Source: Variovorax sp. 54 (GTDB lineage Bacteria > Pseudomonadota > Gammaproteobacteria > Burkholderiales > Burkholderiaceae_C). Taken from it: DNA of 64,000 nt. Of the stretch, positions 1 through 64,000 are shown one piece after another (within the stretch, counting starts at the first letter, position 1; the number at the start of each line of letters is the position of its first letter). The notes under the pieces are model-generated. The model searched no databases, was not told the origin of the DNA, and was given only the letters and a program-made list of their open reading frames with translations. The translations under genes and the position numbers were made by a program. Location: contig NZ_PEFF01000001.1 in NCBI RefSeq assembly GCF_002754375.1, positions 6,527,501 to 6,591,500 of the forward strand, in the 5' to 3' direction.

Positions 1-799
1 GGCCCGCACCCGGGGCCGTGCGCACGGACCGGTCACGCGCGTCGTCAGTCCCTCGGACATCGGCGAGCTGATCAAGCCGTTCGTCTTTCTCGACTACTTC
101 GATTTCAAGCCGACCGGCAACGCGCTGTTCCCGATGCATCCGCATTCGGGCATTGCGACGATCACCGTGTTGCTCTCGGGCGACCTGCGCTACGAGGACA
201 CGACCGGTGCGTCGGGCACCCTGTCCGCGGGCAGCGTCGAATGGATGCGGGCCGGCAACGGCGTGTGGCACGACGCGAGCCCGAGCGGGCTCGAGCGCTT
301 CCAGGGCTACCAGGTGTGGGTCGCGTTGCCGCGCAGCCTGGAGAACCGCATGGCGCAAAGCCAGTACCTGCCCGCCGAGGCCGTGCCGCAGGCAGGCCCC
401 GCCCGCATCGTCCTGGGTCGCCACGAAGGCGCACACAGCCGCGTGGCTGCGCCGGAAGGCATGAACCTGTTGCACGTTCGGCTGGCCGCGGGCGAGCGCT
501 GGCGCTACCAGCCGCCCGCGGGGCACGACGTGGCCTGGACCCACGTTCACCGCGGCGAGCTGCGCGTGGCCGGCGAACGGCTGCAAGGCGAGCTCGCGGT
601 GTTCGACGAATCGGGCAGCGCCATCGATTTCACTGCCGAAGGCGACACCGACTTCATCGTCGGGTCGGCCGTGAAGCACCCACACGACCTCGTGCTGGGC
701 TACTACTCCGTTCACACCTCGCCCGATGCGCTGCAACGAGGAGAGGCGGAAATCGCCCGAATCGGGCGGCAGCTTCGCGCGGACGGGCGCATCCGTTGA
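1..799 (+). CDS. Pirin family protein, 5' end outside the window
   Basis: This is the C-terminal and central part of a pirin-type cupin protein. The reading frame is open from base 2 of the window, so the true start lies upstream. The sequence shows the hallmark HPHSGIATIT stretch (pirins carry HPHRGFxTVT, whose histidines bind metal), then a GxxxWMxAGxGVxH block typical of the first cupin barrel and a C-terminal second barrel ending GYYSVHTSPDAL. Pirins are cytosolic or nuclear iron-binding proteins; some bacterial members have quercetin dioxygenase activity, but the substrate cannot be told here. The gene ends 67 bases before a DoxX gene on the same strand, and pirin-DoxX pairs are common in proteobacteria, so the two may be cotranscribed. 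Confidence 0.9.
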   Translation, partial: ARTRGRAHGPVTRVVSPSDIGELIKPFVFLDYFDFKPTGNALFPMHPHSGIATITVLLSGDLRYEDTTGASGTLSAGSVEWMRAGNGVWHDASPSGLERFQGYQVWVALPRSLENRMAQSQYLPAEAVPQAGPARIVLGRHEGAHSRVAAPEGMNLLHVRLAAGERWRYQPPAGHDVAWTHVHRGELRVAGERLQGELAVFDESGSAIDFTAEGDTDFIVGSAVKHPHDLVLGYYSVHTSPDALQRGEAEIARIGRQLRADGRIR

Positions 800-866
800 C
801 TCCCCCGTTCGACTTTCAGTTTCTTCAACCCCTGTGCTTCCAATCAACTTACCCAGGAAATTCATC

Positions 867-1301
867 ATGACCACGACCACCACTTCCAACACCCAAACCA
901 CCGTCCTGCCTTTCGTCGGACGCATCCTCCTGGCGGCGATCTTCATCGTCAGCAGCCTTGGCAAGATCGCAGCGCCCGAGGCGACCCAGGGCTACATCGC
1001 CTCGGTGGGCCTGCCCGCGCCGCTGCTGGGCTACCTGGCGGCCATTGCCATCGAACTGGGCGGCGGCCTGCTGCTGCTGGCGGGCTACCGCACCCGGGCC
1101 GTCGCGCTCGGACTGGCCGTCTTCTCGATCGCCTCCGCGCTCATCTTTCACCACGCGCTGGGCGACCAGAACCAGCTGTTCCACTTCCTGAAGAACCTCG
1201 CGATGGCCGGTGGTCTGATCCAGGTCGTGGCCTTCGGCGCTGGTGCCTTCAGCATCGATAACCGCAAGCACCTGCCGCGTCAGTCGCTGGCCACCCGCTG
1301 A
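867..1301 (+). CDS. DoxX family membrane protein
   Basis: A 144-residue integral membrane protein with about four hydrophobic helices, beginning MTTTTTSN and then VGRILLAAIFIVSSLGKI, the first DoxX helix. Later segments GYLAAIAIELGGGLLLLAGY and the FHFLKNLAMAGGL region near the C terminus fit the DoxX/SURF4-like fold. The ATG at 867 is preceded by AGGAAA at 855-860, a good ribosome site, so this start is preferred to an upstream in-frame codon that would overlap the pirin gene. DoxX proteins are linked to redox and thiol stress or quinone-coupled oxidation in some species; no specific role can be read here. A strong terminator follows directly. Confidence 0.9.
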   Translation: MTTTTTSNTQTTVLPFVGRILLAAIFIVSSLGKIAAPEATQGYIASVGLPAPLLGYLAAIAIELGGGLLLLAGYRTRAVALGLAVFSIASALIFHHALGDQNQLFHFLKNLAMAGGLIQVVAFGAGAFSIDNRKHLPRQSLATR

Positions 1302-1318
1302 GCCGACGCGAACACAAG

Positions 1319-1349
1319 GCCCGCCCCAGTGATGGGGCGGGCTTTTTTT
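1319..1349 (+). terminator. Rho-independent terminator after the DoxX gene
   Basis: A perfect 9-bp stem (GCCCGCCCC at 1319-1327 with GGGGCGGGC at 1334-1342) and a 6-base loop are followed by a run of T. It closes the pirin-DoxX transcript. Confidence 0.9.
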
Positions 1350-1513
1350 CGTGGGTATTGAACTGGTTCGTTCCCATGCGACCCCGCAGATTGCGTTCGA
1401 AGAAAGCTGCTATCCATCGTTAATTCAGATGGATCGGATCGAAAAATTCAGGCTTCTGCGCGAGACGAAATCTCCCTAACCTGCAACTTCACCCACCTAC
1501 TCAGGAGATCGAA

Positions 1514-1642
1514 ATGAAGCTCTGGAATCTCATCGACAAGCACCACGAAGACCTCGGCATTGCGCTCTTCATTCTTCCTAGCCTGCTGACGGCGTTCGCG
1601 ACGGCCGGGATCGTCTTCGGCATCGGCCTGCTGTTCCGCTAG
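1514..1642 (+). CDS. Small single-span membrane protein, 42 residues
   Basis: A short open frame starts MKLWNLIDKHHEDLG and continues into a hydrophobic run ALFILPSLLTAFATAGIVFG, ending LLFR. AGGAGA at 1503-1508 sits at the right distance from the ATG, which supports real translation. The composition (charged amphipathic N terminus, one membrane span, short basic C terminus) is typical of bacterial small membrane proteins that bind or tune larger complexes. I do not recognise the family. The gene stands alone between the DoxX terminator and a bidirectional terminator at 1722-1755, so it is probably its own transcript. Confidence 0.6.
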   Translation: MKLWNLIDKHHEDLGIALFILPSLLTAFATAGIVFGIGLLFR

Positions 1643-1721
1643 GGCCTCGCAGCGCCTGGGTTGTTGCTTCGGGTGTGCGCGTCGAGGAGAGAGGGGTGAT
1701 GCGATGAAGATGCCTGAATGC

Positions 1722-1755
1722 AAAAAAGCCCGCCAGTGTTCCTGGCGGGCTTTTC
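1722..1755. terminator. Bidirectional terminator
   Basis: A 9-bp stem, GCCCGCCAG (1728-1736) with CTGGCGGGC (1742-1750), is flanked by A-run on the left and T-run on the right. It can therefore stop both the small gene on the plus strand and the oxidoreductase remnant on the minus strand. Confidence 0.85.
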
Positions 1756-1782
1756 GTGTGGAAGCGCCGCAGGCGCGTCGGG

Positions 1783-2340
1783 TTACGGCACCAGAATGGC
1801 CGACCCCGAGCGGCTGCGGGCTGCGATGTCCGCATGCGCGGTGGCCGCGGCCGACAGCGGATAGCGCGTGACATCGATCTGACCGAACACACCGGAGCGC
1901 AGCGCATCGAACACTGCGCGCGTCGCTTGTTCGCGCCCATCGCCTTGCAGATGCTGCGCCATCGGGCCGCCGAGCACCTTCACGCCGCGCGCCGTGAGCG
2001 AGGGCGCATCGATCTCGGGTGCACCGGAGGCCGCACCGATGTTGACGATCGTCCCGCCGTCGCGAACGCTCGCTTGCGAGGCCGCGAACGTGGCCTTGCC
2101 GACGAACTCGTAGACGACATCGACGCCTTGCGGCGCGATCTGGCGGATCTGCGCTGCGAGGTCCGCGTCGCTGGAGACCAGGGGGTGGTGCACGTCGGCG
2201 CGCAGGGCGTCGCGCTTGCCCGCACCGGCGGTGCCGATGACCGTGGCGCCCCGGGCCTTGGCCCATCGCGCGAGCAGCAGGCCGACGCTGCTGGATGCGC
2301 CCTGCACCAGGATCGTCTCGCCGGCCTGCAGGCGATGGAA
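1783..2340 (-). pseudogene. Quinone oxidoreductase / zinc-independent alcohol dehydrogenase, 3' remnant
   Basis: The minus strand encodes the C-terminal part of a QOR-type medium-chain dehydrogenase. It has a Rossmann start LQAGETILVQGASSSVG, then VVYEFVGK, and GGTIVNIGAASG, ending SGSAILVP. Homology runs from about 2340 downward and then meets a stop codon at 2347-2349. About half of a normal 320-residue protein, including the GroES-like N-terminal domain, is missing, and I found no N-terminal half elsewhere in the window. The break coincides with the first coding sequence of the TniA-like transposase, so the gene was probably lost by an insertion and deletion at the edge of the mobile region. 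Confidence 0.85.
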
Positions 2341-2348
2341 AGCAAGTC

Positions 2349-3830
2349 ATGGCGGCGAACCCTCGCGAGGCCGCCTACCTGATCGGGGGCAAGTCCCTGG
2401 CAGACAAACTGAAGGCCGGTGATGGTGTGGACCGCCCGGTTCATCGGCCCTACCAGCGGGTTGAGATGGACGCTCACGTGCTAAATGGGCTCTTCTGTAT
2501 TCTGATCCCGCACCCGCATGGGGGGCACGTTCCAAAGATCGTTCGCCGACTCTGGGTAATCGTCATTGTGGAGGTCTACAGCCGGGCAGTGCTCGGGTAT
2601 TACTTGAGCCTACACCCAGAGGTCAACAAGGAGGACGTGCTCAAGGCGATCAGATCCGCCCTGACACGCTGGCAGCGCAGGGCACTGTCGATGGGCAGGG
2701 GCAAGTATGAAGACGAAGCCGCGTTGCCGTCGAGGCACAGCGAGCGCTACGTCGGCCTCTGCTGGGACGAGACGAGCGTAGATGGCTCGCTGGCGGAAAC
2801 CTGCAAGACCGTCAAGGACGTGCTACGCAATGTCGTTGGCTCTGTGATGGTGGACCCAACGCAAGGCTATGCAGCGCGGCGGCTGAAAGACGATCGGCCC
2901 TACATCGAGACCTTCTTCCGGACGCTAGGAGAGCAGGGCCTGAATCGGATGTCGAACTCGACTGGGAGCAAACCTTCCGACAAGCGCGGGCGCAATCCCG
3001 AGCAGGTCGCGCTCAACAGTCAGTTCCAATTGGAGTACCTTGAGGATCTCCTGGATGTACTGATCGCGAACTACAACGCAACGGAACACGCCGGGCTGGC
3101 CTACAGATCACCACTACAGACCCTGGATTTCGCGACAACCCGCGAGGAGGCTCCCGCCATACGCCGCGCAGACGCATCGCTGGTGAGCGGTCTGCTGAGT
3201 GTGCGAAAGATGTGCACAGTGAAGGGGGGATATCGAACGGGACGCCGACCCTACGTCAACTTCTACGGCGCCAGCTACAGCGGCGAATTTCTGATCGATC
3301 GCCATGACCTGGTGGGCACGAAGATCTGTGTGACCAGCCATTTGGAAAATGACGCGCGTGTCGCGCGAGCCTCCACGGCCAGCGGTCATTCACTGGGCAT
3401 TCTTCGTGCCGCGCCACCATGGCATGGCTTTCCGCATTCTCTGGCTATACGCAGTGCGATCCGGACGTTGTTGAATCAGCGCAAGTTCCGGCTTGCGTCC
3501 GGCGGTGACGCCGTTGCGGCGTTCCTTGAGTACGTTGAGTTGTTGCCAGGCAAGAAGCTGCCGCCCCATCCCGCCTATCTAGACATGCGCAGAATCATGG
3601 AGGAGGTTGCACAGCGCAGGCAGGAAATCGGCCGTGATGACCAAGTCGAGATGGCCCGAGGTCGCCTCGCCGAAGGCCGAGAGTTTCGGGCACCACTTAC
3701 AGGAGGCAATGCTGGCCACGTCGCGGAACCTCTCTCGGTACAAGCGCAAGGCAGCCCCATCCCCGCGCCAGAGCCAGCAGTCTCTTCCCGGAAGAGCCTC
3801 CCGATGCACCGAATGGCCGCCAGTGAGTAG
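2349..3830 (+). CDS. TniA/TnsB-like DDE transposase, N-terminally truncated
   Basis: The catalytic half of a Mu/TnsB/TniA-type transposase that cuts and joins element ends. The RNase H fold starts at RVEMDAH, the first catalytic Asp. It continues through VEVYSRAVLGYYLSL and WDETSVDGSLA, where the second Asp lies, to DDRPYIETFFRTL with the catalytic Glu. A Mu C-terminal beta-barrel region (YRTGRRPYVNFYG) and a basic, proline-rich tail that could contact the ATPase follow. Full-length relatives usually carry about 200 more N-terminal residues with helix-turn-helix domains that bind the terminal repeats. Those are absent, and the frame runs straight into the broken oxidoreductase gene at about 2340. 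The ATG at 2349 is only a convenient start. The protein is probably unable to recognise ends. TniB starts 4 bases downstream. Confidence 0.8.
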   Translation: MAANPREAAYLIGGKSLADKLKAGDGVDRPVHRPYQRVEMDAHVLNGLFCILIPHPHGGHVPKIVRRLWVIVIVEVYSRAVLGYYLSLHPEVNKEDVLKAIRSALTRWQRRALSMGRGKYEDEAALPSRHSERYVGLCWDETSVDGSLAETCKTVKDVLRNVVGSVMVDPTQGYAARRLKDDRPYIETFFRTLGEQGLNRMSNSTGSKPSDKRGRNPEQVALNSQFQLEYLEDLLDVLIANYNATEHAGLAYRSPLQTLDFATTREEAPAIRRADASLVSGLLSVRKMCTVKGGYRTGRRPYVNFYGASYSGEFLIDRHDLVGTKICVTSHLENDARVARASTASGHSLGILRAAPPWHGFPHSLAIRSAIRTLLNQRKFRLASGGDAVAAFLEYVELLPGKKLPPHPAYLDMRRIMEEVAQRRQEIGRDDQVEMARGRLAEGREFRAPLTGGNAGHVAEPLSVQAQGSPIPAPEPAVSSRKSLPMHRMAASE

Positions 3831-3834
3831 CGCC

Positions 3835-4857
3835 ATGGCTCGACTACCTCGCAAAAAAAACAACAGTCGGCTGCCCCCGCATGTCGACCGCAACCATCCC
3901 GTTCTATCGCAAAGGTATGCCATCCACACACCAGCGATCGAGGGTATGGCCAAGGTAATAGGCGATTGGATCGCCCAGAAAAAGACGGGGGGAGTCATTT
4001 TTGGTCCGTCTCGCTTTGGTAAGTCCAAAGCAATGCAGTGGTTCTTGCGTGACCTCTTGAAGCAGCGCTTCGGCAAGGATATTCCACTGCACATGTGGAC
4101 GCGGACACCAGATATTCAAAGCAGTCAGGCCGAATTCTGGAAATCTCTGTTGAAGGCGACCGGTCACCGGTATGCGAAAGACAAGAGGTCTTGGGGTGAG
4201 CGTCGAGACATGCTCGTAGAGCATCTAATTTCCCTAGCCAAACGCTGCGAGGGAAACTTCGTGGCACTGCTCATCGACGAATCACAGGCGTTGACCCTCA
4301 GGGAGTGGAATTGGCTTTTGGGGCTACAGAACACACTGGACCGTGAAAACTATCGGTTTAGCGTCTACACAGTTTCGTCGCACCAGATGGGCTACCAGTA
4401 CGAGCTGATGGCTCACTCCGACCATCCACATGTGGCCGCCCGGTTCATGGTTGCACATGCCCCCTTCTCGGGGCTGACCTCGGAAGTCGAGATCAAGTTC
4501 GTGTTGGAGGGGTACGACTTCGCGAGTGAATGGCCCAAACACTCGCGCGCGTCCTATTTAGCGCACTTCGCGCCCGACGCACATGCGCGCGGGAAGCGCC
4601 TGGCAAGTTGTGCCTCGACCGTGTGGCAAGTGATGAACGCGCTACTCCCGGAGGACTACGGTGGAGAGGCCAACTTTCCCATGCAACATCTTGCGCTCTC
4701 GGTGGAGAAAGTCTTGATGAATCTGGCTCACGGGGAAGATTGGGATGACGCAACGGGCGAGGAAGCCTGGCTGGAGGCATTTGCCGAAACGCAGTTCACC
4801 GACCACATGCGCCTGATTTCCGCAGAACTGCCGCGGCGGCGACGCAAGATGGCCTGA
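3835..4857 (+). CDS. TniB/TnsC-like AAA ATPase
   Basis: A 340-residue P-loop ATPase. Walker A is GPSRFGKS at residues 57-64 and Walker B is VALLIDESQ around residues 142-151, both typical of TniB/TnsC regulators. In Tn5053/Tn7-type elements this protein forms ATP-dependent filaments on DNA, links the target selector TniQ/TnsD to the transposase, and gives target immunity. A basic N terminus (MARLPRKKNNSR) and an RRRRK tail could bind DNA. The ATG at 3835 is chosen because it follows the transposase stop by 4 bases; a longer in-frame extension would lie inside the transposase gene. It is followed by the TniQ-like gene after 2 bases, which suggests one operon. Confidence 0.85.
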   Translation: MARLPRKKNNSRLPPHVDRNHPVLSQRYAIHTPAIEGMAKVIGDWIAQKKTGGVIFGPSRFGKSKAMQWFLRDLLKQRFGKDIPLHMWTRTPDIQSSQAEFWKSLLKATGHRYAKDKRSWGERRDMLVEHLISLAKRCEGNFVALLIDESQALTLREWNWLLGLQNTLDRENYRFSVYTVSSHQMGYQYELMAHSDHPHVAARFMVAHAPFSGLTSEVEIKFVLEGYDFASEWPKHSRASYLAHFAPDAHARGKRLASCASTVWQVMNALLPEDYGGEANFPMQHLALSVEKVLMNLAHGEDWDDATGEEAWLEAFAETQFTDHMRLISAELPRRRRKMA

Positions 4858-4859
4858 AT

Positions 4860-6686
4860 ATGGTGTCACACACAGGCATAGAAAGCGGGGCCACGAACAT
4901 GGCCTCACTCAGTCGTGATCGACGATATCGCCGCGTCACTTGGACACCAGGGAGCATCCAGCCGTATGCCTCAGCCTGGATCACCGTCCAACGGTTCATT
5001 CTCTTGAACAGGCCGAGCCAGCAATCGTTCGAAGCCGATTTCATACTGAACGACGGAAGCGGCAAGACCATGTCCCTGGATTGCGCAATTTCGCCGGGTC
5101 GCTCACTGCGGTTGTCGCGATTCTGCCGGGTAACCGGTGACTCTGTACAGGCCTTGAGGTGGTCACAGGTAGGGCGGTACCCTGGCAGCCTACAGCCTCT
5201 CTTCGGTCGATTCGTGGTCTGGTGCCGTGCATGTTTGGGGGAGGGCTTCCACAGCGTTCTGTACTCGCTGTGCGGCCTCCGAATTTGCCCTGTGCACGCA
5301 CTACCGCTCGAGTATCGGTGCCGCTGCGGACTGACAATTCCTCATGGGAAGCTCGGGAGCCCTTTTCGCTCCCCGGGGCGCTGTCGCTGCGGATTCGTGT
5401 TCCTCGAGCTAGGAGCAGCCAGAGACCCGAAGCCCAACCCGGCGCGCGATGTTGTGCTGGGCGATCTCTCTTGCTGGCTTGAAACTGCGGCAAGCCGGTT
5501 CTGGTTCGACCTGCGAGATCAGTGGTCACACTACCCGAGTATCGAGCGGTATCTCGTGCATGCCCAGCACTGGGCGCAAGCCATGCGCACACCCCACCCG
5601 CCCACATGCTGGGCGATCACGGAGTTGCCCGAACTGCGCTGCGAGCGTTGGGCATGCTCGGCACACGAATTCGGCGGGCAAAGGGAGAACGTAGGGAATG
5701 ACGATATTGCGCCGACATTGGAGTTCGAAGCCGCCAGCGCGGTGTTCAAGTCGATCAAACGCCACTTGCTGCGCCACGTGCTCGATGGTCAAGTACGTCG
5801 ATGGATCGAGGCATTCGCCCGATCCTCGGACGAGACTTTTATTCGGCGCCAACTGACCTCGAACGCAAACGCGCATGCACAGGACGCGTGGTGCCTGTTG
5901 CTGTGGTGGCAATCCTGCGTATGGAGCATCGGACTGCGCGATTGGTTCCGTCGCCAGGCGTACCAGATGCCACCGCAATGGGAAGTCAAGGCCGTCAACC
6001 TGCTTCCGTCAGAGGCATCCATGCATCCGCTGGACATGAGATTTCAAGGGAGGTTCCGGCGTTGGATCCTCAACTGGACGACTGCCGGAAGTTTGCTGAT
6101 GCTTTGGGTAGCGGCGCGAAGGGCCGTGGCACGCGCGATGGCCAATGGTGAGCCGGTGTGGGGGCGGTGCGCGATCGGCGAACGGGTGTTTCCGGCCTGG
6201 AGCGTGGCAAGAGACAGCAATGGGAATTTTGTGCTGTGCATGGATGCACCGCACGAAGCCTGCTGGTCCCCGCGCAGACGGCAAGACAAGGTGACAAGAG
6301 TTCAACGCGTGAATGAACATCGGCTGCTGCGGAGTGAGCGGATCGCATCGCAGTGTGCGACGGTTTGCGCCTGGTATGACGCAGACTCGCCAGCATGGAC
6401 GATGGGTCCTGGGCTTCAGCTGGGTATTGCTGACGACGCACGCAAGCTGCGGCTGCTCGGCAAGACGAAGTGCTTCTTCGTGATCTTCGAGCTGAAGGGC
6501 CTGGATGGCGCGCGATTCGCGGCGCAGAGCCTGACTCATCCCGTCGCTGCCAGTGCGAAGTCTGCGAAGGGCGCGATCAACGGCCTACGCATGGCGCTGG
6601 CTCGTTGGTCTGAAGACGGGGCCGCATCGGTGTTGACCCAGCCGCAGAAGTGTGAGGCACCAGATGAGAACATCCCGATTCCTTGA
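4860..6686 (+). CDS. TniQ/TnsD-like zinc-finger target-selection protein
   Basis: A 608-residue protein with a TniQ-type zinc-binding block at about residues 120-180: WCRACL, then RICPVHALPL and YRCRCG, with a further RCRCGF pair. TniQ proteins normally have CPxCL, then CPxH and CxxCG. The remainder is helical and rich in Trp and Arg, with no domain I can name. Family knowledge says TniQ/TnsD proteins recognise the target site and recruit the TniB/TnsC ATPase. This one is longer than the roughly 400-residue TniQ of Tn5053 and nearer TnsD in length, so a sequence-specific target is possible. The start at 4860 is 2 bases after tniB; a second ATG at 4899 is also possible. Its end overlaps the next gene by 23 bases. 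Confidence 0.75.
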   Translation: MVSHTGIESGATNMASLSRDRRYRRVTWTPGSIQPYASAWITVQRFILLNRPSQQSFEADFILNDGSGKTMSLDCAISPGRSLRLSRFCRVTGDSVQALRWSQVGRYPGSLQPLFGRFVVWCRACLGEGFHSVLYSLCGLRICPVHALPLEYRCRCGLTIPHGKLGSPFRSPGRCRCGFVFLELGAARDPKPNPARDVVLGDLSCWLETAASRFWFDLRDQWSHYPSIERYLVHAQHWAQAMRTPHPPTCWAITELPELRCERWACSAHEFGGQRENVGNDDIAPTLEFEAASAVFKSIKRHLLRHVLDGQVRRWIEAFARSSDETFIRRQLTSNANAHAQDAWCLLLWWQSCVWSIGLRDWFRRQAYQMPPQWEVKAVNLLPSEASMHPLDMRFQGRFRRWILNWTTAGSLLMLWVAARRAVARAMANGEPVWGRCAIGERVFPAWSVARDSNGNFVLCMDAPHEACWSPRRRQDKVTRVQRVNEHRLLRSERIASQCATVCAWYDADSPAWTMGPGLQLGIADDARKLRLLGKTKCFFVIFELKGLDGARFAAQSLTHPVAASAKSAKGAINGLRMALARWSEDGAASVLTQPQKCEAPDENIPIP

Positions 6687-8556
6687 AGTCAGGCCGCTGC
6701 ATCGTGGGCATTTCGCTTTCATGCGCTCAGTGCTACAGGGCGTTGAACCCGCAACGAGCTGGAACATCCACCTGCAGCTGGAAGGAATAAGAGTCAACGA
6801 TCAAATGATCCATGAGCTCATGTCTCGGATTTGCTGCGAGTGCGCCGCAGCGGCGCGTCGCGACGGGAAATATCACGTGTCACGTCTACTGCGACTCAAT
6901 CTGTTGGGGCCGGATGGCGAAGACAGTGCTTTCGGCGCCGACCGAGAGGCTGCGACAGCCTCGCCCGAGGAGCTAACTCATCATCTCCCGACGAACCCTA
7001 GGAGCAGAGCGCACAAGCGGGCGCGTCTTCTTCATCGTCAGTTGGAAGCACTTCGAGATTTCGAAGCGAAGATGCTTGCAATCATGTCGACCAAGGACTC
7101 CGTACGGAAGTGGCTTCCCGCAAAAACGGCCAAGCTGCTAGAAGAAGCTGGCGTGGGCACTTTGTCGCTGTTGGCCGCTCGCATTAATTGCGGTGACGTC
7201 CGATGGTGGCGCGGGGTACGCTCTGTAGCCCACGTGAAAGCAACCAGGATTGCCGACTGGGCATACATGCACGCGACGGACATTGGCATCCGTATCGTGC
7301 CGACACATGGCCTGGCTGCCGGTCTGTCCGACTGTCGAATCATTGAGCAGCCATCTACTGCCTTGGTGCCTCTCGAGCGGCTTCTCGTACCCTGGAAGCT
7401 TGACGGCCACGACGGTGCATTTCGCCTGCCTTCGAGTGAATGCACGCTGGAGGCGGACAACGACCTCCAGGCGATCCAAGCATGGCTCGACAATACGCAG
7501 AACGCCTCGGGCTCAACCGGGACCTTTCGCTCGTACCGCAGAGAGGCCGAACGGTTGCTTCTGTGGTGCGTCCTTGTTAGACACAAGCCCGTCTCGTCCT
7601 TGACTCGCGCAGATGTGAGGGCCTTCAGAGACTTTCTGATGGACCCGCCGGCTCATTGGTGCGGGTACCGCGGAAGCCGTCGTGACTCGGTCCAGTGGCG
7701 GCCGATGGAAAAGGGCTTGAGCGCTCCCACTTTGGGTCAAGCGCTAACCATCATCGGAGCGCTGTTCAAGTACCTGGTCACACACCAGTATGTCTACCAC
7801 CATCCGTTGATGGCCCCTCGCGTCCTTGTCGCCATACGCCCCGATGCGCGGCTGCAGCGGACGCTGACGTTCGAGCAATGGGAATGGATCAGCCGCGATC
7901 TCATTGCAGAACTCGAAGCCAAGGCCGCACATGAGCCGACCCGGCGTCGTGCGCGTGCCATCCGATGGCTCTACGCTACCGGTCTGTCGCTGTCGGAATT
8001 GGTCTCCGTGCAATGTGGCGCGTTGCGACTGATACGCTTCGCTCGAGATGATGGGGAGCCTGAAAGTGCCTGGATGGTCCGGGTCGTTGACAAATACCAG
8101 CGCACTCGTGACGTGCCGCTGCCGCGGCAGTTGATTGTCGAACTAGGCGACGAACTCGCCGCTGCGGGCCGGCCGCGTGCGCCGACCGCACGTGTGAATG
8201 CACGAGTGCCGGTGGTCGGAAGATTTTCCGCCGCTGACGGGGGCGTTCCTCCGCCGTGGACCGCAGGGGCACTGTACAAGTCAATAAAAATTTTCATGGA
8301 GGCTTGTGCCTCCCACATGAACAGCCGGGACGCAATGCAGGTTCGGCAAGCGTCCGCCAGTTGGTTGCGCAACACGCACAGCCTGCACGCAGTGCTTGGG
8401 CGAAGCGATGGTGAGCGCAAGCCTGTTCCTCCCCAATACGTTGCGATGAACGTGGGCAGCCACTCGCCGTGGTTGGTTGCGACGCACCAGCCCCTGACCG
8501 AAGCGCAACGTCAGAAAGCGATGAAGGATTTCTGGCCGCCAGACGGCACACTATGA
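6664..8556 (+). CDS. DUF3701-type tyrosine recombinase homologue with degenerate active site
   Basis: A 630-residue protein with an N-terminal region like DUF3701 (RGHFAFMRSVLQGVEP near residues 14-30), a SAM-like core-binding domain (GTFRSYRREAERLLLWCV) and a full-length tyrosine-recombinase catalytic domain. Aligned with the intact enzyme at 8779-9948, most catalytic residues are replaced. The box I Arg is Ser442 (TGLSLSEL), the box II His is Ser566, the Arg is kept (Arg569), the His/Trp position is Ser599 and the nucleophilic Tyr is His608. The frame is otherwise uninterrupted, so the protein is probably made and may bind DNA without cutting it. The ATG at 6664 lies inside the end of the TniQ-like gene; a GTG at 6652 is an alternative. 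Confidence 0.8.
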   Translation: MRTSRFLEVRPLHRGHFAFMRSVLQGVEPATSWNIHLQLEGIRVNDQMIHELMSRICCECAAAARRDGKYHVSRLLRLNLLGPDGEDSAFGADREAATASPEELTHHLPTNPRSRAHKRARLLHRQLEALRDFEAKMLAIMSTKDSVRKWLPAKTAKLLEEAGVGTLSLLAARINCGDVRWWRGVRSVAHVKATRIADWAYMHATDIGIRIVPTHGLAAGLSDCRIIEQPSTALVPLERLLVPWKLDGHDGAFRLPSSECTLEADNDLQAIQAWLDNTQNASGSTGTFRSYRREAERLLLWCVLVRHKPVSSLTRADVRAFRDFLMDPPAHWCGYRGSRRDSVQWRPMEKGLSAPTLGQALTIIGALFKYLVTHQYVYHHPLMAPRVLVAIRPDARLQRTLTFEQWEWISRDLIAELEAKAAHEPTRRRARAIRWLYATGLSLSELVSVQCGALRLIRFARDDGEPESAWMVRVVDKYQRTRDVPLPRQLIVELGDELAAAGRPRAPTARVNARVPVVGRFSAADGGVPPPWTAGALYKSIKIFMEACASHMNSRDAMQVRQASASWLRNTHSLHAVLGRSDGERKPVPPQYVAMNVGSHSPWLVATHQPLTEAQRQKAMKDFWPPDGTL

Positions 8557-8778
8557 ACGCGGCGACGATGGACACGCCCTCTGCAGGGAGCAAACGCGAC
8601 GTACCGACCTCGAATGCTTCGTGCCACCGGTTTCCGTAGACTCCCACAATGCGGTATTTCGTTCACAAACCGTCCAGCTAGATTCGGGGTGATCTCGGTT
8701 TCAGTGCAAATCGCAGCGGGTAGTGACAGGGGTAAACCCTTCCCTGTCCAGTTGGCACGCGCGTCCCAGGCCTTCGCT

Positions 8779-9948
8779 TCAGGGCGTACGCCAGCCAACA
8801 CGGTGCCCAGCCGCCGTGGCGTCGTGACGGGCATCGTCTTCGGTGTGCAAATAGATGCTGGTCGTGCTGATGTTGGCGTGCCCCAGGTTGTCTCGGACTA
8901 CTTTTAGGTCGACCTTTTCACTCTGGTGGCTTCCGGCTGTGTGACGAATCCAGTGCGTCGACGCCTGCTCGAGATGAGTCGCCGTAGCCTCGAACTCGGG
9001 GCCACGCTGCCGCAGCGCCGCAGCGGCGGCGTGCATCACTCCCTTGACGAGTTCGTGAATGGCGCTCCGCGCCATCGGCTTGATCGGGGCGATCAACGTC
9101 ATCACCAGTGGCGTGCCTTCGCCCTCCAATGGGAGCGGGCTCAAGGCATGGGCCTTGCGGTAGCGCATCAATTCGGCCATCAATTCGCCCGTAGCTGGAA
9201 CCAGTCGGGTCTTGCTGCCTTTACCGGTGATTTCGAGCCACCAGCGCTCGCGCCCATCGGTGCCGCGCCGACTGAAGAATCCGCCCATGCTGGCATCGCA
9301 GATCTCGGACACGCGCAGCCCGCCGATGTACAGCACTGAAAACAGCCATCGGCAGCGCGATGCGTGCAGCTTTTCACGTTCGCTACTTATGGGCATCGCT
9401 TCGATCGCTGCCTTCACCACGTTCCAATGCTCCTCTGGCAAAAAGCGGTTCACACGAGGTGCGGTCTGCCGGCGCCTGCGACGGCTCAGCGCCAACGGAT
9501 TGCCGGCCAGGTATCCGGCCTCCACGAGCCAAGAGAACATCGCATTGAGGATCGACAGCGCCTGACGCAGGCTCGATGGGCCAAGTGGGCCCGCAAAGGG
9601 TCGCCAGCGTGGCGAGTTGCGGCCCGGCTTCTGACCCGGCGCCATGACCCAGCGCTCGGCCGGCTGCGGGTCCCCGAGGAAACGCTGGTAGAGCAGCAGG
9701 TCCTCGTGCGTAAGGTCAGAGAGGGCTGCGCCGCGCTGCAGGACGCACCACAGCAGGAGACGTTCGGCTTCCTTGCGATAGCTGGAGAGGGTGGCGGGTG
9801 AGTCAGCGTAGCGGGCCAGCCAGGCAAGCACGGCCGAGCGGTCATCGAGCGCGGCCAACTGCGAGGGCAAACTGGCGCGATTGCGGCCGCGGCTACCGTC
9901 CAGGTGGGCCGGAGCCATCATTTGATCGAGGCTGACGAGTGCATTCAT
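8779..9948 (-). CDS. Tyrosine recombinase, TnpS-like resolvase
   Basis: A 389-residue tyrosine site-specific recombinase with every catalytic residue in place: Arg212 (GGLRVSEI), Lys243 (TGKGSKTR), His332 and Arg335 (THWIRHT), His357 (NLGHANIS) and Tyr366 (SIYLHTED). The N-terminal core-binding domain is closely related to that of the degenerate recombinase at 6664-8556 (SYRKEAERLLLWCVLQRG), so the two are paralogues. It is transcribed away from a KfrA-like coiled-coil gene. This divergent arrangement matches the tnpS-tnpT cointegrate-resolution pair of Tn4651-type transposons, which I infer is its role here. The intergenic region carries a candidate recombination site. An integrase function cannot be excluded. 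Confidence 0.85.
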   Translation of the reverse strand: MNALVSLDQMMAPAHLDGSRGRNRASLPSQLAALDDRSAVLAWLARYADSPATLSSYRKEAERLLLWCVLQRGAALSDLTHEDLLLYQRFLGDPQPAERWVMAPGQKPGRNSPRWRPFAGPLGPSSLRQALSILNAMFSWLVEAGYLAGNPLALSRRRRRQTAPRVNRFLPEEHWNVVKAAIEAMPISSEREKLHASRCRWLFSVLYIGGLRVSEICDASMGGFFSRRGTDGRERWWLEITGKGSKTRLVPATGELMAELMRYRKAHALSPLPLEGEGTPLVMTLIAPIKPMARSAIHELVKGVMHAAAAALRQRGPEFEATATHLEQASTHWIRHTAGSHQSEKVDLKVVRDNLGHANISTTSIYLHTEDDARHDATAAGHRVGWRTP

Positions 9949-10063
9949 GCAGAACTACGTGCAGTAGAAGGGCATAGTCAATTTTATGGACATTAGAGTA
10001 GTTATGTCCATGGATGAACCATTGCATAAATTAATTCAACACATTACGTTGTATTATTTATGA
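9949..10063. promoter_or_regulatory. AT-rich divergent intergenic region with inverted repeats, candidate resolution site
   Basis: This short region is clearly more AT-rich than its neighbours. It holds ATGGACAT at 9986-9993 and its exact inverse ATGTCCAT at 10004-10011, separated by 10 bases, and a second pair CAAC (10037-10040) and GTTG (10048-10051). Tyrosine recombinase cores consist of two inverted arms around a short spacer, and in Tn4651 the recombination site lies between tnpS and tnpT. The region must also hold both promoters, so an operator for the KfrA-like protein is an alternative reading. Confidence 0.55.
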
Positions 10064-11110
10064 ATGAATACCGAAATCGAACTCCAGAGCGACATCGAAG
10101 CCCTCAGGGGGCGATTTACGGAGACCAAAGACCTCTATCGCGAGGTTTGCGCGTTGCTGTTCTTCCGCTATGGCATCACCCCCACGGCCAGCAAGCTGTA
10201 CCAGTTCGTGCGCAAGGGCTCGATGAGCGCTCCAGCAGAGGCGTTGGCCCAATTCTGGGAGGATCTGCGCAGCAAGGCGCGCGTCGAAATTGACCATCCG
10301 GATCTGCCGCCTGAACTCAAAGAGAGCGCAGCGGAAGCCATCGCCGAGCTGTGGCGCCAGGCCACGGCCGCCGCACGCCAGGAGTTGGCGGTGATGCGCT
10401 TGGAGGACCAGGCCGCGGTCGAGCAAGCCCAGGGAGAGGAAACTCGGGCTCGCCAGGCGGAAACTGAGGCACTGGCCAACGCCGATACCCTGCGTCGGCA
10501 GCTGAGCAAAGCTCAGGAATCGCTCCAGCAGCGGCAAACGGACCTGGAGGCAGAGTGGCGCGCCCACGCCAGCGCCGTTGCACGCTTGCAGGAGTTGCAG
10601 CGCCACTTCGAGGAGGCGCGCAATCAGCAGGAGCGGGCTCGAGCAGATTTCAGCGTCAACTTAGGCAAGGCGCGAGAGGCCGTGGACGTCGCGAACGGTC
10701 GTTCGGACGCTGCCGAGCGGCGCGCACTGCTGGACATCGACCAGGAGCGTCAGGCTCGGATCAGAGTCGATAAGCAGCTCGAGGCTCTGCGCAGCCAACA
10801 GGCGCAGACCGAAGGCCGCTATCGCGAGAACATGCTGGCTCAGGCTGATGCGATTGCGCGGCTGCAGGTCAAGGCCGATGCAACAGAAGAGTCGCAACGG
10901 GAGCTCACCGCCAGCAACCGAAGCCTTGCCACCGAGCTTCAGGCCGCGCGGGAACAGCTGGCAGTAAGCCAGCAGGAAGCGCTGCAATATCGCGCTGAAG
11001 CGCAAACGTTGCGCGAGCTGCTGGATCGACTGTCGCCATCTCAAGAAGTGTCACAACAGGAAGTTCCTGCTTCGAAGCCCTCAAGGGTCAGCGCACGTAA
11101 GGCCCGATAG
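10064..11110 (+). CDS. KfrA/TnpT-like DNA-binding coiled-coil protein
   Basis: A 348-residue protein. Residues 1-120 fit the KfrA N-terminal DNA-binding domain (LFFRYGITPTASKLYQFVRKG, then a LAQFWEDLRSK motif). Residues 120-330 are a long Glu/Arg/Gln/Ala-rich coiled coil. The tail is basic (KPSRVSARKAR). KfrA proteins are autoregulated plasmid proteins that form filaments; TnpT, a similar coiled-coil protein, assists the TnpS recombinase in Tn4651. Divergence from a tyrosine recombinase favours a recombination-accessory role. An ATG at 10060 is in another frame; 10064 opens this one. A terminator follows 24 bases after the stop. Confidence 0.8.
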   Translation: MNTEIELQSDIEALRGRFTETKDLYREVCALLFFRYGITPTASKLYQFVRKGSMSAPAEALAQFWEDLRSKARVEIDHPDLPPELKESAAEAIAELWRQATAAARQELAVMRLEDQAAVEQAQGEETRARQAETEALANADTLRRQLSKAQESLQQRQTDLEAEWRAHASAVARLQELQRHFEEARNQQERARADFSVNLGKAREAVDVANGRSDAAERRALLDIDQERQARIRVDKQLEALRSQQAQTEGRYRENMLAQADAIARLQVKADATEESQRELTASNRSLATELQAAREQLAVSQQEALQYRAEAQTLRELLDRLSPSQEVSQQEVPASKPSRVSARKAR

Positions 11111-11134
11111 CGCACACTTGTCATCCAGAAAAAA

Positions 11135-11156
11135 ACCGCCCGAAGGCGGTCTTTTC
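11135..11156 (+). terminator. Terminator after the KfrA-like gene
   Basis: ACCGCC (11135-11140), loop CGAA and GGCGGT (11145-11150) are followed by CTTTTC. The A-run on the left side would let it act on both strands. Confidence 0.8.
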
Positions 11157-11471
11157 TTCCCAAGCAAAAGCCAACTGAATGACGCCACAAGGGAGGAGTG
11201 GTGAGTGCAATCATAGGCGATTCGAACCGAGGAAACCTTGAACACCGTAAAAGGTGGAGAAGTCAAGTGATGAGGGCGCCACGAATCTGCAGCTGCGGCT
11301 GAGCCCGGAGGCAACAGTGGCAGATCTGCGACAAGGGGAGCGCGATTCAGGCCGTCTTACGGACTTTTAACGACGAATTGCACTTGATGACCGCCCGCAT
11401 AGCGTATTAGATTTGTCGGAGGGGTGTACGCTTTTGGAGGCGCGGGCTGCCCGCATTAAAGGTGTGTTGGT
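11157..11471. other. Non-coding stretch, possible right end of the transposon
   Basis: No gene is evident. A 6-bp inverted repeat GCGGGC/GCCCGC lies at 11442-11454. CGACAA near 11330 and TTGTCG near 11413 are inverted relative to each other, which would fit transposase-binding repeats of an element end, but I could not find a matching left end because it is deleted. Nothing else is supported. Confidence 0.3.
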
Positions 11472-11660
11472 ATGAAGAAATCGTTGCTCGGGTTCACGGC
11501 CTCGACCGAATTCAAGCTGCGGATGAGCGAGAGCTTGAAGAAGACGGCCGCATCACGTGCGCGGCTGGGGCTACCGAAGGCCGTCGTTGTTGATGGCGTG
11601 GTGTTTAGGGAATACCCAGATGGAAGGCGTGAGCGAGTCAACAAGCAGTCGCCCGCTTGA
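11472..11660 (+). CDS. Small hypothetical protein, 62 residues
   Basis: A short open frame with N terminus MKKSLLGFTASTEF, a central helix MSESLKKTAASRARLGLPKA and C terminus FREYPDGRRERVNKQ. AAAGGTG at 11457-11463 could serve as a ribosome site. The composition is sensible for a small soluble DNA- or protein-binding peptide, but I recognise no family. It sits alone between the transposon module and the ATPase gene in a region rich in gene remnants. Confidence 0.45.
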   Translation: MKKSLLGFTASTEFKLRMSESLKKTAASRARLGLPKAVVVDGVVFREYPDGRRERVNKQSPA

Positions 11661-12060
11661 CATGCGCCGTATCGATGAAGATCAGCGCGAATCATCCGCG
11701 GCGACTACGTCACGCCGATGAACGAGGGGACAAAGTGATCTTTCACAAAGCCAAAACGACGGCCTGTCCACCCTGCCAGTTGCCGACCATCGATGCCAGG
11801 GATCTGTCCCAAGGCGACCAGGGGGTGCAGCCCACGTTGCCGCCTCCTGCTCACGGCCCCTCTCTCTCCGAGACCCTCACAGCCGCGCCCAACTTGTTGT
11901 CGAGGAAATGTGGAGGCACGAGACACTGGTTCTTGCGATTCGTCTTTCGGTTCAGCAACGCAAGAATTGCCATCCTTCGTTGCCAGCTTGCTCCGGTTCA
12001 TTCGAAAGGACCTTAACATTCATTCTGCTCTAGTTGCTCAAGGCCTCACACAGGATATCT
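11661..12060. other. Gene-poor stretch before the ATPase gene
   Basis: Open frames on both strands here lack ribosome sites and have unnatural composition. A short frame ending GDYVTPMNEGTK at about 11738 may be a decayed gene end. The promoter of the ATPase gene should lie in the AT-richer last 60 bases. Confidence 0.35.
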
Positions 12061-13434
12061 ATGCTCAAGTCTGCGTTGGACGATCATGCTTTCGGAAGCG
12101 AAATGGCAAGCCTTATCTCCCCCGCACGACCAATCCAAAGCATCGAGTATTTGCATGGACGCGCTAAAGAACTTGAGCGAATTACCCGGGCACTTTTCGC
12201 TCCCGGTCGGCATATTTTTATTTACGGCGATCGTGGAATCGGCAAGTCGTCCTTGGCTGCGTCGGCTGCGGCGCAGGCTCAGTCGTCCGACTCGCCATAT
12301 ATTGATGTCTCATGCTCGACGGACTCTACGTTCCGCAGTGTGATTGCGAACATCGGCTCTCAAGCAGTGCGGCTTAGCCGGATTCACAAGACGAAAAGAA
12401 CGCTGTCGGCGGGGATCGAACTGCGATTTCTTAAGCTCAGCGTAAGCGAAGAGGTCACAGACAACGACCTTTTTGAGGTAATCCGGACGGTCGGGGATGC
12501 CGTCGAAGTCTTGCGAGAGGTTGCAGCCGTTCACTCAATACGACCAGTGGTAGTTCTCGACGAGTTTGATCGCATGGCTAGCGAGCACGAGCGGGGCTTG
12601 TTCTCAGACTTAATCAAGCAACTTGGCGATAAGAAGATAAATGTCACTTTCTTTTTCACCGGAGTGGGTCATACACTCGACCAGCTACTAGGGGCTCACC
12701 CGTCTGCCATTCGACAGTTTGAGACCATTGAACTTGAGAAATTGAATTGGACCGCCCGATGGAATATTGCAGTTAATGCTCTTGTTAAATTTGGCGTTGA
12801 AATAGAAGACAACATTCGAGTAAGAATTGCCGCTGTCAGTGACGGCTATCCAGCATACGTGCATTTGATCACCGAAAAGCTACTTTGGCGGCTGTGGGAC
12901 GATCCATCGGAAGTTTCCAATGTCGACTGGAATCACTACAACGGAGCGATTCAAGATGCCATTGTGAGCGTCAACGCGGAGCTAAAGCGGCCATATGAGC
13001 AGGCTGTGAATCAGCGAACGGAGGATTTCGAAGAGGTGCTATGGGCGGCTGCAGATTCAGAATACCTTGATCGCGACCTTCGGCAGATATTTAGCTCATA
13101 CTGCTATGTGATGAGGCAGCGCCCCGGCCGTATCGCAATGGAATACAAGCAATTTTCGGCTATCTTGAACAAGCTGAAAAGTAAATCTTGTGGCGAGATC
13201 GTTGTGGCATCGCGATTTGATCGTCGAGGCTGGGTGGCCTATCGCGAAAGCATGCTGCGCGGCTACGCTCGCATGCGGGCTGAAGCACGCAACATTAAGC
13301 TTGTAGGGGAGCAGGAAACTCCACGGCAGGTAATGCACGCACCAGGCGGTGGTGGCCGCACGTTTGGTTCGGCGGTTCCCAAGGGTGTCCACATGGGACG
13401 CATTCGAGCAACCGAAGACGACGAGAGCGAATGA
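12061..13434 (+). CDS. ORC/Cdc6-like AAA ATPase
   Basis: A 457-residue P-loop ATPase: Walker A GDRGIGKSS from residue 56, Walker B VVVLDEFDR around residues 163-171, and a sensor-like VTFFFTGVGH segment. The order and the HGRAKELERI N-terminal motif (as in ORC or bacterial AAA ATPases that follow a RExEL box) suggest an Orc1/STAND-like fold. A C-terminal 150 residues with FSSYCYVMRQRPGR and RRGWVAYRESM may be a winged-helix or effector region. The ATG at 12061 is preferred because AGGA lies 6 bases before it. Codon use is more AT-rich than the core genome, which points to transfer. Such stand-alone ATPases are frequent in defence islands, but no effector partner is adjacent, so function is unknown. 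Confidence 0.7.
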   Translation: MLKSALDDHAFGSEMASLISPARPIQSIEYLHGRAKELERITRALFAPGRHIFIYGDRGIGKSSLAASAAAQAQSSDSPYIDVSCSTDSTFRSVIANIGSQAVRLSRIHKTKRTLSAGIELRFLKLSVSEEVTDNDLFEVIRTVGDAVEVLREVAAVHSIRPVVVLDEFDRMASEHERGLFSDLIKQLGDKKINVTFFFTGVGHTLDQLLGAHPSAIRQFETIELEKLNWTARWNIAVNALVKFGVEIEDNIRVRIAAVSDGYPAYVHLITEKLLWRLWDDPSEVSNVDWNHYNGAIQDAIVSVNAELKRPYEQAVNQRTEDFEEVLWAAADSEYLDRDLRQIFSSYCYVMRQRPGRIAMEYKQFSAILNKLKSKSCGEIVVASRFDRRGWVAYRESMLRGYARMRAEARNIKLVGEQETPRQVMHAPGGGGRTFGSAVPKGVHMGRIRATEDDESE

Positions 13435-13803
13435 ATCGCTAGATTTGGAGTTCAAGGGGTCGTGCGGCAATGTGAGGGTGCCGCTCATCTATGCCTGTGT
13501 CGAAATTCACGGGGCGTGGAACTCTCATCCCTTTGGAGTCAATCACTTACGCGCTGATTGATCATTGGGGATGGAACCGCTGTTTCACTAAAGATGGAGT
13601 TCTTCGGGTTTTGTCTCACTAACTTTGGAAGTTAGTGGCTAAATTTCGGCGTCGGCTGGCGTCGTTGCTGCGCGACGCCGAAAGACCGCCATCGGCCAGA
13701 AGCCGTCCTTGGCGATGTTCGCCTAAAGTTGACAAGCGGCTGCCTGATCTGCTGGCCTGAACGGTTATGCTTACTTTTCCTCACAAATAACGGAGAGACA
13801 CGA
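13435..13803. other. Intergenic stretch with two strong hairpins
   Basis: No gene is supported. CACTAACTT (13617-13625), loop TGG and AAGTTAGTG (13629-13637) form a 9-bp perfect hairpin. TTTCGGCGTCG (13644-13654) and CGACGCCGAAA (13673-13683) form an 11-bp perfect stem with an 18-base loop. Neither has a T-run, so they are not ordinary terminators. The end holds the ribosome site for the next gene. Confidence 0.5.
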
Positions 13804-14037
13804 ATGGCTATCGCTAAGGCTTGGGCACCGAAGTTCCCTGTTGGCTCAACTGTGACGCTGAATACCGGAGGGGGCCCGGTCATGTCGGTGAAGCATGAGC
13901 CGGGCAAAGAAGGGGCGAGCTACTACTGTCAATGGTTCGCTGGCAAGAAGCTTGACCAAGGCGAGTTCAAGGAAGAACAGCTCATCGCCGCCGAGCCTAA
14001 GGCTCCGTTGCCCGCGCCTGAAACCGAGAAAAAGTGA
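13804..14037 (+). CDS. YodC-like (DUF2158) small protein
   Basis: A 77-residue protein fitting the YodC/DUF2158 family: an N-terminal FPVGSTVTLNTGGGPVMSV segment, a central CQWFAGKKLDQGEFKEEQL, and an acidic-basic tail rich in Pro and Lys. The family has the pattern VxLKSGGPxMTV then CQWFDxxxLxxxxF. The ATG at 13804 has GGAGAG at 13792-13797, so it is chosen over upstream codons. Its biochemical role is not known; members are small cytosolic proteins often found on mobile elements. The stop overlaps the start of the next gene by one base, which implies translational coupling. Confidence 0.75.
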   Translation: MAIAKAWAPKFPVGSTVTLNTGGGPVMSVKHEPGKEGASYYCQWFAGKKLDQGEFKEEQLIAAEPKAPLPAPETEKK

Positions 14038-14300
14038 TGCTGGCGTCCGAGGCTGCACAGTGGATGCTCGCCATGCTGCATCGCGACGGCTGCATCTATC
14101 AGGATGACACGGTCGACATGCTCACAAAGGCAAATGCGGAGGATCTGCTTCGCGAGAACCCAGACGGAAACATTGTTCTCGGGAGTGGATTGCTCAACGC
14201 CTTCAAAAAAATCTCGGCTAGCGCGGTGTGGATCAAGCCCGACCGCTACTGGCGCTGGCGTGTCGATGAGGATGAGCCTGGTCGCGATCAGCGCGGATAG
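14037..14300 (+). CDS. Small protein resembling DUF6953
   Basis: An 87-residue protein with an N-terminal helix ASEAAQWMLAMLHRDGCIYQDD and a C-terminal SAVWIKPDRYWRWRVDEDEPG block. The pattern of QWM, Y-Q-D/E, LxAFxK and a final WR(W)R region matches what I recall of DUF6953, whose function is unknown. Its ATG shares a base with the stop of the YodC-like gene, so they are made together and may act together. Starts at GTG 14034 would change only the first residue. Confidence 0.6.
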   Translation: MLASEAAQWMLAMLHRDGCIYQDDTVDMLTKANAEDLLRENPDGNIVLGSGLLNAFKKISASAVWIKPDRYWRWRVDEDEPGRDQRG

Positions 14301-14476
14301 CTTTGCGCACTAGGAGATTTCACACCGACGTGCTTGCTCAGTCTGAATTCCCGCTCTCACGTTTTACTTAACGTAGCGCGTGTAGTGATCCGTGCCCGAT
14401 GTTAGAGAGACAGACGGCGGTGTAACACAGCACGCCTGCGTCCCTCTAATCACGCTAGGTTGCAGAAAGCCCCTTC

Positions 14477-15721
14477 ATGACTACCGTCGTTGCATCGAGC
14501 AATTTCCGCGTCCAGCAGGCCATTCAATTCACGCAGCGGATGGATAGAGCGGCGTCGAGCCTTGGCAGGGAGCCTTTCACACTCGATTTCTCACGTATAA
14601 CTGGAGCGTTCGCTTCGGCGATGTTGCCCGTTTGTGTTAAAGCCATGGCGTTGCGAGAGCAAGGCCTCCAAGTCCGCTTAATTGAACCGAATGACCAAAG
14701 CATGCGTCGGTTGTTCAGCAATACAGGCTGGAGCAATTTGATTGAACCAGAGCGGTTCGAAAGAGTTCGTCTCGGGCGAAACCTCCGTCAGTTCCCGGCA
14801 ACTAACTACAGAACGCATGAGGAACAGAATCAAGTTCTTAATAGAATTCTAGAGTTGATTCTATCGGTCACCCCAAACCTTGATCGGCGCGCGTTCGCAG
14901 CTGTCGAGTGGGCGCTGAATGAAATTACCGACAATGTACTGAATCACAGCGAATCCAGCGTGGGCGGGTTGCTTCAACTCTCAGTTTTTAATGCCACCAC
15001 TCACAAAGTCGAGTTTTCAGTTGCGGACGCTGGACAGAGTATTCCAGTATCTCTTGGCCCAACTCTCACGGACAGGGGGAGCGACAGAGATGTACTGCTT
15101 GCCTCCGTCAAAGAAGGAGTTACCCGAAGCGCCGTGAGCTTCCAAGGAAACGGCTTGTTCGGAGCTCTTCAAATATGCCGCGCGAGCAGGGGTATTTTTG
15201 CAATTAATTCTGGCGGAGCCTATTTGACATCAGTTCGCGGGGGAGAGCCGTTTGCCAAAAACACGGGACTGAGATCCGGTATAACTTCAATAGATGCCAC
15301 CATTGACTTCAGCGACGTAAACTTACTTGAGCAGGCATTGGTCTTTGGCGGGAAGAAACATACGCCAGTGGACTACCTGGAGCTCACTTATGAGTCTTAC
15401 GATTCTGATGATTTGATAGTGCCTATTCAGGAGTCCGGTGTATCAATAAGATCTCGTCAAGCAGGCTTTTTATTTCGAGTGAAGTTGGAAAATCTTTTAA
15501 GACATTATCCGGACCGAGCCGCCATCCTGGAATTTGGCGATACTCCCGTAATTTCGAGCAGCTTTGCCGACGAAGTTCTTGGGAAGTTGTTTCAAGCAAT
15601 GGGGCCCATGTCTTTTTCGAGGCGAATCATTATTCGCGGCGCAAATGAGACCGTTCAAGCAATCATCGATAGGTCAATCCTTCAGCGAATGCAATCTGCT
15701 AATGGAAAAACTCCGACCTAA
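14477..15721 (+). CDS. STAS - GHKL ATPase - DUF4325 (STAS-like) regulatory protein
   Basis: A 414-residue, three-part protein. Residues about 30-90 look like a STAS/MlaB fold (FTLDFSRITGAFASAMLPV). Residues about 130-260 are a GHKL-type ATPase: N-box EWALNEITDNVLNHS with Asn153, G1 box VADAGQSIP with Asp184, and G2 box GNGLFGAL around residues 224-231. Residues about 320-405 match the DUF4325 STAS-like domain (AILEFGDTPVISSSFADEVLG). There is no phospho-accepting His box. By family knowledge, STAS/GHKL pairs are anti-sigma and anti-anti-sigma partners; here both types are on one chain. Low GC and isolation in the accessory region suggest cargo, possibly stress or defence signalling. That function is inference. 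Confidence 0.7.
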   Translation: MTTVVASSNFRVQQAIQFTQRMDRAASSLGREPFTLDFSRITGAFASAMLPVCVKAMALREQGLQVRLIEPNDQSMRRLFSNTGWSNLIEPERFERVRLGRNLRQFPATNYRTHEEQNQVLNRILELILSVTPNLDRRAFAAVEWALNEITDNVLNHSESSVGGLLQLSVFNATTHKVEFSVADAGQSIPVSLGPTLTDRGSDRDVLLASVKEGVTRSAVSFQGNGLFGALQICRASRGIFAINSGGAYLTSVRGGEPFAKNTGLRSGITSIDATIDFSDVNLLEQALVFGGKKHTPVDYLELTYESYDSDDLIVPIQESGVSIRSRQAGFLFRVKLENLLRHYPDRAAILEFGDTPVISSSFADEVLGKLFQAMGPMSFSRRIIIRGANETVQAIIDRSILQRMQSANGKTPT

Positions 15722-16083
15722 ACCGATGGATCAGACGGTCAAGCGTTGGCCGGCTGTGCCACAGCGTGTCATTGTTGCCTTCTCGGGGCGAGCTCTTGCC
15801 TGCCAATCATCACGAACGTTAGATGACGACTCTTTGGCGGTGATGCGATCGGCTGCTTATGGCCGACTGTAGCCGGTCGCGCTGCTGTCGCGAAGGGCCC
15901 GAAGCAGCCGGCCGCTAAATCCGAAAGAGGACATTCGAGTAAAGTCGTTTTTCCCGCCAGCATCAGCGAACCCATGCCTAAGACATTGCCCCGAACCATC
16001 TGCCTCGTGACCTGGTGCACGCGTGAGGTGACAGTGCGGCTTTCATTTGGGAATCGCTTGACCTTTGCCAACGCAGTGAGCAC
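15722..16083. other. Intergenic stretch without a supported gene
   Basis: Only short, compositionally odd frames occur on either strand. No hairpin, repeat or RNA gene was seen. Confidence 0.4.
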
Positions 16084-16389
16084 GTGACGGGCGGTCCGGA
16101 TGCCCCGAGCCGCCGACGGCCGTGGCTACAGTCGATGCAGGCCCTCGCCGTCGCGGCCTTGATCGGCTGGGGTTGCCTTGTGGGAGCGACCGAAGTGGCG
16201 GAAAGCCTGCGCACCGGGGTGCTCAACAACCGCAAAGGACCTGACATCCTTGCAGCCGAGCAGCCCGTCTTTTACTGGGCCCTGATCGGCTTCTACACGG
16301 CGGCAACCCTGACCGCCGCCGGCTTGGCGCTTTTGGTGCTGGCCATTGCCGTGCGCGATCTGATTGGTGCGAGAGGCCCTGATCGATGA
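16084..16389 (+). CDS. Putative two-span membrane protein
   Basis: A 101-residue frame begins with GTG and reads VTGGPDAPSRRRPWLQ, followed by two hydrophobic segments: ALAVAALIGWGCLVGA (residues about 20-36) and [25 protein letters not shown] (about 63-90). The short positively charged ends fit a membrane hairpin with both termini in the cytoplasm. No ribosome site is evident and I recognise no family, so it could be a real small cargo gene or a chance frame in high-GC sequence. Confidence 0.4.
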   Translation: MTGGPDAPSRRRPWLQSMQALAVAALIGWGCLVGATEVAESLRTGVLNNRKGPDILAAEQPVFYWALIGFYTAATLTAAGLALLVLAIAVRDLIGARGPDR

Positions 16390-16939
16390 ACACGTCGTCT
16401 ACGCGCCTGGCGACCTGCGTGCCGGTGGTGACGAGCCCGTTGTCGGTTGTCCGTGCGGCGCAGTTCTCCTGGCCCACTCACAAACGCCTGCGTGGCGACG
16501 CCGAAGGACCGCTGTTGGCCGAGTGCGGCCCTCGGAGAGCATTCTGCCGCGCCCCCACCCGCGCCCGGCCTGGCCTGGCCAGGCCAGGTCTGGCAAAGAC
16601 TTGAGCATTGCGACTGGTAGGCGCATCTTCTGCAGGGCTCGAAGCGACGGCCTGCAATCCGCCAGAGGAGAGGAGTGCGTTGCGCACATCGACGGCCCGC
16701 GTGAGAGGAGCGTTCGTACTCTTCGTCGGTCAGCGGTCGGGGTGGGATCGCTTGGGCACCTACGACTTGCGCCGCAAAAGCACCATCAAGCCTACAAGCG
16801 AACCGCGTCTGATCGTCGCTCGCCTTCGATTTTGTTCACTGTACCCCACCAGCTGGGCCATCCACGCCCTCGGGGAGGGGGATCGCCAGTCGGCCAGCGC
16901 GCGAGCTTGGCCTGCCAATTTCACCGTGGTGCTCGGTAG
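16390..16939. other. Degenerate region with a 20-bp perfect palindrome
   Basis: No credible gene. Bases 16569-16588 form a perfect palindrome built from CCTGG and CCAGG units. Open frames here are short and arginine-rich, as expected of non-coding high-GC DNA. It probably represents decayed cargo. Confidence 0.4.
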
Positions 16940-17164
16940 ATAGGACGCGACGGAGACCAAGCCGACGCCTGGGTCATCTCGAATATCGGGAACCTCATGC
17001 TCCGGTGCGGTCGTCCCTCCGAAGCTCGTGAATATCTGGAGAAAAGCTTAGAGCTAGATAAGAATTCTGACTACGCACACGCAAGGATGGCAGAGGCAAT
17101 TAAAGCTGAATCAGCAGCTCGCAAAACTCCGAGCGGAGGGGCGGCGACAGATTCTCGCGGCTGA
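16940..17164 (+). pseudogene. Tetratricopeptide (TPR) protein, C-terminal fragment
   Basis: The frame from the stop at 16937-16939 reads AWVISNIGNLMLRCGRPSEA, then REYLEKSLELDKNSDYAHARMAEA, ending at TGA 17162-17164. This is one full TPR unit (pattern W-LG-Y-A-F-A-P) with the start of a second. There is no start codon or ribosome site at its beginning and only one internal Met, so it is the tail of a longer gene whose front has been lost or replaced. The parent could have been a TPR regulator or scaffold; nothing more can be said. Confidence 0.6.
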
Positions 17165-17325
17165 GAATTCGCTCTCCAGCTTGAACGGTTTGGCTAAGTT
17201 CGCATTCGTCGAGGAGCCGACCCCGCTGTAGGCATAAGTGCAGCCTGAACCCGCGGCTGACCTTTTGCTGGGGCCAGGCTAGTCAGCGTATCGAACGAAA
17301 GTCGCTAAGGACGCAAAATAGCACA

Positions 17326-18033
17326 ATGAGCTTCGAAAGTGACTTCGAGAAAATGACGACAGCCGTGAAAGCGGCGGAAGACGAGATCGTCATGGCAGCG
17401 ATGTTCCACGAGACCTGGAAGCCCGCAGCATTCGACGAAGATCTGCGGGCTCGAATAGGCACCTCCTACGCAGCGCATTCGTTCAATATAGTCCGGATCG
17501 CACTGCGTCGCGAGATGATCCTTGCGCTCATGCGAGTCTGGGACAGAAGCAAAGAAGCCGTCCGGATGACTGCGATCGCCGAGAAGCTCAAGGACGAAAG
17601 GTTCTTCCAGGATCTTGTCGCCAAGCGCGCTGTGCGCCTGGGAATGGCTGCCTCGGGTGTTGAGGCCCTCCTGACAGAGGCCCTTGACCAGAAGCGCCAG
17701 GCTGTTCTCTCTCTAGTCAGGAAGTACGCCGAAGGGGGGCCTGGGCACGTGGCGTTCAAGAAAATCAAGGCACTTCGAGATGAGCGCTTAGCTCACAGGC
17801 AAGCTGTCGACGCCTCTGCCGCTAGAGACGACCCCGATGACAAGGAAGTAGAAGCTTTCTATGTGGACAGTTTGTCCGTGGTGACGTTCCTGTTGTCACT
17901 GGTGCTCGCCAAAGCTTTTGACCTCAACGAGGCGGGCGACGTTTATAGACACCACGCTAAATTCTTCTGGGCAGGTGCTCGAGGCGAACGCACAGAGGGG
18001 CATCCTAACTATCGCAAACCCACCGGAGAGTAG
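17326..18033 (+). CDS. AbiU2/HEPN-like protein
   Basis: A 235-residue all-helical protein. It resembles the AbiU2-type HEPN family: a helical N terminus with RIALRREMILALMRVWDRSK and a conserved ALRDERLAHRQ block at residues 149-159, where Arg151/Arg154 and His157 fit the HEPN Rx4-6H RNase signature. The C-terminal half ends in a hydrophobic helix VVTFLLSLVLAKAF. AbiU2 is a lactococcal abortive-infection factor and many HEPN proteins cut RNA, so a defence or toxin role is possible. No partner antitoxin such as an MNT nucleotidyltransferase is next to it, which weakens the toxin reading. It lies 165 bases upstream of the serine recombinase. Confidence 0.55.
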   Translation: MSFESDFEKMTTAVKAAEDEIVMAAMFHETWKPAAFDEDLRARIGTSYAAHSFNIVRIALRREMILALMRVWDRSKEAVRMTAIAEKLKDERFFQDLVAKRAVRLGMAASGVEALLTEALDQKRQAVLSLVRKYAEGGPGHVAFKKIKALRDERLAHRQAVDASAARDDPDDKEVEAFYVDSLSVVTFLLSLVLAKAFDLNEAGDVYRHHAKFFWAGARGERTEGHPNYRKPTGE

Positions 18034-18198
18034 GCCCCTCGTAGTATGGGAGTTGGTCACCGCTTCAGATTCATTTCCGACTTTCGACTGAGGGTTCATC
18101 GCGTTCGTGCCAAATCGGACTAGAGGTTCATTAAAACGTCACGTCTTCGACATATCTTCCCGAGGTCTCCGTAGACATCGTCGAGGTGGAGTTCCTGA

Positions 18199-19767
18199 GT
18201 GTCCGACCAACGCGCGGCGTTCATTGACGAGGATTTGAGGGAAGCCGCAATACCGGTAGCCCAGTACGTTCGCATGTCCACCGAGCATCAGAAGTACTCC
18301 ACTGAGAACCAGACGGCAGCAATATCCGAGTACGCAAGCTTGCATGGCATGCGGATCGTCAAGACCTACGAGGACTCCGGCAAGAGTGGACTGAACCTTA
18401 AGGGGCGCAACGGATTGCAGACGCTGTTGCATGACGTGGAGAGGCCGCTCCCAGGCTTTCAGGCGGTTCTGGTCTACGACATCAGCCGCTGGGGGAGGTT
18501 TCCCGATCCGGACGAAGCCGCGGCCTACGTGCATGCGTGCAAAAGCCGCGGCATTAGAGTGATCTACTGCGCAGAGCCCTTCAACAACGATGGGTCGCTG
18601 CCATCGACCGTCTTTATTGGCATCAAGCGCAGCATGGCGGCCGAATACAGTCGCGAACTCTCCGTCAAAGTCTTCGCCGGCGCATGCAACATCGTCAGAC
18701 ACGGATATCGTCAGGGCGGAGCGCCCGGCTTCGGCCTTCGGCGGCAACTTATTGACGAACAGCACAACGTCAAGGGGCTACTTCCGCGCGGGGAGAGGAA
18801 GAGCATCCAGACGGACCGCGTAGTGTTGGTGCCCGGGCCCCCAGAAGAGATTGCCCTCGTGCACCGCATCTATCGACTTTTTCTCCAAGAGAGTATGTCA
18901 GAGCGGCTTATCGCTTCCGTTCTCAATCGCGAAGGCTTGACCTCCGATGTGGGAATTCAATGGACGCGGGGCACCATTCATCAAATTCTCACCAACGAAA
19001 AGTACATAGGTCACAACGTCTACAACCGATCGTCTTTCAAGCTGAAGGTCCAACATGTGCGCAATCCACCGGAACAGTGGATTCGACGGGATGGGGCCTT
19101 CGAAGCAATCGTCCCAATTGAGATGTTCGCGCAGGCGCAAGCCATCATCGCAGAACGGTCGCTTCATTTGGACGACAGTCAGATGCTGAGGATGCTGCGG
19201 CAGACGTTGGAAAAACATGGCGCGCTATCTGGAATCCTGATCGATGAAGACGGCGATGCGCCTTCTAGCTCTGCTTACCGAAGCCGCTTTGGCAGCTTGC
19301 TTCGAGCCTACAGCCTGATCGGCTACACCCCTCGACGTGACTATGCCTACCTAGAGATCAACAAGGCTCTACGCAGGCGTCACCCAGAATTGATCAACGA
19401 GATTACCTCCGGCATTGAGAAGAATGGGGGATGGGCCGTGCGAAACGGTGCTACCGATTTGCTCACGATTAATGGCGAATTCACCATGACGCTGGTCATT
19501 GCACGATGCAAGCCAACAGCCGCGGGCACCTATCGATGGCGCATCCGGTTTGACGCAAGCCTTCACCCCGACGTAACGGTTGTGGCGCGCATGGACCCGT
19601 CGAACCGCAGTGCTCATGACTACTATGTTTTTCCGGCGATTGACTTCTCGACTGACTCGTTGCCGGTTCTTGAAAATAATGGATTCACGTTAGACGCCTA
19701 TCGTACCGATTCGTTGGAGATCATTTACCAGATGGCGGGGAGAGTGCCGCTTCCGGAGGTTGGATGA
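18199..19767 (+). CDS. Large serine recombinase
   Basis: A 522-residue serine site-specific recombinase. The N-terminal resolvase domain carries the nucleophile Ser27 in AQYVRMSTEHQ, followed by YEDSGKSGLNLKGR and VLVYDISRWGRF, both canonical. The recombinase domain follows (YRQGGAPGFGLRR, then GTIHQILTNEKYIGHNVYN). The roughly 200-residue C-terminal region lacks an obvious zinc ribbon or coiled coil of phage integrases. A GTG start at 18199 with AGGTGGAG 7 bases upstream is used. The stop overlaps the next start in ATGA, so it heads a three-gene operon with two ParB-like proteins. It probably integrates or excises the surrounding element, or resolves it. Confidence 0.9.
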   Translation: MSDQRAAFIDEDLREAAIPVAQYVRMSTEHQKYSTENQTAAISEYASLHGMRIVKTYEDSGKSGLNLKGRNGLQTLLHDVERPLPGFQAVLVYDISRWGRFPDPDEAAAYVHACKSRGIRVIYCAEPFNNDGSLPSTVFIGIKRSMAAEYSRELSVKVFAGACNIVRHGYRQGGAPGFGLRRQLIDEQHNVKGLLPRGERKSIQTDRVVLVPGPPEEIALVHRIYRLFLQESMSERLIASVLNREGLTSDVGIQWTRGTIHQILTNEKYIGHNVYNRSSFKLKVQHVRNPPEQWIRRDGAFEAIVPIEMFAQAQAIIAERSLHLDDSQMLRMLRQTLEKHGALSGILIDEDGDAPSSSAYRSRFGSLLRAYSLIGYTPRRDYAYLEINKALRRRHPELINEITSGIEKNGGWAVRNGATDLLTINGEFTMTLVIARCKPTAAGTYRWRIRFDASLHPDVTVVARMDPSNRSAHDYYVFPAIDFSTDSLPVLENNGFTLDAYRTDSLEIIYQMAGRVPLPEVG

Positions 19768-20660
19768 CAAATCAACCATCTCGCATCGAGATGATCTCGA
19801 TCGCCGAGATCGCCGTTGTAAACCCACGCATTCGAAATCCAAAAATTCATAAGACCATCACCGACAGCATTGAAAGAGTTGGCCTCAAGCGGCCGATCAC
19901 CGTCCGTCGTGTCCTAGTAGGCGAAGGTGAAATGCCTTATGCACTGATCTGCGGACAAGGACGGTTGGAATCCTGCAAATCCCTGGGTGAGACCGAAATC
20001 GCAGCGTTCGTCCTCGATGTTAGCGATGAGACTGGCCACGTCATGAGCATCGTCGAGAACATTGCTCGACGCACACCGAGCGCAGTTGAGACGATGGAAC
20101 AGGTTCGAGTTCTCAGGCAGCGCGGGTATAGCGACGCAGAAATCGCGACCAAGTTGGGTTGCACCTCCTCTTGGGTGAACAACGTGACCCACCTTCTGGA
20201 GCGCGGAGAAAAACGACTGCTGACGGCGGCGGAGGCCGGCCAAATCCCGCTAAACCTGGCCGTCAGCATCTCGCGAGCCAGCGATAACGAGGCGCAGAAA
20301 TTGCTGCTGGACGCATACGAATGCGGGGAGTTAAAAGGCCAAAAGGTGACGGTCGCTCGCAAGATACTGGGACAGCGTGCTCGCAGCGGAAAGAGCGGAT
20401 TTGACTCGTTGTCCAAGCCTCTGAATCGTCAGCCCATGACACCGGAAGACTTGGGAAAGCTCTATAAGAAGGACGTGGAGATGCATCGGAGAATCCGGAA
20501 AAAATCCGAGTACGTGCAGCAGTCGCTACTCTTGGTTCGACAGATTTTCAAGGAGCTATTTTCCGACAAGGAGTTTTGCGAAACCCTTGAAGCTGAGAAG
20601 CTAGCAACCGTTCCGCAACCTCTTGCCGATCTGCTGCTGTATGGAGGCCCAAGGCGATGA
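19764..20660 (+). CDS. ParB-like protein with RepB-type C-terminal domain
   Basis: A 298-residue protein with an N-terminal ParB nuclease-like/CTP-binding fold (NPRIRNPKIHKTITDSIERVG, RPITVRR, ALICGQGRLESCKSLG, IVENIARR) and a helix-turn-helix region GYSDAEIATKLGCTSSWVNN. The C-terminal part resembles the RepB plasmid-partition domain. ParB proteins load on a centromere-like site and bridge DNA, normally with a ParA ATPase. No ParA is present here. Its start overlaps the recombinase stop and its stop overlaps the next start, both as ATGA, so the three proteins are made in step. A role in recombinase control or element maintenance is inferred. Confidence 0.8.
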   Translation: MTNQPSRIEMISIAEIAVVNPRIRNPKIHKTITDSIERVGLKRPITVRRVLVGEGEMPYALICGQGRLESCKSLGETEIAAFVLDVSDETGHVMSIVENIARRTPSAVETMEQVRVLRQRGYSDAEIATKLGCTSSWVNNVTHLLERGEKRLLTAAEAGQIPLNLAVSISRASDNEAQKLLLDAYECGELKGQKVTVARKILGQRARSGKSGFDSLSKPLNRQPMTPEDLGKLYKKDVEMHRRIRKKSEYVQQSLLLVRQIFKELFSDKEFCETLEAEKLATVPQPLADLLLYGGPRR

Positions 20661-21559
20661 CGAAGGCGCCGCCGAAATCGATTCGCCTTGGATTTGAGCG
20701 GGACTGTATGGACATCCCACTGGACCAGATCCATTGTCTAGTCCCATTGCCGGCTAGCATCAAGGAATCCACAAAATATCGGCAGATCCGCAGTTCGATA
20801 CATGCGATTGGACTAGTCGAGCCTATTGTTGTCTCGCTTGATCGTTCGCAAGGACGCTCTTTCATTGTGCTCGACGGCCGAGTTCGGATAGAGGTTTTGC
20901 GAGAATCTGGGGTGCAGCGCGTCCTTTGCCTAATTTCCACTGACGATGAAGGTTACACCTACAACAAGCGGGTGAACCGCCTCTCCGTGGTGCAAGCGCA
21001 TCGCATGATTGTGCGAGCGGCCGAGCGGGGGGTCTCCGTGCAGCAATTGGCGGAAGCGCTCGATGTGTCGCCCGACGCTATCCGAGAAAAATTCCGTTTG
21101 CTTGACGGCATCTGCAGCGAAGCCGTGGCTCTGTTGGCCGACAAGCCAGCTACCTACGGCATGTTTCCTATTCTCAAGCAGATGAAACCATTCCGGCAGA
21201 TTGATGTCGCCCAGACCATGATCAATCTCGGAAACTACTCTATCAAACTGGCAGCTGCGATGCTGCAGAACACCCCTTCAGATCAACTCATGAAGGGGAC
21301 TGCAACCAAAACACAGCGAGGGGGTCCTGTCGACGCGATAGTACGTCTAGAGCGAGAACTGTCGGCCGTGCAAGCCGATACTCGGCTGCTTGAAGAAGAC
21401 TATGGGCCTGCAAGTCTGCAGCTGGAGATTATTAAGACTTATATCGGCACATCGTTGCTGGAGAACGTTGCAGTCGTTCGATGGCTAGCTAAGCAACGGC
21501 CCGAGTACCTGCAGCAACTGCAACGGATCGCGGATATTAGAGAACTACCCTTGCAATAG
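20657..21559 (+). CDS. RepB-like plasmid-partition protein (ParB superfamily)
   Basis: A 300-residue second ParB-superfamily protein. The N-terminal part has PLDQIHCLVPLP, YRQIRSSIHAIGLVEPIVVS and FIVLDGRVRIEVLRESG, then a helix-turn-helix with GVSVQQLAEALDVSPDAIREK. The C-terminal helical half (LLEEDYGPASLQLEIIKTYI) fits RepB partition proteins. It is paralogous to the preceding ParB-like gene but clearly diverged, which suggests the two form a heteromeric complex or bind different sites. It is the last gene of the recombinase operon. A repeat cluster that could be its binding site begins about 90 bases downstream. Confidence 0.8.
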   Translation: MTKAPPKSIRLGFERDCMDIPLDQIHCLVPLPASIKESTKYRQIRSSIHAIGLVEPIVVSLDRSQGRSFIVLDGRVRIEVLRESGVQRVLCLISTDDEGYTYNKRVNRLSVVQAHRMIVRAAERGVSVQQLAEALDVSPDAIREKFRLLDGICSEAVALLADKPATYGMFPILKQMKPFRQIDVAQTMINLGNYSIKLAAAMLQNTPSDQLMKGTATKTQRGGPVDAIVRLERELSAVQADTRLLEEDYGPASLQLEIIKTYIGTSLLENVAVVRWLAKQRPEYLQQLQRIADIRELPLQ

Positions 21560-21612
21560 GCGAGCAGGGAAGGGCGCTCCATCTGCACTGATTGATGTTC
21601 AGGACTTCGCGT

Positions 21613-21939
21613 CTACTGTCTCGGCCTCCAGTCACCTCGGCCGAATTTTTTGGCCCGCCAAAATTTTTGGCAGCGTGGTGTTTGGCAGCGTGGCCCGCGT
21701 CTGACCTTCGGGGAAGCGGGAACCTCGAACATCGTGACCGCATTCATCAGGTTCGCCATATATCGAGGATTCTGACCAAGCGAGTACGAGTAGATGATGC
21801 GACAGACATCGTCAAGCCAGTTTTCGTCGAGTTTGCCATCTGCAAATTCGCGGAATGCGGCCTTGAATTCCTCTAGCCACGCTTCCTGATTGGTCAACGC
21901 GCAGCCGGAGGTTGCGGAGGGCTTGTGAGGATTCTCCAT
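21613..21939 (-). CDS. Hypothetical protein, C terminus altered by repeats
   Basis: The minus-strand frame from ATG at 21939 gives 108 residues. The first 70 look genuine: QEAWLEEFKAAFREFADGKL, DENWLDDVCRIIYSYSLGQN, PRYMANLMNAV, an acidic helical protein. The last 30 residues (RCQTPRCQKFWRAKKFGRG) are encoded by the TTTGGC repeat cluster and look unnatural, so the original gene end was probably replaced when an element joined here. A longer frame starting at 22095 would overlap the next gene. I recognise no family. Confidence 0.45.
   Translation of the reverse strand: MENPHKPSATSGCALTNQEAWLEEFKAAFREFADGKLDENWLDDVCRIIYSYSLGQNPRYMANLMNAVTMFEVPASPKVRRGPRCQTPRCQKFWRAKKFGRGDWRPRQ
21640..21700. 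repeat. Cluster of TTTGGC repeats, candidate centromere or att site
   Basis: TTTTGGC (21648-21654) and GCCAAAA (21657-21663) are separated by CC and form an inverted repeat. Directly after it, TTTGGCAGCGTGG occurs twice with a 15-base period (21666-21678 and 21681-21693). The cluster follows the recombinase-ParB-RepB operon and also forms the odd repetitive C terminus of the minus-strand gene beside it, so it may mark an element end. Confidence 0.6.
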
Positions 21940-22027
21940 AGCTGAATACGACGGTGCAACGAAAAATTTTCTCTGGGGAAAATGAGCAGACCTTGTAGTC
22001 TCCCAGAGTCGGGCGTGGAGGATGCCA

Positions 22028-22342
22028 TTACTTCGAGGAGCGCGCCACGATCTTTCGCTCAGTCTCACCCCGAAACCGCTCGAGATGGGTTGCAACGCGC
22101 ACCTGCATCTCTCTCAATTGCTCTGCACCTACTGAGCCGCCATTCACCGATGCGGTACGTGTCATCTCCAAAAGCCGTTCCATCCGAGCGGTGAAGTCTG
22201 GCAGCCGGTCGGCGTACTTGTCTGCGAACAGATCTTCGAGCAAGAAGCGCACCGTGGTGATGCGGGCCGACTGCTCGAACTGCTCGTCCCATATGGGCTG
22301 CAGGTTCGCGTCGAGAAGCACCATTACATCTTCCTTGTCCAT
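22028..22342 (-). CDS. Hypothetical protein, 104 residues
   Basis: The minus-strand ATG at 22342 opens MDKEDVMVLLDANLQPIWDE, followed by helical, acidic sequence (VRFLLEDLFADKYADRLPDF, MERLLEMTRTAS) and a basic end. Codon choice and amino-acid balance look like a real cytosolic protein. It probably forms a small operon with the minus-strand gene 88 bases downstream. No family was recognised. Confidence 0.5.
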   Translation of the reverse strand: MDKEDVMVLLDANLQPIWDEQFEQSARITTVRFLLEDLFADKYADRLPDFTARMERLLEMTRTASVNGGSVGAEQLREMQVRVATHLERFRGETERKIVARSSK

Positions 22343-22641
22343 GTGTCAGCCCCGAGAGGGCCCTGTGCTGAGGAAAACCGAATTCTGCGCCGCTGGTGGA
22401 CGGGAAGTCGTTAGTGGCAGCAAATCGACTGATCGCTGGCGTTCGACACTAGCTGAGAACCGACAATTTCTGCAAACGCACAGTTTGCGGCCCCGTCAGG
22501 GCTTTACTTCGCGGTTGTCCAATGAATTGCTTCACCCATCTTCGCGGCAACCGGTTCGTGCCCGCACAAGTCATTTTACATAATGCACATTGTGTTTATT
22601 AAGGATGGAGCGTCCCAGCCTCAATCAACCCATCCAGCCGC
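22343..22641. other. Intergenic boundary stretch containing a dif-like site
   Basis: No gene is supported in these 299 bases. The only structured signal is the 28-bp Xer-like site at 22573-22600, listed separately. The sequence beyond about 22610 leads directly into the core-genome ankyrin gene. Confidence 0.4.
22573..22600 (+). other. dif-like XerC/XerD site
   Basis: The left arm ATTTTACATAA, centre TGCACA and right arm TTGTGTTTATT give the 11-6-11 layout of a Xer site. Against the E. coli dif right arm TTATGTTAAAT, 8 of 11 bases match. The left arm keeps CATAA next to the centre and the centre keeps TG-A-A. It is imperfect, so it could be an att site left by an integrative element using Xer rather than the chromosome dif. 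Its position at the right edge of the accessory region supports that. Confidence 0.45.
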
Positions 22642-23322
22642 TCACCACTTCCCATCCTTCGGCACCGCCTTCACCCCATTTGCCTTCGCATCCCCAGCCG
22701 CCTTGATCAGCTCTGCCGATTCCGCCCGGTTCGCTTTCACCGCAAAGTCGACGGCAGTCATGCCGAGCTGGTTCTTCATCGCCGTGTCTGCACCCTCGGC
22801 CAGCAGCAGCTTCACGGCATCGTTCGATCCGTACATCGCGGCCATCATCAGCGGCGTGGTGCCGTTGGGCGACTGGGCGTCGATGAAGGCGTATTTCTCG
22901 AGCAGCAGCTTGATGATCGACAGTTGCCCGCTGCTGGCTGCGTAATGCAGCGGCGTCCAGCCGGTCTTGTTGACGGCGGCGTCGCGCTTGAGCAGTTGCA
23001 CCACCAGGTCTTGCTGGCCCTTGATCGACGCCAGCATCAGTGGCGTTTCGTCCTTGGCATTGGCCAGGTCGACGTTGAGCTGCGGCGACTCCATCAGCAC
23101 CTGGACGACCTTCGGCGACGGTTCGCGCAGCGCGAGCAGCAAGCCGGTCTGGCCGTGCTCGTCACGTGTATTCGGGTCGAAACCGCGATTCAGCAGGGTG
23201 CGCACACCGCTGGCGTTGTCGCCGCGCACGGCCCGGAAAAAGTCTTCGAACGACCCGGCATGTACTGCAAAAGATGCAGCCATGACAACAAGATATACCG
23301 ACTTCTTAAAGTAATTTTTCAT
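22642..23322 (-). CDS. Secreted ankyrin-repeat protein
   Basis: A 226-residue protein with a signal peptide (MKNYFKKSVYLVVMAASFAVHA) and about five ankyrin repeats. Examples are DEHGQTGLLLALREPS, AKDETPLMLASIKGQQ, KTGWTPLHYAASSGQL and NGTTPLMMAAMYGSND, and the last unit is LGMTAVDFAVKAN. It is predicted periplasmic. Ankyrin repeats bind proteins; periplasmic ones in this group often act as small inhibitors or chaperones. The ATG at 23322 overlaps the stop of tatD, so it is the last gene of the mltG-tmk-holB-pilZ-tatD operon. It flanks the accessory region and is intact. Confidence 0.85.
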   Translation of the reverse strand: MKNYFKKSVYLVVMAASFAVHAGSFEDFFRAVRGDNASGVRTLLNRGFDPNTRDEHGQTGLLLALREPSPKVVQVLMESPQLNVDLANAKDETPLMLASIKGQQDLVVQLLKRDAAVNKTGWTPLHYAASSGQLSIIKLLLEKYAFIDAQSPNGTTPLMMAAMYGSNDAVKLLLAEGADTAMKNQLGMTAVDFAVKANRAESAELIKAAGDAKANGVKAVPKDGKW

Positions 23323-24125
23323 AGTTTGACTTCCCTGAACAAAGCTTCGAAGTTGTCGCTTGTCGCCTTGGCGATGTCCTCTACGGGCATGTGTCGCAGC
23401 TCGGCGATCTGTTGCGCCACGAAGGGCACATACGACGGGTTGTTGGTCTTGCCGCGGTACGGCACGGGCGCCAGGTAGGGGCTGTCCGTCTCGATCAGCA
23501 TGCGGTCCAGCGGCACGAAGGCCGCCACGTCGCGCAGGTCCTGGGCCTTCTTGAAGGTCAGGATGCCCGAAAAGGAAATGTAGAAACCCAGGTCGAGCGC
23601 GGCGCGGGCCACTTCGGCGGTTTCGGTGAAGCAATGGAACACGCCGCCGGCCGCCCTGCCCGCGCCGTCTTCGCCCTCCTCCTTGAGGATGGCCAGCGTG
23701 TCGGCCGATGCGTCGCGGGTGTGGATGATGAGCGGCTTGCGCGTTTGCTGTGCGGCGCGGATGTGCACGCGGAAGCGGTCGCGCTGCCATTCCATGTCGG
23801 CGATGCTGCGACCGCCCTTGCGCTCTTCCATCTGGTAGTAGTCGAGGCCGGTTTCGCCGATGGCCACGACACGCGGCCGGGCCGACAGGCGCACCAGGTC
23901 TTCCACAGTGGGCTCGGCGATGTCCTCGTTGTCGGGGTGCACGCCCACGCTGGCCCAGAAGTTGTCGTAGCGGGCAGCCAGGGCCTGCACGTCGTCGAAC
24001 TCCTCGAGCTTGGTGCAGATGCACAGCGCCCGGTCGACCTTGGCGGCGGCCATGGCCGCGCGGATCTGGGGCATCTGGTCCGCGAACTCGGGAAAGGTCA
24101 GGTGGCAGTGGGAGTCGGTGAACAT
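23319..24125 (-). CDS. tatD: TatD family metal-dependent hydrolase/DNase
   Basis: A 268-residue TIM-barrel hydrolase. Metal ligands are visible: DSHCHL at the N terminus, IGETGLDYY, KPLIIHTRDA, GVFHCFTET, and LIETDSPYLAP with the final Asp. TatD/YcfH-type enzymes are 3'-5' exonucleases or related phosphoester hydrolases acting in the cytosol. The start at 24125 (MFTDSHCHL) is chosen because the His box always lies within the first ten residues; longer frames add 42 unnatural residues. The stop overlaps the ankyrin gene start. The order holB-pilZ-tatD is common in proteobacteria, where tatD-like ycfH follows holB. Confidence 0.92.
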   Translation of the reverse strand: MFTDSHCHLTFPEFADQMPQIRAAMAAAKVDRALCICTKLEEFDDVQALAARYDNFWASVGVHPDNEDIAEPTVEDLVRLSARPRVVAIGETGLDYYQMEERKGGRSIADMEWQRDRFRVHIRAAQQTRKPLIIHTRDASADTLAILKEEGEDGAGRAAGGVFHCFTETAEVARAALDLGFYISFSGILTFKKAQDLRDVAAFVPLDRMLIETDSPYLAPVPYRGKTNNPSYVPFVAQQIAELRHMPVEDIAKATSDNFEALFREVKL

Positions 24126-24210
24126 CGGAAAGGGTGAAGTGCGGCGCGTCTGTGGGAGATCGCACCGTGTCCGGAGTTCCGCGTCACGGGGACGGCGGCG
24201 GAGAAAGAAC

Positions 24211-24591
24211 TCAGATGGTTTGGGTCGGGCGGTCGGAGGCCATGGAGCCACCGAGCGCAGCCTCGATGCGCGCCTTCAGCTGACGCGACTTCTCGTCCGA
24301 GGGAAAACGCACACCGACGCCCGGGGCCCGGTTGCCGGCAGCGCGGGCCGGCGTGATCCAGGCGACCTTGCCGGCGACCGGGTAACGCTGCGGGTCTTCG
24401 GGCAGCGTGAGCAGCACGTAGACGTCGTCGCCGAGCCGGTACTCGCGTGTGGTCGGAATGAAGATGCCGCCTTCGGCAAACAGCGGGATGTAGGCCGCGT
24501 AGAGCGCGCCCTTTTCCTTGATGGCGAGCTGGATGACGCTCGGCCGGGCGGGCGTGGCAGACGAAGCGGCGGGAGCGACAGGTGGGTTCAT
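24211..24591 (-). CDS. pilZ: PilZ domain protein (type IV pilus associated)
   Basis: A 126-residue protein. After an Ala/Pro-rich N terminus it has QLAIKEKGALYAAYIPLFAEGGIFIPT, a LGDDVYVLLTLPED strand pair and VAGKVAWITPARAAGNRAPGVGVRF. This is the PilZ-domain core of the P. aeruginosa PilZ subtype, which is needed for type IV pilus assembly. The RxxxR c-di-GMP switch of canonical PilZ proteins is not evident near the N terminus, as in PilZ itself. The start at 24591 overlaps the stop of holB by 4 bases (ATGA), the usual holB-pilZ arrangement. Confidence 0.85.
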   Translation of the reverse strand: MNPPVAPAASSATPARPSVIQLAIKEKGALYAAYIPLFAEGGIFIPTTREYRLGDDVYVLLTLPEDPQRYPVAGKVAWITPARAAGNRAPGVGVRFPSDEKSRQLKARIEAALGGSMASDRPTQTI

Positions 24592-25610
24592 GGGCGGCGA
24601 GCGGCAGAGTTTAGGGTGCTTCGCGCCTCGCTCACAAGCGCTTCGAGCATGAGGCCGGCGTTGAATGGATGTTCGGCGGTTCGCGCCGCGCTGGCGAGCG
24701 ATTTCGACCAGCGTGCCAGCGCCAGCTTGTGCGGGGCCGGCGGCAGGTCGGCCGCATCGAAGAAACGGGGTTCGGCGCCGTGGCCGACGGCCATGAGGTC
24801 GTGGCACAGCTTCTGCAGCGCAACCACGGCCTGTGCCGGCGCCTGGTCGGTCAGTGCGCCCACGTCGCCGCGCGACATGGCCTTGGGCAGCAGCGACCAC
24901 GCCTTGGGCGATTGGCCCGAGCGTGCCAGCCGCAGCGCATCGCTGGGGCGTCCGCCCGCGGCACGCAGCAGTTGTGTGGCATCGGCGGCCGGCACGTCTT
25001 GTGCCACCAGCCAGGCTTCGGCCTCGGCGGTTTCGGGCCACGGCAGCGTGAAGCCGAGGCAGCGGCTGCGGATGGTCGGCAGCAACTGCCACGCGGCCTC
25101 GCTGGCGAGCACGAAGCGCACGTCGCCGACGGGTTCCTCGAGCGTCTTGAGCAGCGCGTTGGCGGTGATGGTGTTCATGCGCTCGGCGGGATACACCAGC
25201 ACGACCTTGCCGCGACCGCGCGCGCTGGTGCGCTGCGCAAAGCCGACCGCGTCGCGCATGGCCTCGACGCGGATCTCGCGGCTGGCCTTGCGCTTCTTGT
25301 CGTCGATGTCGGACTGGGCCTTTTCGTCGAGCGGCCAGCCGAGTTCGCCCATGGCGACTTCGGGCATCAGCACGCACAAGTCGGCGTGGGTGCGGACCTC
25401 GATGGCGTGGCAGCTGGGGCAGTGGCCGCAGGCGGCACCGCCCTCCTCCAGCGGCTGTTCGCACAGCCAGGCGGCGGCGAGCGCCAGCGCGAGTTCGTAC
25501 TGGCCGATGCCCGACGGGCCTTGCAGCAGCCAGGCATGGCCGCGCTGGCGCAGCAGTTCGGCCAGCGGCTGGCGCAGCCAGGGGGTCAACGTGTTCACCG
25601 GCTCGCTCAT
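24588..25610 (-). CDS. holB: DNA polymerase III subunit delta'
   Basis: A 340-residue clamp-loader subunit. The P-loop-like region reads [18 protein letters not shown] with Gln in place of the Walker Lys, as is normal for delta' subunits that do not hydrolyse ATP. A zinc module [18 protein letters not shown] follows, then [10 protein letters not shown], the conserved SRC-adjacent motif region with TIRSRCLGF, and a C-terminal collar domain. It acts in the cytosol within the clamp loader that puts the beta clamp on DNA. It overlaps tmk upstream and pilZ downstream by 4 bases each. Confidence 0.95.
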
Positions 25611-26287
25611 TGCGCGGCTCCTTGCACAGGCGACAGCACGCCACGCGCCACCAGCGCCGTGTCGATCTGTTGCCAGACCTGGTCACGCGCCTGGCTCGCG
25701 TCGATGCGCACGAAGCGCGACGCGTCGGCGGCGGCGCGGGCCGCATAGCCCTGCGCCACGCGGCGGAAGAACTCGACCGGCTGGGCCTCGAACTTGTCGG
25801 GCACGCGCGCGCCAGCGAGACGCTGGGCGGCGATTTCGGGGGCGAGGTCGAACCACACGGTCAGTTGCGGCTGCAACAGTTGCGACGCCGGCACACCGGC
25901 CCGGCCCGCCTGCACCCACTGTTCGAGCGTAGCCAGCACGGCGGTGTCGAAGCCGCGTCCCGCGCCCTGGTAGGCGAAGGTGGCGTCGGTAAAACGGTCG
26001 CACAGCACGACCTCGCCACGCGCCAGCGCCGGTTCGATGACCTGCGCGATGTGGTCGCAGCGTGCCGCGAACACCAGCAGCGATTCGGTCAACGGGTTCA
26101 TCGGCTGTTCGAGCACCAGCCCACGCAGCGTCTCGGCCAGCGGCGTGCCACCGGGTTCGCGCGTGCGCACCACGGTGCGGCCCTGTGCCTTGAAGCGGGC
26201 TTCCAGTGCGTCGAGGTGGCTGGACTTGCCTGCGCCGTCGATGCCTTCCAGCGTCAGAAACAGGCCGCCATTGCTGATCGAACTCAT
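25607..26287 (-). CDS. tmk: Thymidylate kinase
   Basis: A 226-residue kinase that makes dTDP from dTMP. The P-loop is [18 protein letters not shown], the dTMP site is [11 protein letters not shown], the DRF motif is [13 protein letters not shown] and the lid region includes [18 protein letters not shown]. Length and motif order are normal. It overlaps mltG upstream and holB downstream by 4 bases each, giving the widely conserved mltG-tmk-holB operon. Confidence 0.95.
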
Positions 26288-27438
26288 TGGGTCGCCTTGG
26301 GTTGGGAGCTGCTGCCGCCGCCGCCGCGCTGGTAGCGGTTGACCGCGCGGTTGTGGTCGTCGAGCGAGCTGCTGAACTGGCTCGTGCCGTCGCCGCGCGA
26401 GACGAAGTACAGCGACTTGCTCTGCGCCGGCTGCACGGCTGCCAGCAGCGCGGCCTTGCCGGGCATGGCGATCGGCGTGGGCGGCAGGCCGCCGCGGGTG
26501 TAGGTGTTCCAGGGCGTGTCGGTCTGCAGGTCGCGCTTGCGCAGGTTGCCGTCGAAGGCGGCACCCAGGCCGTAGATCACGGTCGGGTCGGTCTGCAGCG
26601 GCATGCCGATGCGCAGCCGGTTGGTGAAGACGGCGGCAATCTCTGCGCGGTCGTTGGCCTTGCCTGTCTCCTTTTCGACAATGCTGGCCAAAATAAGCAC
26701 CTCATCGGCCGATTTGAGGGGCAAATCGGCCGCGCGGGCCGCCCAGGCGGCTTCGAGCTTCTTGTCCATGGCCCGCATGGCGCGTTGCAGCAGCGCAATG
26801 TCGGTCGAGCCCTTCGAATAGGTGTACGTGTCCGGGAAGAAGCGGCCTTCGGGGTGCAGGCCCGGCTTGCCCAGCGCGGCCATGAGCGCGTCTTCGGTCA
26901 TGCCCGTGCTTTCGGGCTTGAGCTGTTCGGCCTTGGCGAGCGCCGCGCGCACCTGGCGGATGTTCCAGCCTTCAACCAGCACCACGCTGCGCGTGGCTTC
27001 CTCGCCGCGCACCAGGATGTTGAGCAGCAGCTTGGGCGTGACGCCGCGTTCCAGTTCGTAACTGCCGGCGCGCATCTGGCGGTCTTGCCCCGAGATGCGG
27101 AACCACCAGTACAGCAGCTGCGGCTGCACGTCGGCACCCGCGTCGGCCACGGCCTGGGCGATGCCGCGCGGCGTGGTGCCGGGCTCCACGGACAGGTCGA
27201 CGCTGGGCGTCGGCAACTTGAGCGGCTGGTGCACCCACCAGAGACCGGCGCCGCCGAGCGCCAGGACGGCCAGGGCCACGAGCAGAAAGAGCGTGAGGAA
27301 GAAGCTGCGCACGAATCCGAGGAAAAGACGGAGGAAGAAAAAGGGCCTGCCAGACGATGGACACAGACCCGCGGGAAAGACCGGCCCCATCGCTGCGACG
27401 GGGAATCCCTGCCGCCCCGAAGGAACAGGCACGGCCAT
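26284..27438 (-). CDS. mltG: Endolytic murein transglycosylase MltG
   Basis: An inner-membrane enzyme that cleaves nascent peptidoglycan and ends glycan strands. One N-terminal span, [18 protein letters not shown], is followed by a LysM-like portion and the YceG catalytic domain. This includes [14 protein letters not shown] sequence ([13 protein letters not shown]), the catalytic glutamate in [10 protein letters not shown], and [17 protein letters not shown]. The longest frame is 384 residues, starting at 27438. A GTG at 27312 directly before the membrane span would give 342 residues, closer to the E. coli protein, so the start is uncertain. It is divergent from ygfZ with only 12 bases between the furthest starts. 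Confidence 0.92.
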
Positions 27439-27450
27439 GATAATTCAGCG

Positions 27451-28377
27451 ATGACCACAGTCGTTCTCAACGGGGTGAGCACCCTGCCCCACCTCGGCGT
27501 GATTCGCGCCGAAGGCCCTGATGCCGCCAGCTTTTTGCACGGCCAGCTCACGCAGGATTTTTCTCTGCTCGGCGCCACCGAGGCCCGCCTGGCGGCGCTT
27601 TGCACGGCCAAGGGCCGCGTGATCGCCAGCTTCATCGGCATCCGGCCGCAACCCGAACTCATCCTGCTGGTGTGCAGCCGCGACATCCTGGCGGCCACGC
27701 TCAAGCGCCTGTCGATGTACGTGCTGCGCGCCAAGGTCAAGCTCACCGACGCCACCGAGCAGTTCGCGCTGCACGGCCTGGCCGGCACCGCCCTGAGCGC
27801 CAACGGCCTCGACGCAGCCCTGCCGCCCGGTCGCCGCACGGCCATCGGCGAAGACATCAGCGTGGTGTCGCTCTACCCGGCCGACGGCGTGCCGCGCGCG
27901 CTGTGGATCGCCCCAACCGTACAGAAGGCGCCCGTGGGCCCGACGCTCGACGCCGTCCTGTGGCCCTGGAGCGAGGTGCGCAGCGGCATCGTGACGCTGA
28001 CCACGCCGGTCATCGAGGCCTTCGTGCCGCAGATGATCAACTACGAGTCGGTGGGTGGCGTGAACTTCAAGAAGGGCTGCTACCCCGGCCAGGAAATCGT
28101 GGCACGCAGCCAGTTCCGCGGCACGCTCAAGCGCCGCACCTACCTCGCCCAGACCGACGCGCCGCTGGCCGCGGGCCAAGAGGTGTTTGCCGCCAACGAC
28201 GCCGAACAGCCCGTGGGCACCGTGGCGCAGGCCGCACCCGCGCCCGATGGCGGCTGGTCGGCGCTCATCTCCATCCAGATCGCCGCGCTCGAGGCCGGCG
28301 GCCTGCACGCCGGCACGCCCGACGGGCCGGTGCTGTCGATCGATCCGCTGCCGTACCCGCTGCTCGAAGACATCTGA
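27451..28377 (+). CDS. ygfZ: Folate-binding protein YgfZ
   Basis: A 308-residue GcvT-like protein that supports iron-sulfur cluster maintenance with tetrahydrofolate. The family signature K-G-C-Y-x-G-Q-E is present as FKKGCYPGQEIVARSQFRG, and the N terminus has FLHGQLTQDF as in YgfZ. The start at 27451 is the first ATG after the divergent mltG start. A terminator follows 38 bases after the stop. The mltG/ygfZ divergent pair is standard in betaproteobacteria. Confidence 0.93.
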   Translation: MTTVVLNGVSTLPHLGVIRAEGPDAASFLHGQLTQDFSLLGATEARLAALCTAKGRVIASFIGIRPQPELILLVCSRDILAATLKRLSMYVLRAKVKLTDATEQFALHGLAGTALSANGLDAALPPGRRTAIGEDISVVSLYPADGVPRALWIAPTVQKAPVGPTLDAVLWPWSEVRSGIVTLTTPVIEAFVPQMINYESVGGVNFKKGCYPGQEIVARSQFRGTLKRRTYLAQTDAPLAAGQEVFAANDAEQPVGTVAQAAPAPDGGWSALISIQIAALEAGGLHAGTPDGPVLSIDPLPYPLLEDI

Positions 28378-28414
28378 TTCCCCCTGCGTCCCTGTTTTGT
28401 TTCCGGGGGCGCTT

Positions 28415-28445
28415 GGCGCTGTCTTGACGACAGCGCCATTTTTTT
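28415..28445 (+). terminator. Terminator after ygfZ
   Basis: GGCGCTGTC (28415-28423), loop TTGAC and GACAGCGCC (28429-28437) are followed by ATTTTTTTG. Confidence 0.92.
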
Positions 28446-28520
28446 GCGCGACGCTTAACCCCGTTCGCGAGGCCCCGCCGTAGAAGCCTGCATCGATCCA
28501 CTCCTGGCAAGGAAGCCACC

Positions 28521-29423
28521 ATGATGCAGCGCAGACTTCTCCTCACCACCGTCCTGGCCCTGACCGCGCTGTCGGCGGCGGCAGAAAGCCCGGCCCGGCC
28601 GTACCCCTCCAGCGCCCCCCGCATCGGCGGGCTGATGAACATCAGCATCGTCGACCGCACGAACGGCGCCGAGCTGCCGATCTACCGCCACCGCGGCGAG
28701 TACTGGGTGGCCGGCCGGCCCGGCGCACGCTATGCGATCCGGGCACGCAATGCGATGGGCGAACGCGTCATGGCCGTGATGTCGGTGGACGGCGTCAACG
28801 TCGTCACCGGCGAAACCGCCGGCATCGGCCAGAACGGCTACGTGTTCGGACCGCGCGAGCGCAGCGACATCACGGGCTGGCGCAAGAGCGATTCGCAGAT
28901 CGCGGCCTTCGAGTTCGCCGCCGCCGGCAACTCGTACGCGAGCCGCACGGGCCGCCCCGACGACGTGGGCGTGATCGGCGTCGCGATGTTCCGCGAGCGA
29001 CAGCCGGAGCCGCCGGTCGTGATGCCGTATCCGTCGCGCGATGAGTACAGCAACCGCGAACGGCGCAGCGAGGCGCCGTCCTCGATGGGCGATGCACGCG
29101 CCAAGGCGGCTCCTCCCGCCGGCAACGGCGACATGGCCGCCGAGTCCTCGGCCGGCGCCATGGCCCGCCAGTCGGCGCCCAGCCCGAGCCTGGGCACGGC
29201 CCACGGACGGCGCGAGACTTCTTACGTCGGCAAGACGACCTTCGAGCGCGCCAATTCGCAGCCCGACGAGGTGATCCGCATCCGCTACGACAGCCGCGAA
29301 AACCTGGTCGCCGCGGGCGTCATTCCGATGCCGCAGCGCTGGCCGCGCCCGTCAGGTCCGTCGCCGTTCCCGGGCTCGGACCCGGACCCGGGCTACGTGC
29401 CGGACCCGCCCGCCCGCTACTGA
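28521..29423 (+). CDS. Secreted hypothetical protein
   Basis: A 300-residue exported protein with signal peptide MMQRRLLLTTVLALTALSAAAE. Residues about 35-160 look folded: ISIVDRTNGAELPIYRHRGE, YWVAGRPGARYAIRARNAMG, and VDGVNVVTGETAG then GYVFGPRERSDITGWRKS. This resembles a beta-rich domain found in secreted hypotheticals. The C-terminal half is a disordered, Pro/Ser/Arg-rich tail ending PDPGYVPDPPARY. AAGGAAG at 28509-28515 supports the start. It is monocistronic, with ygfZ terminated before it and a convergent neighbour after it. Function unknown. Confidence 0.75.
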   Translation: MMQRRLLLTTVLALTALSAAAESPARPYPSSAPRIGGLMNISIVDRTNGAELPIYRHRGEYWVAGRPGARYAIRARNAMGERVMAVMSVDGVNVVTGETAGIGQNGYVFGPRERSDITGWRKSDSQIAAFEFAAAGNSYASRTGRPDDVGVIGVAMFRERQPEPPVVMPYPSRDEYSNRERRSEAPSSMGDARAKAAPPAGNGDMAAESSAGAMARQSAPSPSLGTAHGRRETSYVGKTTFERANSQPDEVIRIRYDSRENLVAAGVIPMPQRWPRPSGPSPFPGSDPDPGYVPDPPARY

Positions 29424-29432
29424 TCGGCTTGC

Positions 29433-30317
29433 TCAGCGCAGCGCGCGCCGCATCTCGATGTGCGGAATGCCGGCTTCCTCGAAAGGCTGCCCATGCACCG
29501 CGTAGCCGAGCCGCGCATAGAAACGCTCGGCGCTGCGCTGCGCATTGAGCGCCACCTCGCGGTCGCCGCGTGCGCGGGCCGCGTCTTCGAGCGCCTGCAC
29601 CACGGCCGCGCCGTGCCCGCCGCTGCGCAAGGTGCGGTGCACCGCCATGCGGCCGATGTGCGACACGCCGTCTTCGGCGGCCAGCAGCCGGCCCGTGCCG
29701 ATGACCTGCCCGATGCGGTTGCGCGCCACAGCATGCAGCACGACGGCGTCGTGCGCATCCCATTCCAGCTCCTTGGGAATGTTCTGCTCTTCGATGAACA
29801 CGGCGCGGCGCAGCGCGCTCGCGCCTTCGCCGAGCGCGGCCCAGTCGCCGGTCTCGACGGTGCGCATCGGCTCGCCGGCCTCGAAGGCCATCAGCGTTTC
29901 GCGCAGCGCGGCAGGCACCGCCTTCGAGGTCTGCGTGGCCGGGTCGGCAAACACGTAGACGAGCTCGCAGCCGACCAGGAACTGGTCCTGACGGAAAAGC
30001 CCGCCCTGGAACACGATCGACGAGTTGCCGATGCGCGCGCACTTCATGCCCACGTCGATCACGTCGTCCATGCGCGCGGAGGCGCCGAAGTCGATGGTCG
30101 CCTTGCGCACGTACAGGTCGCCGCCAAGTTCCAGCATGGCCTCTTCATAAGGAAGCGCCATCGCCCGCCAGTAGTCGGCGATGGCGGTGTCGAAGTACAT
30201 CAGGTAGTGCGCGTTGAAGACGATCTTCTGCATGTCCACCTCGGCCCAGCGCACGCGCAGGCGGTGGAAAAAACGGAAGTCCGCGCGGACGGGCGTGTCG
30301 TTGTTGTGCTCGCTCAT
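29433..30317 (-). CDS. YbgC-type acyl-CoA thioesterase fused to GNAT acetyltransferase
   Basis: A 294-residue two-domain protein. The N-terminal 140 residues are a hotdog thioesterase with the 4HBT signature RVRWAEVDMQKIVFNAHYL (catalytic-type Asp in the WAEVD motif) and FQGGLFRQDQ. The C-terminal part from about residue 155 is an ElaA/GNAT fold: RRAVFIEEQNIPKELEWD, GTGRLLAAEDGVSHIGRMAV, SGGHGAAVVQALEDAARARG (the acetyl-CoA loop) and ERFYARLGYAVHG. The ATG at 30317 overlaps the upstream esterase stop by 4 bases. Both parts look intact, so the chain may couple thioester hydrolysis with acetyl transfer; substrates are unknown. Confidence 0.85.
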   Translation of the reverse strand: MSEHNNDTPVRADFRFFHRLRVRWAEVDMQKIVFNAHYLMYFDTAIADYWRAMALPYEEAMLELGGDLYVRKATIDFGASARMDDVIDVGMKCARIGNSSIVFQGGLFRQDQFLVGCELVYVFADPATQTSKAVPAALRETLMAFEAGEPMRTVETGDWAALGEGASALRRAVFIEEQNIPKELEWDAHDAVVLHAVARNRIGQVIGTGRLLAAEDGVSHIGRMAVHRTLRSGGHGAAVVQALEDAARARGDREVALNAQRSAERFYARLGYAVHGQPFEEAGIPHIEMRRALR

Positions 30318-31285
30318 GGGTTCAATGCCTCTTTCAGTGCGCGGGCCGCGTCGTTCTGCGCTTGCAGCGCTTCGGGAATCGCCCGACCCATCTTGATGAA
30401 TTCGTGGATCACGCCACGGTAGATTTCCAGGTCGACCGCCACGCCCGCGGCGCGCAGCTTGTCGGCGTAGGCGATGCCTTCGTCCACCACGGGGTCGGCC
30501 TCCGCCAGCCCGATCCAGGCCGGCGCCACGCCGTCGACGTCGTCGGCCAGCAAGGGCGCAAAGCGCCAGTCGTCGCGGTCGGCGGGCGTGTTCACGTACT
30601 GGCCGAAGAAGAAGTCGATCATGGCCTTCGTCAGCAGCGGACCGTCGACATGGCGTCGGTGCGACTCGGTGTCCTGGTGCGCGGCCATGCCCGGATAAAT
30701 GAGCAACTGCAGCGCCACCGGCAGGCCGGCATCGCGCGCCAGGATCGCGCACACGGCCGCCAGCGTGCCGCCGGCACTGTCGCCGCCCACGGCGAGGCGC
30801 GTGCCGTCGAGGCCGAGGCTCGCGCCTTGCGTGGCGACGAACTGGAAGGCATCCCAGGCATCGTTCGATGCGGTCGGAAACTTGTGCGCGGGCGCGAGCC
30901 GGTAGTCGACCGACACCACCGCGCAGCCGCTTTTCTGGCTCAGCACGCGGCACAGCGTGTCGTGCGTTCGGATGTTGCCGACCGTGAAGCCACCGCCGTG
31001 GAAGTACACGAGCACCGGCAGCACCTCGGCCGACGGCGCATACAGCCGCGCGGGCATCGCGTGGCCGTCGCGCGCGGCAATGTGGAAGTCTTCGATGCGC
31101 GCCAGCTCGGGCTTCGGCACCTCGAGCACACCCGCGCCTTTTTCGTACGAGGCCTTGGCTTCGTCGGGCGTGAGGCGATCGAGCGGTGGATGGCCCGCGC
31201 GCCCCATGCGCTCGACCACGCCGGCCATCTTCGCGGTGAGTGCGGGCTGCGTGAGGCGGTTGTTCGTTGTCGTGGTCGCGTTCAC
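30314..31285 (-). CDS. HSL-family alpha/beta hydrolase (esterase)
   Basis: A 323-residue hormone-sensitive-lipase-type esterase. The oxyanion motif is YFHGGGFTVGN, the nucleophile elbow is VGGDSAGGTLAAV, the Asp is in the GLAEADPVVDEG region and the His is in GVIHEF. It likely hydrolyses short acyl or acetyl esters in the cytosol. A GTG start at 31285 is chosen because it overlaps the upstream stop as GTGA; longer frames add unnatural sequence. It forms an operon with the FAH-family gene upstream and the thioesterase-GNAT gene downstream. Confidence 0.88.
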   Translation of the reverse strand: MNATTTTNNRLTQPALTAKMAGVVERMGRAGHPPLDRLTPDEAKASYEKGAGVLEVPKPELARIEDFHIAARDGHAMPARLYAPSAEVLPVLVYFHGGGFTVGNIRTHDTLCRVLSQKSGCAVVSVDYRLAPAHKFPTASNDAWDAFQFVATQGASLGLDGTRLAVGGDSAGGTLAAVCAILARDAGLPVALQLLIYPGMAAHQDTESHRRHVDGPLLTKAMIDFFFGQYVNTPADRDDWRFAPLLADDVDGVAPAWIGLAEADPVVDEGIAYADKLRAAGVAVDLEIYRGVIHEFIKMGRAIPEALQAQNDAARALKEALNP

Positions 31286-32160
31286 TTGAAAGACACCACC
31301 ACCGGTTGCATGCGCGACAGCCCCTCGTAGCTCACCACCACCGTCAGCCCGGCCTTGGGCGGCAGCAGCGGCGAGAACGAGCCCAGGCTGATCAGGTCGC
31401 CCGGCTTCAGCGCGATGCCTTCCTTGGCCAGCGCGCCGGCCAGCCACACCACGGCATTGAGCGGGTGCTCGAGGATGTCCGAGCCCTTGCCGGTGGCCAG
31501 CTCCTTGCCCTGCCCGTCCTTCATGACCACGCGCATGTCGCGCAGGCTCTCGAGCATCCAGGACTGGCCGTCGGCTGTGGTCGGCACATCGACCGACAGG
31601 CCGCGCACGCCGAGCCGCGCACCGACGTTGATGGCCGCCACGCCCGGGCCGTTGAGCTTGGACGGCGTCTGCACCGCGAGGTCGGGCAGCTCGATGAAGG
31701 GAATGAGCTGGTCGATGTTGGCCAGCACCTCGGCCGGCGTCTTCGCCTTGTGGATGTCGGCGCTCTTCACGCGCACCAGCATGTCGGCTTCGAACAGCGG
31801 CCGCGCGCCGAAGGCCGCATCGACCACCGCACCGGTGTCGAGCAGCATGCGCTGGTAGAGCACGCCCCACACCGGCTGGTCGTAGTTGAAGCGCTTCTGC
31901 ACCGCGGGGTTGGTCAGGCCCGCCTTGTAGCCGACCACGTCACCGAGGTTGCGCGCATGCAGCACGTTGAGCTTGGCGCGCGTGCAGGCGGCGTCGGCCT
32001 CGTCGAGGTTCTCGATGTCGGCGGCGGGCGTACGCGCCGCCTGCGCCGCGGCGAAGTCGGCTACTTGGGTGTCGCTGAGGCAGGCGGCCTGGGCCGCGGC
32101 GCCGAGTGCGAGCAGCACTGTGCCGAGTGCGACACACGCAAGGGTTTTGTTGATGGGCAA
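31282..32160 (-). CDS. Exported fumarylacetoacetase/hydratase-family protein
   Basis: A 292-residue protein related to 2-keto-4-pentenoate hydratase: VGYKAGLTNPAVQKRFN, WGVLYQRMLL, FEADMLVRV and the C-terminal LNAVVWLAGALAKEGIALKPGDLISLGSF are all typical. Unusually it begins with a clear signal peptide, NKTLACVALGTVLLALGAAAQA, so it is predicted periplasmic, whereas family hydratases are cytosolic. The metal-binding Glu of EADMLVR is kept. The start at 32160 faces the divergent Fe-ADH gene. A catabolic or sensing role on a 2-keto acid is possible; the substrate is unknown. Confidence 0.8.
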   Translation of the reverse strand: MPINKTLACVALGTVLLALGAAAQAACLSDTQVADFAAAQAARTPAADIENLDEADAACTRAKLNVLHARNLGDVVGYKAGLTNPAVQKRFNYDQPVWGVLYQRMLLDTGAVVDAAFGARPLFEADMLVRVKSADIHKAKTPAEVLANIDQLIPFIELPDLAVQTPSKLNGPGVAAINVGARLGVRGLSVDVPTTADGQSWMLESLRDMRVVMKDGQGKELATGKGSDILEHPLNAVVWLAGALAKEGIALKPGDLISLGSFSPLLPPKAGLTVVVSYEGLSRMQPVVVSFK

Positions 32161-32223
32161 GAATGTCCCCTCTTGTTAGATTCGAACGGTCAGCAATCGT
32201 ACTGCCCTCGGGCGTTCCCCCTC

Positions 32224-33360
32224 ATGGCCCTCATCCAATACCTCACCCAGATCCAGTTCGAATTCGGCGCCATCCAGCTCCTGTCGAGCGAGTGCGCGCG
32301 CATCGGCATCAACCGCCCCCTGATCGTCACCGACGCCGGCGTGCGCGCGGCCGGCGTGCTGCAGAAGGCGCTCGATGCCATCGCCGATCTCGAGGTCTCG
32401 GTGTTCGACCAGACGCCCTCCAACCCGACCGAGGCCGCCGTGCGCGCCGCCGTCGAGCTCTACCGCAGCGGCCGCTGCGACGGCCTCATCGCCGTGGGCG
32501 GCGGCTCCGCCATCGACTGCGCCAAGGGCGTGGCCATCGCCGCCACGCATGAAGGCCCGCTCAAGACTTACGCCACCATCGAAGGCGGCTCGCCCAAGAT
32601 CACCGAGCGCGCGGTGCCGCTCATTGCCGTGCCCACCACCAGCGGCACCGGCAGCGAGGTGGCGCGCGGCGCCATCGTCATCGTCGACGACCACCGCAAG
32701 CTGGGCTTCCACAGCTGGTTCCTCATGCCCAAGGCCGCCATCTGCGACCCCGAGCTCACGCTCGGCCTGCCGCCCCGGCTCACGGCCGCCACCGGCATGG
32801 ACGCCATTGCGCACTGCATGGAAACCTTCATGTCGGCCGCCTTCAACCCGCCGGCCGACGGCATCGGCCTTGACGGCCTGGAGCGCGCGTGGAGCCACAT
32901 CGAACGCGCGACCAAAGACGGCAGCGACCGCGAGGCGCGCCTGAACCTCATGAGCGCATCGATGCAGGGCGCCATGGCCTTCCAGAAGGGCCTGGGCTGC
33001 GTGCACTCGCTGAGCCACAGCCTGGGCGGTGTCGACCCGCGCCTGCACCACGGCACGCTCAACGCCCTCTTCCTGCCGGCGGTGATCCACTTCAATTCGG
33101 GTGCCGAGTCGGTGCAGAAAGAACAGCGCCTGCAGCGCATGGCACAGGCCATGCACCTGGATTCGGCCGGCGACCTCGGCGATGCGATCCGCGACATGAA
33201 CGCGCGCCTCGGACTGCCCACCGGCCTGGCCGAAGTGGGCGTGACGCCCGCGATGTTCGAACAGATCATCGACGGCGCCATGGCCGACCATTGCCACAAG
33301 ACCAACCCGCGGCTGGCCACGCGCGACGACTACAAGGCGATGCTCGAAGCGTCGATGTAA
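32224..33360 (+). CDS. Iron-containing alcohol dehydrogenase
   Basis: A 378-residue type III alcohol dehydrogenase. NAD binding is shown by GLIAVGGGSAIDCAKG and PTTSGTGSEV. The metal ligands lie in CDPELTLGLPPRLTAATGMDAIAHCMETF (Asp, His), VHSLSHSLGG (His) and DPRLHHGTLNALFLP (His). The family includes maleylacetate reductases and various alcohol dehydrogenases; the exact substrate is not readable. The ATG at 32224 is divergent from the exported FAH gene, with 63 bases between them for both promoters. Confidence 0.88.
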   Translation: MALIQYLTQIQFEFGAIQLLSSECARIGINRPLIVTDAGVRAAGVLQKALDAIADLEVSVFDQTPSNPTEAAVRAAVELYRSGRCDGLIAVGGGSAIDCAKGVAIAATHEGPLKTYATIEGGSPKITERAVPLIAVPTTSGTGSEVARGAIVIVDDHRKLGFHSWFLMPKAAICDPELTLGLPPRLTAATGMDAIAHCMETFMSAAFNPPADGIGLDGLERAWSHIERATKDGSDREARLNLMSASMQGAMAFQKGLGCVHSLSHSLGGVDPRLHHGTLNALFLPAVIHFNSGAESVQKEQRLQRMAQAMHLDSAGDLGDAIRDMNARLGLPTGLAEVGVTPAMFEQIIDGAMADHCHKTNPRLATRDDYKAMLEASM

Positions 33361-33388
33361 GTCCCCGCCGGCGACGATGGTCGCCGCA

Positions 33389-34375
33389 CTACTCCAGCTT
33401 GACCCCCGCCGTGCGGATCACCTTGCCCCACTTGGTGGTCTCGGCGGCGATGAAGGCATCGAACTCCTCGGGCGTGCTGCCCGCCGGGAAGGTGCCCATG
33501 GCGTCGAGCTTGGCGCGCGTCTCGTCGCTCTTGATGATGCGTGCCACCTCCTCCGACATGCGCTTGAGGATCTCGCGCGGCGTGCCCGCCGGCGCCAGCA
33601 TGCCGGCCCAGGTGCTGCCGGTGAAGCCCGCGAAGCCCTGCTCGATGAAGGTGGGCACGTCGGGCACGGCCGGCAGGCGCTTGTCGCCGGCCACGCCGAT
33701 CAGCCGCACCTTGCCGGCCTTGCCCTGGTTGATGAGGCCCGTGGGCGCGTCGAAGAACAGCTGGATCTGCCCGCCCATCAGGTCGGTCAACGCGGGCACC
33801 GCGCCACGGTACGGGATGTGGATCATGTAGGTCTGCGTGAGCGACTTCCACAGCTCGCTCGTGAGGTGCGCGGCCGAGCCGTTGCCCGACGAGCCGAAGC
33901 TGATCTTGCCGGGATGCGCGCGTGCGTAGTCGATGAGCTCTCGCGCGGTCTTGAACGGTGCATCGTTATTCACCGCCGCGAGCAGCGGCGACACACCCAT
34001 CAACGACACGCCCACGAGGTCCTTGCGCGGGTCGTAAGGCAGCTTGGGGTACAGCGTGGTGTTGGCCGTGTAGGCCGCGATGACGACGCCGAAGGTGCTG
34101 CCGTCGGGCGCTGCCTTGGCCACGGCATCGACGCCGATCAGGCTGTTGGCGCCGGGCTTGTTGTCGATCACCACGGGCTGGCCGAGCCGCGTCTGCAGGC
34201 CCACCTGTACCAGCCGCGCCATCTGGTCGGTGAAGCCGCCCGGTGTGTAGGGAACGACGATGCGGATCGGCTTGTTCGGCCACGCGCTTTGCGCGAAAGA
34301 GGGTGCGGCAAGGCTGGCGGCGGCAGCCGCAGTGGCAAGGGAAAAGCGGCGGCGGGAGAGCGTGGCGTGCGGCAT
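33389..34375 (-). CDS. Bug/TctC-family periplasmic solute-binding protein
   Basis: A 328-residue tripartite tricarboxylate transporter receptor. A Tat-like signal (LSRRRFSLATAAAAASLAAPSFAQ, twin-Arg at the N terminus) is followed by WPNKPIRIVVPYTPGGFTDQMAR, the first ligand loop of the Bug family, and DNKPGANSLIGVDAVAKAAPDG and SFGSSGNGSAAHL. Such proteins bind carboxylates or amides, and many stand alone without TctAB genes, as here. The start at 34375 (MPHATLSRRR) is preferred over a 12-residue longer one. Confidence 0.92.
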   Translation of the reverse strand: MPHATLSRRRFSLATAAAAASLAAPSFAQSAWPNKPIRIVVPYTPGGFTDQMARLVQVGLQTRLGQPVVIDNKPGANSLIGVDAVAKAAPDGSTFGVVIAAYTANTTLYPKLPYDPRKDLVGVSLMGVSPLLAAVNNDAPFKTARELIDYARAHPGKISFGSSGNGSAAHLTSELWKSLTQTYMIHIPYRGAVPALTDLMGGQIQLFFDAPTGLINQGKAGKVRLIGVAGDKRLPAVPDVPTFIEQGFAGFTGSTWAGMLAPAGTPREILKRMSEEVARIIKSDETRAKLDAMGTFPAGSTPEEFDAFIAAETTKWGKVIRTAGVKLE

Positions 34376-34479
34376 GGTCGGGAACCCTTCGGATGGCATG
34401 GATCGGGCCATTCTCGAAGCGCGCTCCTACGCCGGCGCTCAGGGTTTGTCCCCGACGGGACAACGGTACTTTGGTGCGC

Positions 34480-35556
34480 TCAGAGCGGCAGGATGTCGCG
34501 CGAACGCCCATCGTCGCCGAGCCAGGCCTCGAACTCGTCTGACATCCGCGTCGCCTCGCGCGTGGCCTGGCCCCAGGCCGCGATGCGCGCCTGCGCGTCG
34601 TTCGCGAAGCGGATGAAATCCTTGCGGTCGGGCAGCTTGCCGTGGGGCAGCGTCTTCACCCACTCGGGGTCGGGCGCGAGCACCACCATGCGGTCGAGAA
34701 AGCGCGTCGACTTGTGGCGCCAGCGCAGCCCCTTGTCGAGCCAGCCCGGCACCACCGCCTGCTGGAAGTGCGGGTACAGCACGATGCCTTCGTCGGCCGG
34801 TTGATAGTCGAGGTGCAGGTGGTAGTCGGTGATGCCGCCGTCCCAGTAGGCGCCGCGCGGCGCGCCCGGAATGTCGTGCACCGCGGCCAGCAGGAACGGA
34901 ATGGAACACGACGCCTGCAGCACCCGGTTGAAGTTGGCCTCGCTCAGCGCGTGCTGGCGCGTGCGGAAGTCGGTCGTGCCGAAGGGCAAGGCCGCGCCGG
35001 GCGTGGAGAACACGCAGCGCTCCAGCCACGCACCCAGGCTCTTGCGGTGCAGGCTGTTGCTCGCAAAGGCGCCCAGGTAGCCGACCGGCGTGCGCGCCCT
35101 GCCCTCGCGCCCGAGGATGTGGCGCCCGCGCGAGGTCACCACGTGCAGCCGGTAGCGCGAATGGCTCAGCACCTCGCCGATGCGTCCGCCGTAGAAGGTG
35201 TCGAGGCTTTCCGCGAAACGCTCGCTGAGCTGGTGCGGGCTGAGCCGCTTCTGGCCTGGCGGCACTTCGAACTGCTGGCGCACGTAGTCGTGCTCGAAGC
35301 GCCCGAAGGCCGCTTCCGGGTCCGACAGGCAGGCTGTCGCCAGCCGCCACGCGCCGATCGAGGCACCCACCAGGTCCACCGGCTGGCTCGACTGCGTGAG
35401 CCAGCGCCCGAAGATGAAGCGATCGAGCGGCCCGAGGATCAGCCCCTTGGGCCCGCCTGCCGCGCCGGGGATGGTGCGCACGTCCTGCGGGCGCAGGCCG
35501 TGTTGCTCGATGTGCTGGCGGGCCGCGGGGCCGGCGTAGATGCGCAGGGCTTTCAT
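34480..35556 (-). CDS. Patatin-like phospholipase
   Basis: A 358-residue patatin-family lipid acyl hydrolase. The oxyanion region is GAAGGPKGLILG, the nucleophile elbow is VGASIGAW (G-x-S-x-G), and the catalytic dyad Asp is in YWDGGITDYH (DG[GA] motif). A middle portion with SRGRHILGREG and FASNSLHRKSLG is specific to this subgroup, and no signal peptide is seen, so it is probably cytosolic or membrane-associated. The start at 35556 gives MKALRIYAGPAA, and longer frames are Cys/Pro-rich and unlikely. The gene stands between the Bug protein and tex. Confidence 0.88.
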   Translation of the reverse strand: MKALRIYAGPAARQHIEQHGLRPQDVRTIPGAAGGPKGLILGPLDRFIFGRWLTQSSQPVDLVGASIGAWRLATACLSDPEAAFGRFEHDYVRQQFEVPPGQKRLSPHQLSERFAESLDTFYGGRIGEVLSHSRYRLHVVTSRGRHILGREGRARTPVGYLGAFASNSLHRKSLGAWLERCVFSTPGAALPFGTTDFRTRQHALSEANFNRVLQASCSIPFLLAAVHDIPGAPRGAYWDGGITDYHLHLDYQPADEGIVLYPHFQQAVVPGWLDKGLRWRHKSTRFLDRMVVLAPDPEWVKTLPHGKLPDRKDFIRFANDAQARIAAWGQATREATRMSDEFEAWLGDDGRSRDILPL

Positions 35557-35596
35557 GCCGGCGGTGTCTGCAAGAAACGTGCGGTGCGCGGGTGGC

Positions 35597-37975
<2,379 letters not shown>

Positions 37976-38054
37976 GTCTTGAGCGCGTCCCTGGCAAAGC
38001 GCGGAAGTTTGCCATAGGCGAAGACGCCCCTCGCCGGCCGTCGCTACGGGATGG

Positions 38055-39020
38055 TTACAACGTGCGCTCGGGCTCCATCGGAACCGCGGTCGACGGCTGC
38101 ACCTCGCCGGGCATCACGAGCCGGATGCGCAGCCCGTGCGGCGCCGCGTCCATGACGGCCAGCTCGCCGTGCAGCGCATCGGCGCGCTCGCGCATGCTGC
38201 GCAGGCCCTTGCCTCCGGGCTCGCCGGCCGCCCCGGCCAGGCCGCACCCGTCGTCCAGCACTTCGAGCACCAGCCCGTGCGAGCGTTCGCGCGGGCCAAA
38301 GCGCACTTCCACGCGCGACGCCTGCGAATGGCGCAGCACGTTCGACAAGGCCTCCTGCGCGATGCGGCACAGCTGCATCGCGGCTTCGGACGACAGCGGC
38401 GGCGCCAGCACCACGTCCTGCACATTCCACACGAGCGCGATGCCCAGCCGGTCGAACGCCGGTTGCAGCCGGTAACGCAAATGACCCAAACGCTCGCCGA
38501 TGCTGGTGTCGGCCTGGTCGTCGAGGGAGTCGACCGTCATCTGCAGCTCCAGCAGGCAGGCCTGCAGGGCCATCGACAGCTCGCGGGCGTCGGCGGAGCG
38601 CGGGTCGTAGCTGGCCATGAGCGCCACCAGCCGCGAGCCGACGCCGTCATGCAGGTCGCTGGCGATGCGGCGGCGCTCGGCGAGCACGGCCTGCGCCTGG
38701 CGGTTGCGCAGAAGGCGCCGCCGCGTGAGGTACCAGGTGCCGACGATCATGCAAAGCACCGCAATGTTCACGCCCTGCAAGGCCCAGAAAGCGAGCGGTA
38801 CCTCGGTGCCCAGCGTGGTGATCGCCGAGGTCGCGCGAATCACCTGCCCCACCACCGGCGTCAGGTGCAGCGCAAACGCAAGCCCCACCCACAGCAGCAT
38901 CCGCCGGCGCGAGGCACGCGGCCACAGCCAGATCAGGAGCACGCACCACGCTGCGATGGAAAGCCACACGAACTGGTCCTCCAGGAAATACGGCGGGAGC
39001 GGGGGCGCCGACGCGGGCAT
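38055..39020 (-). CDS. NarL/DesK-type sensor histidine kinase
   Basis: A 321-residue inner-membrane kinase with about four N-terminal spans (LSIAAWCVLLIWLW, MLLWVGLAFALHLTPVVGQVI, LAFWALQGVNIAVLCMIVGTWYL). A HisKA_3 dimerisation box RRRIASDLHDGVGSRLVALM follows, holding the phosphorylated His. The ATPase portion has QEALSNVLRHSQAS (N-box) and VLDDGCGLAG (G1 box). It has no periplasmic sensor of any size, so it may sense the membrane. It follows its response regulator gene by 40 bases and is probably cotranscribed with it. Confidence 0.9.
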   Translation of the reverse strand: MPASAPPLPPYFLEDQFVWLSIAAWCVLLIWLWPRASRRRMLLWVGLAFALHLTPVVGQVIRATSAITTLGTEVPLAFWALQGVNIAVLCMIVGTWYLTRRRLLRNRQAQAVLAERRRIASDLHDGVGSRLVALMASYDPRSADARELSMALQACLLELQMTVDSLDDQADTSIGERLGHLRYRLQPAFDRLGIALVWNVQDVVLAPPLSSEAAMQLCRIAQEALSNVLRHSQASRVEVRFGPRERSHGLVLEVLDDGCGLAGAAGEPGGKGLRSMRERADALHGELAVMDAAPHGLRIRLVMPGEVQPSTAVPMEPERTL

Positions 39021-39060
39021 GGGTGGCTCCGCTGCGAACGCGGCGCGCCCGAAGCGCGCC

Positions 39061-39855
39061 CTAGAGCAGCCCCCGGTGCGAGGCGAAGCTCACGGCCTGC
39101 GCGCGGGTGTGGGCGTGCAGCTTGCGGTAGATGTTTTTGACGTGCGCGTTAACCGTCTGGGCACTGATGGTGAGCTGCAGTGCGATCTCTTCCGTCACAT
39201 ATCCCGTGGCTACAAGTCGCAACACTTCGCGCTCCCGTGCCGACAGGGTGGCCTTGCTGTCCGGCGGGCGCACCGGGCTCGCATTGGAGCGTTGGTGGTC
39301 CAGGTGCACGAGCAGCCGGCGTGCCAGCCGGGGGGTGATGGCGGCCCCGCCGTTGACCACCTGCAGCACGGCCTGGGCGTAGCTCTGGAACCAGGCGTTC
39401 TTTACCAGGTAACCCGAGGCGCCGAGCTCGAAAGCGTGCAGCACCTGAGGCTCGTCTTCCAGGGCGGAAATGACGATGATCTCGGCGGCGCTGCGGTGTT
39501 TCTTGGCTTCTTCGATGAGCTCGAATCCACTGCCGTCTCCGAGGCGGATGTCGACCATGAGCACATCGAATTCATGCTGCATGAGGAGGCGCCGGCCCTC
39601 GCGCAGGGAGCCGGCCTGGCCCTCGAGCTGGATGCGCAGATCGCCCAGCAGCTCCTGGGCGATGACGCGGCGAACAAAGGGATCGTCGTCGACGAGCAAG
39701 ACACGAACGGGCTTGGTTTCCTGGCCTGTGAGGTAGTCCGGCCACGGCAGGGTATCCGCCGAGGGCGCGAGGAGCCCACCAAACTGGCCAGGATTGGAGA
39801 ATTTCCTAGCACCGCCACTGACGTCGGTCAATGAAATGTCAAGTTCGTTTTCCAT
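39061..39855 (-). CDS. NarL/FixJ (LuxR-type) response regulator
   Basis: A 264-residue regulator with a receiver domain at residues about 50-165 (VRVLLVDDDPFVRR, phosphoacceptor Asp in FDVLMVDIRLGDGSG, switch residues in VISALEDE and the Lys in SGYLVKNAW) and a LuxR helix-turn-helix (LSAREREVLRLVATGYVTEE, SAQTVNAHVKNIYRKL). A 48-residue N-terminal extension precedes the receiver. The start at 39855 (MENELDIS) is chosen because sequence further upstream lacks a natural composition. A 12-bp palindrome sits 24 bases upstream. It is divergent from the genes for low-complexity secreted proteins, which it may control. Confidence 0.9.
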   Translation of the reverse strand: MENELDISLTDVSGGARKFSNPGQFGGLLAPSADTLPWPDYLTGQETKPVRVLLVDDDPFVRRVIAQELLGDLRIQLEGQAGSLREGRRLLMQHEFDVLMVDIRLGDGSGFELIEEAKKHRSAAEIIVISALEDEPQVLHAFELGASGYLVKNAWFQSYAQAVLQVVNGGAAITPRLARRLLVHLDHQRSNASPVRPPDSKATLSAREREVLRLVATGYVTEEIALQLTISAQTVNAHVKNIYRKLHAHTRAQAVSFASHRGLL

Positions 39856-40235
39856 TTGCGTCCCCTTGTCACAGATAAAAGTCGCGACTTCGTGAACAAA
39901 AGTTAATCGATATCTACTCTTTTTTTGGTTCGGGGCTTTTTTGATTACCTTGGTTTCTTTCGGTTGCAATATTGCCAGAATGTGAACGAAAGTGATAGTG
40001 CCCACGAGGGGAACAGGGCCTCAAACCGATTCCCTCCCAACGCCCAAAACGCCTTCGGGCATTGCTTTCGCCATAGCCTTGCACTACCCACCCTGAGGCA
40101 TTTTTCGATCGCTTCCCCCCGCTGAAACTGCATCCCGGTCGCAACGGAATCCCTTCAATCCGTGCTCGCTGACCGTTAGCTGATGGCCGGATTCCCCGGC
40201 GATCGGGTTCGTTTCAACACTATCGAGGAAGCATC
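39856..40235. promoter_or_regulatory. Divergent promoter region with a palindromic candidate operator
   Basis: This 380-base region separates the response regulator gene from the low-complexity secreted protein genes. AAGTCGCGACTT (39879-39890) is a perfect palindrome just before the regulator start. T-rich stretches around 39919-39960 may hold promoters. The last bases before 40236 contain GAGGAAG, the ribosome site of the secreted gene. No small gene is supported. Confidence 0.5.
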
Positions 40236-40931
40236 ATGAAGAAGACTCTTATCGCCATGGCAGTGGTTCTCGTGGCTGGCGTTGCTTCGGCAACCGCAAC
40301 CAGCACGGCCCTTGCAGCTACCGCCACCACCACGGGCTCGTCGAGCTCGGCAGGCTCGGTTGCCGCAAGTTCCGGAACCGGCAGCGCCTTGAGCTACAAC
40401 GCAGCCAACTCGGGCTCGGCGGCCTCGGCCAATGCCGCATCCAACACGAGCGGCAACTTCATCAACCGCACCGGCAGCGCAGCGGTCGGCGGCACGGCAG
40501 CCACTCAGGGCAGCGTGACCAGCTTGGCCGTGACGACCGGCAACGGCCTCGCGGCAGGCGGTGCGAACGCTCAGGCCAACGCGGGCTCGGCCGCCAACGC
40601 CAACTACGCGTCGGGCGTCATCAACCCGGTCGGCGGTAGCGCAACCGGCGTGGCCACCTCCAGCACCAACAACTCGGCCGCCACGGCCGCGGGCCCTGGC
40701 GGCGGCGCCGCCCTGGTGACGCGGACCTCCGGCACGCTGTCGGGCTACAGCGCCACGTCCAACGCCACGAACGGCTTCTTCAACAACAACACCGCTGTCA
40801 CGGCGGGCGCAGGCTCGGCCGGTGGTTCCTCGGGCGTCATCAATGCCAGCACCGGCAACGCGGTGACTTGGATGAACGCGGTTCCCACCGGCGGTACTGC
40901 GGGCGCTGGCGCAACGGCATCCGCTCCCTGA
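40236..40931 (+). CDS. Secreted low-complexity Ala/Ser/Gly/Thr/Asn protein
   Basis: A 231-residue exported protein with signal peptide KKTLIAMAVVLVAGVASATA. The mature part is almost entirely Ala, Ser, Gly, Thr and Asn, with loosely repeated units such as SGSAASANAASN, GLAAGGANAQANAGSAANAN and GVINPVGGSATG / GVINASTGNA. No Cys and few charged residues occur. Such composition suits an extended surface or matrix protein that polymerises through beta-strands. I do not recognise a named family, and curli-type repeats are not clearly present. A strong ribosome site precedes it, and the next gene, 78 bases on, is a related exported protein. Confidence 0.7.
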   Translation: MKKTLIAMAVVLVAGVASATATSTALAATATTTGSSSSAGSVAASSGTGSALSYNAANSGSAASANAASNTSGNFINRTGSAAVGGTAATQGSVTSLAVTTGNGLAAGGANAQANAGSAANANYASGVINPVGGSATGVATSSTNNSAATAAGPGGGAALVTRTSGTLSGYSATSNATNGFFNNNTAVTAGAGSAGGSSGVINASTGNAVTWMNAVPTGGTAGAGATASAP

Positions 40932-41009
40932 GCGATCCGGTCAATCGGTTGTTGGACCAGAAATGGGGAGGGGCACGCCCCTCCCCCGCTTCCCAAAGGA
41001 GTCGAAAAA

Positions 41010-42065
41010 ATGAAAACATTGATCGCCCTGACCTTGCTGGGCTTGTCCGCGGGCGCCTTGGCGCAAACAACGGCGGGTGGCGCCAACAACCAGTCGCAGA
41101 GCTCGGCCACCACCAACGCCCAGGGCAACACCCAGGCGGTGAACTTCAACAGCTCCGCCCCCTCGGATGTCACCTCCCGGGCCACGGTGGACAGCAACAG
41201 CACACAGAACATCAACAACACGGGTGCGACGACCAGCGTCGTCGACTACCGTGGCAGCTACACCGTCAAGAACGTGCCCTCCGTGAGCGGCCCGAACCTG
41301 ACGACCAGCAATGACACCTGCATGGGCAGCTCGAGCGCCAGTGCCAACGGCCCGGGGGTCGGGCTGAGCTTCGGCACCACCTGGACGGACGAGCACTGCA
41401 AGCGCCTGAAGATGAGCCGCGAGCTCTGGAACAAGGGCATGAAGGCAGCGTCGCTGGCCATGGACTGCATGGACCCGCAGGCCCAGGCGGCCCTGGAGAT
41501 GACCGGCTCGAAGTGCCCGCAGTCGATGACCGCCGAAGAACGCGTCAGTGCGTTCGGACCGCAGGCATCAGGCAGCGGCGCACCGGTGGCGGCACGTCCG
41601 GCGGCGCCTGTGGCTCCGGTGGCCGTGGCACCGGCACCTGTGCCGGCCCCCGTGGCGGTGGCCGTGCCCCAACCGGTTGCGCCTGTGGCACCTGCGACGC
41701 CTGTCGCGTTGGCTCCAGCCCCGGTGCCCGCGCCGGTCGTGGCGGTGCAACAGCCCGCCGCACCGGCCACGCTGGTCGAGGCGATGCCCATGGCAGCCCC
41801 GGTGCAGGAACAGCCGGCACCGCAACCCGCGCCGGCTGCAACCGCCGTCCCGGTGTCTGCACCGGAGGTGGCACCGGCTCCCGTGGCCGCAGCGCCCGCC
41901 GAGGAAGCGGCTGCACCTGCCGCGGAACCGGCCCCGGTCATGGCGAGCGCCGTGGCACCGGTCGCGCTGGCCCCGCAGCCGGACATCCTGGAAGCGCGCA
42001 TCGCGCGCCGCCTGCCGGCTGAGCCGGCCGACGAGGTGGCTGCAGCACCGGTCGACGCGCAATGA
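41010..42065 (+). CDS. Secreted protein with Asn/Ser-rich N terminus and Ala-Pro-Val tail
   Basis: A 351-residue exported protein with signal peptide MKTLIALTLLGLSAGALA. The N-terminal Asn/Ser/Thr/Gln-rich part resembles the neighbour protein. A compact central module has CMGSSSASANGPGVGLSFG, TTWTDEHCKRLKMSRELW and AASLAMDCMDPQ, with three or four Cys that could form disulfides. The C-terminal half is a long Ala-Pro-Val-rich spacer (APAPVPAPVAVAVPQPVA) ending in an acidic helix. A spacer of that kind usually spans the periplasm or cell wall. AAAGGAG precedes the start. It is in an apparent operon with the genes on both sides. Function unknown; surface fibre assembly is one idea. Confidence 0.7.
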   Translation: MKTLIALTLLGLSAGALAQTTAGGANNQSQSSATTNAQGNTQAVNFNSSAPSDVTSRATVDSNSTQNINNTGATTSVVDYRGSYTVKNVPSVSGPNLTTSNDTCMGSSSASANGPGVGLSFGTTWTDEHCKRLKMSRELWNKGMKAASLAMDCMDPQAQAALEMTGSKCPQSMTAEERVSAFGPQASGSGAPVAARPAAPVAPVAVAPAPVPAPVAVAVPQPVAPVAPATPVALAPAPVPAPVVAVQQPAAPATLVEAMPMAAPVQEQPAPQPAPAATAVPVSAPEVAPAPVAAAPAEEAAAPAAEPAPVMASAVAPVALAPQPDILEARIARRLPAEPADEVAAAPVDAQ

Positions 42066-42088
42066 GGCCGGATCTGGAGTCCATCATC

Positions 42089-42427
42089 ATGAACACCAGG
42101 ACCGTTCCTCTCTGGCTGGCCGCCTGTTGCGTGGCGACGGCGTCGGTCGCCGCCACGCCGGTCATCCGCATCGAGCGGATGCCCATGGGCAGCGGCCTGC
42201 AGAACGCCAGCGGCACGGAGAACGCCGAGCCGGTGGGCGACTACGGCGTCTGGCACGTGCCGCAGTACATGCCGGGGTTTCCGACCTCGGCCACCATCTG
42301 GCCGCGCGTCGTGGTCATCCAGTGCAACGTCTCGCGGTGCAGCGGCTACGAGGTCACGCCCGAACTGGGCCGGGGCGAGTACCTGTTCTTCCGGCCTGCG
42401 GAAGACAGCAGCGTCGGCCGCAAATAG
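42089..42427 (+). CDS. Small secreted protein
   Basis: A 112-residue exported protein: signal peptide NTRTVPLWLAACCVATASVAA, then PVIRIERMPMGSGLQNASGT, YGVWHVPQYMPGFPTSATIWP, RVVVIQCNVSRCSGYEVTPE and ELGRGEYLFFRP. Two Cys six residues apart (CNVSRC) may pair in the periplasm. The start at 42089 has TGGAG about 10 bases upstream; a start at 42062 overlapping the previous stop would spoil the signal peptide. It is the third gene of the putative secreted-protein operon. No family recognised. Confidence 0.65.
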   Translation: MNTRTVPLWLAACCVATASVAATPVIRIERMPMGSGLQNASGTENAEPVGDYGVWHVPQYMPGFPTSATIWPRVVVIQCNVSRCSGYEVTPELGRGEYLFFRPAEDSSVGRK

Positions 42428-42459
42428 GCAGGCGCGCAGACGCCGCTTTTTCGAACGAT

Positions 42460-42491
42460 GCGCCGCCGGGTCCGCAAGGTCCCGGCGGCGC
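42460..42491. terminator. GC-rich hairpin after the secreted-protein operon
   Basis: GCGCCGCCGGG (42460-42470) and GGCGCC-type inverse CCCGGCGGCGC (42481-42491) form a perfect 11-bp stem with a 10-base loop. There is no T-run, so it may be an RNA-stabilising or Rho-assisted end rather than a classical terminator. Confidence 0.55.
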
Positions 42492-42518
42492 GCGGCCGTG
42501 TGCGGATACCCTTCGCGC

Positions 42519-43028
42519 ATGCACAACCCCTTCGTGCGCGCCTTGCGCGCCCTGTTTCGCGTCGTCGCCACCACGATCCTCGTGCCGGTGCTGCTGTTCG
42601 AGGAATGGGGCTGGGCGCCGCTGGCGGCGCTGGTCGCGCGGCTGTCGCGCCTGCCCTTCTGGGCGCGGCTCGAAACCCGGCTGCGCGCGCTGCCGCCGTG
42701 GGGCGCACTGCTGGCGTTCTTCGTGCCGGTGCTGCTGCTCTTTCCCGTGAAGCTGCTGGCGCTCTTTCTGTTCGGGCGCGGCCACGCGATCAGCGGCATG
42801 GCCGTGCTGCTGCTGGCCAAGCTCGCGGGCACGGCCGTGGTCGCGCGGATCTTCCAGCTGGTCGAAGGCTCGCTGATGCAACTGGCCTGGTTCGCCCGCT
42901 GGTACCCGCGCTGGAAGGCTTGGAAAGACGGCGTGCTGACGCGGGTGCGCGAGAGCCGCCCCTGGCGCATCGTGCGGGCGGTGCATCGGCGCGTCCTCCG
43001 GGGATGGCATCGGTTGCGCGCCGAATGA
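42519..43028 (+). CDS. Hypothetical membrane protein
   Basis: A 169-residue inner-membrane protein. Hydrophobic spans occur at VVATTILVPVLLFEEW, ALLAFFVPVLLLFPVKLLALFLF and GMAVLLLAKLAGTAVVARIFQL. The C-terminal 50 residues are strongly basic and Trp-rich (WFARWYPRWKAWKDG, RRVLRGWHRLR), which would be cytoplasmic. The start at 42519 is used because the residues before it in the longer frame are encoded by the hairpin. I recognise it as a conserved hypothetical type in betaproteobacteria without known function. Confidence 0.7.
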   Translation: MHNPFVRALRALFRVVATTILVPVLLFEEWGWAPLAALVARLSRLPFWARLETRLRALPPWGALLAFFVPVLLLFPVKLLALFLFGRGHAISGMAVLLLAKLAGTAVVARIFQLVEGSLMQLAWFARWYPRWKAWKDGVLTRVRESRPWRIVRAVHRRVLRGWHRLRAE

Positions 43029-43036
43029 ATCTATTT

Positions 43037-43075
43037 TTACCCGGATGTATTGTGTTTTGTATTTTGCCCGGGTAA
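43037..43075. promoter_or_regulatory. Inverted repeat before the GIY-YIG-like/MarR operon
   Basis: TTACCCGG (43037-43044) and CCGGGTAA (43068-43075) are exact inverses separated by 23 AT-rich bases. It lies just upstream of a gene coupled to a MarR regulator, so it could be that regulator's operator. Confidence 0.45.
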
Positions 43076-43084
43076 TATTTGGAG

Positions 43085-43447
43085 ATGAATCCATCTCCCT
43101 CCACACGACGTACCCTCGTCAAGCAATACAAGGACAGCGTGCGCCCTGCCGGCGTCTTCGTCATCCGCCACCTGATGGACGGCCGCGTCTACGTGGCCGG
43201 CAGCCTCGACGTCGAAGGTGCCATGAACCGCGCCCGCTTCGAGCTGAACCTGCGCTCGCACCGCAACAAGGCATTGCAGCGCGACTGGGTAGCGCATGGC
43301 GCGACGCACTTCAGCTTCGAGGTAATCGACCGGGTGAAGGAGCGCGACGACCCCGTCTTCGACCGCGCGGCCGAGCTGGAAAAACTGCTTGAACTCTGGC
43401 GCGAGGAACTCCAGTGCACCGGCGACAAGGGCTACAACACACCATGA
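43085..43447 (+). CDS. GIY-YIG nuclease-like protein
   Basis: A 120-residue protein of the GIY-YIG-like type. GVFVIRHLMDGRVYVAGS corresponds to the GIY...YIG strands (GVF and YVAGS), then NRARFELNLRSHRNKALQRD and WVAHGATHFSFEVIDRVKE, with an Arg-rich helix and final Glu as in the nuclease fold. The start codon is unclear: GGAG touches the ATG at 43085 and a TTG at 43079 lacks a ribosome site, so translation may be leaderless or start further in. The stop overlaps the MarR gene start as ATGA. Whether it is active on DNA is unknown. Confidence 0.75.
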   Translation: MNPSPSTRRTLVKQYKDSVRPAGVFVIRHLMDGRVYVAGSLDVEGAMNRARFELNLRSHRNKALQRDWVAHGATHFSFEVIDRVKERDDPVFDRAAELEKLLELWREELQCTGDKGYNTP

Positions 43448-43884
43448 GCACCGACGCATTGGCCTTTTGCCTCGACCTCGGCCGCGCCCACGCCAGCCTG
43501 CGCCTGAAACTCAACGAAGACCTGGGCGCCTTTCACGGCCTGGACTATGAAGACTTCACCCTGCTCCACCTGTTGCTGCGTGCCGGCAATGGCAACATGC
43601 CGATAGCCGAGCTTGCGCACACGCTGGGGTTGCCAATGTCAGCGCTGATCCGCAAGATGGTGCTGCTCGAAAAGACCGGCCTGGCCGAGCGCATGACGGG
43701 AACGGATGGCGACAGCCGGCGCCATGCGGTGATTCGCAGCGGCGGCAGGAAATTGATGCAGGTCGCAATCACGACCGTCGAGGCGATTTGTGCCGACGCC
43801 GTGAAATCGCTGGATGCGCAACGCCTGCCAGACCTCCATGCCGCGCTGCGGGCGCTGGGCGATCACGATACGTCGCACGCCTGA
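43444..43884 (+). CDS. MarR-family transcriptional regulator
   Basis: A 146-residue winged-helix regulator. The DNA-binding region is MPIAELAHTLGLPMSALIRKMVLLEKTGLAER, with the wing GTDGDSRRHAVIRSGGRKLM, matching MarR layout. The N-terminal dimer helix FCLDLGRAHASLRLKLNEDLG is normal. It is translationally coupled to the GIY-YIG-like gene and probably regulates that operon or the following MATE exporter. Confidence 0.88.
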   Translation: MSTDALAFCLDLGRAHASLRLKLNEDLGAFHGLDYEDFTLLHLLLRAGNGNMPIAELAHTLGLPMSALIRKMVLLEKTGLAERMTGTDGDSRRHAVIRSGGRKLMQVAITTVEAICADAVKSLDAQRLPDLHAALRALGDHDTSHA

Positions 43885-43953
43885 ACCGTCCTGCGGGTAG
43901 ATTACGAACCTCGTTTCGTTCCGCCCGGATCGACAACTCAAAAAAGAATCCGC

Positions 43954-44526
43954 ATGTCACCCGACGAACTACCGACCACATTCACTGCATTTGCCGGCTT
44001 CCAGCGCGTCGCCGCCGGCACCAAGGCCCAGGTCCTCACGCAACTGCGCGAGCGCGGCGACGCCGCCGCCTGCCTTGTGTTCGACGACCAGACCGGCGAG
44101 CAGCTCGATGTCGATCTGCGCGACCCGAAGGCCATCGAAACTTCCGCGCTCGAAGCCGAGAAACACGAAGACGCACCGCGCGGCGTCGGCCGTCCGCGCC
44201 TGGGCGTGGTCGCACGCGAAGTCACGCTGCTGCCGCGCCACTGGGAATGGCTCGGCCGCCAGCCGGGCGGCGCCTCGGTGGCGCTGCGCAAGCTGGTGGA
44301 CGACGCGCGCCACGTGCACGCCGACCGCGACACCGTGCGCGCCGCACGCGAAGCCACCTACCGTTTCATGACCGCCATCGCGGGCAACCTGCCCAACTTC
44401 GAGGAAGCCACGCGCGCGCTGTTCGCGGGCGAGCATCAGCGCTTCAGCGACCTTGTGGAACCCTGGCCCACCGACCTGCGCGTGCACCTGCACAAGCTGT
44501 CGGCCGGTGGCTGGGGCGCCGCATGA
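43954..44526 (+). CDS. DUF2239 family protein
   Basis: A 190-residue protein matching DUF2239: TFTAFAGFQRVAAGTKAQV, CLVFDDQTGEQLDVDLRD, RGVGRPRLGVVAREVTLLPRHWEWL and YRFMTAIAGNLPNFEEATRALFAG are the conserved blocks. The basic GRPRLG motif and the following helix look like a DNA-binding arm in the style of Xre/RHH proteins. Function is unknown. Its stop overlaps the MATE gene start as ATGA, so both are made together. Confidence 0.85.
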   Translation: MSPDELPTTFTAFAGFQRVAAGTKAQVLTQLRERGDAAACLVFDDQTGEQLDVDLRDPKAIETSALEAEKHEDAPRGVGRPRLGVVAREVTLLPRHWEWLGRQPGGASVALRKLVDDARHVHADRDTVRAAREATYRFMTAIAGNLPNFEEATRALFAGEHQRFSDLVEPWPTDLRVHLHKLSAGGWGAA

Positions 44527-45962
44527 GCGCGGCGCCCGACAACAGCAGCACCACCACCCGCAGCCCCGGCAATCCGAGCGGCCTGCGGGGCGTGCCGGTG
44601 GCGCCCGTGGGGGCATCGCGTCCGCTGTGGAAGGTGTTCCTGTTCTTCCTGGCGCCGATGTTGCTCAGCAACATCCTGCAGTCGCTCTCCGGCACCATCA
44701 ACAACATCTACGTCGGGCAGATGCTCGGCGTGAGCGCGCTGGCGGCAGTCTCGAGCTTCTTCCCGGTGATGTTCTTCTTCATCGCCTTCATCATCGGACT
44801 GGGCGCCGGCGCCTCGGTGCTCATCGGCCAGGCCTGGGGCGCGCGCGACGCGGCCAAGGCCAAGGCGGTGGCGGGCACCACGCTCACGGTGGGCCTGCTG
44901 CTGGGCCTGGCGATCGCGGTGTTCGGCGGTGTGTTCACCACGCCGATGCTGGCCATGCTGGGCACGCCGCCCGACGTGCTGGCCGACTCCACGCGCTACG
45001 CCCGCATCATGCTGATCGCGATGCCCGGCGTGTTCCTGTTCCTGCTGGCCACGGCCATGCTGCGCGGCGTGGGCGACACCATCACGCCGCTGCTGACGCT
45101 GCTGATTTCCACGGCCATCGGCCTGGTCGTCACGCCCGCGCTCATCCGTGGCTGGGGCGGGTTGCCACAACTCGGCGTGGCAGCGGGCGCGTGGGCCTCG
45201 GTGCTGTCGTTCGCGGTCGCAACCACGTGGCTGGGCTTCCGGCTGCGCCAGAAAAAGAGCCCGCTCGCGCCCGACGCGGAGTTCGTGCGCTGCCTGCGCA
45301 TCCAGCCGCAGCTGCTGAAGGCGGTGCTCAAGATCGGCGTGCCCACCGGCGTGCAGATGATCGTGGTGGCGCTGGCCGAAGTGGTGCTGCTGTCGATGGT
45401 CAACAGCTACGGCTCCCACGCCACGGCCGCCTACGGCGCGGTGAACCAGGTGGTGGCCTACGTGCAGTTCCCGGCCATCTCGATCGCGATCACCACGTCG
45501 ATCCTCGGCGCGCAGGCCATCGGCGCGGGCCGCGCCAACCGGCTCGGCGCGATCGTGCAGACCGCGCTGGGCATGAACCTCGTGCTGACGGGCGGACTGG
45601 TGCTGCTGGGCTATCTGTTCTCGCGTCCGCTGATGGGTTTCTTCATCACCAGTGCGCCGGTGATCGAGATCGCTCAGAACCTGCTGCACATCATGCTGTG
45701 GAGCATGGTGCTGTTCGGCATGGCCTCGGCGGTCTCGGGGATCATGCGCGCCAGCGGCTCGGTGCTGGTGCCGACACTCATCACCATCGCCTGCATCCTG
45801 GGCGTGGAAGTGCCGGTGGCCTGGCTCATGAGCCGCCACTTCGGCATGGGCCTGGACGGGATCTGGGTCGCCTACCCGGTCACCTTCGGCGCGATGCTGC
45901 TGCTGCAGACCGCGTACTACCGGCTGGTGTGGCGCAAGAAGCCGATCGGGCGGCTGGTCTGA
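44523..45962 (+). CDS. MATE family efflux transporter
   Basis: A 479-residue inner-membrane exporter with about twelve spans. Two MatE halves can be seen: the first starts FLFFLAPMLLSNILQSLSGTINNIYVGQ and includes GLGAGASVLIGQAWGARD; the second includes GVPTGVQMIVVALAEVVLL and AISIAITTSILGAQAIGAGR-like sequence. MATE pumps use Na+ or H+ to expel drugs and cationic compounds. The gene overlaps the DUF2239 gene by 4 bases. The Ser/Thr-rich 30-residue N terminus is cytosolic. Confidence 0.93.
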   Translation: MSAAPDNSSTTTRSPGNPSGLRGVPVAPVGASRPLWKVFLFFLAPMLLSNILQSLSGTINNIYVGQMLGVSALAAVSSFFPVMFFFIAFIIGLGAGASVLIGQAWGARDAAKAKAVAGTTLTVGLLLGLAIAVFGGVFTTPMLAMLGTPPDVLADSTRYARIMLIAMPGVFLFLLATAMLRGVGDTITPLLTLLISTAIGLVVTPALIRGWGGLPQLGVAAGAWASVLSFAVATTWLGFRLRQKKSPLAPDAEFVRCLRIQPQLLKAVLKIGVPTGVQMIVVALAEVVLLSMVNSYGSHATAAYGAVNQVVAYVQFPAISIAITTSILGAQAIGAGRANRLGAIVQTALGMNLVLTGGLVLLGYLFSRPLMGFFITSAPVIEIAQNLLHIMLWSMVLFGMASAVSGIMRASGSVLVPTLITIACILGVEVPVAWLMSRHFGMGLDGIWVAYPVTFGAMLLLQTAYYRLVWRKKPIGRLV

Positions 45963-45980
45963 TCGGCGCCTCGGCGGGGG

Positions 45981-46457
45981 TCACTCCCCGTCGAAGGCCT
46001 TCTTCACCGTGGCGATGTCGAGCTTGATCATCGTCATCATGGACGCCATCGCGCGGGCGGCCTTGGCGGGGTCCTTGTCCTGGAACATGCGGATCATCGG
46101 CAGGGGCGCCACCTGCCACGACACGCCGAAGCGGTCGGTGAGCCAGCCGCACTGCACGGGCTGGCCGCCGCCCTCGAGCAGCTTGTCCCAGTAGTAGTCG
46201 ACCTCTTCCTGCGTCTCACAGGTCACGCTGAGCGAGATGGCCGGATTGAACTTGTACTCCGGCCCGCCGTTGAGCACCATGAACGACTGCCCGTCGAGCT
46301 CGAAGGTCGCGGTGAGCAGCTTGCCCTTCTTGGCCGGATTCACATCGCCCCAGAGCAGCGTGTCGGTCAGGCGCGACTTCGGAAAGATGGCGGTGTAGAA
46401 CTTGACCGCGTCCTCGCCGTTGCCGTCGAACCAGAGGCAGGGAATGATCTTCTGCAT
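45981..46457 (-). CDS. VOC-superfamily (PhnB-like) protein
   Basis: A 158-residue glyoxalase-fold protein of the PhnB/3-demethylubiquinone methyltransferase-like group: IIPCLWFDGNGEDAVKFYTAIFP, ATFELDGQSFMVLNGGPEYKF, WDKLLEGGGQPVQCGWLTDRFG and SWQVAPLPMIRMFQDKDPA. AAGGAGATTCC immediately precedes the ATG at 46457. These proteins are often annotated as resistance or methyltransferase-like, but their substrates are mostly unknown. It is convergent with the MATE gene. Confidence 0.9.
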   Translation of the reverse strand: MQKIIPCLWFDGNGEDAVKFYTAIFPKSRLTDTLLWGDVNPAKKGKLLTATFELDGQSFMVLNGGPEYKFNPAISLSVTCETQEEVDYYWDKLLEGGGQPVQCGWLTDRFGVSWQVAPLPMIRMFQDKDPAKAARAMASMMTMIKLDIATVKKAFDGE

Positions 46458-46604
46458 GGAATCTCCTTTGCTTCGATGATGAACTGGAGGGTTCAGTATC
46501 AAAGCCGAAGCGGCGCGTTGTCAACCAGCGCCGCGGCTGTCAGTGAGAAGTTCGCAGGCGGGGCCGAGGGTCACAATGGTCCGGTCCTTTGCTTCGGAAC
46601 TGCC

Positions 46605-47939
46605 ATGTTCGCCCCTTCAAGAACCCGCTTCGGCGCCCAGGCTTTCCTGACCGCCGGGCTCGCCGCCCTGGCCGTGTCGGCCGGTGCGGCCGATGCCACA
46701 TTCCCTGATGCCGCCGCAAGCGACCCCGCCAAACTCGGCTGGATGACCGGCTCGCCGCCACCGCCCGACCGCACGCTGCGTTTCGACGACGGCAGCTATT
46801 TCCAGTTTCCGGCCATGCGCTGGAGCGTGTCGAATTTCCGCCAGCTGATGCCGACCGTGAACGTGTCGCGCGGGCTCGGCGCGCCCACCGCCCTGCCCCA
46901 GGCCTTGCGCCAGGACATCGACACGCTCAGCTTCACGCCGCTCGACGCGAAGACGCCCATGACCTGGGACGCATCGCTGGCCGCCACCTACACCGACGGC
47001 ATCCTCGTGCTGCACCGCGGGCGCGTGGTCTACGAGCGCTACTTCGGCGTGCTGAAGGACGACGGCCAGCATGGCGCCATGTCGGTCACCAAGTCGGTGG
47101 TCGGCACGCTGGGTGCGATGCTGGTGGCCGAAGGCACGCTCGACGCCAACAAGCCGGTGGCCGACTACGTGCCCGAGCTCGCGAAATCGGCCTTCGGCAA
47201 CGCCACCGTGCGCCAGGTGCTCAACATGACCACGGGCCTGAAATTCAGCGAGGACTACGCCGACCCGAAGGCCGAGGTCTGGGCCCATGCGCAGGCCGGC
47301 AACCCGCTGCCCAAGCCCAAGGACTACACCGGCCCGCGCAGCTATTACGAGTTCCTGCAGACCGTGCAGCCCGAGGGCAAGCACGGCGAAGGCTTCGGCT
47401 ACAAGACCGTCAACTCCGACGTGCTGGGTTGGGTGATCGCGCGCGCCACCGGACGCACCGTGGCGCAGTTGCTCTCGGAACGCATCTGGCGCCACCTGGG
47501 CGCCGAGCAGGACGCCTACTTCACCGTCGACTCCATCGGCACGCCCTTCGCGGGCGGTGGCCTGAACACCGGCCTGCGCGACCTCGCGCGCTTCGGCGAA
47601 ATGCTGCGCAACGACGGCCGCGTGAAAGGCCGGCAGATCGTGCCCAAGGCCGCCGTCGAAGACATCCGCCGCGGCGGCGACAAGGCTGCCTTCGTCAAGG
47701 GCGGCTACCCGCTGCTGCAGGGCTGGAGCTACCGCAACATGTGGTGGGTGACGCACAACGACCACGGTGCCTACATGGCGCGCGGCGTGCACGGCCAGCG
47801 CATCTACATCGACCCGAAGGCCGAGATGGTGATCGTGCGCTACGCCTCGCACCCGATCGCGGGCAATGCCGCGAACGACCCGGTCACGCTGCCGGCCTTC
47901 GAGGCGCTGGGACGGCACCTCTTGGCACAGCGTCGCTGA
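46605..47939 (+). CDS. Exported serine beta-lactamase-fold hydrolase
   Basis: A 444-residue class C-like serine hydrolase with signal peptide residues about 1-30 (FLTAGLAALAVSAGAADA). The active-site tetrad S-x-x-K is Ser160-Lys163 (MSVTKSVVG), and Tyr266 lies in GYKTVNSD (Y-x-N type). A C-terminal HGQRIYID replaces the usual KTG/HxG motif. Such proteins include esterases and peptidases of the periplasm; a true beta-lactamase is less likely. The start at 46605 begins the signal peptide. It is convergent with the TonB receptor gene, with 1 base between stops. Confidence 0.88.
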   Translation: MFAPSRTRFGAQAFLTAGLAALAVSAGAADATFPDAAASDPAKLGWMTGSPPPPDRTLRFDDGSYFQFPAMRWSVSNFRQLMPTVNVSRGLGAPTALPQALRQDIDTLSFTPLDAKTPMTWDASLAATYTDGILVLHRGRVVYERYFGVLKDDGQHGAMSVTKSVVGTLGAMLVAEGTLDANKPVADYVPELAKSAFGNATVRQVLNMTTGLKFSEDYADPKAEVWAHAQAGNPLPKPKDYTGPRSYYEFLQTVQPEGKHGEGFGYKTVNSDVLGWVIARATGRTVAQLLSERIWRHLGAEQDAYFTVDSIGTPFAGGGLNTGLRDLARFGEMLRNDGRVKGRQIVPKAAVEDIRRGGDKAAFVKGGYPLLQGWSYRNMWWVTHNDHGAYMARGVHGQRIYIDPKAEMVIVRYASHPIAGNAANDPVTLPAFEALGRHLLAQRR

Positions 47940-47940
47940 G

Positions 47941-50355
47941 CTACCAGCGGTAAGTCGCCGTGGCCGTCGCCGTGCGCGGATAGCCGTAGTAGCAGTTGCG
48001 GTAGCCGCAGTTGGCCAGGTAGGTCTTGTTGGTGAGGTTGCGCAGGTTCAGGGCCAGGCTCCAGCGGTCGATGTCGTAGCCGAGCATGGCGTCGAACACC
48101 GTCGACGCAGGCACCTTGCTGGGCCAGGCGGCTTCGCCGTCGCCGTAGTTCGACCCCGTGTAGCGCGCGCCCAGCCCCACCTTCACGCCGCTGGCAAAGC
48201 GGTAGTCCGCCCACACCGACAGCCGGTGGCGCGGCACGGCCGTGGCCTGCCTGCCGATCTCTTTCGTGTTGGCGCTGGCCGTGACGATGGCGCGCGGCGT
48301 GTAGCTGTACGAGGCCGTGAGGTTCAGGCGCGAAGCAATCTCGGCCGTGGCCTCGAGCTCCAGGCCACGCACCGAGATCTCACCCGTCTGCTTGGGCATG
48401 AACTCGCCGTCGTAGCTGATGTAGTTCTTGCGCCGCAGGTCGAAGATGGCGGCGCTGTACATCGCCTTGCTGCCCGTGGGCTGGTAGCGCACGCCCGCCT
48501 CGTATTGCTTGCCGCTTTCAGGCTTGAACGGGTCGCCCGACACCGGGTCGATGGTGGCCGTGGGCGCGAACGACTCCGAGTAGCTCAGGTACGGCGCCCA
48601 GCCGCTCGGGTGCAGGTAGACCAGGCCGGCCCGGCTGGTGAACTTGTGGTCGCGGATGCGCTGGCGCGAGCCGTCGATGCGGCTGTCCACCGTGCTGTCG
48701 GCGGTGTCGTAGCGCCCGCCCACCGTCAGCGTCCAGCGGTCGCCCCACTTGATCTGGTCCTGCAGGTAGACGCCGGTCTGCGTGAGCCGGGTGATGCCGT
48801 TGAAGTACGGCTCGGGCAGCGCGATCGGGCCGCCGTAGCGCGGCGCATAGATGTTCAGCGGCGAGGCGCTGCCGCCGCTGAAGGTGACCTGGTCGATGCG
48901 CGTGCGCTGGTAGTCCAGTCCGACCAGCACCTTGTGCTGCGTCTCGCCCAGGCGGAAGTCGGCCTGCAGCTGGTTGTCCAGCGCCACGGCGCCGATGTTC
49001 TCGCGGCTGCCGAACACGCTGCGCGACATCTGCTGGAAGTTGTGTGGGTCGTTCGGCACCTCGGGGTTCAGCGCCATGAAGCCCCGCAGCTGCGTGCCCG
49101 TGTAGTCGAGCTTCTGGTGCGCGTAGCGCGCGTTCTGCCGCACCGTGAAGGTGTCGTTGATGCGGTGCTCGAACTGGTAGCCGACCATTTCCTGGTCTTG
49201 ATTGAAGCGGTCGAAGCCGGGCTCGCCGACGAACAGTGTCGACGGAATGGTGGTGCCGATCGCCGTCGCATCGAGCGAGCCGACCTGCGGCCGCGCGCGC
49301 GTGTAGACGCCGGCGCGCGTGCGGGTGAACTGCGACAGCAGCGTGAGCGTGGTGTCGCTCGACGGCTTCCAGGTGAGCGACGGTGCGATGTAGGTGCGGT
49401 CGTCGGCCTCCTTGGCCGCCGGCAGTTGCGCATCGCGCAGCAGCCCGGTGATGCGATAGAGCACCTTGCCGTCGGCATCCAGCGCGCCCGAGAAGTCGCC
49501 CGACACCTGCTTGCGGGCGTGGTCGCCCACCTGCAGCTGCAGCTCGCGCACGGGCTCCGCCGTGGGGCGCTTGCTGACCACGTTCACCACCCCGCCGGGG
49601 CCGCTCATGCCGTACAGCACCGACGACGGACCGCGCAGCAGCTCGATGCGCTCGGCGCCGTAGTTCTCGGTGCGCCACACGCCCCAGGTGCTGTTGTTGC
49701 GCAGCGGCAGGCCGTCGAGATAGAAGCCCGGTGAATACGCGTCGAAGCCGCGCAGCGAGATCCAGTCGTAGCGCGAATCGGCGCCGTAGGTGGTGGTCGA
49801 CACGCCCGGCGTGTAGCCCAGCGCGTCCTTGAGGTTGGTGGCGCCGATGGCCTCGATGCGGTCGGCCGTGATCACCGAGATCGACTGCGGCGTCTCGATG
49901 ATCGGCGTGTCGGTCTTGGTGCCGGTGGCGCTGCGCTTGGCGACGTAGCCCTGCACCCGGCCCGTGGCGCTTTCCTCGCCGTCGGCGATGACGTTCACGG
50001 CCGGCAGCGTCGAGGTGCCGCCCGTGGCCGGCGCGGTCTTGATGACCGCCGCATTGCCTTCCATCGTGGCCGCCAGGCCGGTGCCGGCCAGGAGCCGGTC
50101 GAGCGCCTGCCGGGCCGTGAGGCTGCCCGAGATGGCGGGCGCGGTCTTGCCCGCGACCAGGCTCTGCTGCACGACCAGCTGGATGCGGGTCTGCCGCGCC
50201 CAGTCGTTCAGCGCCTCGGCCAGCGGCTGGGCGGCGATGCGGATCGGCTGGGGCGCACCCTGCGCCCGGGCCAGCAACGGCGCATTCGCCAGGGCCAATG
50301 CAACGGCCAGGGCCAGCGGCGCGGGTGTCATCTTTGTTATCAAGCGCTTCGTCAT
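47941..50355 (-). CDS. TonB-dependent siderophore receptor with STN signalling domain
   Basis: An 804-residue outer-membrane transducer. A signal peptide (MTPAPLALAVALALANAPLLARAQ) is followed by a secretin/TonB N-terminal (STN) domain at residues about 40-95 (LAEALNDWARQTRIQLVVQQ). Then come the plug (TPIIETPQSISVITADRIEA, LRGFDAYSPGFYLDGL, RGPSSVLYGMSGPGGVVNVVSKRP) and a barrel ending in an aromatic residue (ATYRW). The STN domain contacts FecR to switch on the ECF sigma factor, whose genes lie directly upstream on the same strand. The ligand is likely a ferric siderophore of the FpvA/FecA class, but its identity cannot be read. Confidence 0.95.
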   Translation of the reverse strand: MTKRLITKMTPAPLALAVALALANAPLLARAQGAPQPIRIAAQPLAEALNDWARQTRIQLVVQQSLVAGKTAPAISGSLTARQALDRLLAGTGLAATMEGNAAVIKTAPATGGTSTLPAVNVIADGEESATGRVQGYVAKRSATGTKTDTPIIETPQSISVITADRIEAIGATNLKDALGYTPGVSTTTYGADSRYDWISLRGFDAYSPGFYLDGLPLRNNSTWGVWRTENYGAERIELLRGPSSVLYGMSGPGGVVNVVSKRPTAEPVRELQLQVGDHARKQVSGDFSGALDADGKVLYRITGLLRDAQLPAAKEADDRTYIAPSLTWKPSSDTTLTLLSQFTRTRAGVYTRARPQVGSLDATAIGTTIPSTLFVGEPGFDRFNQDQEMVGYQFEHRINDTFTVRQNARYAHQKLDYTGTQLRGFMALNPEVPNDPHNFQQMSRSVFGSRENIGAVALDNQLQADFRLGETQHKVLVGLDYQRTRIDQVTFSGGSASPLNIYAPRYGGPIALPEPYFNGITRLTQTGVYLQDQIKWGDRWTLTVGGRYDTADSTVDSRIDGSRQRIRDHKFTSRAGLVYLHPSGWAPYLSYSESFAPTATIDPVSGDPFKPESGKQYEAGVRYQPTGSKAMYSAAIFDLRRKNYISYDGEFMPKQTGEISVRGLELEATAEIASRLNLTASYSYTPRAIVTASANTKEIGRQATAVPRHRLSVWADYRFASGVKVGLGARYTGSNYGDGEAAWPSKVPASTVFDAMLGYDIDRWSLALNLRNLTNKTYLANCGYRNCYYGYPRTATATATYRW

Positions 50356-50459
50356 CGAACGTCTTCCAGGTAGTGAATGCAAATGGTTCCTATCTGGGCT
50401 GACGCACGAGCCGGCGGAATCCCCGTAGTGCCGGCGAAAAATTTTTGGGTTCTTTTGTT

Positions 50460-51476
50460 TTAGGGGGCGGGCACGAGCTCCGCGACCGGGCCGGCTTCCT
50501 TCAGCCGCACCGGCAAGGCGCTGGCCAGGGCGCGCCGCAGCGTGCGCGCGTCCCGCGGATCGAAGGTGCCGCTCAGGCGCAGCGCCGCCACGGCCGGGTC
50601 GTTCACCACCAGGCCGGTGCTGCCGTAGCGCTCCAGTTCGGCCAGCGCGCGGGCCAGCGGCGTGTCGACGAAGCTCAGGCGGTGATCGCGCCAGGGCGCG
50701 ATGCCGTCGCGCGGCACGGCCGAGACGGCGGAGAACCGGCCCTGCGCGTCGCTTTCCACCTGCCGGCCGGCGATGAGAAAGACTTCGCTGGTCGCATCCG
50801 GCGCCCGGCGCACCACGCGCACCTTGCCCTCTTCGACCGACACCCGCGTGCCGTCGGCGCCCGGCATGCCGGGGGTGTGCCGCACGGCAAAACGCGTGCC
50901 GACCACGCGCACACGCAGCGGACCGGCCAGCACGTCGAAGGGACGTTTCGCATCGGACTGCACGGCGAAGACCGCCTGCCCGTCGATCAGCGTCACCTCG
51001 CGGCGGTCGCGGAACAGGCGCACTTCGAGGCGGGTGGCGGTGTCCAGCCGCAGCCGGGAGCCCTCGGGCAGCGGTGCTTCGAGCTGCTGGCCGCGCCGGG
51101 TGGCGAAGGCCTGTTCGAACACGGGCTGACTTTGCACCTCGCGCCACCCGAGGTAGCCGGCACCGACCGCCATGCCGGAGGCGGCCAGCACGAACGCCGG
51201 TTTCAGGAAACCACGGCGCGTGGGCGTGGCGGGCGCGCGGCCCTCGAAGCCGCTGCGCCAGCCCGCGACCGTTTCGGGCGCGATCGCGTCGAAGGCGCGC
51301 CAGCGCGACTCCCATTCGCGAAAGGCCGCGCTATGGCGCGCATCGGCGCTGAGCCAGGCCTGGAACGCGTGTTCGTCGGATGCGCCCCAGTGCGCACGCT
51401 GGCGGCGGACGAACCAGTCCAGCACGTCCTGTCGCAGGCGCAGGGCTTCTTCGGACGGTGGTGACGTTGGGGTCAT
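50460..51476 (-). CDS. FecR-type anti-sigma/sigma regulator
   Basis: A 338-residue inner-membrane regulator. The N-terminal cytosolic domain (DUF4880-like, VLDWFVRRQRAHWGASDEHAFQAWL and HSAAFREWESRWRAFD) binds the ECF sigma factor. One span (FVLAASGMAVGAGYLGW) follows, then the periplasmic FecR domain (LPEGSRLRLDTATRLEVRLF, VTLIDGQAVFAVQSD, GTRFAVRHT) and a C-terminal STN-like part. It relays the signal from the receptor encoded downstream. The sigma factor gene lies 81 bases upstream. Confidence 0.93.
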   Translation of the reverse strand: MTPTSPPSEEALRLRQDVLDWFVRRQRAHWGASDEHAFQAWLSADARHSAAFREWESRWRAFDAIAPETVAGWRSGFEGRAPATPTRRGFLKPAFVLAASGMAVGAGYLGWREVQSQPVFEQAFATRRGQQLEAPLPEGSRLRLDTATRLEVRLFRDRREVTLIDGQAVFAVQSDAKRPFDVLAGPLRVRVVGTRFAVRHTPGMPGADGTRVSVEEGKVRVVRRAPDATSEVFLIAGRQVESDAQGRFSAVSAVPRDGIAPWRDHRLSFVDTPLARALAELERYGSTGLVVNDPAVAALRLSGTFDPRDARTLRRALASALPVRLKEAGPVAELVPAP

Positions 51477-51557
51477 GGCGTGGGAATCGTTCTTATGGGG
51501 GTAGACGCACGAGCGTGGTCAAACCCTGTAATGGGGCGTGTTCTGTGGGCTCTCAGC

Positions 51558-52067
51558 TCACTGCGAACCACGGGTTCGCTCCAGGCACGCCCAGCACGCC
51601 TCCATCGCGATGCGCAGCTGCATCTCGACCGTGCGCACCGAAATGCCCATGCGCGCAGCCACCTCGGCGTATGAGAGCCCGTCGAACTTGTAGAGCACGA
51701 AGGCTTCGCGGCAGCGAGGGGGCAGCCGGTCGATGGTCTCGACCATGGCCGCCATGCCCTGGCTGGACGACAGGATGGCGTCGGGCTCGAAGGTCTGGGG
51801 ACCGATGCAGTCGTCGGCGTCGGGTGGTGCCTCATCCGGCGCTGCCGTGTCGCCGCCCGCGCGCACGCTGGTGCGGCGGTGGTGGTCGGTGACGAGGTTG
51901 CGGGCCGTGCGGTACAGCAGCGCGCGCGGGTCGCGCACCACGCTGCCGGTGCGCTGCGCTTCGTACACCCGCACGTAGCTCTCCTGCGCCAGGTCGGCCG
52001 CGGTGGCGCGGTCGGGTACCTTGCGGGACAGAAAGCTCAGCAGCTCGCGGTAATAGTGTTCGAACAC
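51558..52067 (-). CDS. ECF (FecI-type) RNA polymerase sigma factor
   Basis: A 169-residue sigma factor. Region 2 is LLSFLSRKVPDRATAADLAQESYVRVYE with the RDPRALLYRTARNLVTDHHRR segment; region 4 is LPPRCREAFVLYKFDGLSYA with GISVRTVEMQLRIAMEAC. A GTG at 52067 gives the start (VFEHYYREL), in the conserved position. Together with FecR and the STN-type receptor downstream it forms a cell-surface signalling set that senses a ferric complex. No clear Fur box was seen upstream, though iron control is expected. Confidence 0.92.
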   Translation of the reverse strand: MFEHYYRELLSFLSRKVPDRATAADLAQESYVRVYEAQRTGSVVRDPRALLYRTARNLVTDHHRRTSVRAGGDTAAPDEAPPDADDCIGPQTFEPDAILSSSQGMAAMVETIDRLPPRCREAFVLYKFDGLSYAEVAARMGISVRTVEMQLRIAMEACWACLERTRGSQ

Positions 52068-52160
52068 AGGCGCACCACAGCCGGAAAAGGCAGGTCGAAG
52101 TCCAGGGGCAGGTTGGCTTCGACACGGCGTGGCTACCTGAGAGATTCAAAAACGTGAAAA

Positions 52161-52178
52161 CCGCAGGATTATCTGCGG
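52161..52178. other. Short hairpin between the sigma factor gene and the phosphodiesterase gene
   Basis: CCGCAG (52161-52166) and CTGCGG (52173-52178) are separated by GATTAT. It lies upstream of the sigma factor gene and after the end of the next minus-strand gene region. It could be a terminator for the latter or an operator; it lacks a clear T-run. Confidence 0.35.
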
Positions 52179-52278
52179 GTTCAACCGGCCGATCGCCGAA
52201 GGGTAGGCATTTCGCTTGCCATGGACGGCATGCGCGCGGGCTACCCTCCTCTTCGGCGCCTCTCGAATTGGCCTGCCC

Positions 52279-53715
52279 TCAGTTCCCGCACGCCGGGTGC
52301 TTCTGCCCCTCGGTGGTGTTCGGCAGGCCCAGGAAGTCCAGGATGTGCGGCGTCGTGCCGTCCACCTGCGTCAATGCGGTACCCCCGAGGTTGCCCAGGC
52401 AGTAGCTGGGCTTGAGTGGGTTCTGGTGGTTATTGTTCAGGATCAGCAGCGTGCTGCGTTCGGCCGCCGTCTGCCCGCCGTGGCTGCTGCCGGTGCCGCC
52501 GTGGTCGGAGGTGACGACGATCAGCCATTCTTCATTCGCGTAGTTCGGCCGCGACGTGAGCGCCGTGAGCACCTGCTGGATCTGCTGGTCTTCGCCGGCG
52601 ATCTTGCCTTGGTAGAAAGCATTGAGCGGGTCGTAGCTCGGCGCGTGGACGTCGACGTTGTGCAGGTAATAGAAGATGGCCGTCGGCGGGTTCTTCCAGC
52701 TCAGCCAGCCTTTCACCGCATCGGTGGCCTGCTGCGAGTTCTTGGCCGCGTTGGCGACCACGAAGTCGGCCAGGGCCGGGCGCAGGTTGTGGGTGATGTT
52801 GAACCAGTCGCCCACCACCGCGGTCGTGGCCGTCGGCCAGGCCGCCTTGATCTGGTCGAACACGTGCGTCTTCTTCAGCGGCAGCGTGGTGGTGTTCGAG
52901 GTCACGCCGTGCTTGTCGGCCCAGAAGCCGGTGAACACCGACGACCAGCCGGGTCCGCTCACGGTCGCCTGCTTGGTGCCGCCCGCCAGCACGTTGCCGT
53001 GGAAGGCACCGCCGGCAATCAGCGCCGACATCGCCGGCGTCTGCACGCAGCCGGCGCACTGGATGGCGTCGCCGCGCAGGCCGTCGATGCCGATCAGCAG
53101 GATGTGCTTGTTGCCGGGCACAGGATTGGGAACGCCGTCGCCCGCAATCAGCGAATAGTGGTCGTAGGGGTTGCCGGCGTAGTCGGTCTTCAGGCCGCCG
53201 ATGTCGCCGGCGCGCTTGTCGCTCAGGTCGCAGCGCTGCTGGGTCTTGTTGTAGTCGAAGGACTTGCACCACGACGAGCGGCTCGCGTCGGTGCAGGCGT
53301 TGGCGCAGTCGGCGGGCGTCACGGACTGCAGGGCTTCGGTGTTGTAGCCGCTGATGGCCGCATTGGCCGTGTGCGCAAAGGGCTTCAGCGGATCGGGCTT
53401 GAGGCTGTAGTGGTCATAGGGGTTGCCGGGGTAGTCGGTCTTCAGCCCGCCCACGTCGGCGGCGCGCTTGTCGCTCAGGTCGCAACTCTGGTTCGTTTTG
53501 TTGTAGTCGAACGAGACGCACCAGGCGCCGCGTGGCGCGCCCAGGCAGGCCCACGCGCACATCTCGGGCGTCGACTGCGTCAGGTTCTCGATGTTGTTGC
53601 CGGAGATGGCCGCGTTGGGTGTGGTCGCGAAAGCGTCCAGCGAAGCGGCGCTTGCATGGCCCGCAAGCGCTGCGAACAGCAGGCCCGCCAGGGATGCACG
53701 GATCGATGACTTCAT
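52279..53715 (-). CDS. Exported type I phosphodiesterase with two duplicated PAN/apple-like domains
   Basis: A 478-residue exported protein. The signal peptide is SIRASLAGLLFAALAGHASA. Two PAN/apple-like modules (residues about 25-110 and 111-190) each carry four Cys and share a near-identical block: DYNKTNQSCDLSDKRAADVG versus DYNKTQQRCDLSDKRAGDIG, followed by GLKTDY-GNPYDHYSL. The rest is an alkaline-phosphatase-superfamily phosphodiesterase/pyrophosphatase: ILLIGIDGLRGDAIQ (metal-binding Asp), SGPGWSSVFTGFWADKHGV (nucleophile region), DWFNI, and VVTSDHGGTG with SSHGGQT. It is predicted periplasmic or secreted, with PAN modules that bind proteins or glycans. The substrate is unknown. Confidence 0.88.
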   Translation of the reverse strand: MKSSIRASLAGLLFAALAGHASAASLDAFATTPNAAISGNNIENLTQSTPEMCAWACLGAPRGAWCVSFDYNKTNQSCDLSDKRAADVGGLKTDYPGNPYDHYSLKPDPLKPFAHTANAAISGYNTEALQSVTPADCANACTDASRSSWCKSFDYNKTQQRCDLSDKRAGDIGGLKTDYAGNPYDHYSLIAGDGVPNPVPGNKHILLIGIDGLRGDAIQCAGCVQTPAMSALIAGGAFHGNVLAGGTKQATVSGPGWSSVFTGFWADKHGVTSNTTTLPLKKTHVFDQIKAAWPTATTAVVGDWFNITHNLRPALADFVVANAAKNSQQATDAVKGWLSWKNPPTAIFYYLHNVDVHAPSYDPLNAFYQGKIAGEDQQIQQVLTALTSRPNYANEEWLIVVTSDHGGTGSSHGGQTAAERSTLLILNNNHQNPLKPSYCLGNLGGTALTQVDGTTPHILDFLGLPNTTEGQKHPACGN

Positions 53716-53890
53716 GAGGTCTCCTCATCACAGGGTCGTGGGGTGATTCCCGGGAGCTGCCTCACTGTCTTTTGCAGAGTGAGTGCAACGCCGGGCGGAG
53801 TAAATCACCGCCGCCTGCCATCGATCCAATTCAAAAATCTTCGATGTTGTATTGAGCAGAGCTATACATCGCCGTGTCACGAAACGGCCG

Positions 53891-55375
53891 CTATCGCGTG
53901 CGATTCGAGAACGCCATCACCCCATCGTCCACGCGCCCGAGGCGCAGCAGGAGGATGTCGCGCAGGTAGTTCTGGTGCAGCTTCCACGGCGTGTGCGCGC
54001 CTTGTTTCGGAAACTTGTCGAGCGAGCGCTGCACGTAGCCCGAGCTGAAATCGACCCAGGGTTCGGGCGACAGATCGGGGCCGGCGTTGTGCGGCGTGCA
54101 TTGCCGCCAGCCGTGCTTCTGCATGTGATTCAAGAGCCGGCAGACGTAGGCGCAGGTCAGGTCGCACTTGAGCGTCCACGAGGCGTTGGTGTAGCCGAAG
54201 GACGAGGCCAGGTTGGGCACGTCGCTGTACATCATTCCCTTGTAGTTGAAGGTGCCGGCAGGGTCGATGCGGCGGCCGTCCACGCTCAGTTCGATGCCGC
54301 CGAGCACCTGCAGCTCGAGGCCGGTGGCGGTGACGATGATGTCGGCCTCCAGTTCGCGGCCCGACTTCAGGCGCAGGCCACTGGGCGTGAAGGTGTCGAT
54401 GTGGTCCGTGACCATCGATGCGCGCCCTGCGTTGAGCGCGGCGAACAGGTCGCCGTCGGGCACGAGGCACAGGCGCTGGTCCCACGGGTTGTAGCGCGGC
54501 GTGAAGTGCGTGGCGACGTCGTAGCCTGGCCCGAGTGCGTGGCGCACGCCGCCCAGCAGCATGCGCTTGACGCGCGCCGGCTTGCGCCGCGCGAGGCGGA
54601 AGAACAACATGCCGAGCGTCACGTTCTTCCAGCGCGTGAGGCGGTACGCGGCCATCGCCGGCAGCAGGCGCCGCAAGCGGTTGGCAATCGGGTCTTCGGC
54701 GGGGCGCGCCACCACATAGGTCGGCGAGCGCTGCAGCAGCGTGACGTGCTCGGCGGTCTTTGCCATGGCGGGCACCAGCGTCATCGCGGTGGCGCCGCTG
54801 CCGATCACGACCACGCGCTGGCCGCCGTGGTCCAGGTCGGCGGGCCAGTGCTGCGGATGGACGATGCGGCCCTTGAAGTCGGCCATGCCGGCGAAGTCGG
54901 GCGTGTAGCCCGCTTCGTAGCGGTAGTAGCCGCTGCACAGGAACAGGAAGTTGCAGCGCCACTGCACGAGCTGTTTGTCGGGGCCCTGCTCCACATCGAC
55001 CGTCCAGCAGGCGTCGGCGCTCGACCAGGCGGCGCGCACCACGCGGTGCTGGTAGTGGATCTTGTCGTCCACGCCGTGCTGGCGCGCGGTGTCGCGCACG
55101 TACTGCAGGATCGACGGACCGTCGGCGATCGCCTTGGCCTGCGTCCATGGGCGGAACACGTAGCCCAGCGTGTACATGTCGGAGTCGGAACGCACGCCGG
55201 GGTAGCGGAACAGGTCCCAGGTGCCGCCGCTGCGTTCACGCCCTTCGAGGATCGCGTAGCTGCGGCCCGGGCACTGCGCCTGCAGGTGGCAGGCGGCGCC
55301 GATGCCGGAGAGGCCGGCGCCGACGATCAGGACATCGACGTGCGGCGGCGCGTCGGCCGGTTGTTCTGCTTGCAT
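53891..55375 (-). CDS. EthA-like FAD-containing monooxygenase
   Basis: A 494-residue flavoprotein monooxygenase of the FMO/Baeyer-Villiger type. The FAD site is DVLIVGAGLSGIGAACHLQ, then GGTWDLFRYPGVRSDSDMYTLGYVF, which is diagnostic of EthA-like enzymes. The NADPH site is VVVIGSGATAMTLVPAMA, and the C-terminal ATGLEL motif is in ADIIVTATGLELQ. It would oxidise ketones, thioethers or thioamides with NADPH and oxygen. It lies 19 bases after the DHA2 exporter gene on the same strand, which suggests an exporter-enzyme operon for detoxification. Confidence 0.92.
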   Translation of the reverse strand: MQAEQPADAPPHVDVLIVGAGLSGIGAACHLQAQCPGRSYAILEGRERSGGTWDLFRYPGVRSDSDMYTLGYVFRPWTQAKAIADGPSILQYVRDTARQHGVDDKIHYQHRVVRAAWSSADACWTVDVEQGPDKQLVQWRCNFLFLCSGYYRYEAGYTPDFAGMADFKGRIVHPQHWPADLDHGGQRVVVIGSGATAMTLVPAMAKTAEHVTLLQRSPTYVVARPAEDPIANRLRRLLPAMAAYRLTRWKNVTLGMLFFRLARRKPARVKRMLLGGVRHALGPGYDVATHFTPRYNPWDQRLCLVPDGDLFAALNAGRASMVTDHIDTFTPSGLRLKSGRELEADIIVTATGLELQVLGGIELSVDGRRIDPAGTFNYKGMMYSDVPNLASSFGYTNASWTLKCDLTCAYVCRLLNHMQKHGWRQCTPHNAGPDLSPEPWVDFSSGYVQRSLDKFPKQGAHTPWKLHQNYLRDILLLRLGRVDDGVMAFSNRTR

Positions 55376-55394
55376 CGGGGGCTTGTCTCCTGGC

Positions 55395-57005
55395 TCATGG
55401 CTTGTTGTTGTCCGGGTTGTCCGTGGGCGTGCGGCGGATCATCAGCCAGGCGCTCACCGCACTCAGCACGGCCAGGCCGGCGCTCAGCAGCATCACCCAG
55501 CGGAAGCCCGCGACGAAAGATTCGGCCACGGCACGCTTCACGGCGGCAACGGTGGCCGCATCGGCCCCCGGCGGCGCGCCGGCCGCTGCCAATCGGTCGC
55601 GCTCGGCCGCAAGAAAAGATCGCACCTCGTCCGACGCGCCCATCGCCTGCAGCCGCTCGGCCAGCGCCGCGTCGAAGGCCCAGGCCATGATGGCGCCGAA
55701 CACCGCAATCGCCAGCACCGCCGCCGCGCGCGACACCGCGTTGTTCACGCCCGAAGCCACGCCCGCAAGGTCAGGCCCCACGGCGTTCATGACCGTGGTG
55801 GTGAGCGGCGCGACCGTCACCGTCATGCCGAAGCCCAGCACCACCACAGCGGGCAGAAAGCCGCTCCAGTAGCTCGCGCCCACGCCAGGCAGCGCGAACA
55901 GCGCAAAGCCCACGGCCGCGATGGCCGGCCCGATGACCAGCGGCAGGCGCGGCCCGAAGCGGTCGACCAGTTGCCCGGCCCAGCCCGAGAGCGCGAACAT
56001 GAGAAAGATGAACGGCAGCAGCGCTGCGCCCGCCACCGTGGCCGAGTAGCCCTGCACCTGGATCAGGTTGAGCGGAAAGAAATACAGCCCGCCGCCCAGC
56101 GCCGCATACAGCAGCAGCGTCAGCAGGTTCGCACCGCTGAAGTTGCCGATGCGCAGCAGCGACAGCGGCAGCATCGGCGTGCGCGCCCGGCGTTCGGCGA
56201 TGACGAAGCCCACGCTGCCCACGACACCGATGGCCAGCGCCGCAAGCACGGCCGGCGAACGCCAGCTCTGCGTCGGCGCCTCGATGAAGGCATAGACGAT
56301 GCCACCCAGCCCGGCGGTTGCCAGCAGCGCGCCCCACAGGTCGAGCCCGCCGCGCGCCGCAGCGCCTTTGCTCTCGGGCACGTGACGGCGCACGATCCAC
56401 AGCACGAGCAGCGCCATCGGCACGTTGATGAGAAAGGCCCAGATCCACGAGAAGTGATCGACGAGAAAGCCACCCAGCACCGGCCCCACCGCCGCCGTGA
56501 TGCCGCTGAAGCCCGACCAGGTGCCGATGGCCTTGCCGCGCTCCTTCTCGGGAAAGGCGGCGCTGATGAGCGCCAGGCTGCCCGGCACCAGCAGCGCGCC
56601 GCCGATGCCCTGAACCGCGCGTGCGGCGATGAGCTGCTGCACGTCGGCCGCGAGCGCGCAGCCCACCGACGACAGGGCGAACACGACGACGCCGATGGCA
56701 AAGATGCGCCGCCGTCCGTAGCGGTCGCCGAGCGCGCCGCCCACCAGCAGCAGCGCCGCGAGCAACAGGGCATACGACTCGACCACCCATTGCGCCTGGA
56801 AGGCCGTGGCGTGCAGGTCGGCCTGGATGGCAGGCAAGGCAACGTTGACCACGGTGCCGTCGATGAAGGCCATGCTCGAGCCGACGATGGCCGCGGCGAG
56901 CACCCAGGGCTTCGAAGCTTCGGGGCAGACGCCCTCTTCCGTGGGTGGATTCGCCCCATGCAGGATCAGCGTGTCGTCGCAGGGCGCCTTGCCGATCTGT
57001 GCCAT
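55395..57005 (-). CDS. DHA2-type MFS multidrug exporter
   Basis: A 536-residue transporter with about fourteen spans (EmrB/QacA group). Motifs: SSMAFIDGTVVNVALPAI (motif D1), GALGDRYGRRRIFAIG (motif A), RAVQGIGGALLVPGSLALI (motif B) and GPVLGGFLVD (motif C). A cytosolic stretch VRSFLAAERDRLAAAGAPPG follows transmembrane segment 13, as in DHA2 proteins. It is probably cotranscribed with the flavin monooxygenase. A large imperfect inverted repeat lies upstream of its start. Confidence 0.93.
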   Translation of the reverse strand: MAQIGKAPCDDTLILHGANPPTEEGVCPEASKPWVLAAAIVGSSMAFIDGTVVNVALPAIQADLHATAFQAQWVVESYALLLAALLLVGGALGDRYGRRRIFAIGVVVFALSSVGCALAADVQQLIAARAVQGIGGALLVPGSLALISAAFPEKERGKAIGTWSGFSGITAAVGPVLGGFLVDHFSWIWAFLINVPMALLVLWIVRRHVPESKGAAARGGLDLWGALLATAGLGGIVYAFIEAPTQSWRSPAVLAALAIGVVGSVGFVIAERRARTPMLPLSLLRIGNFSGANLLTLLLYAALGGGLYFFPLNLIQVQGYSATVAGAALLPFIFLMFALSGWAGQLVDRFGPRLPLVIGPAIAAVGFALFALPGVGASYWSGFLPAVVVLGFGMTVTVAPLTTTVMNAVGPDLAGVASGVNNAVSRAAAVLAIAVFGAIMAWAFDAALAERLQAMGASDEVRSFLAAERDRLAAAGAPPGADAATVAAVKRAVAESFVAGFRWVMLLSAGLAVLSAVSAWLMIRRTPTDNPDNNKP

Positions 57006-57038
57006 GGGGCCTCCGGTTCAGGGGTTGCCGGTGTGGCT

Positions 57039-57146
57039 CCTTCCCCCTTTGGGGGAAGGTTGGGATGGGGGCATCTGCCAACTGGACGCCATGTGCTTTC
57101 GAGCGCCGCCGCGCCCCCACCCCTGCCCTCCCCCAGAGGGGGAGGG
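57039..57146. repeat. Imperfect intergenic inverted repeat with two C/G hairpins
   Basis: CCTTCCCCC-TTT-GGGGGAAGG (57039-57059) and CCCTCCCCC-AGA-GGGGGAGGG (57126-57146) are each perfect hairpins. The bases inside them (GGTTGGGATGGGGGC and GCCCCCACCCCTGCC) are also roughly inverse, so the whole block can fold on itself. I recall similar elements between genes in Variovorax and relatives; it resembles a REP/BIME-like unit and may also end transcription of pqiC-side or MFS-side messages. Confidence 0.6.
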
Positions 57147-57166
57147 AGAAAGACAAAAACAAAGCG

Positions 57167-57793
57167 TCAGATCGCGCACGCCGTCGCGCCCGGGTTGGCC
57201 TGCGCCGCACTCACACTGCGTGCCATGGCCGCGGCTGCCGCCGCCGTCACGCGCTGCGCGCCCTGCGCCAACGCATCCATGCCGCTGCCGGTCGCCTCGC
57301 CCGCGTCGAGCCGGCACACCACCGTGCGCGCTTCGTCGGAACGGCGCAGCGTCCAGCTGAAGCCGGCGTCCACGCGCCCGCCGTCCACCAGGTCGAACTG
57401 GCGCACCTGCACCGCGACGCGCCACACGGGCTGCGAGGTCTGGCGGCCGCCCTGCGTCACGTCGAGTGCGCCGAGCCGGCCGGCGATGCCGCTGCCGAGC
57501 GCATCGCGCAGCTCGTTCTCGAACGACGAGGCCCAGCGGTGCTGCTCGAGCACGTCGACCTGCACGCCGCCGGTCGGGCGGCGCACCACCATCTGCGGGC
57601 GTGCGAGCCGCTCGGGCACGGCCACGGGGGCGAGCTCGATGTACATCGGCGACGCCGCATTGGGAACGCGAGGCGCCGCGTCGGTGAGCGCGGGCGGGCT
57701 GGCCAGCGTGTAGTAGCTGTCGGGCTTGCTCGCGCAGCCTGTCAGCACCACCAGCGCGGCGGCACACGCGAGAGCGAAGGTCGTCGTCTTCAT
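57167..57793 (-). CDS. pqiC: PqiC-like outer-membrane lipoprotein
   Basis: A 208-residue lipoprotein: signal peptide with lipobox LTGC (CAAALVVLTGCASKPDSYYTL). The ABC-type transport auxiliary (DUF330/PqiC) domain shows PMYIELAPVAVPERLARPQMV, FENELRDALGSGIAGRLG and RVAVQVRQFDLVDGGRVDAG. It joins PqiB in an envelope-spanning lipid-transport complex. It overlaps pqiB by 4 bases. Confidence 0.88.
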   Translation of the reverse strand: MKTTTFALACAAALVVLTGCASKPDSYYTLASPPALTDAAPRVPNAASPMYIELAPVAVPERLARPQMVVRRPTGGVQVDVLEQHRWASSFENELRDALGSGIAGRLGALDVTQGGRQTSQPVWRVAVQVRQFDLVDGGRVDAGFSWTLRRSDEARTVVCRLDAGEATGSGMDALAQGAQRVTAAAAAAMARSVSAAQANPGATACAI

Positions 57794-59451
57794 TTCTTGT
57801 CGTCCGGTTTGCCGCGCAGCAGCGATTCGGGATGGCGTTCGAGGTAGTCGGTCAGGATGCGCACCGAGCCTGCGGCGCGCGTCAGCTCGCGCAAGGTCTG
57901 GCGCATGTCCTGCTGCAGCGGCGAGTCGTCGGCCAGCGTGCGTTCGGCCGAGTTGACGGTCTTGCGCACGTCCTTCATGGCCGCGGCCAGCTCGGGCGTC
58001 ACGTCGGTGTTGATGCGGTTCACGGTCTGCTCGGTGCTGGCGAGCGTCTTGTTGAGCGTGGCCAGCGTGGTGCGCAGGTCGCCGGCGATCTGCTCATACG
58101 GCACCTTGTTGAGCTTGGTGGCGATTTCCTGCACCTGCGTCTGGATTTCATCCAGGCCGTTGGCGATGGTCGGCAGCTCGATCGGGCTCTTCGACAGGTC
58201 GATCTTCGCGGGCGGCGCCTTCGGGAAGAAGTCGAGCGCCACGTAGACCTGGCCGGTCAGCAGGTTGCCGTTGCGCAGCTGGGCGCGCAGGCCCTTCTCG
58301 GTCAGGAAGCGCAGCCGCTCCTGCTGCGTCGCGCGCGACTCCGTCTCCTGCGCACCGGCACCGCTCTCGCGGCGGCGCAGACGGTCGGGGTAGATCTGCA
58401 CCAGCACCGGCATGCGGAACTCGCGCTCGGCGCGGTCGAACTCGACGCCGATGGATTTCACCTCGCCCAGCACCACGCCGCGGAAGTCGACCGGCGCGCC
58501 CGGCGTGAGGCCGCGCAGCGACTGGTTGAAGTACATCAGCAGCGTCTGCGAAGGGCCGTCGGGCTCCTTCATGGCGGAGGTTTCGTCCTGCGCCAGCACG
58601 AAGGCCGTGTTCTCCTTGGCCAGCGGGCCCATGGCGTCGTCGGGCGCCTGGAAGGCGATGCCGCCGAGCAGGATGGTCGCCAGCGATTGCGTGCGCAGCG
58701 TGAAGCCGCTGGCGCTCAGCTGCGCGTCGATGCCGCTGGCGGGCCAGAAGCGCGTGTTCATGCCGACGAACTTGTCGTACGGCGCGTTCACGAACACCCG
58801 CAGCGTGACGCCGCGGCCGTCGCCGTCGAGTTCGTAGGCCGCGACCTGCCCGACCTTGATGCGCCGGAAGTACACGGGCGAACCGACGTCGAGCGAGCCC
58901 ACGTCGCGCGCACGCAGCAAGAACTGCTGGCCCGAGTCGCCGCGCGTGACGATGGGCGGCACTTCGAGGCCGGTGAATTCGCCCGAGGTTTCTTTCTCGA
59001 CGCCCGCGTCGGCGCCGATGTAGGCGCCCGACAGCAGCGTGCCCAGGCCCGAGATGCCCGAAGTGTCGAGCCGGGGCCGCACCACCCAGTAGCGCGAGTC
59101 GGTCGAGGTGAAGCCCTCGGCGTCCTTGTTGAGCTGCACCAGCACGCGCACGTGCGAGCGGTCGCGCGCCAGCCGAAGGCTCTGCACGAGGCCGATCTGC
59201 ACGTCCTTGTATTTCACGGCGGTCTTGCCGGCTTCGAGGCCCTCGGCCGTCTTGAAGGTGAGCACGATCTCGGGGCCGCGCCCCATGAGGATCTTGGCCA
59301 CCAGCGTCACGCCGACCAGCGCGGCGACGATGGGAATCAGCCAGATCAGCGAGGGCAGCCACTCGCGGCGGCGCGCCACTTTCGGTTTCGGCAGCGCGGG
59401 CGGGGCCGACGCTGCCGGACGGTCTTGCGGTTGCGTGTCTTCGTCACTCAT
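57790..59451 (-). CDS. pqiB: PqiB-like MCE (MlaD-domain) protein
   Basis: A 553-residue protein with one N-terminal span (LPSLIWLIPIVAALVGVTLVAKI) and three MCE repeats starting about residues 55, 165 and 295 (FKTAEGLEAGKTAVKYKDVQIG, RARDVGSLDVGSPVYFRRIKVG, FNQSLRGLTPGAPVDFRGVVLG), then a long C-terminal coiled coil. PqiB hexamers form a periplasmic tube that carries lipids between membranes. It overlaps pqiA2 upstream and pqiC downstream by 4 bases. Confidence 0.93.
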   Translation of the reverse strand: MSDEDTQPQDRPAASAPPALPKPKVARRREWLPSLIWLIPIVAALVGVTLVAKILMGRGPEIVLTFKTAEGLEAGKTAVKYKDVQIGLVQSLRLARDRSHVRVLVQLNKDAEGFTSTDSRYWVVRPRLDTSGISGLGTLLSGAYIGADAGVEKETSGEFTGLEVPPIVTRGDSGQQFLLRARDVGSLDVGSPVYFRRIKVGQVAAYELDGDGRGVTLRVFVNAPYDKFVGMNTRFWPASGIDAQLSASGFTLRTQSLATILLGGIAFQAPDDAMGPLAKENTAFVLAQDETSAMKEPDGPSQTLLMYFNQSLRGLTPGAPVDFRGVVLGEVKSIGVEFDRAEREFRMPVLVQIYPDRLRRRESGAGAQETESRATQQERLRFLTEKGLRAQLRNGNLLTGQVYVALDFFPKAPPAKIDLSKSPIELPTIANGLDEIQTQVQEIATKLNKVPYEQIAGDLRTTLATLNKTLASTEQTVNRINTDVTPELAAAMKDVRKTVNSAERTLADDSPLQQDMRQTLRELTRAAGSVRILTDYLERHPESLLRGKPDDKK

Positions 59452-60191
59452 GCGATTTTTTCTTCCCTGCTTTCAAATTCGGTTGCGTCCGTGTCGGCTT
59501 GCGGCACCGGGCCGTCCCACGTCAGGCGCGGGTCGAAGCTCAGCGAGGCCAGCATGGTCAGCACCACCACCGCACCGAAGGCTGCAATGCCCACGCCCGC
59601 GGTGATGACCGCGAAGCCCTGGATCTGCACCAGCCCGGTCAGCAGCGACACAACGAACACATCGAGCATCGACCAGCGTCCGATGATCTCGATGATGTGA
59701 TACAGCTTGGCCCGCTCGCGCCGGCGCCAGTTGCTGCGCCGCTGCGCCAGCACCACAAGCAAGAGCAGTACCGCCAGCTTGAACAGCGGCACCAGGAAGC
59801 TCGCGATGAACACGATGGCCGCCAGCCCCCACGCGCCCGACACCCAGAAATAGATGACGCCGCTCAGGATGGTGTCGTACTGCGCACCGAACAGCGTGCG
59901 CGTGATCATCACCGGCAGCAGGTTGGCCGGGATGTACATGATGCAGGCCGCGATGAGGAAGGCCCAGGTGCGGTTCAGGCTCTGCGGCTTGCGCGTGTGC
60001 AGGCGCGTGCCGCAGCGGGCGCAGGCCTCGCCCTCTTCCGCATCGCGCCAGACAGCGGTGCAGTGCGTGCAGACGTGCAGGCCGAGCCCGGCGGCCGTCG
60101 GCACCGGGTTTGCGTGGTCATGGTCGTCGTCGGCCTGCGCCTCCCAAGGGCGCGCCGAGGCCAGGCGGGCGGGCAGCCCGCGCACGTTCAT
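59448..60191 (-). CDS. pqiA: PqiA-like inner-membrane protein, second copy
   Basis: A 247-residue PqiA-domain protein. The N-terminal zinc-ribbon-like pair is GLHVCTHCTAVWRD with CARCGTRLHTR, followed by about four spans (FLIAACIMYIPANLLPVMIT, GAWGLAAIVFIASFLVPLFKL, DVFVVSLLTGLVQIQGFAVI, GIAAFGAVVVLTMLAS). In E. coli PqiA has two such halves on one chain; here they are separate genes. It overlaps the first copy and pqiB by 4 bases. Confidence 0.9.
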   Translation of the reverse strand: MNVRGLPARLASARPWEAQADDDHDHANPVPTAAGLGLHVCTHCTAVWRDAEEGEACARCGTRLHTRKPQSLNRTWAFLIAACIMYIPANLLPVMITRTLFGAQYDTILSGVIYFWVSGAWGLAAIVFIASFLVPLFKLAVLLLLVVLAQRRSNWRRRERAKLYHIIEIIGRWSMLDVFVVSLLTGLVQIQGFAVITAGVGIAAFGAVVVLTMLASLSFDPRLTWDGPVPQADTDATEFESREEKIA

Positions 60192-60844
60192 GCGCGCACC
60201 TCCGGCGCTTCTGCATCCGCTTGTGCGTCTTCCTCATCGGCCTGGCGGAAGGTCATTTCCCAGAACGCACCGGGGTTGAACGACAGCACCGCCGTGAGCG
60301 TCACGGTGAGCGCCACGAAGGCCCACAGCGCCGGTCCCGGCACCACCGTCGCCATGCTCGACAGCTTGACGATCGCCACCAGCACGCCGAGCAGGAACAC
60401 CTCGATCATTCCCCAGGGCCGCAGCGACTGCATCATGCGCACCAGCATCGCGAACCCCCAGGGCCGGTGCGCGCGGGCCAGCGGCACCAGCAGGTAGGCC
60501 AGGATGCACAGCTGCAGCAGCGGAAACAGGATGGTCGTGGCCAGCACCAGCAGCGCCACCGGCGACATGCCCTCGGCGCTCAGCACCACCACCGCACCGG
60601 CCAGCGTGGTCTGGCTGCGCAGGCCCTGCAGCTCGATCTCGACGATGGGAAACAGGTTGGCAATGGCGAACATGATCAGGCTCGCGACCGTCAGCGGCAG
60701 GATGCGCCGCTGCTGCGCGCCCGGGTGCCGGTCGAGCTCGGTGCCGCAGCGCGGGCACTCGGCCACGTCGCGCGGCGCCAGCGGCGTGCGCGCATAGACC
60801 GCGTCGCAGCCCGGGCACACCACGGTGTCAGGTACTTCCTTCAT
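60188..60844 (-). CDS. pqiA: PqiA-like inner-membrane protein, first copy
   Basis: A 218-residue PqiA-domain protein. The zinc-ribbon-like pair is VVCPGCDAVYARTPL with ECPRCGTELDRH, then spans LTVASLIMFAIANLFPIVEI, SPVALLVLATTILFPLLQLCILAYLLV and IEVFLLGVLVAIVKLSS. The start at 60844 gives MKEVPDTVVCPGC; longer frames run into the MFS gene antisense. It heads the pqi set of four overlapping genes and lies 20 bases after the MFS gene on the same strand. Confidence 0.9.
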   Translation of the reverse strand: MKEVPDTVVCPGCDAVYARTPLAPRDVAECPRCGTELDRHPGAQQRRILPLTVASLIMFAIANLFPIVEIELQGLRSQTTLAGAVVVLSAEGMSPVALLVLATTILFPLLQLCILAYLLVPLARAHRPWGFAMLVRMMQSLRPWGMIEVFLLGVLVAIVKLSSMATVVPGPALWAFVALTVTLTAVLSFNPGAFWEMTFRQADEEDAQADAEAPEVRA

Positions 60845-60864
60845 GAGGCCGTACCCTACCTTAT

Positions 60865-62295
60865 TCAGGCGTGCGGGCTTGTCGTCTTCAGCCGCAGACT
60901 GCTGAAAACCGCAGCCACCGCCGCGCAGCCCGCCGCCAGCACCAGCGCCACCACCGGACCGTGTCCGCCGTGTGGGCTCCAGATGCTGAACACCGCCGCC
61001 AGCACCACGGCCCCCAGCGTCTGCCCTGTGAGCCGCGCCGTGCCGAGCATGCCGCTGGCCGCACCACTTCGGTGCGCCGGCGGCGAGCTCACGATGGTGT
61101 GGTTGTTGGGCGACTGGAACAGGCCGAAGCCCAGGCCGCACAGCGCCATGCGCCAGGCGATGTCGGCATTGCCCGGGTGCGCCGGCAGCGCCGCCAGCAG
61201 CGCAAGGCCGGTGGCCAGCAGGCCCAGGCCGATGCCGCCCAGCAGCCCGTCGGGGTAGCGCCCGATCAGCCGGCCGGCGATGGGCGCCATCACCACGATG
61301 GCCAGCGGCCACGCGGTGATGAGCAGGCCTGCCTCGATGTGGCTGCGGCCGTACACATCGAGCAGCAAGAACGGCAGTGCGATGTAGGCCAGCATCTGCG
61401 CGCAGAACGCCGCCACCGAGGTGCCCATCGACAGCGCGAACACCGGAATGCGCAGCAGGTCGATGGGGAACAGCGGCACCGTCAGCTTGCGCTGGCGCCG
61501 CAGGTAGACAAAACCCACCGCCAGCCCGGCCCCCAGCGTGGCCCAGGCCGACCACGGCGTGCCCGTGGCCTGCACCCCGCCCTCGCGCACGCCCAGCTGG
61601 TCCACGCCGAGGAAGACCAGCGAGAACATCAGCACGTTGAGCGTCACGTCGACCAGCGAGAAGCGCGCGCCCGCGGCCGGCGCCGAGCGGTTGAACGGCA
61701 ACGCCCGCATGCCCAGCGCAAAGGTGACGATGCCCAGCGGCACGTTGATGGCAAAGAGCCACGGCCACGACGCCACCGACAGGATCGCCGCTGCCACCGA
61801 AGGCCCAGCCACCGACGAGGTGGCGACCACCAGCGAGTTGATCGCCATGCCCTTGCCCAGCTGCGCCGACGGGTAGGTGAGCCGCACCAGCGCCGCGTTG
61901 ACGCTCATGATCCCCGCCGCGCCCAGCCCCTGGAGCGCGCGCGACGCGATCAGCGTGCCGAGCGAATTGGCGAAGGTCGCGGCCAGCGAGGAGACGGTGA
62001 ACACCGCCATGCCCACGAGGTACACGCGCCGGTAGCCCACGAGGTCGCCCAGCGAAGCCAGCGGCAGCAGCATCACCAGCGTGGCGATCTGGTAGGCGTT
62101 GACCACCCAGATCGCCTGCGCCGGCGTGGCCTGCAGCTCGCGTGCGATGCCCGGCAGCGCGAGATTGACGATGGTCCCGTCGAGCACCGACACCGTGAGC
62201 CCGAGGATGATGACCAGCATCGCCCAGCCGCGAGCGGGCGAAGCGAGGCCGTCGAGGGGAAGCGGCTTGGCGTCGCTTGCTGTGGCCGCCGTCAT
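60865..62295 (-). CDS. DHA2-type MFS exporter
   Basis: A 476-residue MFS transporter (about fourteen spans): MLVIILGLTVSVLDGTIVNLALPGIA, ASLGDLVGYRRVYLVGM, ASRALQGLGAAGIMSVNAALV and AGPSVAAAILSVASW. It is probably a drug/H+ antiporter. The start at 62295 is 1 base after the stop of the Bcr/CflA gene, so the two exporters are translationally coupled. It shares the pqi operon direction. Confidence 0.92.
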   Translation of the reverse strand: MTAATASDAKPLPLDGLASPARGWAMLVIILGLTVSVLDGTIVNLALPGIARELQATPAQAIWVVNAYQIATLVMLLPLASLGDLVGYRRVYLVGMAVFTVSSLAATFANSLGTLIASRALQGLGAAGIMSVNAALVRLTYPSAQLGKGMAINSLVVATSSVAGPSVAAAILSVASWPWLFAINVPLGIVTFALGMRALPFNRSAPAAGARFSLVDVTLNVLMFSLVFLGVDQLGVREGGVQATGTPWSAWATLGAGLAVGFVYLRRQRKLTVPLFPIDLLRIPVFALSMGTSVAAFCAQMLAYIALPFLLLDVYGRSHIEAGLLITAWPLAIVVMAPIAGRLIGRYPDGLLGGIGLGLLATGLALLAALPAHPGNADIAWRMALCGLGFGLFQSPNNHTIVSSPPAHRSGAASGMLGTARLTGQTLGAVVLAAVFSIWSPHGGHGPVVALVLAAGCAAVAAVFSSLRLKTTSPHA

Positions 62296-62296
62296 G

Positions 62297-63514
62297 TCAG
62301 GCCCCTTGCGCCCTGCCCTCGGTCGGCTCGGAGCGCACACCGCCGAGCGTGAGCCAGGTCAGCACCAGCGCGATGAGGGCGCCGGCGGCCATGCCCGCCA
62401 CCATCGGCAGCGGACGGCCGTTGGAGAACAGGCCCACCACCGCCATCGCGAGCGCGCCGGTCAGCATCTGCAGCGTGCCCAGCAGCGCGGAGGCCGTGCC
62501 GGCGATGGCGCCGTGCATCTCGAGCGCGAGCACGCCGGTGGTCGGGATCACGAGGCCCATGAAGCCCGAGGCGATGAAGTACAGGACGATCAGCACCCAG
62601 AGGTTGTCGCCGCCCATCGCGAAGTAGATGAACATGGCGACCATCGCCACGCCGCAGCAGACCACGCCGAACTTGACGAGGTTGACCAGCCCGTAGCGCT
62701 CGCCCAGCGAGCCCGTGAACTGCGAGGCTGCAATGAAGGCCGCCGCGTTCACGCCGAAGGCCACGCTGTACATCGCGGGCGACAGGCCGTAGTGGTCGAT
62801 CATCACGAAGGACGAGTTCGCCAGGTAGGTGAAGAAGCCCGCCATGGCGAAGCTGCCGATGAACACCAGCCCGAGGTAGTGCCAGTCGCGCAGCAGCAGC
62901 CAGTAGGCCGACAGCGCGCTGCCCAGGCTGCTTTCGACGCGCTCCGAGGCCGGGCGCGTTTCGTCGAGCAGCTTGACCATCATGGCCAGGCCCGCCACCG
63001 CGGCGATGGTGACGGCCCAGAACACGCCGCGCCAGCCGGTGAAGGCGATGACCACGCTGCCCGCGAGCGGCGCCAGGATCGGCGACACGCTGAACACCAG
63101 CATCAGCAAAGACATCAGCCGCGCGGCGTCGGTGCCGGTGTGCAGGTCGCGCACCACGGCGCGCGGAATCGCCATGCCCGCGGCGGCGCCCAGGCCCTGC
63201 ACGAAGCGCAGAGCGATCAGCGTCTGGATGTCGGTCGCCAACGCGCAGCCCACGCTGGCGAGCGCGAACAGCACCAGCCCGGCGTACAGCGGCGGCTTGC
63301 GCCCGACCATGTCGGAGATCGGGCCGTAGAGCAGCTGCCCCGCGCCGAGCGACAGGAAGAAGGCGGTGAGGCTCATCTGCACCGCGCCGATGTCCGCATG
63401 CAGGCTCTGCCCGATGGCGGGCAAAGCCGGGAGGTACATGTCGATTGCGAAGGGCCCGATGGCGGAGAGCAGGCCCAACAACAGGGCCATTTTGAAGAAC
63501 GGAGAAGAACGCAT
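62297..63514 (-). CDS. Bcr/CflA-type MFS exporter
   Basis: A 405-residue twelve-span MFS protein of the Bcr/CflA drug-resistance group: LLGLLSAIGPFAIDMYLPALPAIGQ is the diagnostic first span, then GQLLYGPISDMVGRKPPLYAGL (motif A) and RFVQGLGAAAGMAIPRAVVRDL. The start at 63514 (MRSSPFFKMALLLG) is chosen over a 9-residue longer frame. It probably exports bicyclomycin-, chloramphenicol- or similar compounds; the substrate cannot be read. Confidence 0.92.
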   Translation of the reverse strand: MRSSPFFKMALLLGLLSAIGPFAIDMYLPALPAIGQSLHADIGAVQMSLTAFFLSLGAGQLLYGPISDMVGRKPPLYAGLVLFALASVGCALATDIQTLIALRFVQGLGAAAGMAIPRAVVRDLHTGTDAARLMSLLMLVFSVSPILAPLAGSVVIAFTGWRGVFWAVTIAAVAGLAMMVKLLDETRPASERVESSLGSALSAYWLLLRDWHYLGLVFIGSFAMAGFFTYLANSSFVMIDHYGLSPAMYSVAFGVNAAAFIAASQFTGSLGERYGLVNLVKFGVVCCGVAMVAMFIYFAMGGDNLWVLIVLYFIASGFMGLVIPTTGVLALEMHGAIAGTASALLGTLQMLTGALAMAVVGLFSNGRPLPMVAGMAAGALIALVLTWLTLGGVRSEPTEGRAQGA

Positions 63515-63612
63515 TGGGTCGATTGTGGCGAAGGCTCGCAATCGGTGCAGGCGTGGGGTCGGCGGCTTTCGCCGCTAGTGCATTCGTTCTACCGGGCGGT
63601 ACGCCGCCCCGT

Positions 63613-64000
63613 TCAGTACAGCGTCGACCGCTGCCGCGCGGGCAGTTCGCGGTCGTAGGTGACGCCGTCGAAGGCCGCATCGGTCAGCGCGGAAAGGATG
63701 GCGCCCGGCGTCGGCACGGTGCGCGGCGCGTCCTCCGGCACCGGCGCCCAGAGTTTCGAACGCTGGATCGCGCGGGCGCACTGGAAGAACACGGTCTCGA
63801 CGCTGATCTCGATCACGCACTGCGGCGCGCGCCCTTCCACCGCGAAGCGCGCCAGCAACTCGGGCGCCACGCTGATACGTGCGCGCCCGTTCACGCGCAG
63901 CGTCTCGCCCACGCCCGGAATCAGGAACAGCAAGGCCACGCGCGGGTCGGCCACGATGTTGCGCAGGCTGTCGATGCGGTTGTTGCCGCGCCGCTCGGGC
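63613..64000 (-). CDS. PPOX-class FMN-dependent flavoprotein (MSMEG_1061 type), partial
   Basis: The minus-strand frame is open to the right edge and reads RRGNNRIDSLRNIVADPRVA, LLFLIPGVGETLRVNGRARIS, QCVIEISVETVFFQCARAIQRSKLW, ending ELPARQRSTLY. The GNNRIDSLRNI and PGVGETLRVNG blocks are typical of pyridoxamine-phosphate-oxidase-like FMN proteins. Only the C-terminal 128 residues are in the window. It lies about 100 bases upstream of the Bcr/CflA gene. Confidence 0.88.
   Translation of the reverse strand, partial: PERRGNNRIDSLRNIVADPRVALLFLIPGVGETLRVNGRARISVAPELLARFAVEGRAPQCVIEISVETVFFQCARAIQRSKLWAPVPEDAPRTVPTPGAILSALTDAAFDGVTYDRELPARQRSTLY

Follow-up and report, generated by a model that had tools for sequence, protein, structure and literature searches.

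A catalytically inactive DUF3701-type tyrosine recombinase encoded directly after tniQ in Variovorax, a candidate target selector of a TniABQ transposon

Introduction

Transposons of the Tn5053/Tn402 type are known as 'res site hunters'; they combine a tniA-tniB-tniQ module with a serine resolvase gene (tniR), and are directed to the res sites of serine resolvases. The recombinase fold is also found in repressors, an example being MrpR of SPbeta-type phages.

An inactive tyrosine recombinase has been described as part of the transposition machinery of Tn6022, where the gene for TnsF overlaps tniQ and its product binds TniQ and is needed for transposition (Faure et al. 2023, PMC10293859). In that paper, TnsF is described as combining tandem core-binding domains with a zinc-finger region at the N-terminus and a partial catalytic domain that lacks the tyrosine chamber, Tn6022 is said to contain TnsA and to target comM, and selector proteins are proposed to have been borrowed and then domesticated. 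A different group of tyrosine recombinases, the TnpR subgroup, carries the DUF3701 domain and includes TnpR of Tn4401 (Smyshlyaev et al. 2021, PMC8138268).

The locus described here lies in a stretch of 64,000 nucleotides from Variovorax sp. 54 (the window), in which a tni operon is followed by intX, the gene for a DUF3701-type tyrosine recombinase (Table 1). Stretches used for comparison carry L numbers.

Table 1. Features of the tni-intX locus and its neighbours (window positions; IntX residues numbered from the GTG start)
Feature	Position	Strand	Basis or remark
Zinc-binding dehydrogenase gene, C-terminal part	1783..2336	-	Pfam ADH_zinc_N on 1783-2307
tniA (TnsB-like transposase)	2340..3830	+	some 197 of 675 codons missing at the 5' end
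tniB (AAA ATPase, TnsC-like)	3871..4857	+	AAA_22 over cut-off; frame intact
tniQ-like gene, full length	4860..6686	+	collinear with TniQ of L169 to last residues
intX (IntX)	6664..8556	+	full-length inactive DUF3701-type tyrosine recombinase; frame, Pfam, alignment, model
Overlap of tniQ 3' end and intX start	6664..6686	+	23 bp counted from ATG; sequence
DUF3701 domain	7090..7287	+	Pfam PF12482, E 4.6e-11, IntX residues 147-212
Core-binding (SAM-like) domain of IntX	7435..7815	+	conserved residues kept 38/42
Catalytic-domain fold of IntX, active site lost	7846..8547	+	AlphaFold model, VIA-align matches
Ser446 in place of box I Arg	7987..7989	+	alignment
Catalytic Lys481 retained	8092..8094	+	alignment
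Ser570 in place of box II His	8359..8361	+	alignment
Box II Arg573 retained	8368..8370	+	invariant in 63-sequence alignment
Ser603 in place of His/Trp position	8458..8460	+	alignment
His612 in place of nucleophile Tyr	8485..8487	+	alignment
tnpS-type tyrosine recombinase	8779..9948	-	Phage_integrase over cut-off; all catalytic residues, RKHRHY
Inverted repeat, 10-bp arms, 6-bp centre	9986..10011	.	between tnpS and tnpT; candidate recombination core
tnpT-like gene (KfrA_N helper)	10064..11110	+	KfrA_N over cut-off; divergent from tnpS

Results

The tni element in the window

The genes tniA, tniB and tniQ follow one another in this order on the same strand, and tniA is incomplete: in tblastn searches with three intact TniA proteins the matches begin only at residue 198, 232 or 242, and nowhere else in the window do the missing N-termini match at E below 0.1. 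The broken gene adjoins a dehydrogenase gene that has itself lost its N-terminal half, a full-length homologue matching from residue 178 only, at 2337-1852. TniB shares 42-45% identity, starting at 3871, with the TniB proteins of L049 and L050. At E up to 1 the tniQ-like product itself matches no Pfam family; zinc-ribbon cysteines are visible in it, and it is homologous to a protein annotated as TniQ.

Because tniA lacks its N-terminal part, the window copy cannot move, and with no left end found either, current selection for transposition is absent. The motif that terminates related elements is likewise missing from the window, its lone match at 21009 having no proper context, and a TGT-type end candidate near L169 lacks a partner both in that stretch and in the window. 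The operon contains no serine resolvase gene (tniR): IntX follows tniQ, and a serine recombinase is encoded at 18199-19767. The element does not lie in comM: it abuts the dehydrogenase gene, and the genome's best match to the ChlI domain, at 3493703 and thus far from the window, is in an open frame of 635 codons that is presumably comM.

A single genome was found to carry the tniQ-intX pair. Peptide patterns applied to genome and viral contigs yielded no confirmed relatives, and DNA relatives of 2340-8556 among plasmids amounted to three records with short matches only. When the flanks of the window element were compared with those of L169, L181, L225, L049, L050, L180 and L221, one weak pair emerged (L169/L221). 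The L180 flank truly matches the window from 22753 on, with no match on the other side and with the tni genes in opposite orientation; this shared flank could represent a common insertion region.

IntX is full length and lacks catalytic residues

By its open reading frame, intX starts at GTG 6652 or ATG 6664, and its stop ends at 8556. The frame contains no stop or frameshift, as the earlier note had reported, and the C-terminus of IntX aligns with active relatives nearly to its end. That note also describes intX as coupled to the TniQ-like gene; the two frames overlap, and a GAGG lies 6 nt upstream of the ATG. The N-terminal half aligns with DUF3701 integrases, and among Pfam matches at E up to 1 DUF3701 is present and a zinc finger absent from the N-terminus; within the domain, the conserved glycines at 182 and 193 are replaced by D and A.

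The active-site positions of IntX read S-K-S-R-S-H, as against R-K-H-R-H-Y in active relatives, TnpS included, so that the loss of the box I Arg, the box II His, the His/Trp residue and the Tyr, with only one Arg and the Lys left, holds as first described. The AlphaFold prediction has the fold of a recombinase (pLDDT 86.7), with low confidence in the loop around the lost Tyr (block 601-610 at pLDDT 53), and VIA-align matches the model to XerH, Cre and XerD, the matches extending to model residues 598-628. IntX is confirmed as a full-length DUF3701-type tyrosine recombinase without catalytic residues.

The neighbouring gene at 8779-9948 had been taken for a paralogue. The two proteins are homologous, but TnpS aligns with IntX only in part (residues 236-579, 34% identity), and it is a TnpS-type enzyme encoded beside a KfrA_N gene. 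Similar tnpS/tnpT pairs occur in L014, L037, L040, L041, L046 and L170.

Residue conservation, decay and descent

Partial and near-identical sequences were taken out before three of the alignments, that for the tree included; two sequences without an HFAFMR-like motif were excluded from the residue-retention alignment, and two short ones from the tree. All six catalytic residues are intact in 79 of 100 aligned sequences (K to R allowed; IntX and TnpS among the 100), and at least one is missing in the other 21, IntX and partial sequences counted. Since so many sequences keep all six, the substitutions in IntX are not due to chance. At columns conserved in the 79 active sequences, IntX keeps as many core-binding residues as active TnpS (38/42), 20/28 of the non-catalytic residues of the catalytic domain, and 2/6 catalytic residues. 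In the N-terminal part 20/33 conserved residues are kept and in the DUF3701 domain 13/21, the losses including the helix-hairpin-helix region. Retention in the core-binding domain is higher than in the rest of a set of 113 columns (Fisher p 6.6e-4), and this supports uneven constraint, in the pattern that a DNA-binding role would predict.

In simulations of neutral loss of 28/113 conserved residues the mean number of stops was 5.4 or 6.3 and one run in 600 was stop-free; when only 15/113 were lost, 27 of 600 runs were. Simple neutral decay is a poor fit to the open intX frame. The tree places IntX, with support 0.995, among mostly active plasmid-type integrases in a group of 37 tips. Of the close relatives, 45 lie in stretches of at least 9 kb, and 30 of these have a ParA or ParB match beside them; IntX descends from active plasmid-type integrases. 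Its branch is long (1.02). Identity to the nearest relatives is only about 40%, so dN/dS of IntX is not computable; dS is also saturated between the recombinases of L181 and L225.

There are also inactive relatives for which the stretch read contains no tniQ (L079, L199, L200, L201, L202, L204 and L207; parA/parB absent only with L201), and therefore catalytic loss need not signify transposon targeting.

Recombinases linked to tniQ in other genomes

L181 and L225, from two other genomes, each have an inactive recombinase gene that begins inside the end of tniQ, with overlaps of 8 bp and 23 bp and with GTG or ATG starts preceded by an AGGAG that resembles a ribosome site. The two proteins are 41% identical to each other and are not sister to IntX, and they form a second, separate family of tniQ-overlapping inactive recombinases. 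They share no flanking genes, and a comparison of the L225 protein with 270 genomes revealed no further recognisable tniQ-linked inactive recombinase among the matches listed. The closest TniABQ cluster to that of the window, L169, has no integrase after tniQ.

Intact integrases directly follow tniQ in L011, L173, L047 and L175. The earlier note had held that intact homologues in the same position would speak against a DNA-binding role, and these seem to be such; yet in all four a transposon right-end motif separates tniQ from the integrase, which thus looks like an insertion neighbour and not a transposon gene, and they were dropped as a disproof.

Dif-like dyads and transposon ends

In related TniABQ transposons the end lies some 50 bp away from a dif-like dyad next to a plasmid-type DUF3701 integrase. 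The fixed distance from the dyad applies to seven of eight right ends of related elements; for L011, L172 and L173 the right-end motif is a variant picked by eye, and the dyad test was devised after the first cases had been seen; the window copy has no ends that could be found. By pattern, a dyad is present at 35 of 98 distinct DUF3701 integrase open frames with 700 bp upstream, a count in which the variant dyads of L011, L173 and L175 score as misses. No such dyad was found in the window or in the L169, L181 and L225 stretches, the genome of the window has one exact GATAA-N6-TTATC, and no target site of IntX was found.

Discussion

The best explanation is that IntX is a captured plasmid-type DUF3701 integrase that has lost cleavage, kept site recognition and become the target selector of a TniABQ transposon, a reading given an even chance of being right. 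A TniABQ (Tn7/Tn5053-like) transposon would have taken such an integrase into its operon directly after tniQ, and the captured protein would have given up strand cleavage and retained recognition of its site. IntX would then bind a recombination-site-like sequence, TniQ would dock on IntX, and TniB, then TniA, would be recruited, as with TnsF in Tn6022. DNA binding, TniQ contact and target guidance by IntX are putative. The earlier note's view that selection has favoured a DNA-binding role over decay gains from the uneven constraint, the rarity of stop-free simulations and the L181/L225 pairs, and is weakened by the truncated element, by catalytic loss in relatives without tniQ and by the failure to find a target.

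IntX may alternatively be a functionless, decaying captured integrase, its frame still open since decay is recent and the DNA G+C-rich. The tniA gene of the element is already broken, conserved residues have been lost in the N-terminal part and DUF3701, the branch is long and degenerate relatives are not rare; decay is nevertheless judged unlikely, as the core-binding residues are retained as well as in active TnpS and neutral simulations seldom leave the frame open at either level of loss. A role as a regulator, whether as repressor of the tni operon or as an architectural partner modulating TnpS/TnpT resolution at the nearby dyad, appears distinctly improbable: intX overlaps tniQ and not tnpS, and IntX and TnpS, with their low identity and positions on different branches, are not expected to have a common site. 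Hardly to be expected, finally, is an accidental adjacency in which a TniABQ transposon inserted next to a plasmid-type integrase and a deletion fused both genes. The right-end motif directly before an intact integrase in four stretches fits such an origin, as do the deletions on the left side of the window element; against it, tniQ is complete and the start of intX agrees roughly with that of its relatives and has its own GAGG, which leaves no room for a right end between them, and L181 and L225 have overlapping tniQ-int pairs as well.

Beyond the reading of IntX as a dedicated selector, it is tentatively suggested, with doubt outweighing confidence, that Burkholderiales TniABQ transposons home on dif-like sites (GATAA-N6-TTATC) of DUF3701 integrases, first sensing the enzyme or the site and later owning inactive selectors, with at least two captures, of which IntX would be one. 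If this is true, both steps of the route from a borrowed to an owned target selector are on view, which bears on how transposons gain new target selectors. IntX and L181/L225 are two further recombinase lineages that seem to have followed the TnsF route independently. Confirmation would make inactive recombinases a supply of DNA addresses on which TniQ-type transposons have drawn repeatedly, and the landing places of the elements could be predicted from the sites that these recombinases natively bind.

Comparison with known systems

Like Tn5053/Tn402, the window element has a tniA-tniB-tniQ module, and in its relatives a fixed distance separates the end from a recombination-site-like dyad; these dyads are of the tyrosine-recombinase type, not serine-resolvase res sites, and in the window tniQ is followed by a dead tyrosine recombinase instead of a serine resolvase gene. 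The adjoining tnpS and tnpT resemble the Tn4651-type module (PMC7157771) in being divergent with a dyad between them, here beside IntX; they lie next to tni genes and not to a Tn3-family tnpA. IntX and its active relatives share with the TnpR subgroup the order of DUF3701, core-binding and catalytic domains, whereas IntX has lost the RKHRH pentad and the tyrosine and is encoded within a tni operon, not as a lone gene; it is kin by descent, not as an enzyme. To the SPbeta-type phage repressor SroF it would be comparable in using a recombinase fold for putative DNA binding, SroF being a transcription repressor and the structural match distant only.

With TnsF, as described by Faure et al., IntX shares the loss of activity, a gene right after and overlapping tniQ, and a Tn7-like transposon. 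By that description IntX differs in having a DUF3701 N-terminus in place of a zinc-finger region and a predicted full catalytic domain in place of a partial one, and its element lies outside comM. A dead recombinase as target selector is thus an idea already known from TnsF, and IntX appears to be a variant of it that differs in the defining N-terminus.

The recombinase and its operon

The intX frame is open and full length, as an earlier note had proposed, and its product has a Pfam match to DUF3701 (E 4.6e-11) and a weak one to a SAM-like core-binding domain; Pfam lists no Phage_integrase match, and XerC/XerD-type NCBIfam matches fall far under the cut-off. Alignment with the tyrosine recombinase TnpS and relatives gives S-K-S-R-S-H at the catalytic positions of IntX against R-K-H-R-H-Y, bearing out the claim that these residues are replaced. 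The alignment comprises 100 sequences, among them IntX and TnpS; 79 keep all six residues (72 RKHRHY, 7 RRHRHY), and the remaining 21 include IntX, the recombinases of comparison loci L181 and L225, two partial sequences lacking the region and one cut by a contig end.

The tniA, tniB, tniQ and intX genes form one tight operon, and the proposed coupling to the TniQ-like gene holds: the intX ATG lies within the final tniQ codons, preceded by GAGG. Collinearity of the window TniQ with its closest relative, that of L169 (37% identity), extends to the end of the protein; in L169 no recombinase follows tniQ. About 197 N-terminal codons are missing from tniA, which abuts a dehydrogenase gene itself without its N-terminal half; this truncation leaves the window copy immobile. 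Since tniB, tniQ, intX, tnpS and tnpT remain open, the loss of mobility is perhaps recent. Between tnpS and the helper gene tnpT lies a 10-bp inverted repeat with a 6-bp centre, a candidate resolution core. Elsewhere in the window lies a row of genes for a HEPN/AbiU2-like protein, a large serine recombinase and a pair of RepB/ParB-like proteins.

Coordinates of features in the window and in comparison loci (L-numbers)
Feature	Locus	Position	Strand
intX ORF	window	6652 or 6664-8556	+
tnpS	window	8779-9948	-
Inverted repeat	window	9986-10011	
HEPN/AbiU2-like to RepB/ParB-like genes	window	17326-21559	
Block collinear with G782	window	22753-64000	
Inactive DUF3701 integrases outside tni operons	L200; L202; L201	7245-9077; 3774-5672; 7759-9657	
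Dyad examples	L194; L189; L012	7375; 4643; 10850	
Right ends with dyad or variant	L013, L047, L015, L175, L011, L172, L173	centred 49-53 bp beyond end	
Conserved stretch upstream of tniA	L181	5166-5260	
tniQ, tnpT/tnpS, defence pair	L014	8959-16239	

Descent and inactive relatives

The nearest relatives of IntX (~40% identity) are DUF3701 integrases located outside tni operons, and a ParA or ParB match lies beside 30 of the 45 distinct relatives with at least 250 bits on stretches 9 kb or longer. Built from 98 sequences and 381 columns, a tree places IntX within a 37-member group (support 0.995), on a long branch (1.02) and with a weakly supported exact sister (0.13-0.28). Of 101 genomes in the genus, 69 contain some match to IntX at E <=0.001, the best by E-value, IntX itself aside, being 41% identical.

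At least two of the six catalytic residues are lost in seven relatives (L079, L199, L200, L201, L202, L204, L207), several with a shortened C-terminus; tniQ is absent from the stretch read at each, and all except L201 have parA/parB matches. L200 and L202 share the same losses at 71% identity, with dN 0.20 and dS 1.35 (NG86). Constraint is about equal to that in the active pair L184/L190 (dN 0.19, dS 0.79), so purifying selection acts on a dead DUF3701 lineage in the absence of a transposon. This constraint supports usefulness without catalysis in the family, and weakens the view that the transposon caused the catalytic loss.

Recombinases beside tniQ in other loci

A recombinase lies near tniQ in 8 of the 32 loci with tniQ or tniB, some cut by contig ends (window left out, L011 and L171 being a single record, the eight not including the tnpS/tnpT pairs found in L014 and in L170). 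Those of L181 and L225, preceded by AGGAG, start inside the tniQ end, with GTG and an 8 bp overlap and with ATG and a 23 bp overlap, respectively. They keep 29/42 and 28/42 core-binding columns and 12/34 and 10/34 catalytic-domain columns, have no aligned tyrosine, are 41% identical and are not sister to IntX. Upstream of tniA the two loci also have a further stretch in common, 77% identical over 97 columns; in L181 it falls within an ORF that has no Pfam match. In L014, a Burkholderia aenigmatica plasmid, tniQ adjoins tnpT/tnpS and a HerA-DUF4297 defence pair.

The earlier note would have given way to intact homologues in the same position. Intact RKHRHY integrases do follow tniQ, by ~130-310 bp, in L011, L173, L047 and L175 (L012 has a broken one near tniQ, L048 an intact convergent one), but these seem not to be part of the transposon. 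At the right ends of L047, L013, L015, L016 and L175 stands a terminal motif resembling CAACTTTAGTTGTGTGAGCG, or a variant of it, which occurs inverted at left ends; for L011, L172 and L173 the variants marking the end were our choice. L172 and L173 carry near-identical transposons (99% over 4.3 kb) located at separate sites. Between tniQ and the integrase the two sequences cease to match, and beyond that point only a 34-bp stretch containing the dyad matches again.

Dyads, transposon ends and target

Across the comparison loci there are 74 occurrences of a dyad of the NNNNNNGATAA-N6-TTATCNNNNNN type, 52 of them distinct in sequence, compared with 2 when 2.5 Mb was shuffled once. Of 98 distinct frames of DUF3701-type or related integrases, 35 have it near their start by a pattern that misses variants, and GATAA-N6-TTATC is likely their cognate core site. 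A dyad or variant also stands beyond seven of eight TniABQ right ends (centres calculated by hand; none beyond that of L016) and at none of nine left ends. Among these loci L011, L172 and L173 are relatives of one another, the first cases had been seen before the test was made, and single-end p-values span 0.0007 to 0.26; the association draws its weight from the fixed distance and shared core. The pattern resembles the res-site hunting of Tn5053/Tn402, with tyrosine-recombinase-type sites instead of res sites.

A dif-like target for IntX is disfavoured, since neither the window nor the L169, L181 and L225 stretches yielded such a dyad, and the whole source genome holds one exact GATAA-N6-TTATC. 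The collinear block in G782, a genome of another genus, is bordered just past the same ankyrin-repeat gene by another TniABQ element (L180, L267), its tni genes oppositely oriented; the window left flank has no match to the far side of that element within 60 kb. The two borders possibly mark a common insertion region, a lead to a chromosomal target.

Function of IntX

That IntX would act in a TnsF-like manner, having arisen separately from TnsF, has in our view about an even chance. Decay is appreciably less probable. A regulatory role seems improbable, and an accidental fusion behind the tniQ adjacency more improbable still. The literature searched, covering few subscription papers, yielded no inactive tyrosine recombinase used by a TniQ-type transposon besides TnsF; a single paper in it mentions DUF3701 together with integrase.

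TnsF of Tn6022 is proven to be inactive, overlaps tniQ, is needed for transposition and binds TniQ and the target (PMC10293859). IntX shares its position at tniQ and its loss of catalytic activity but differs from it in the zinc-finger N-terminus, the partial catalytic domain and the comM target, a partial match from which we propose that IntX works as TnsF does but arose independently.
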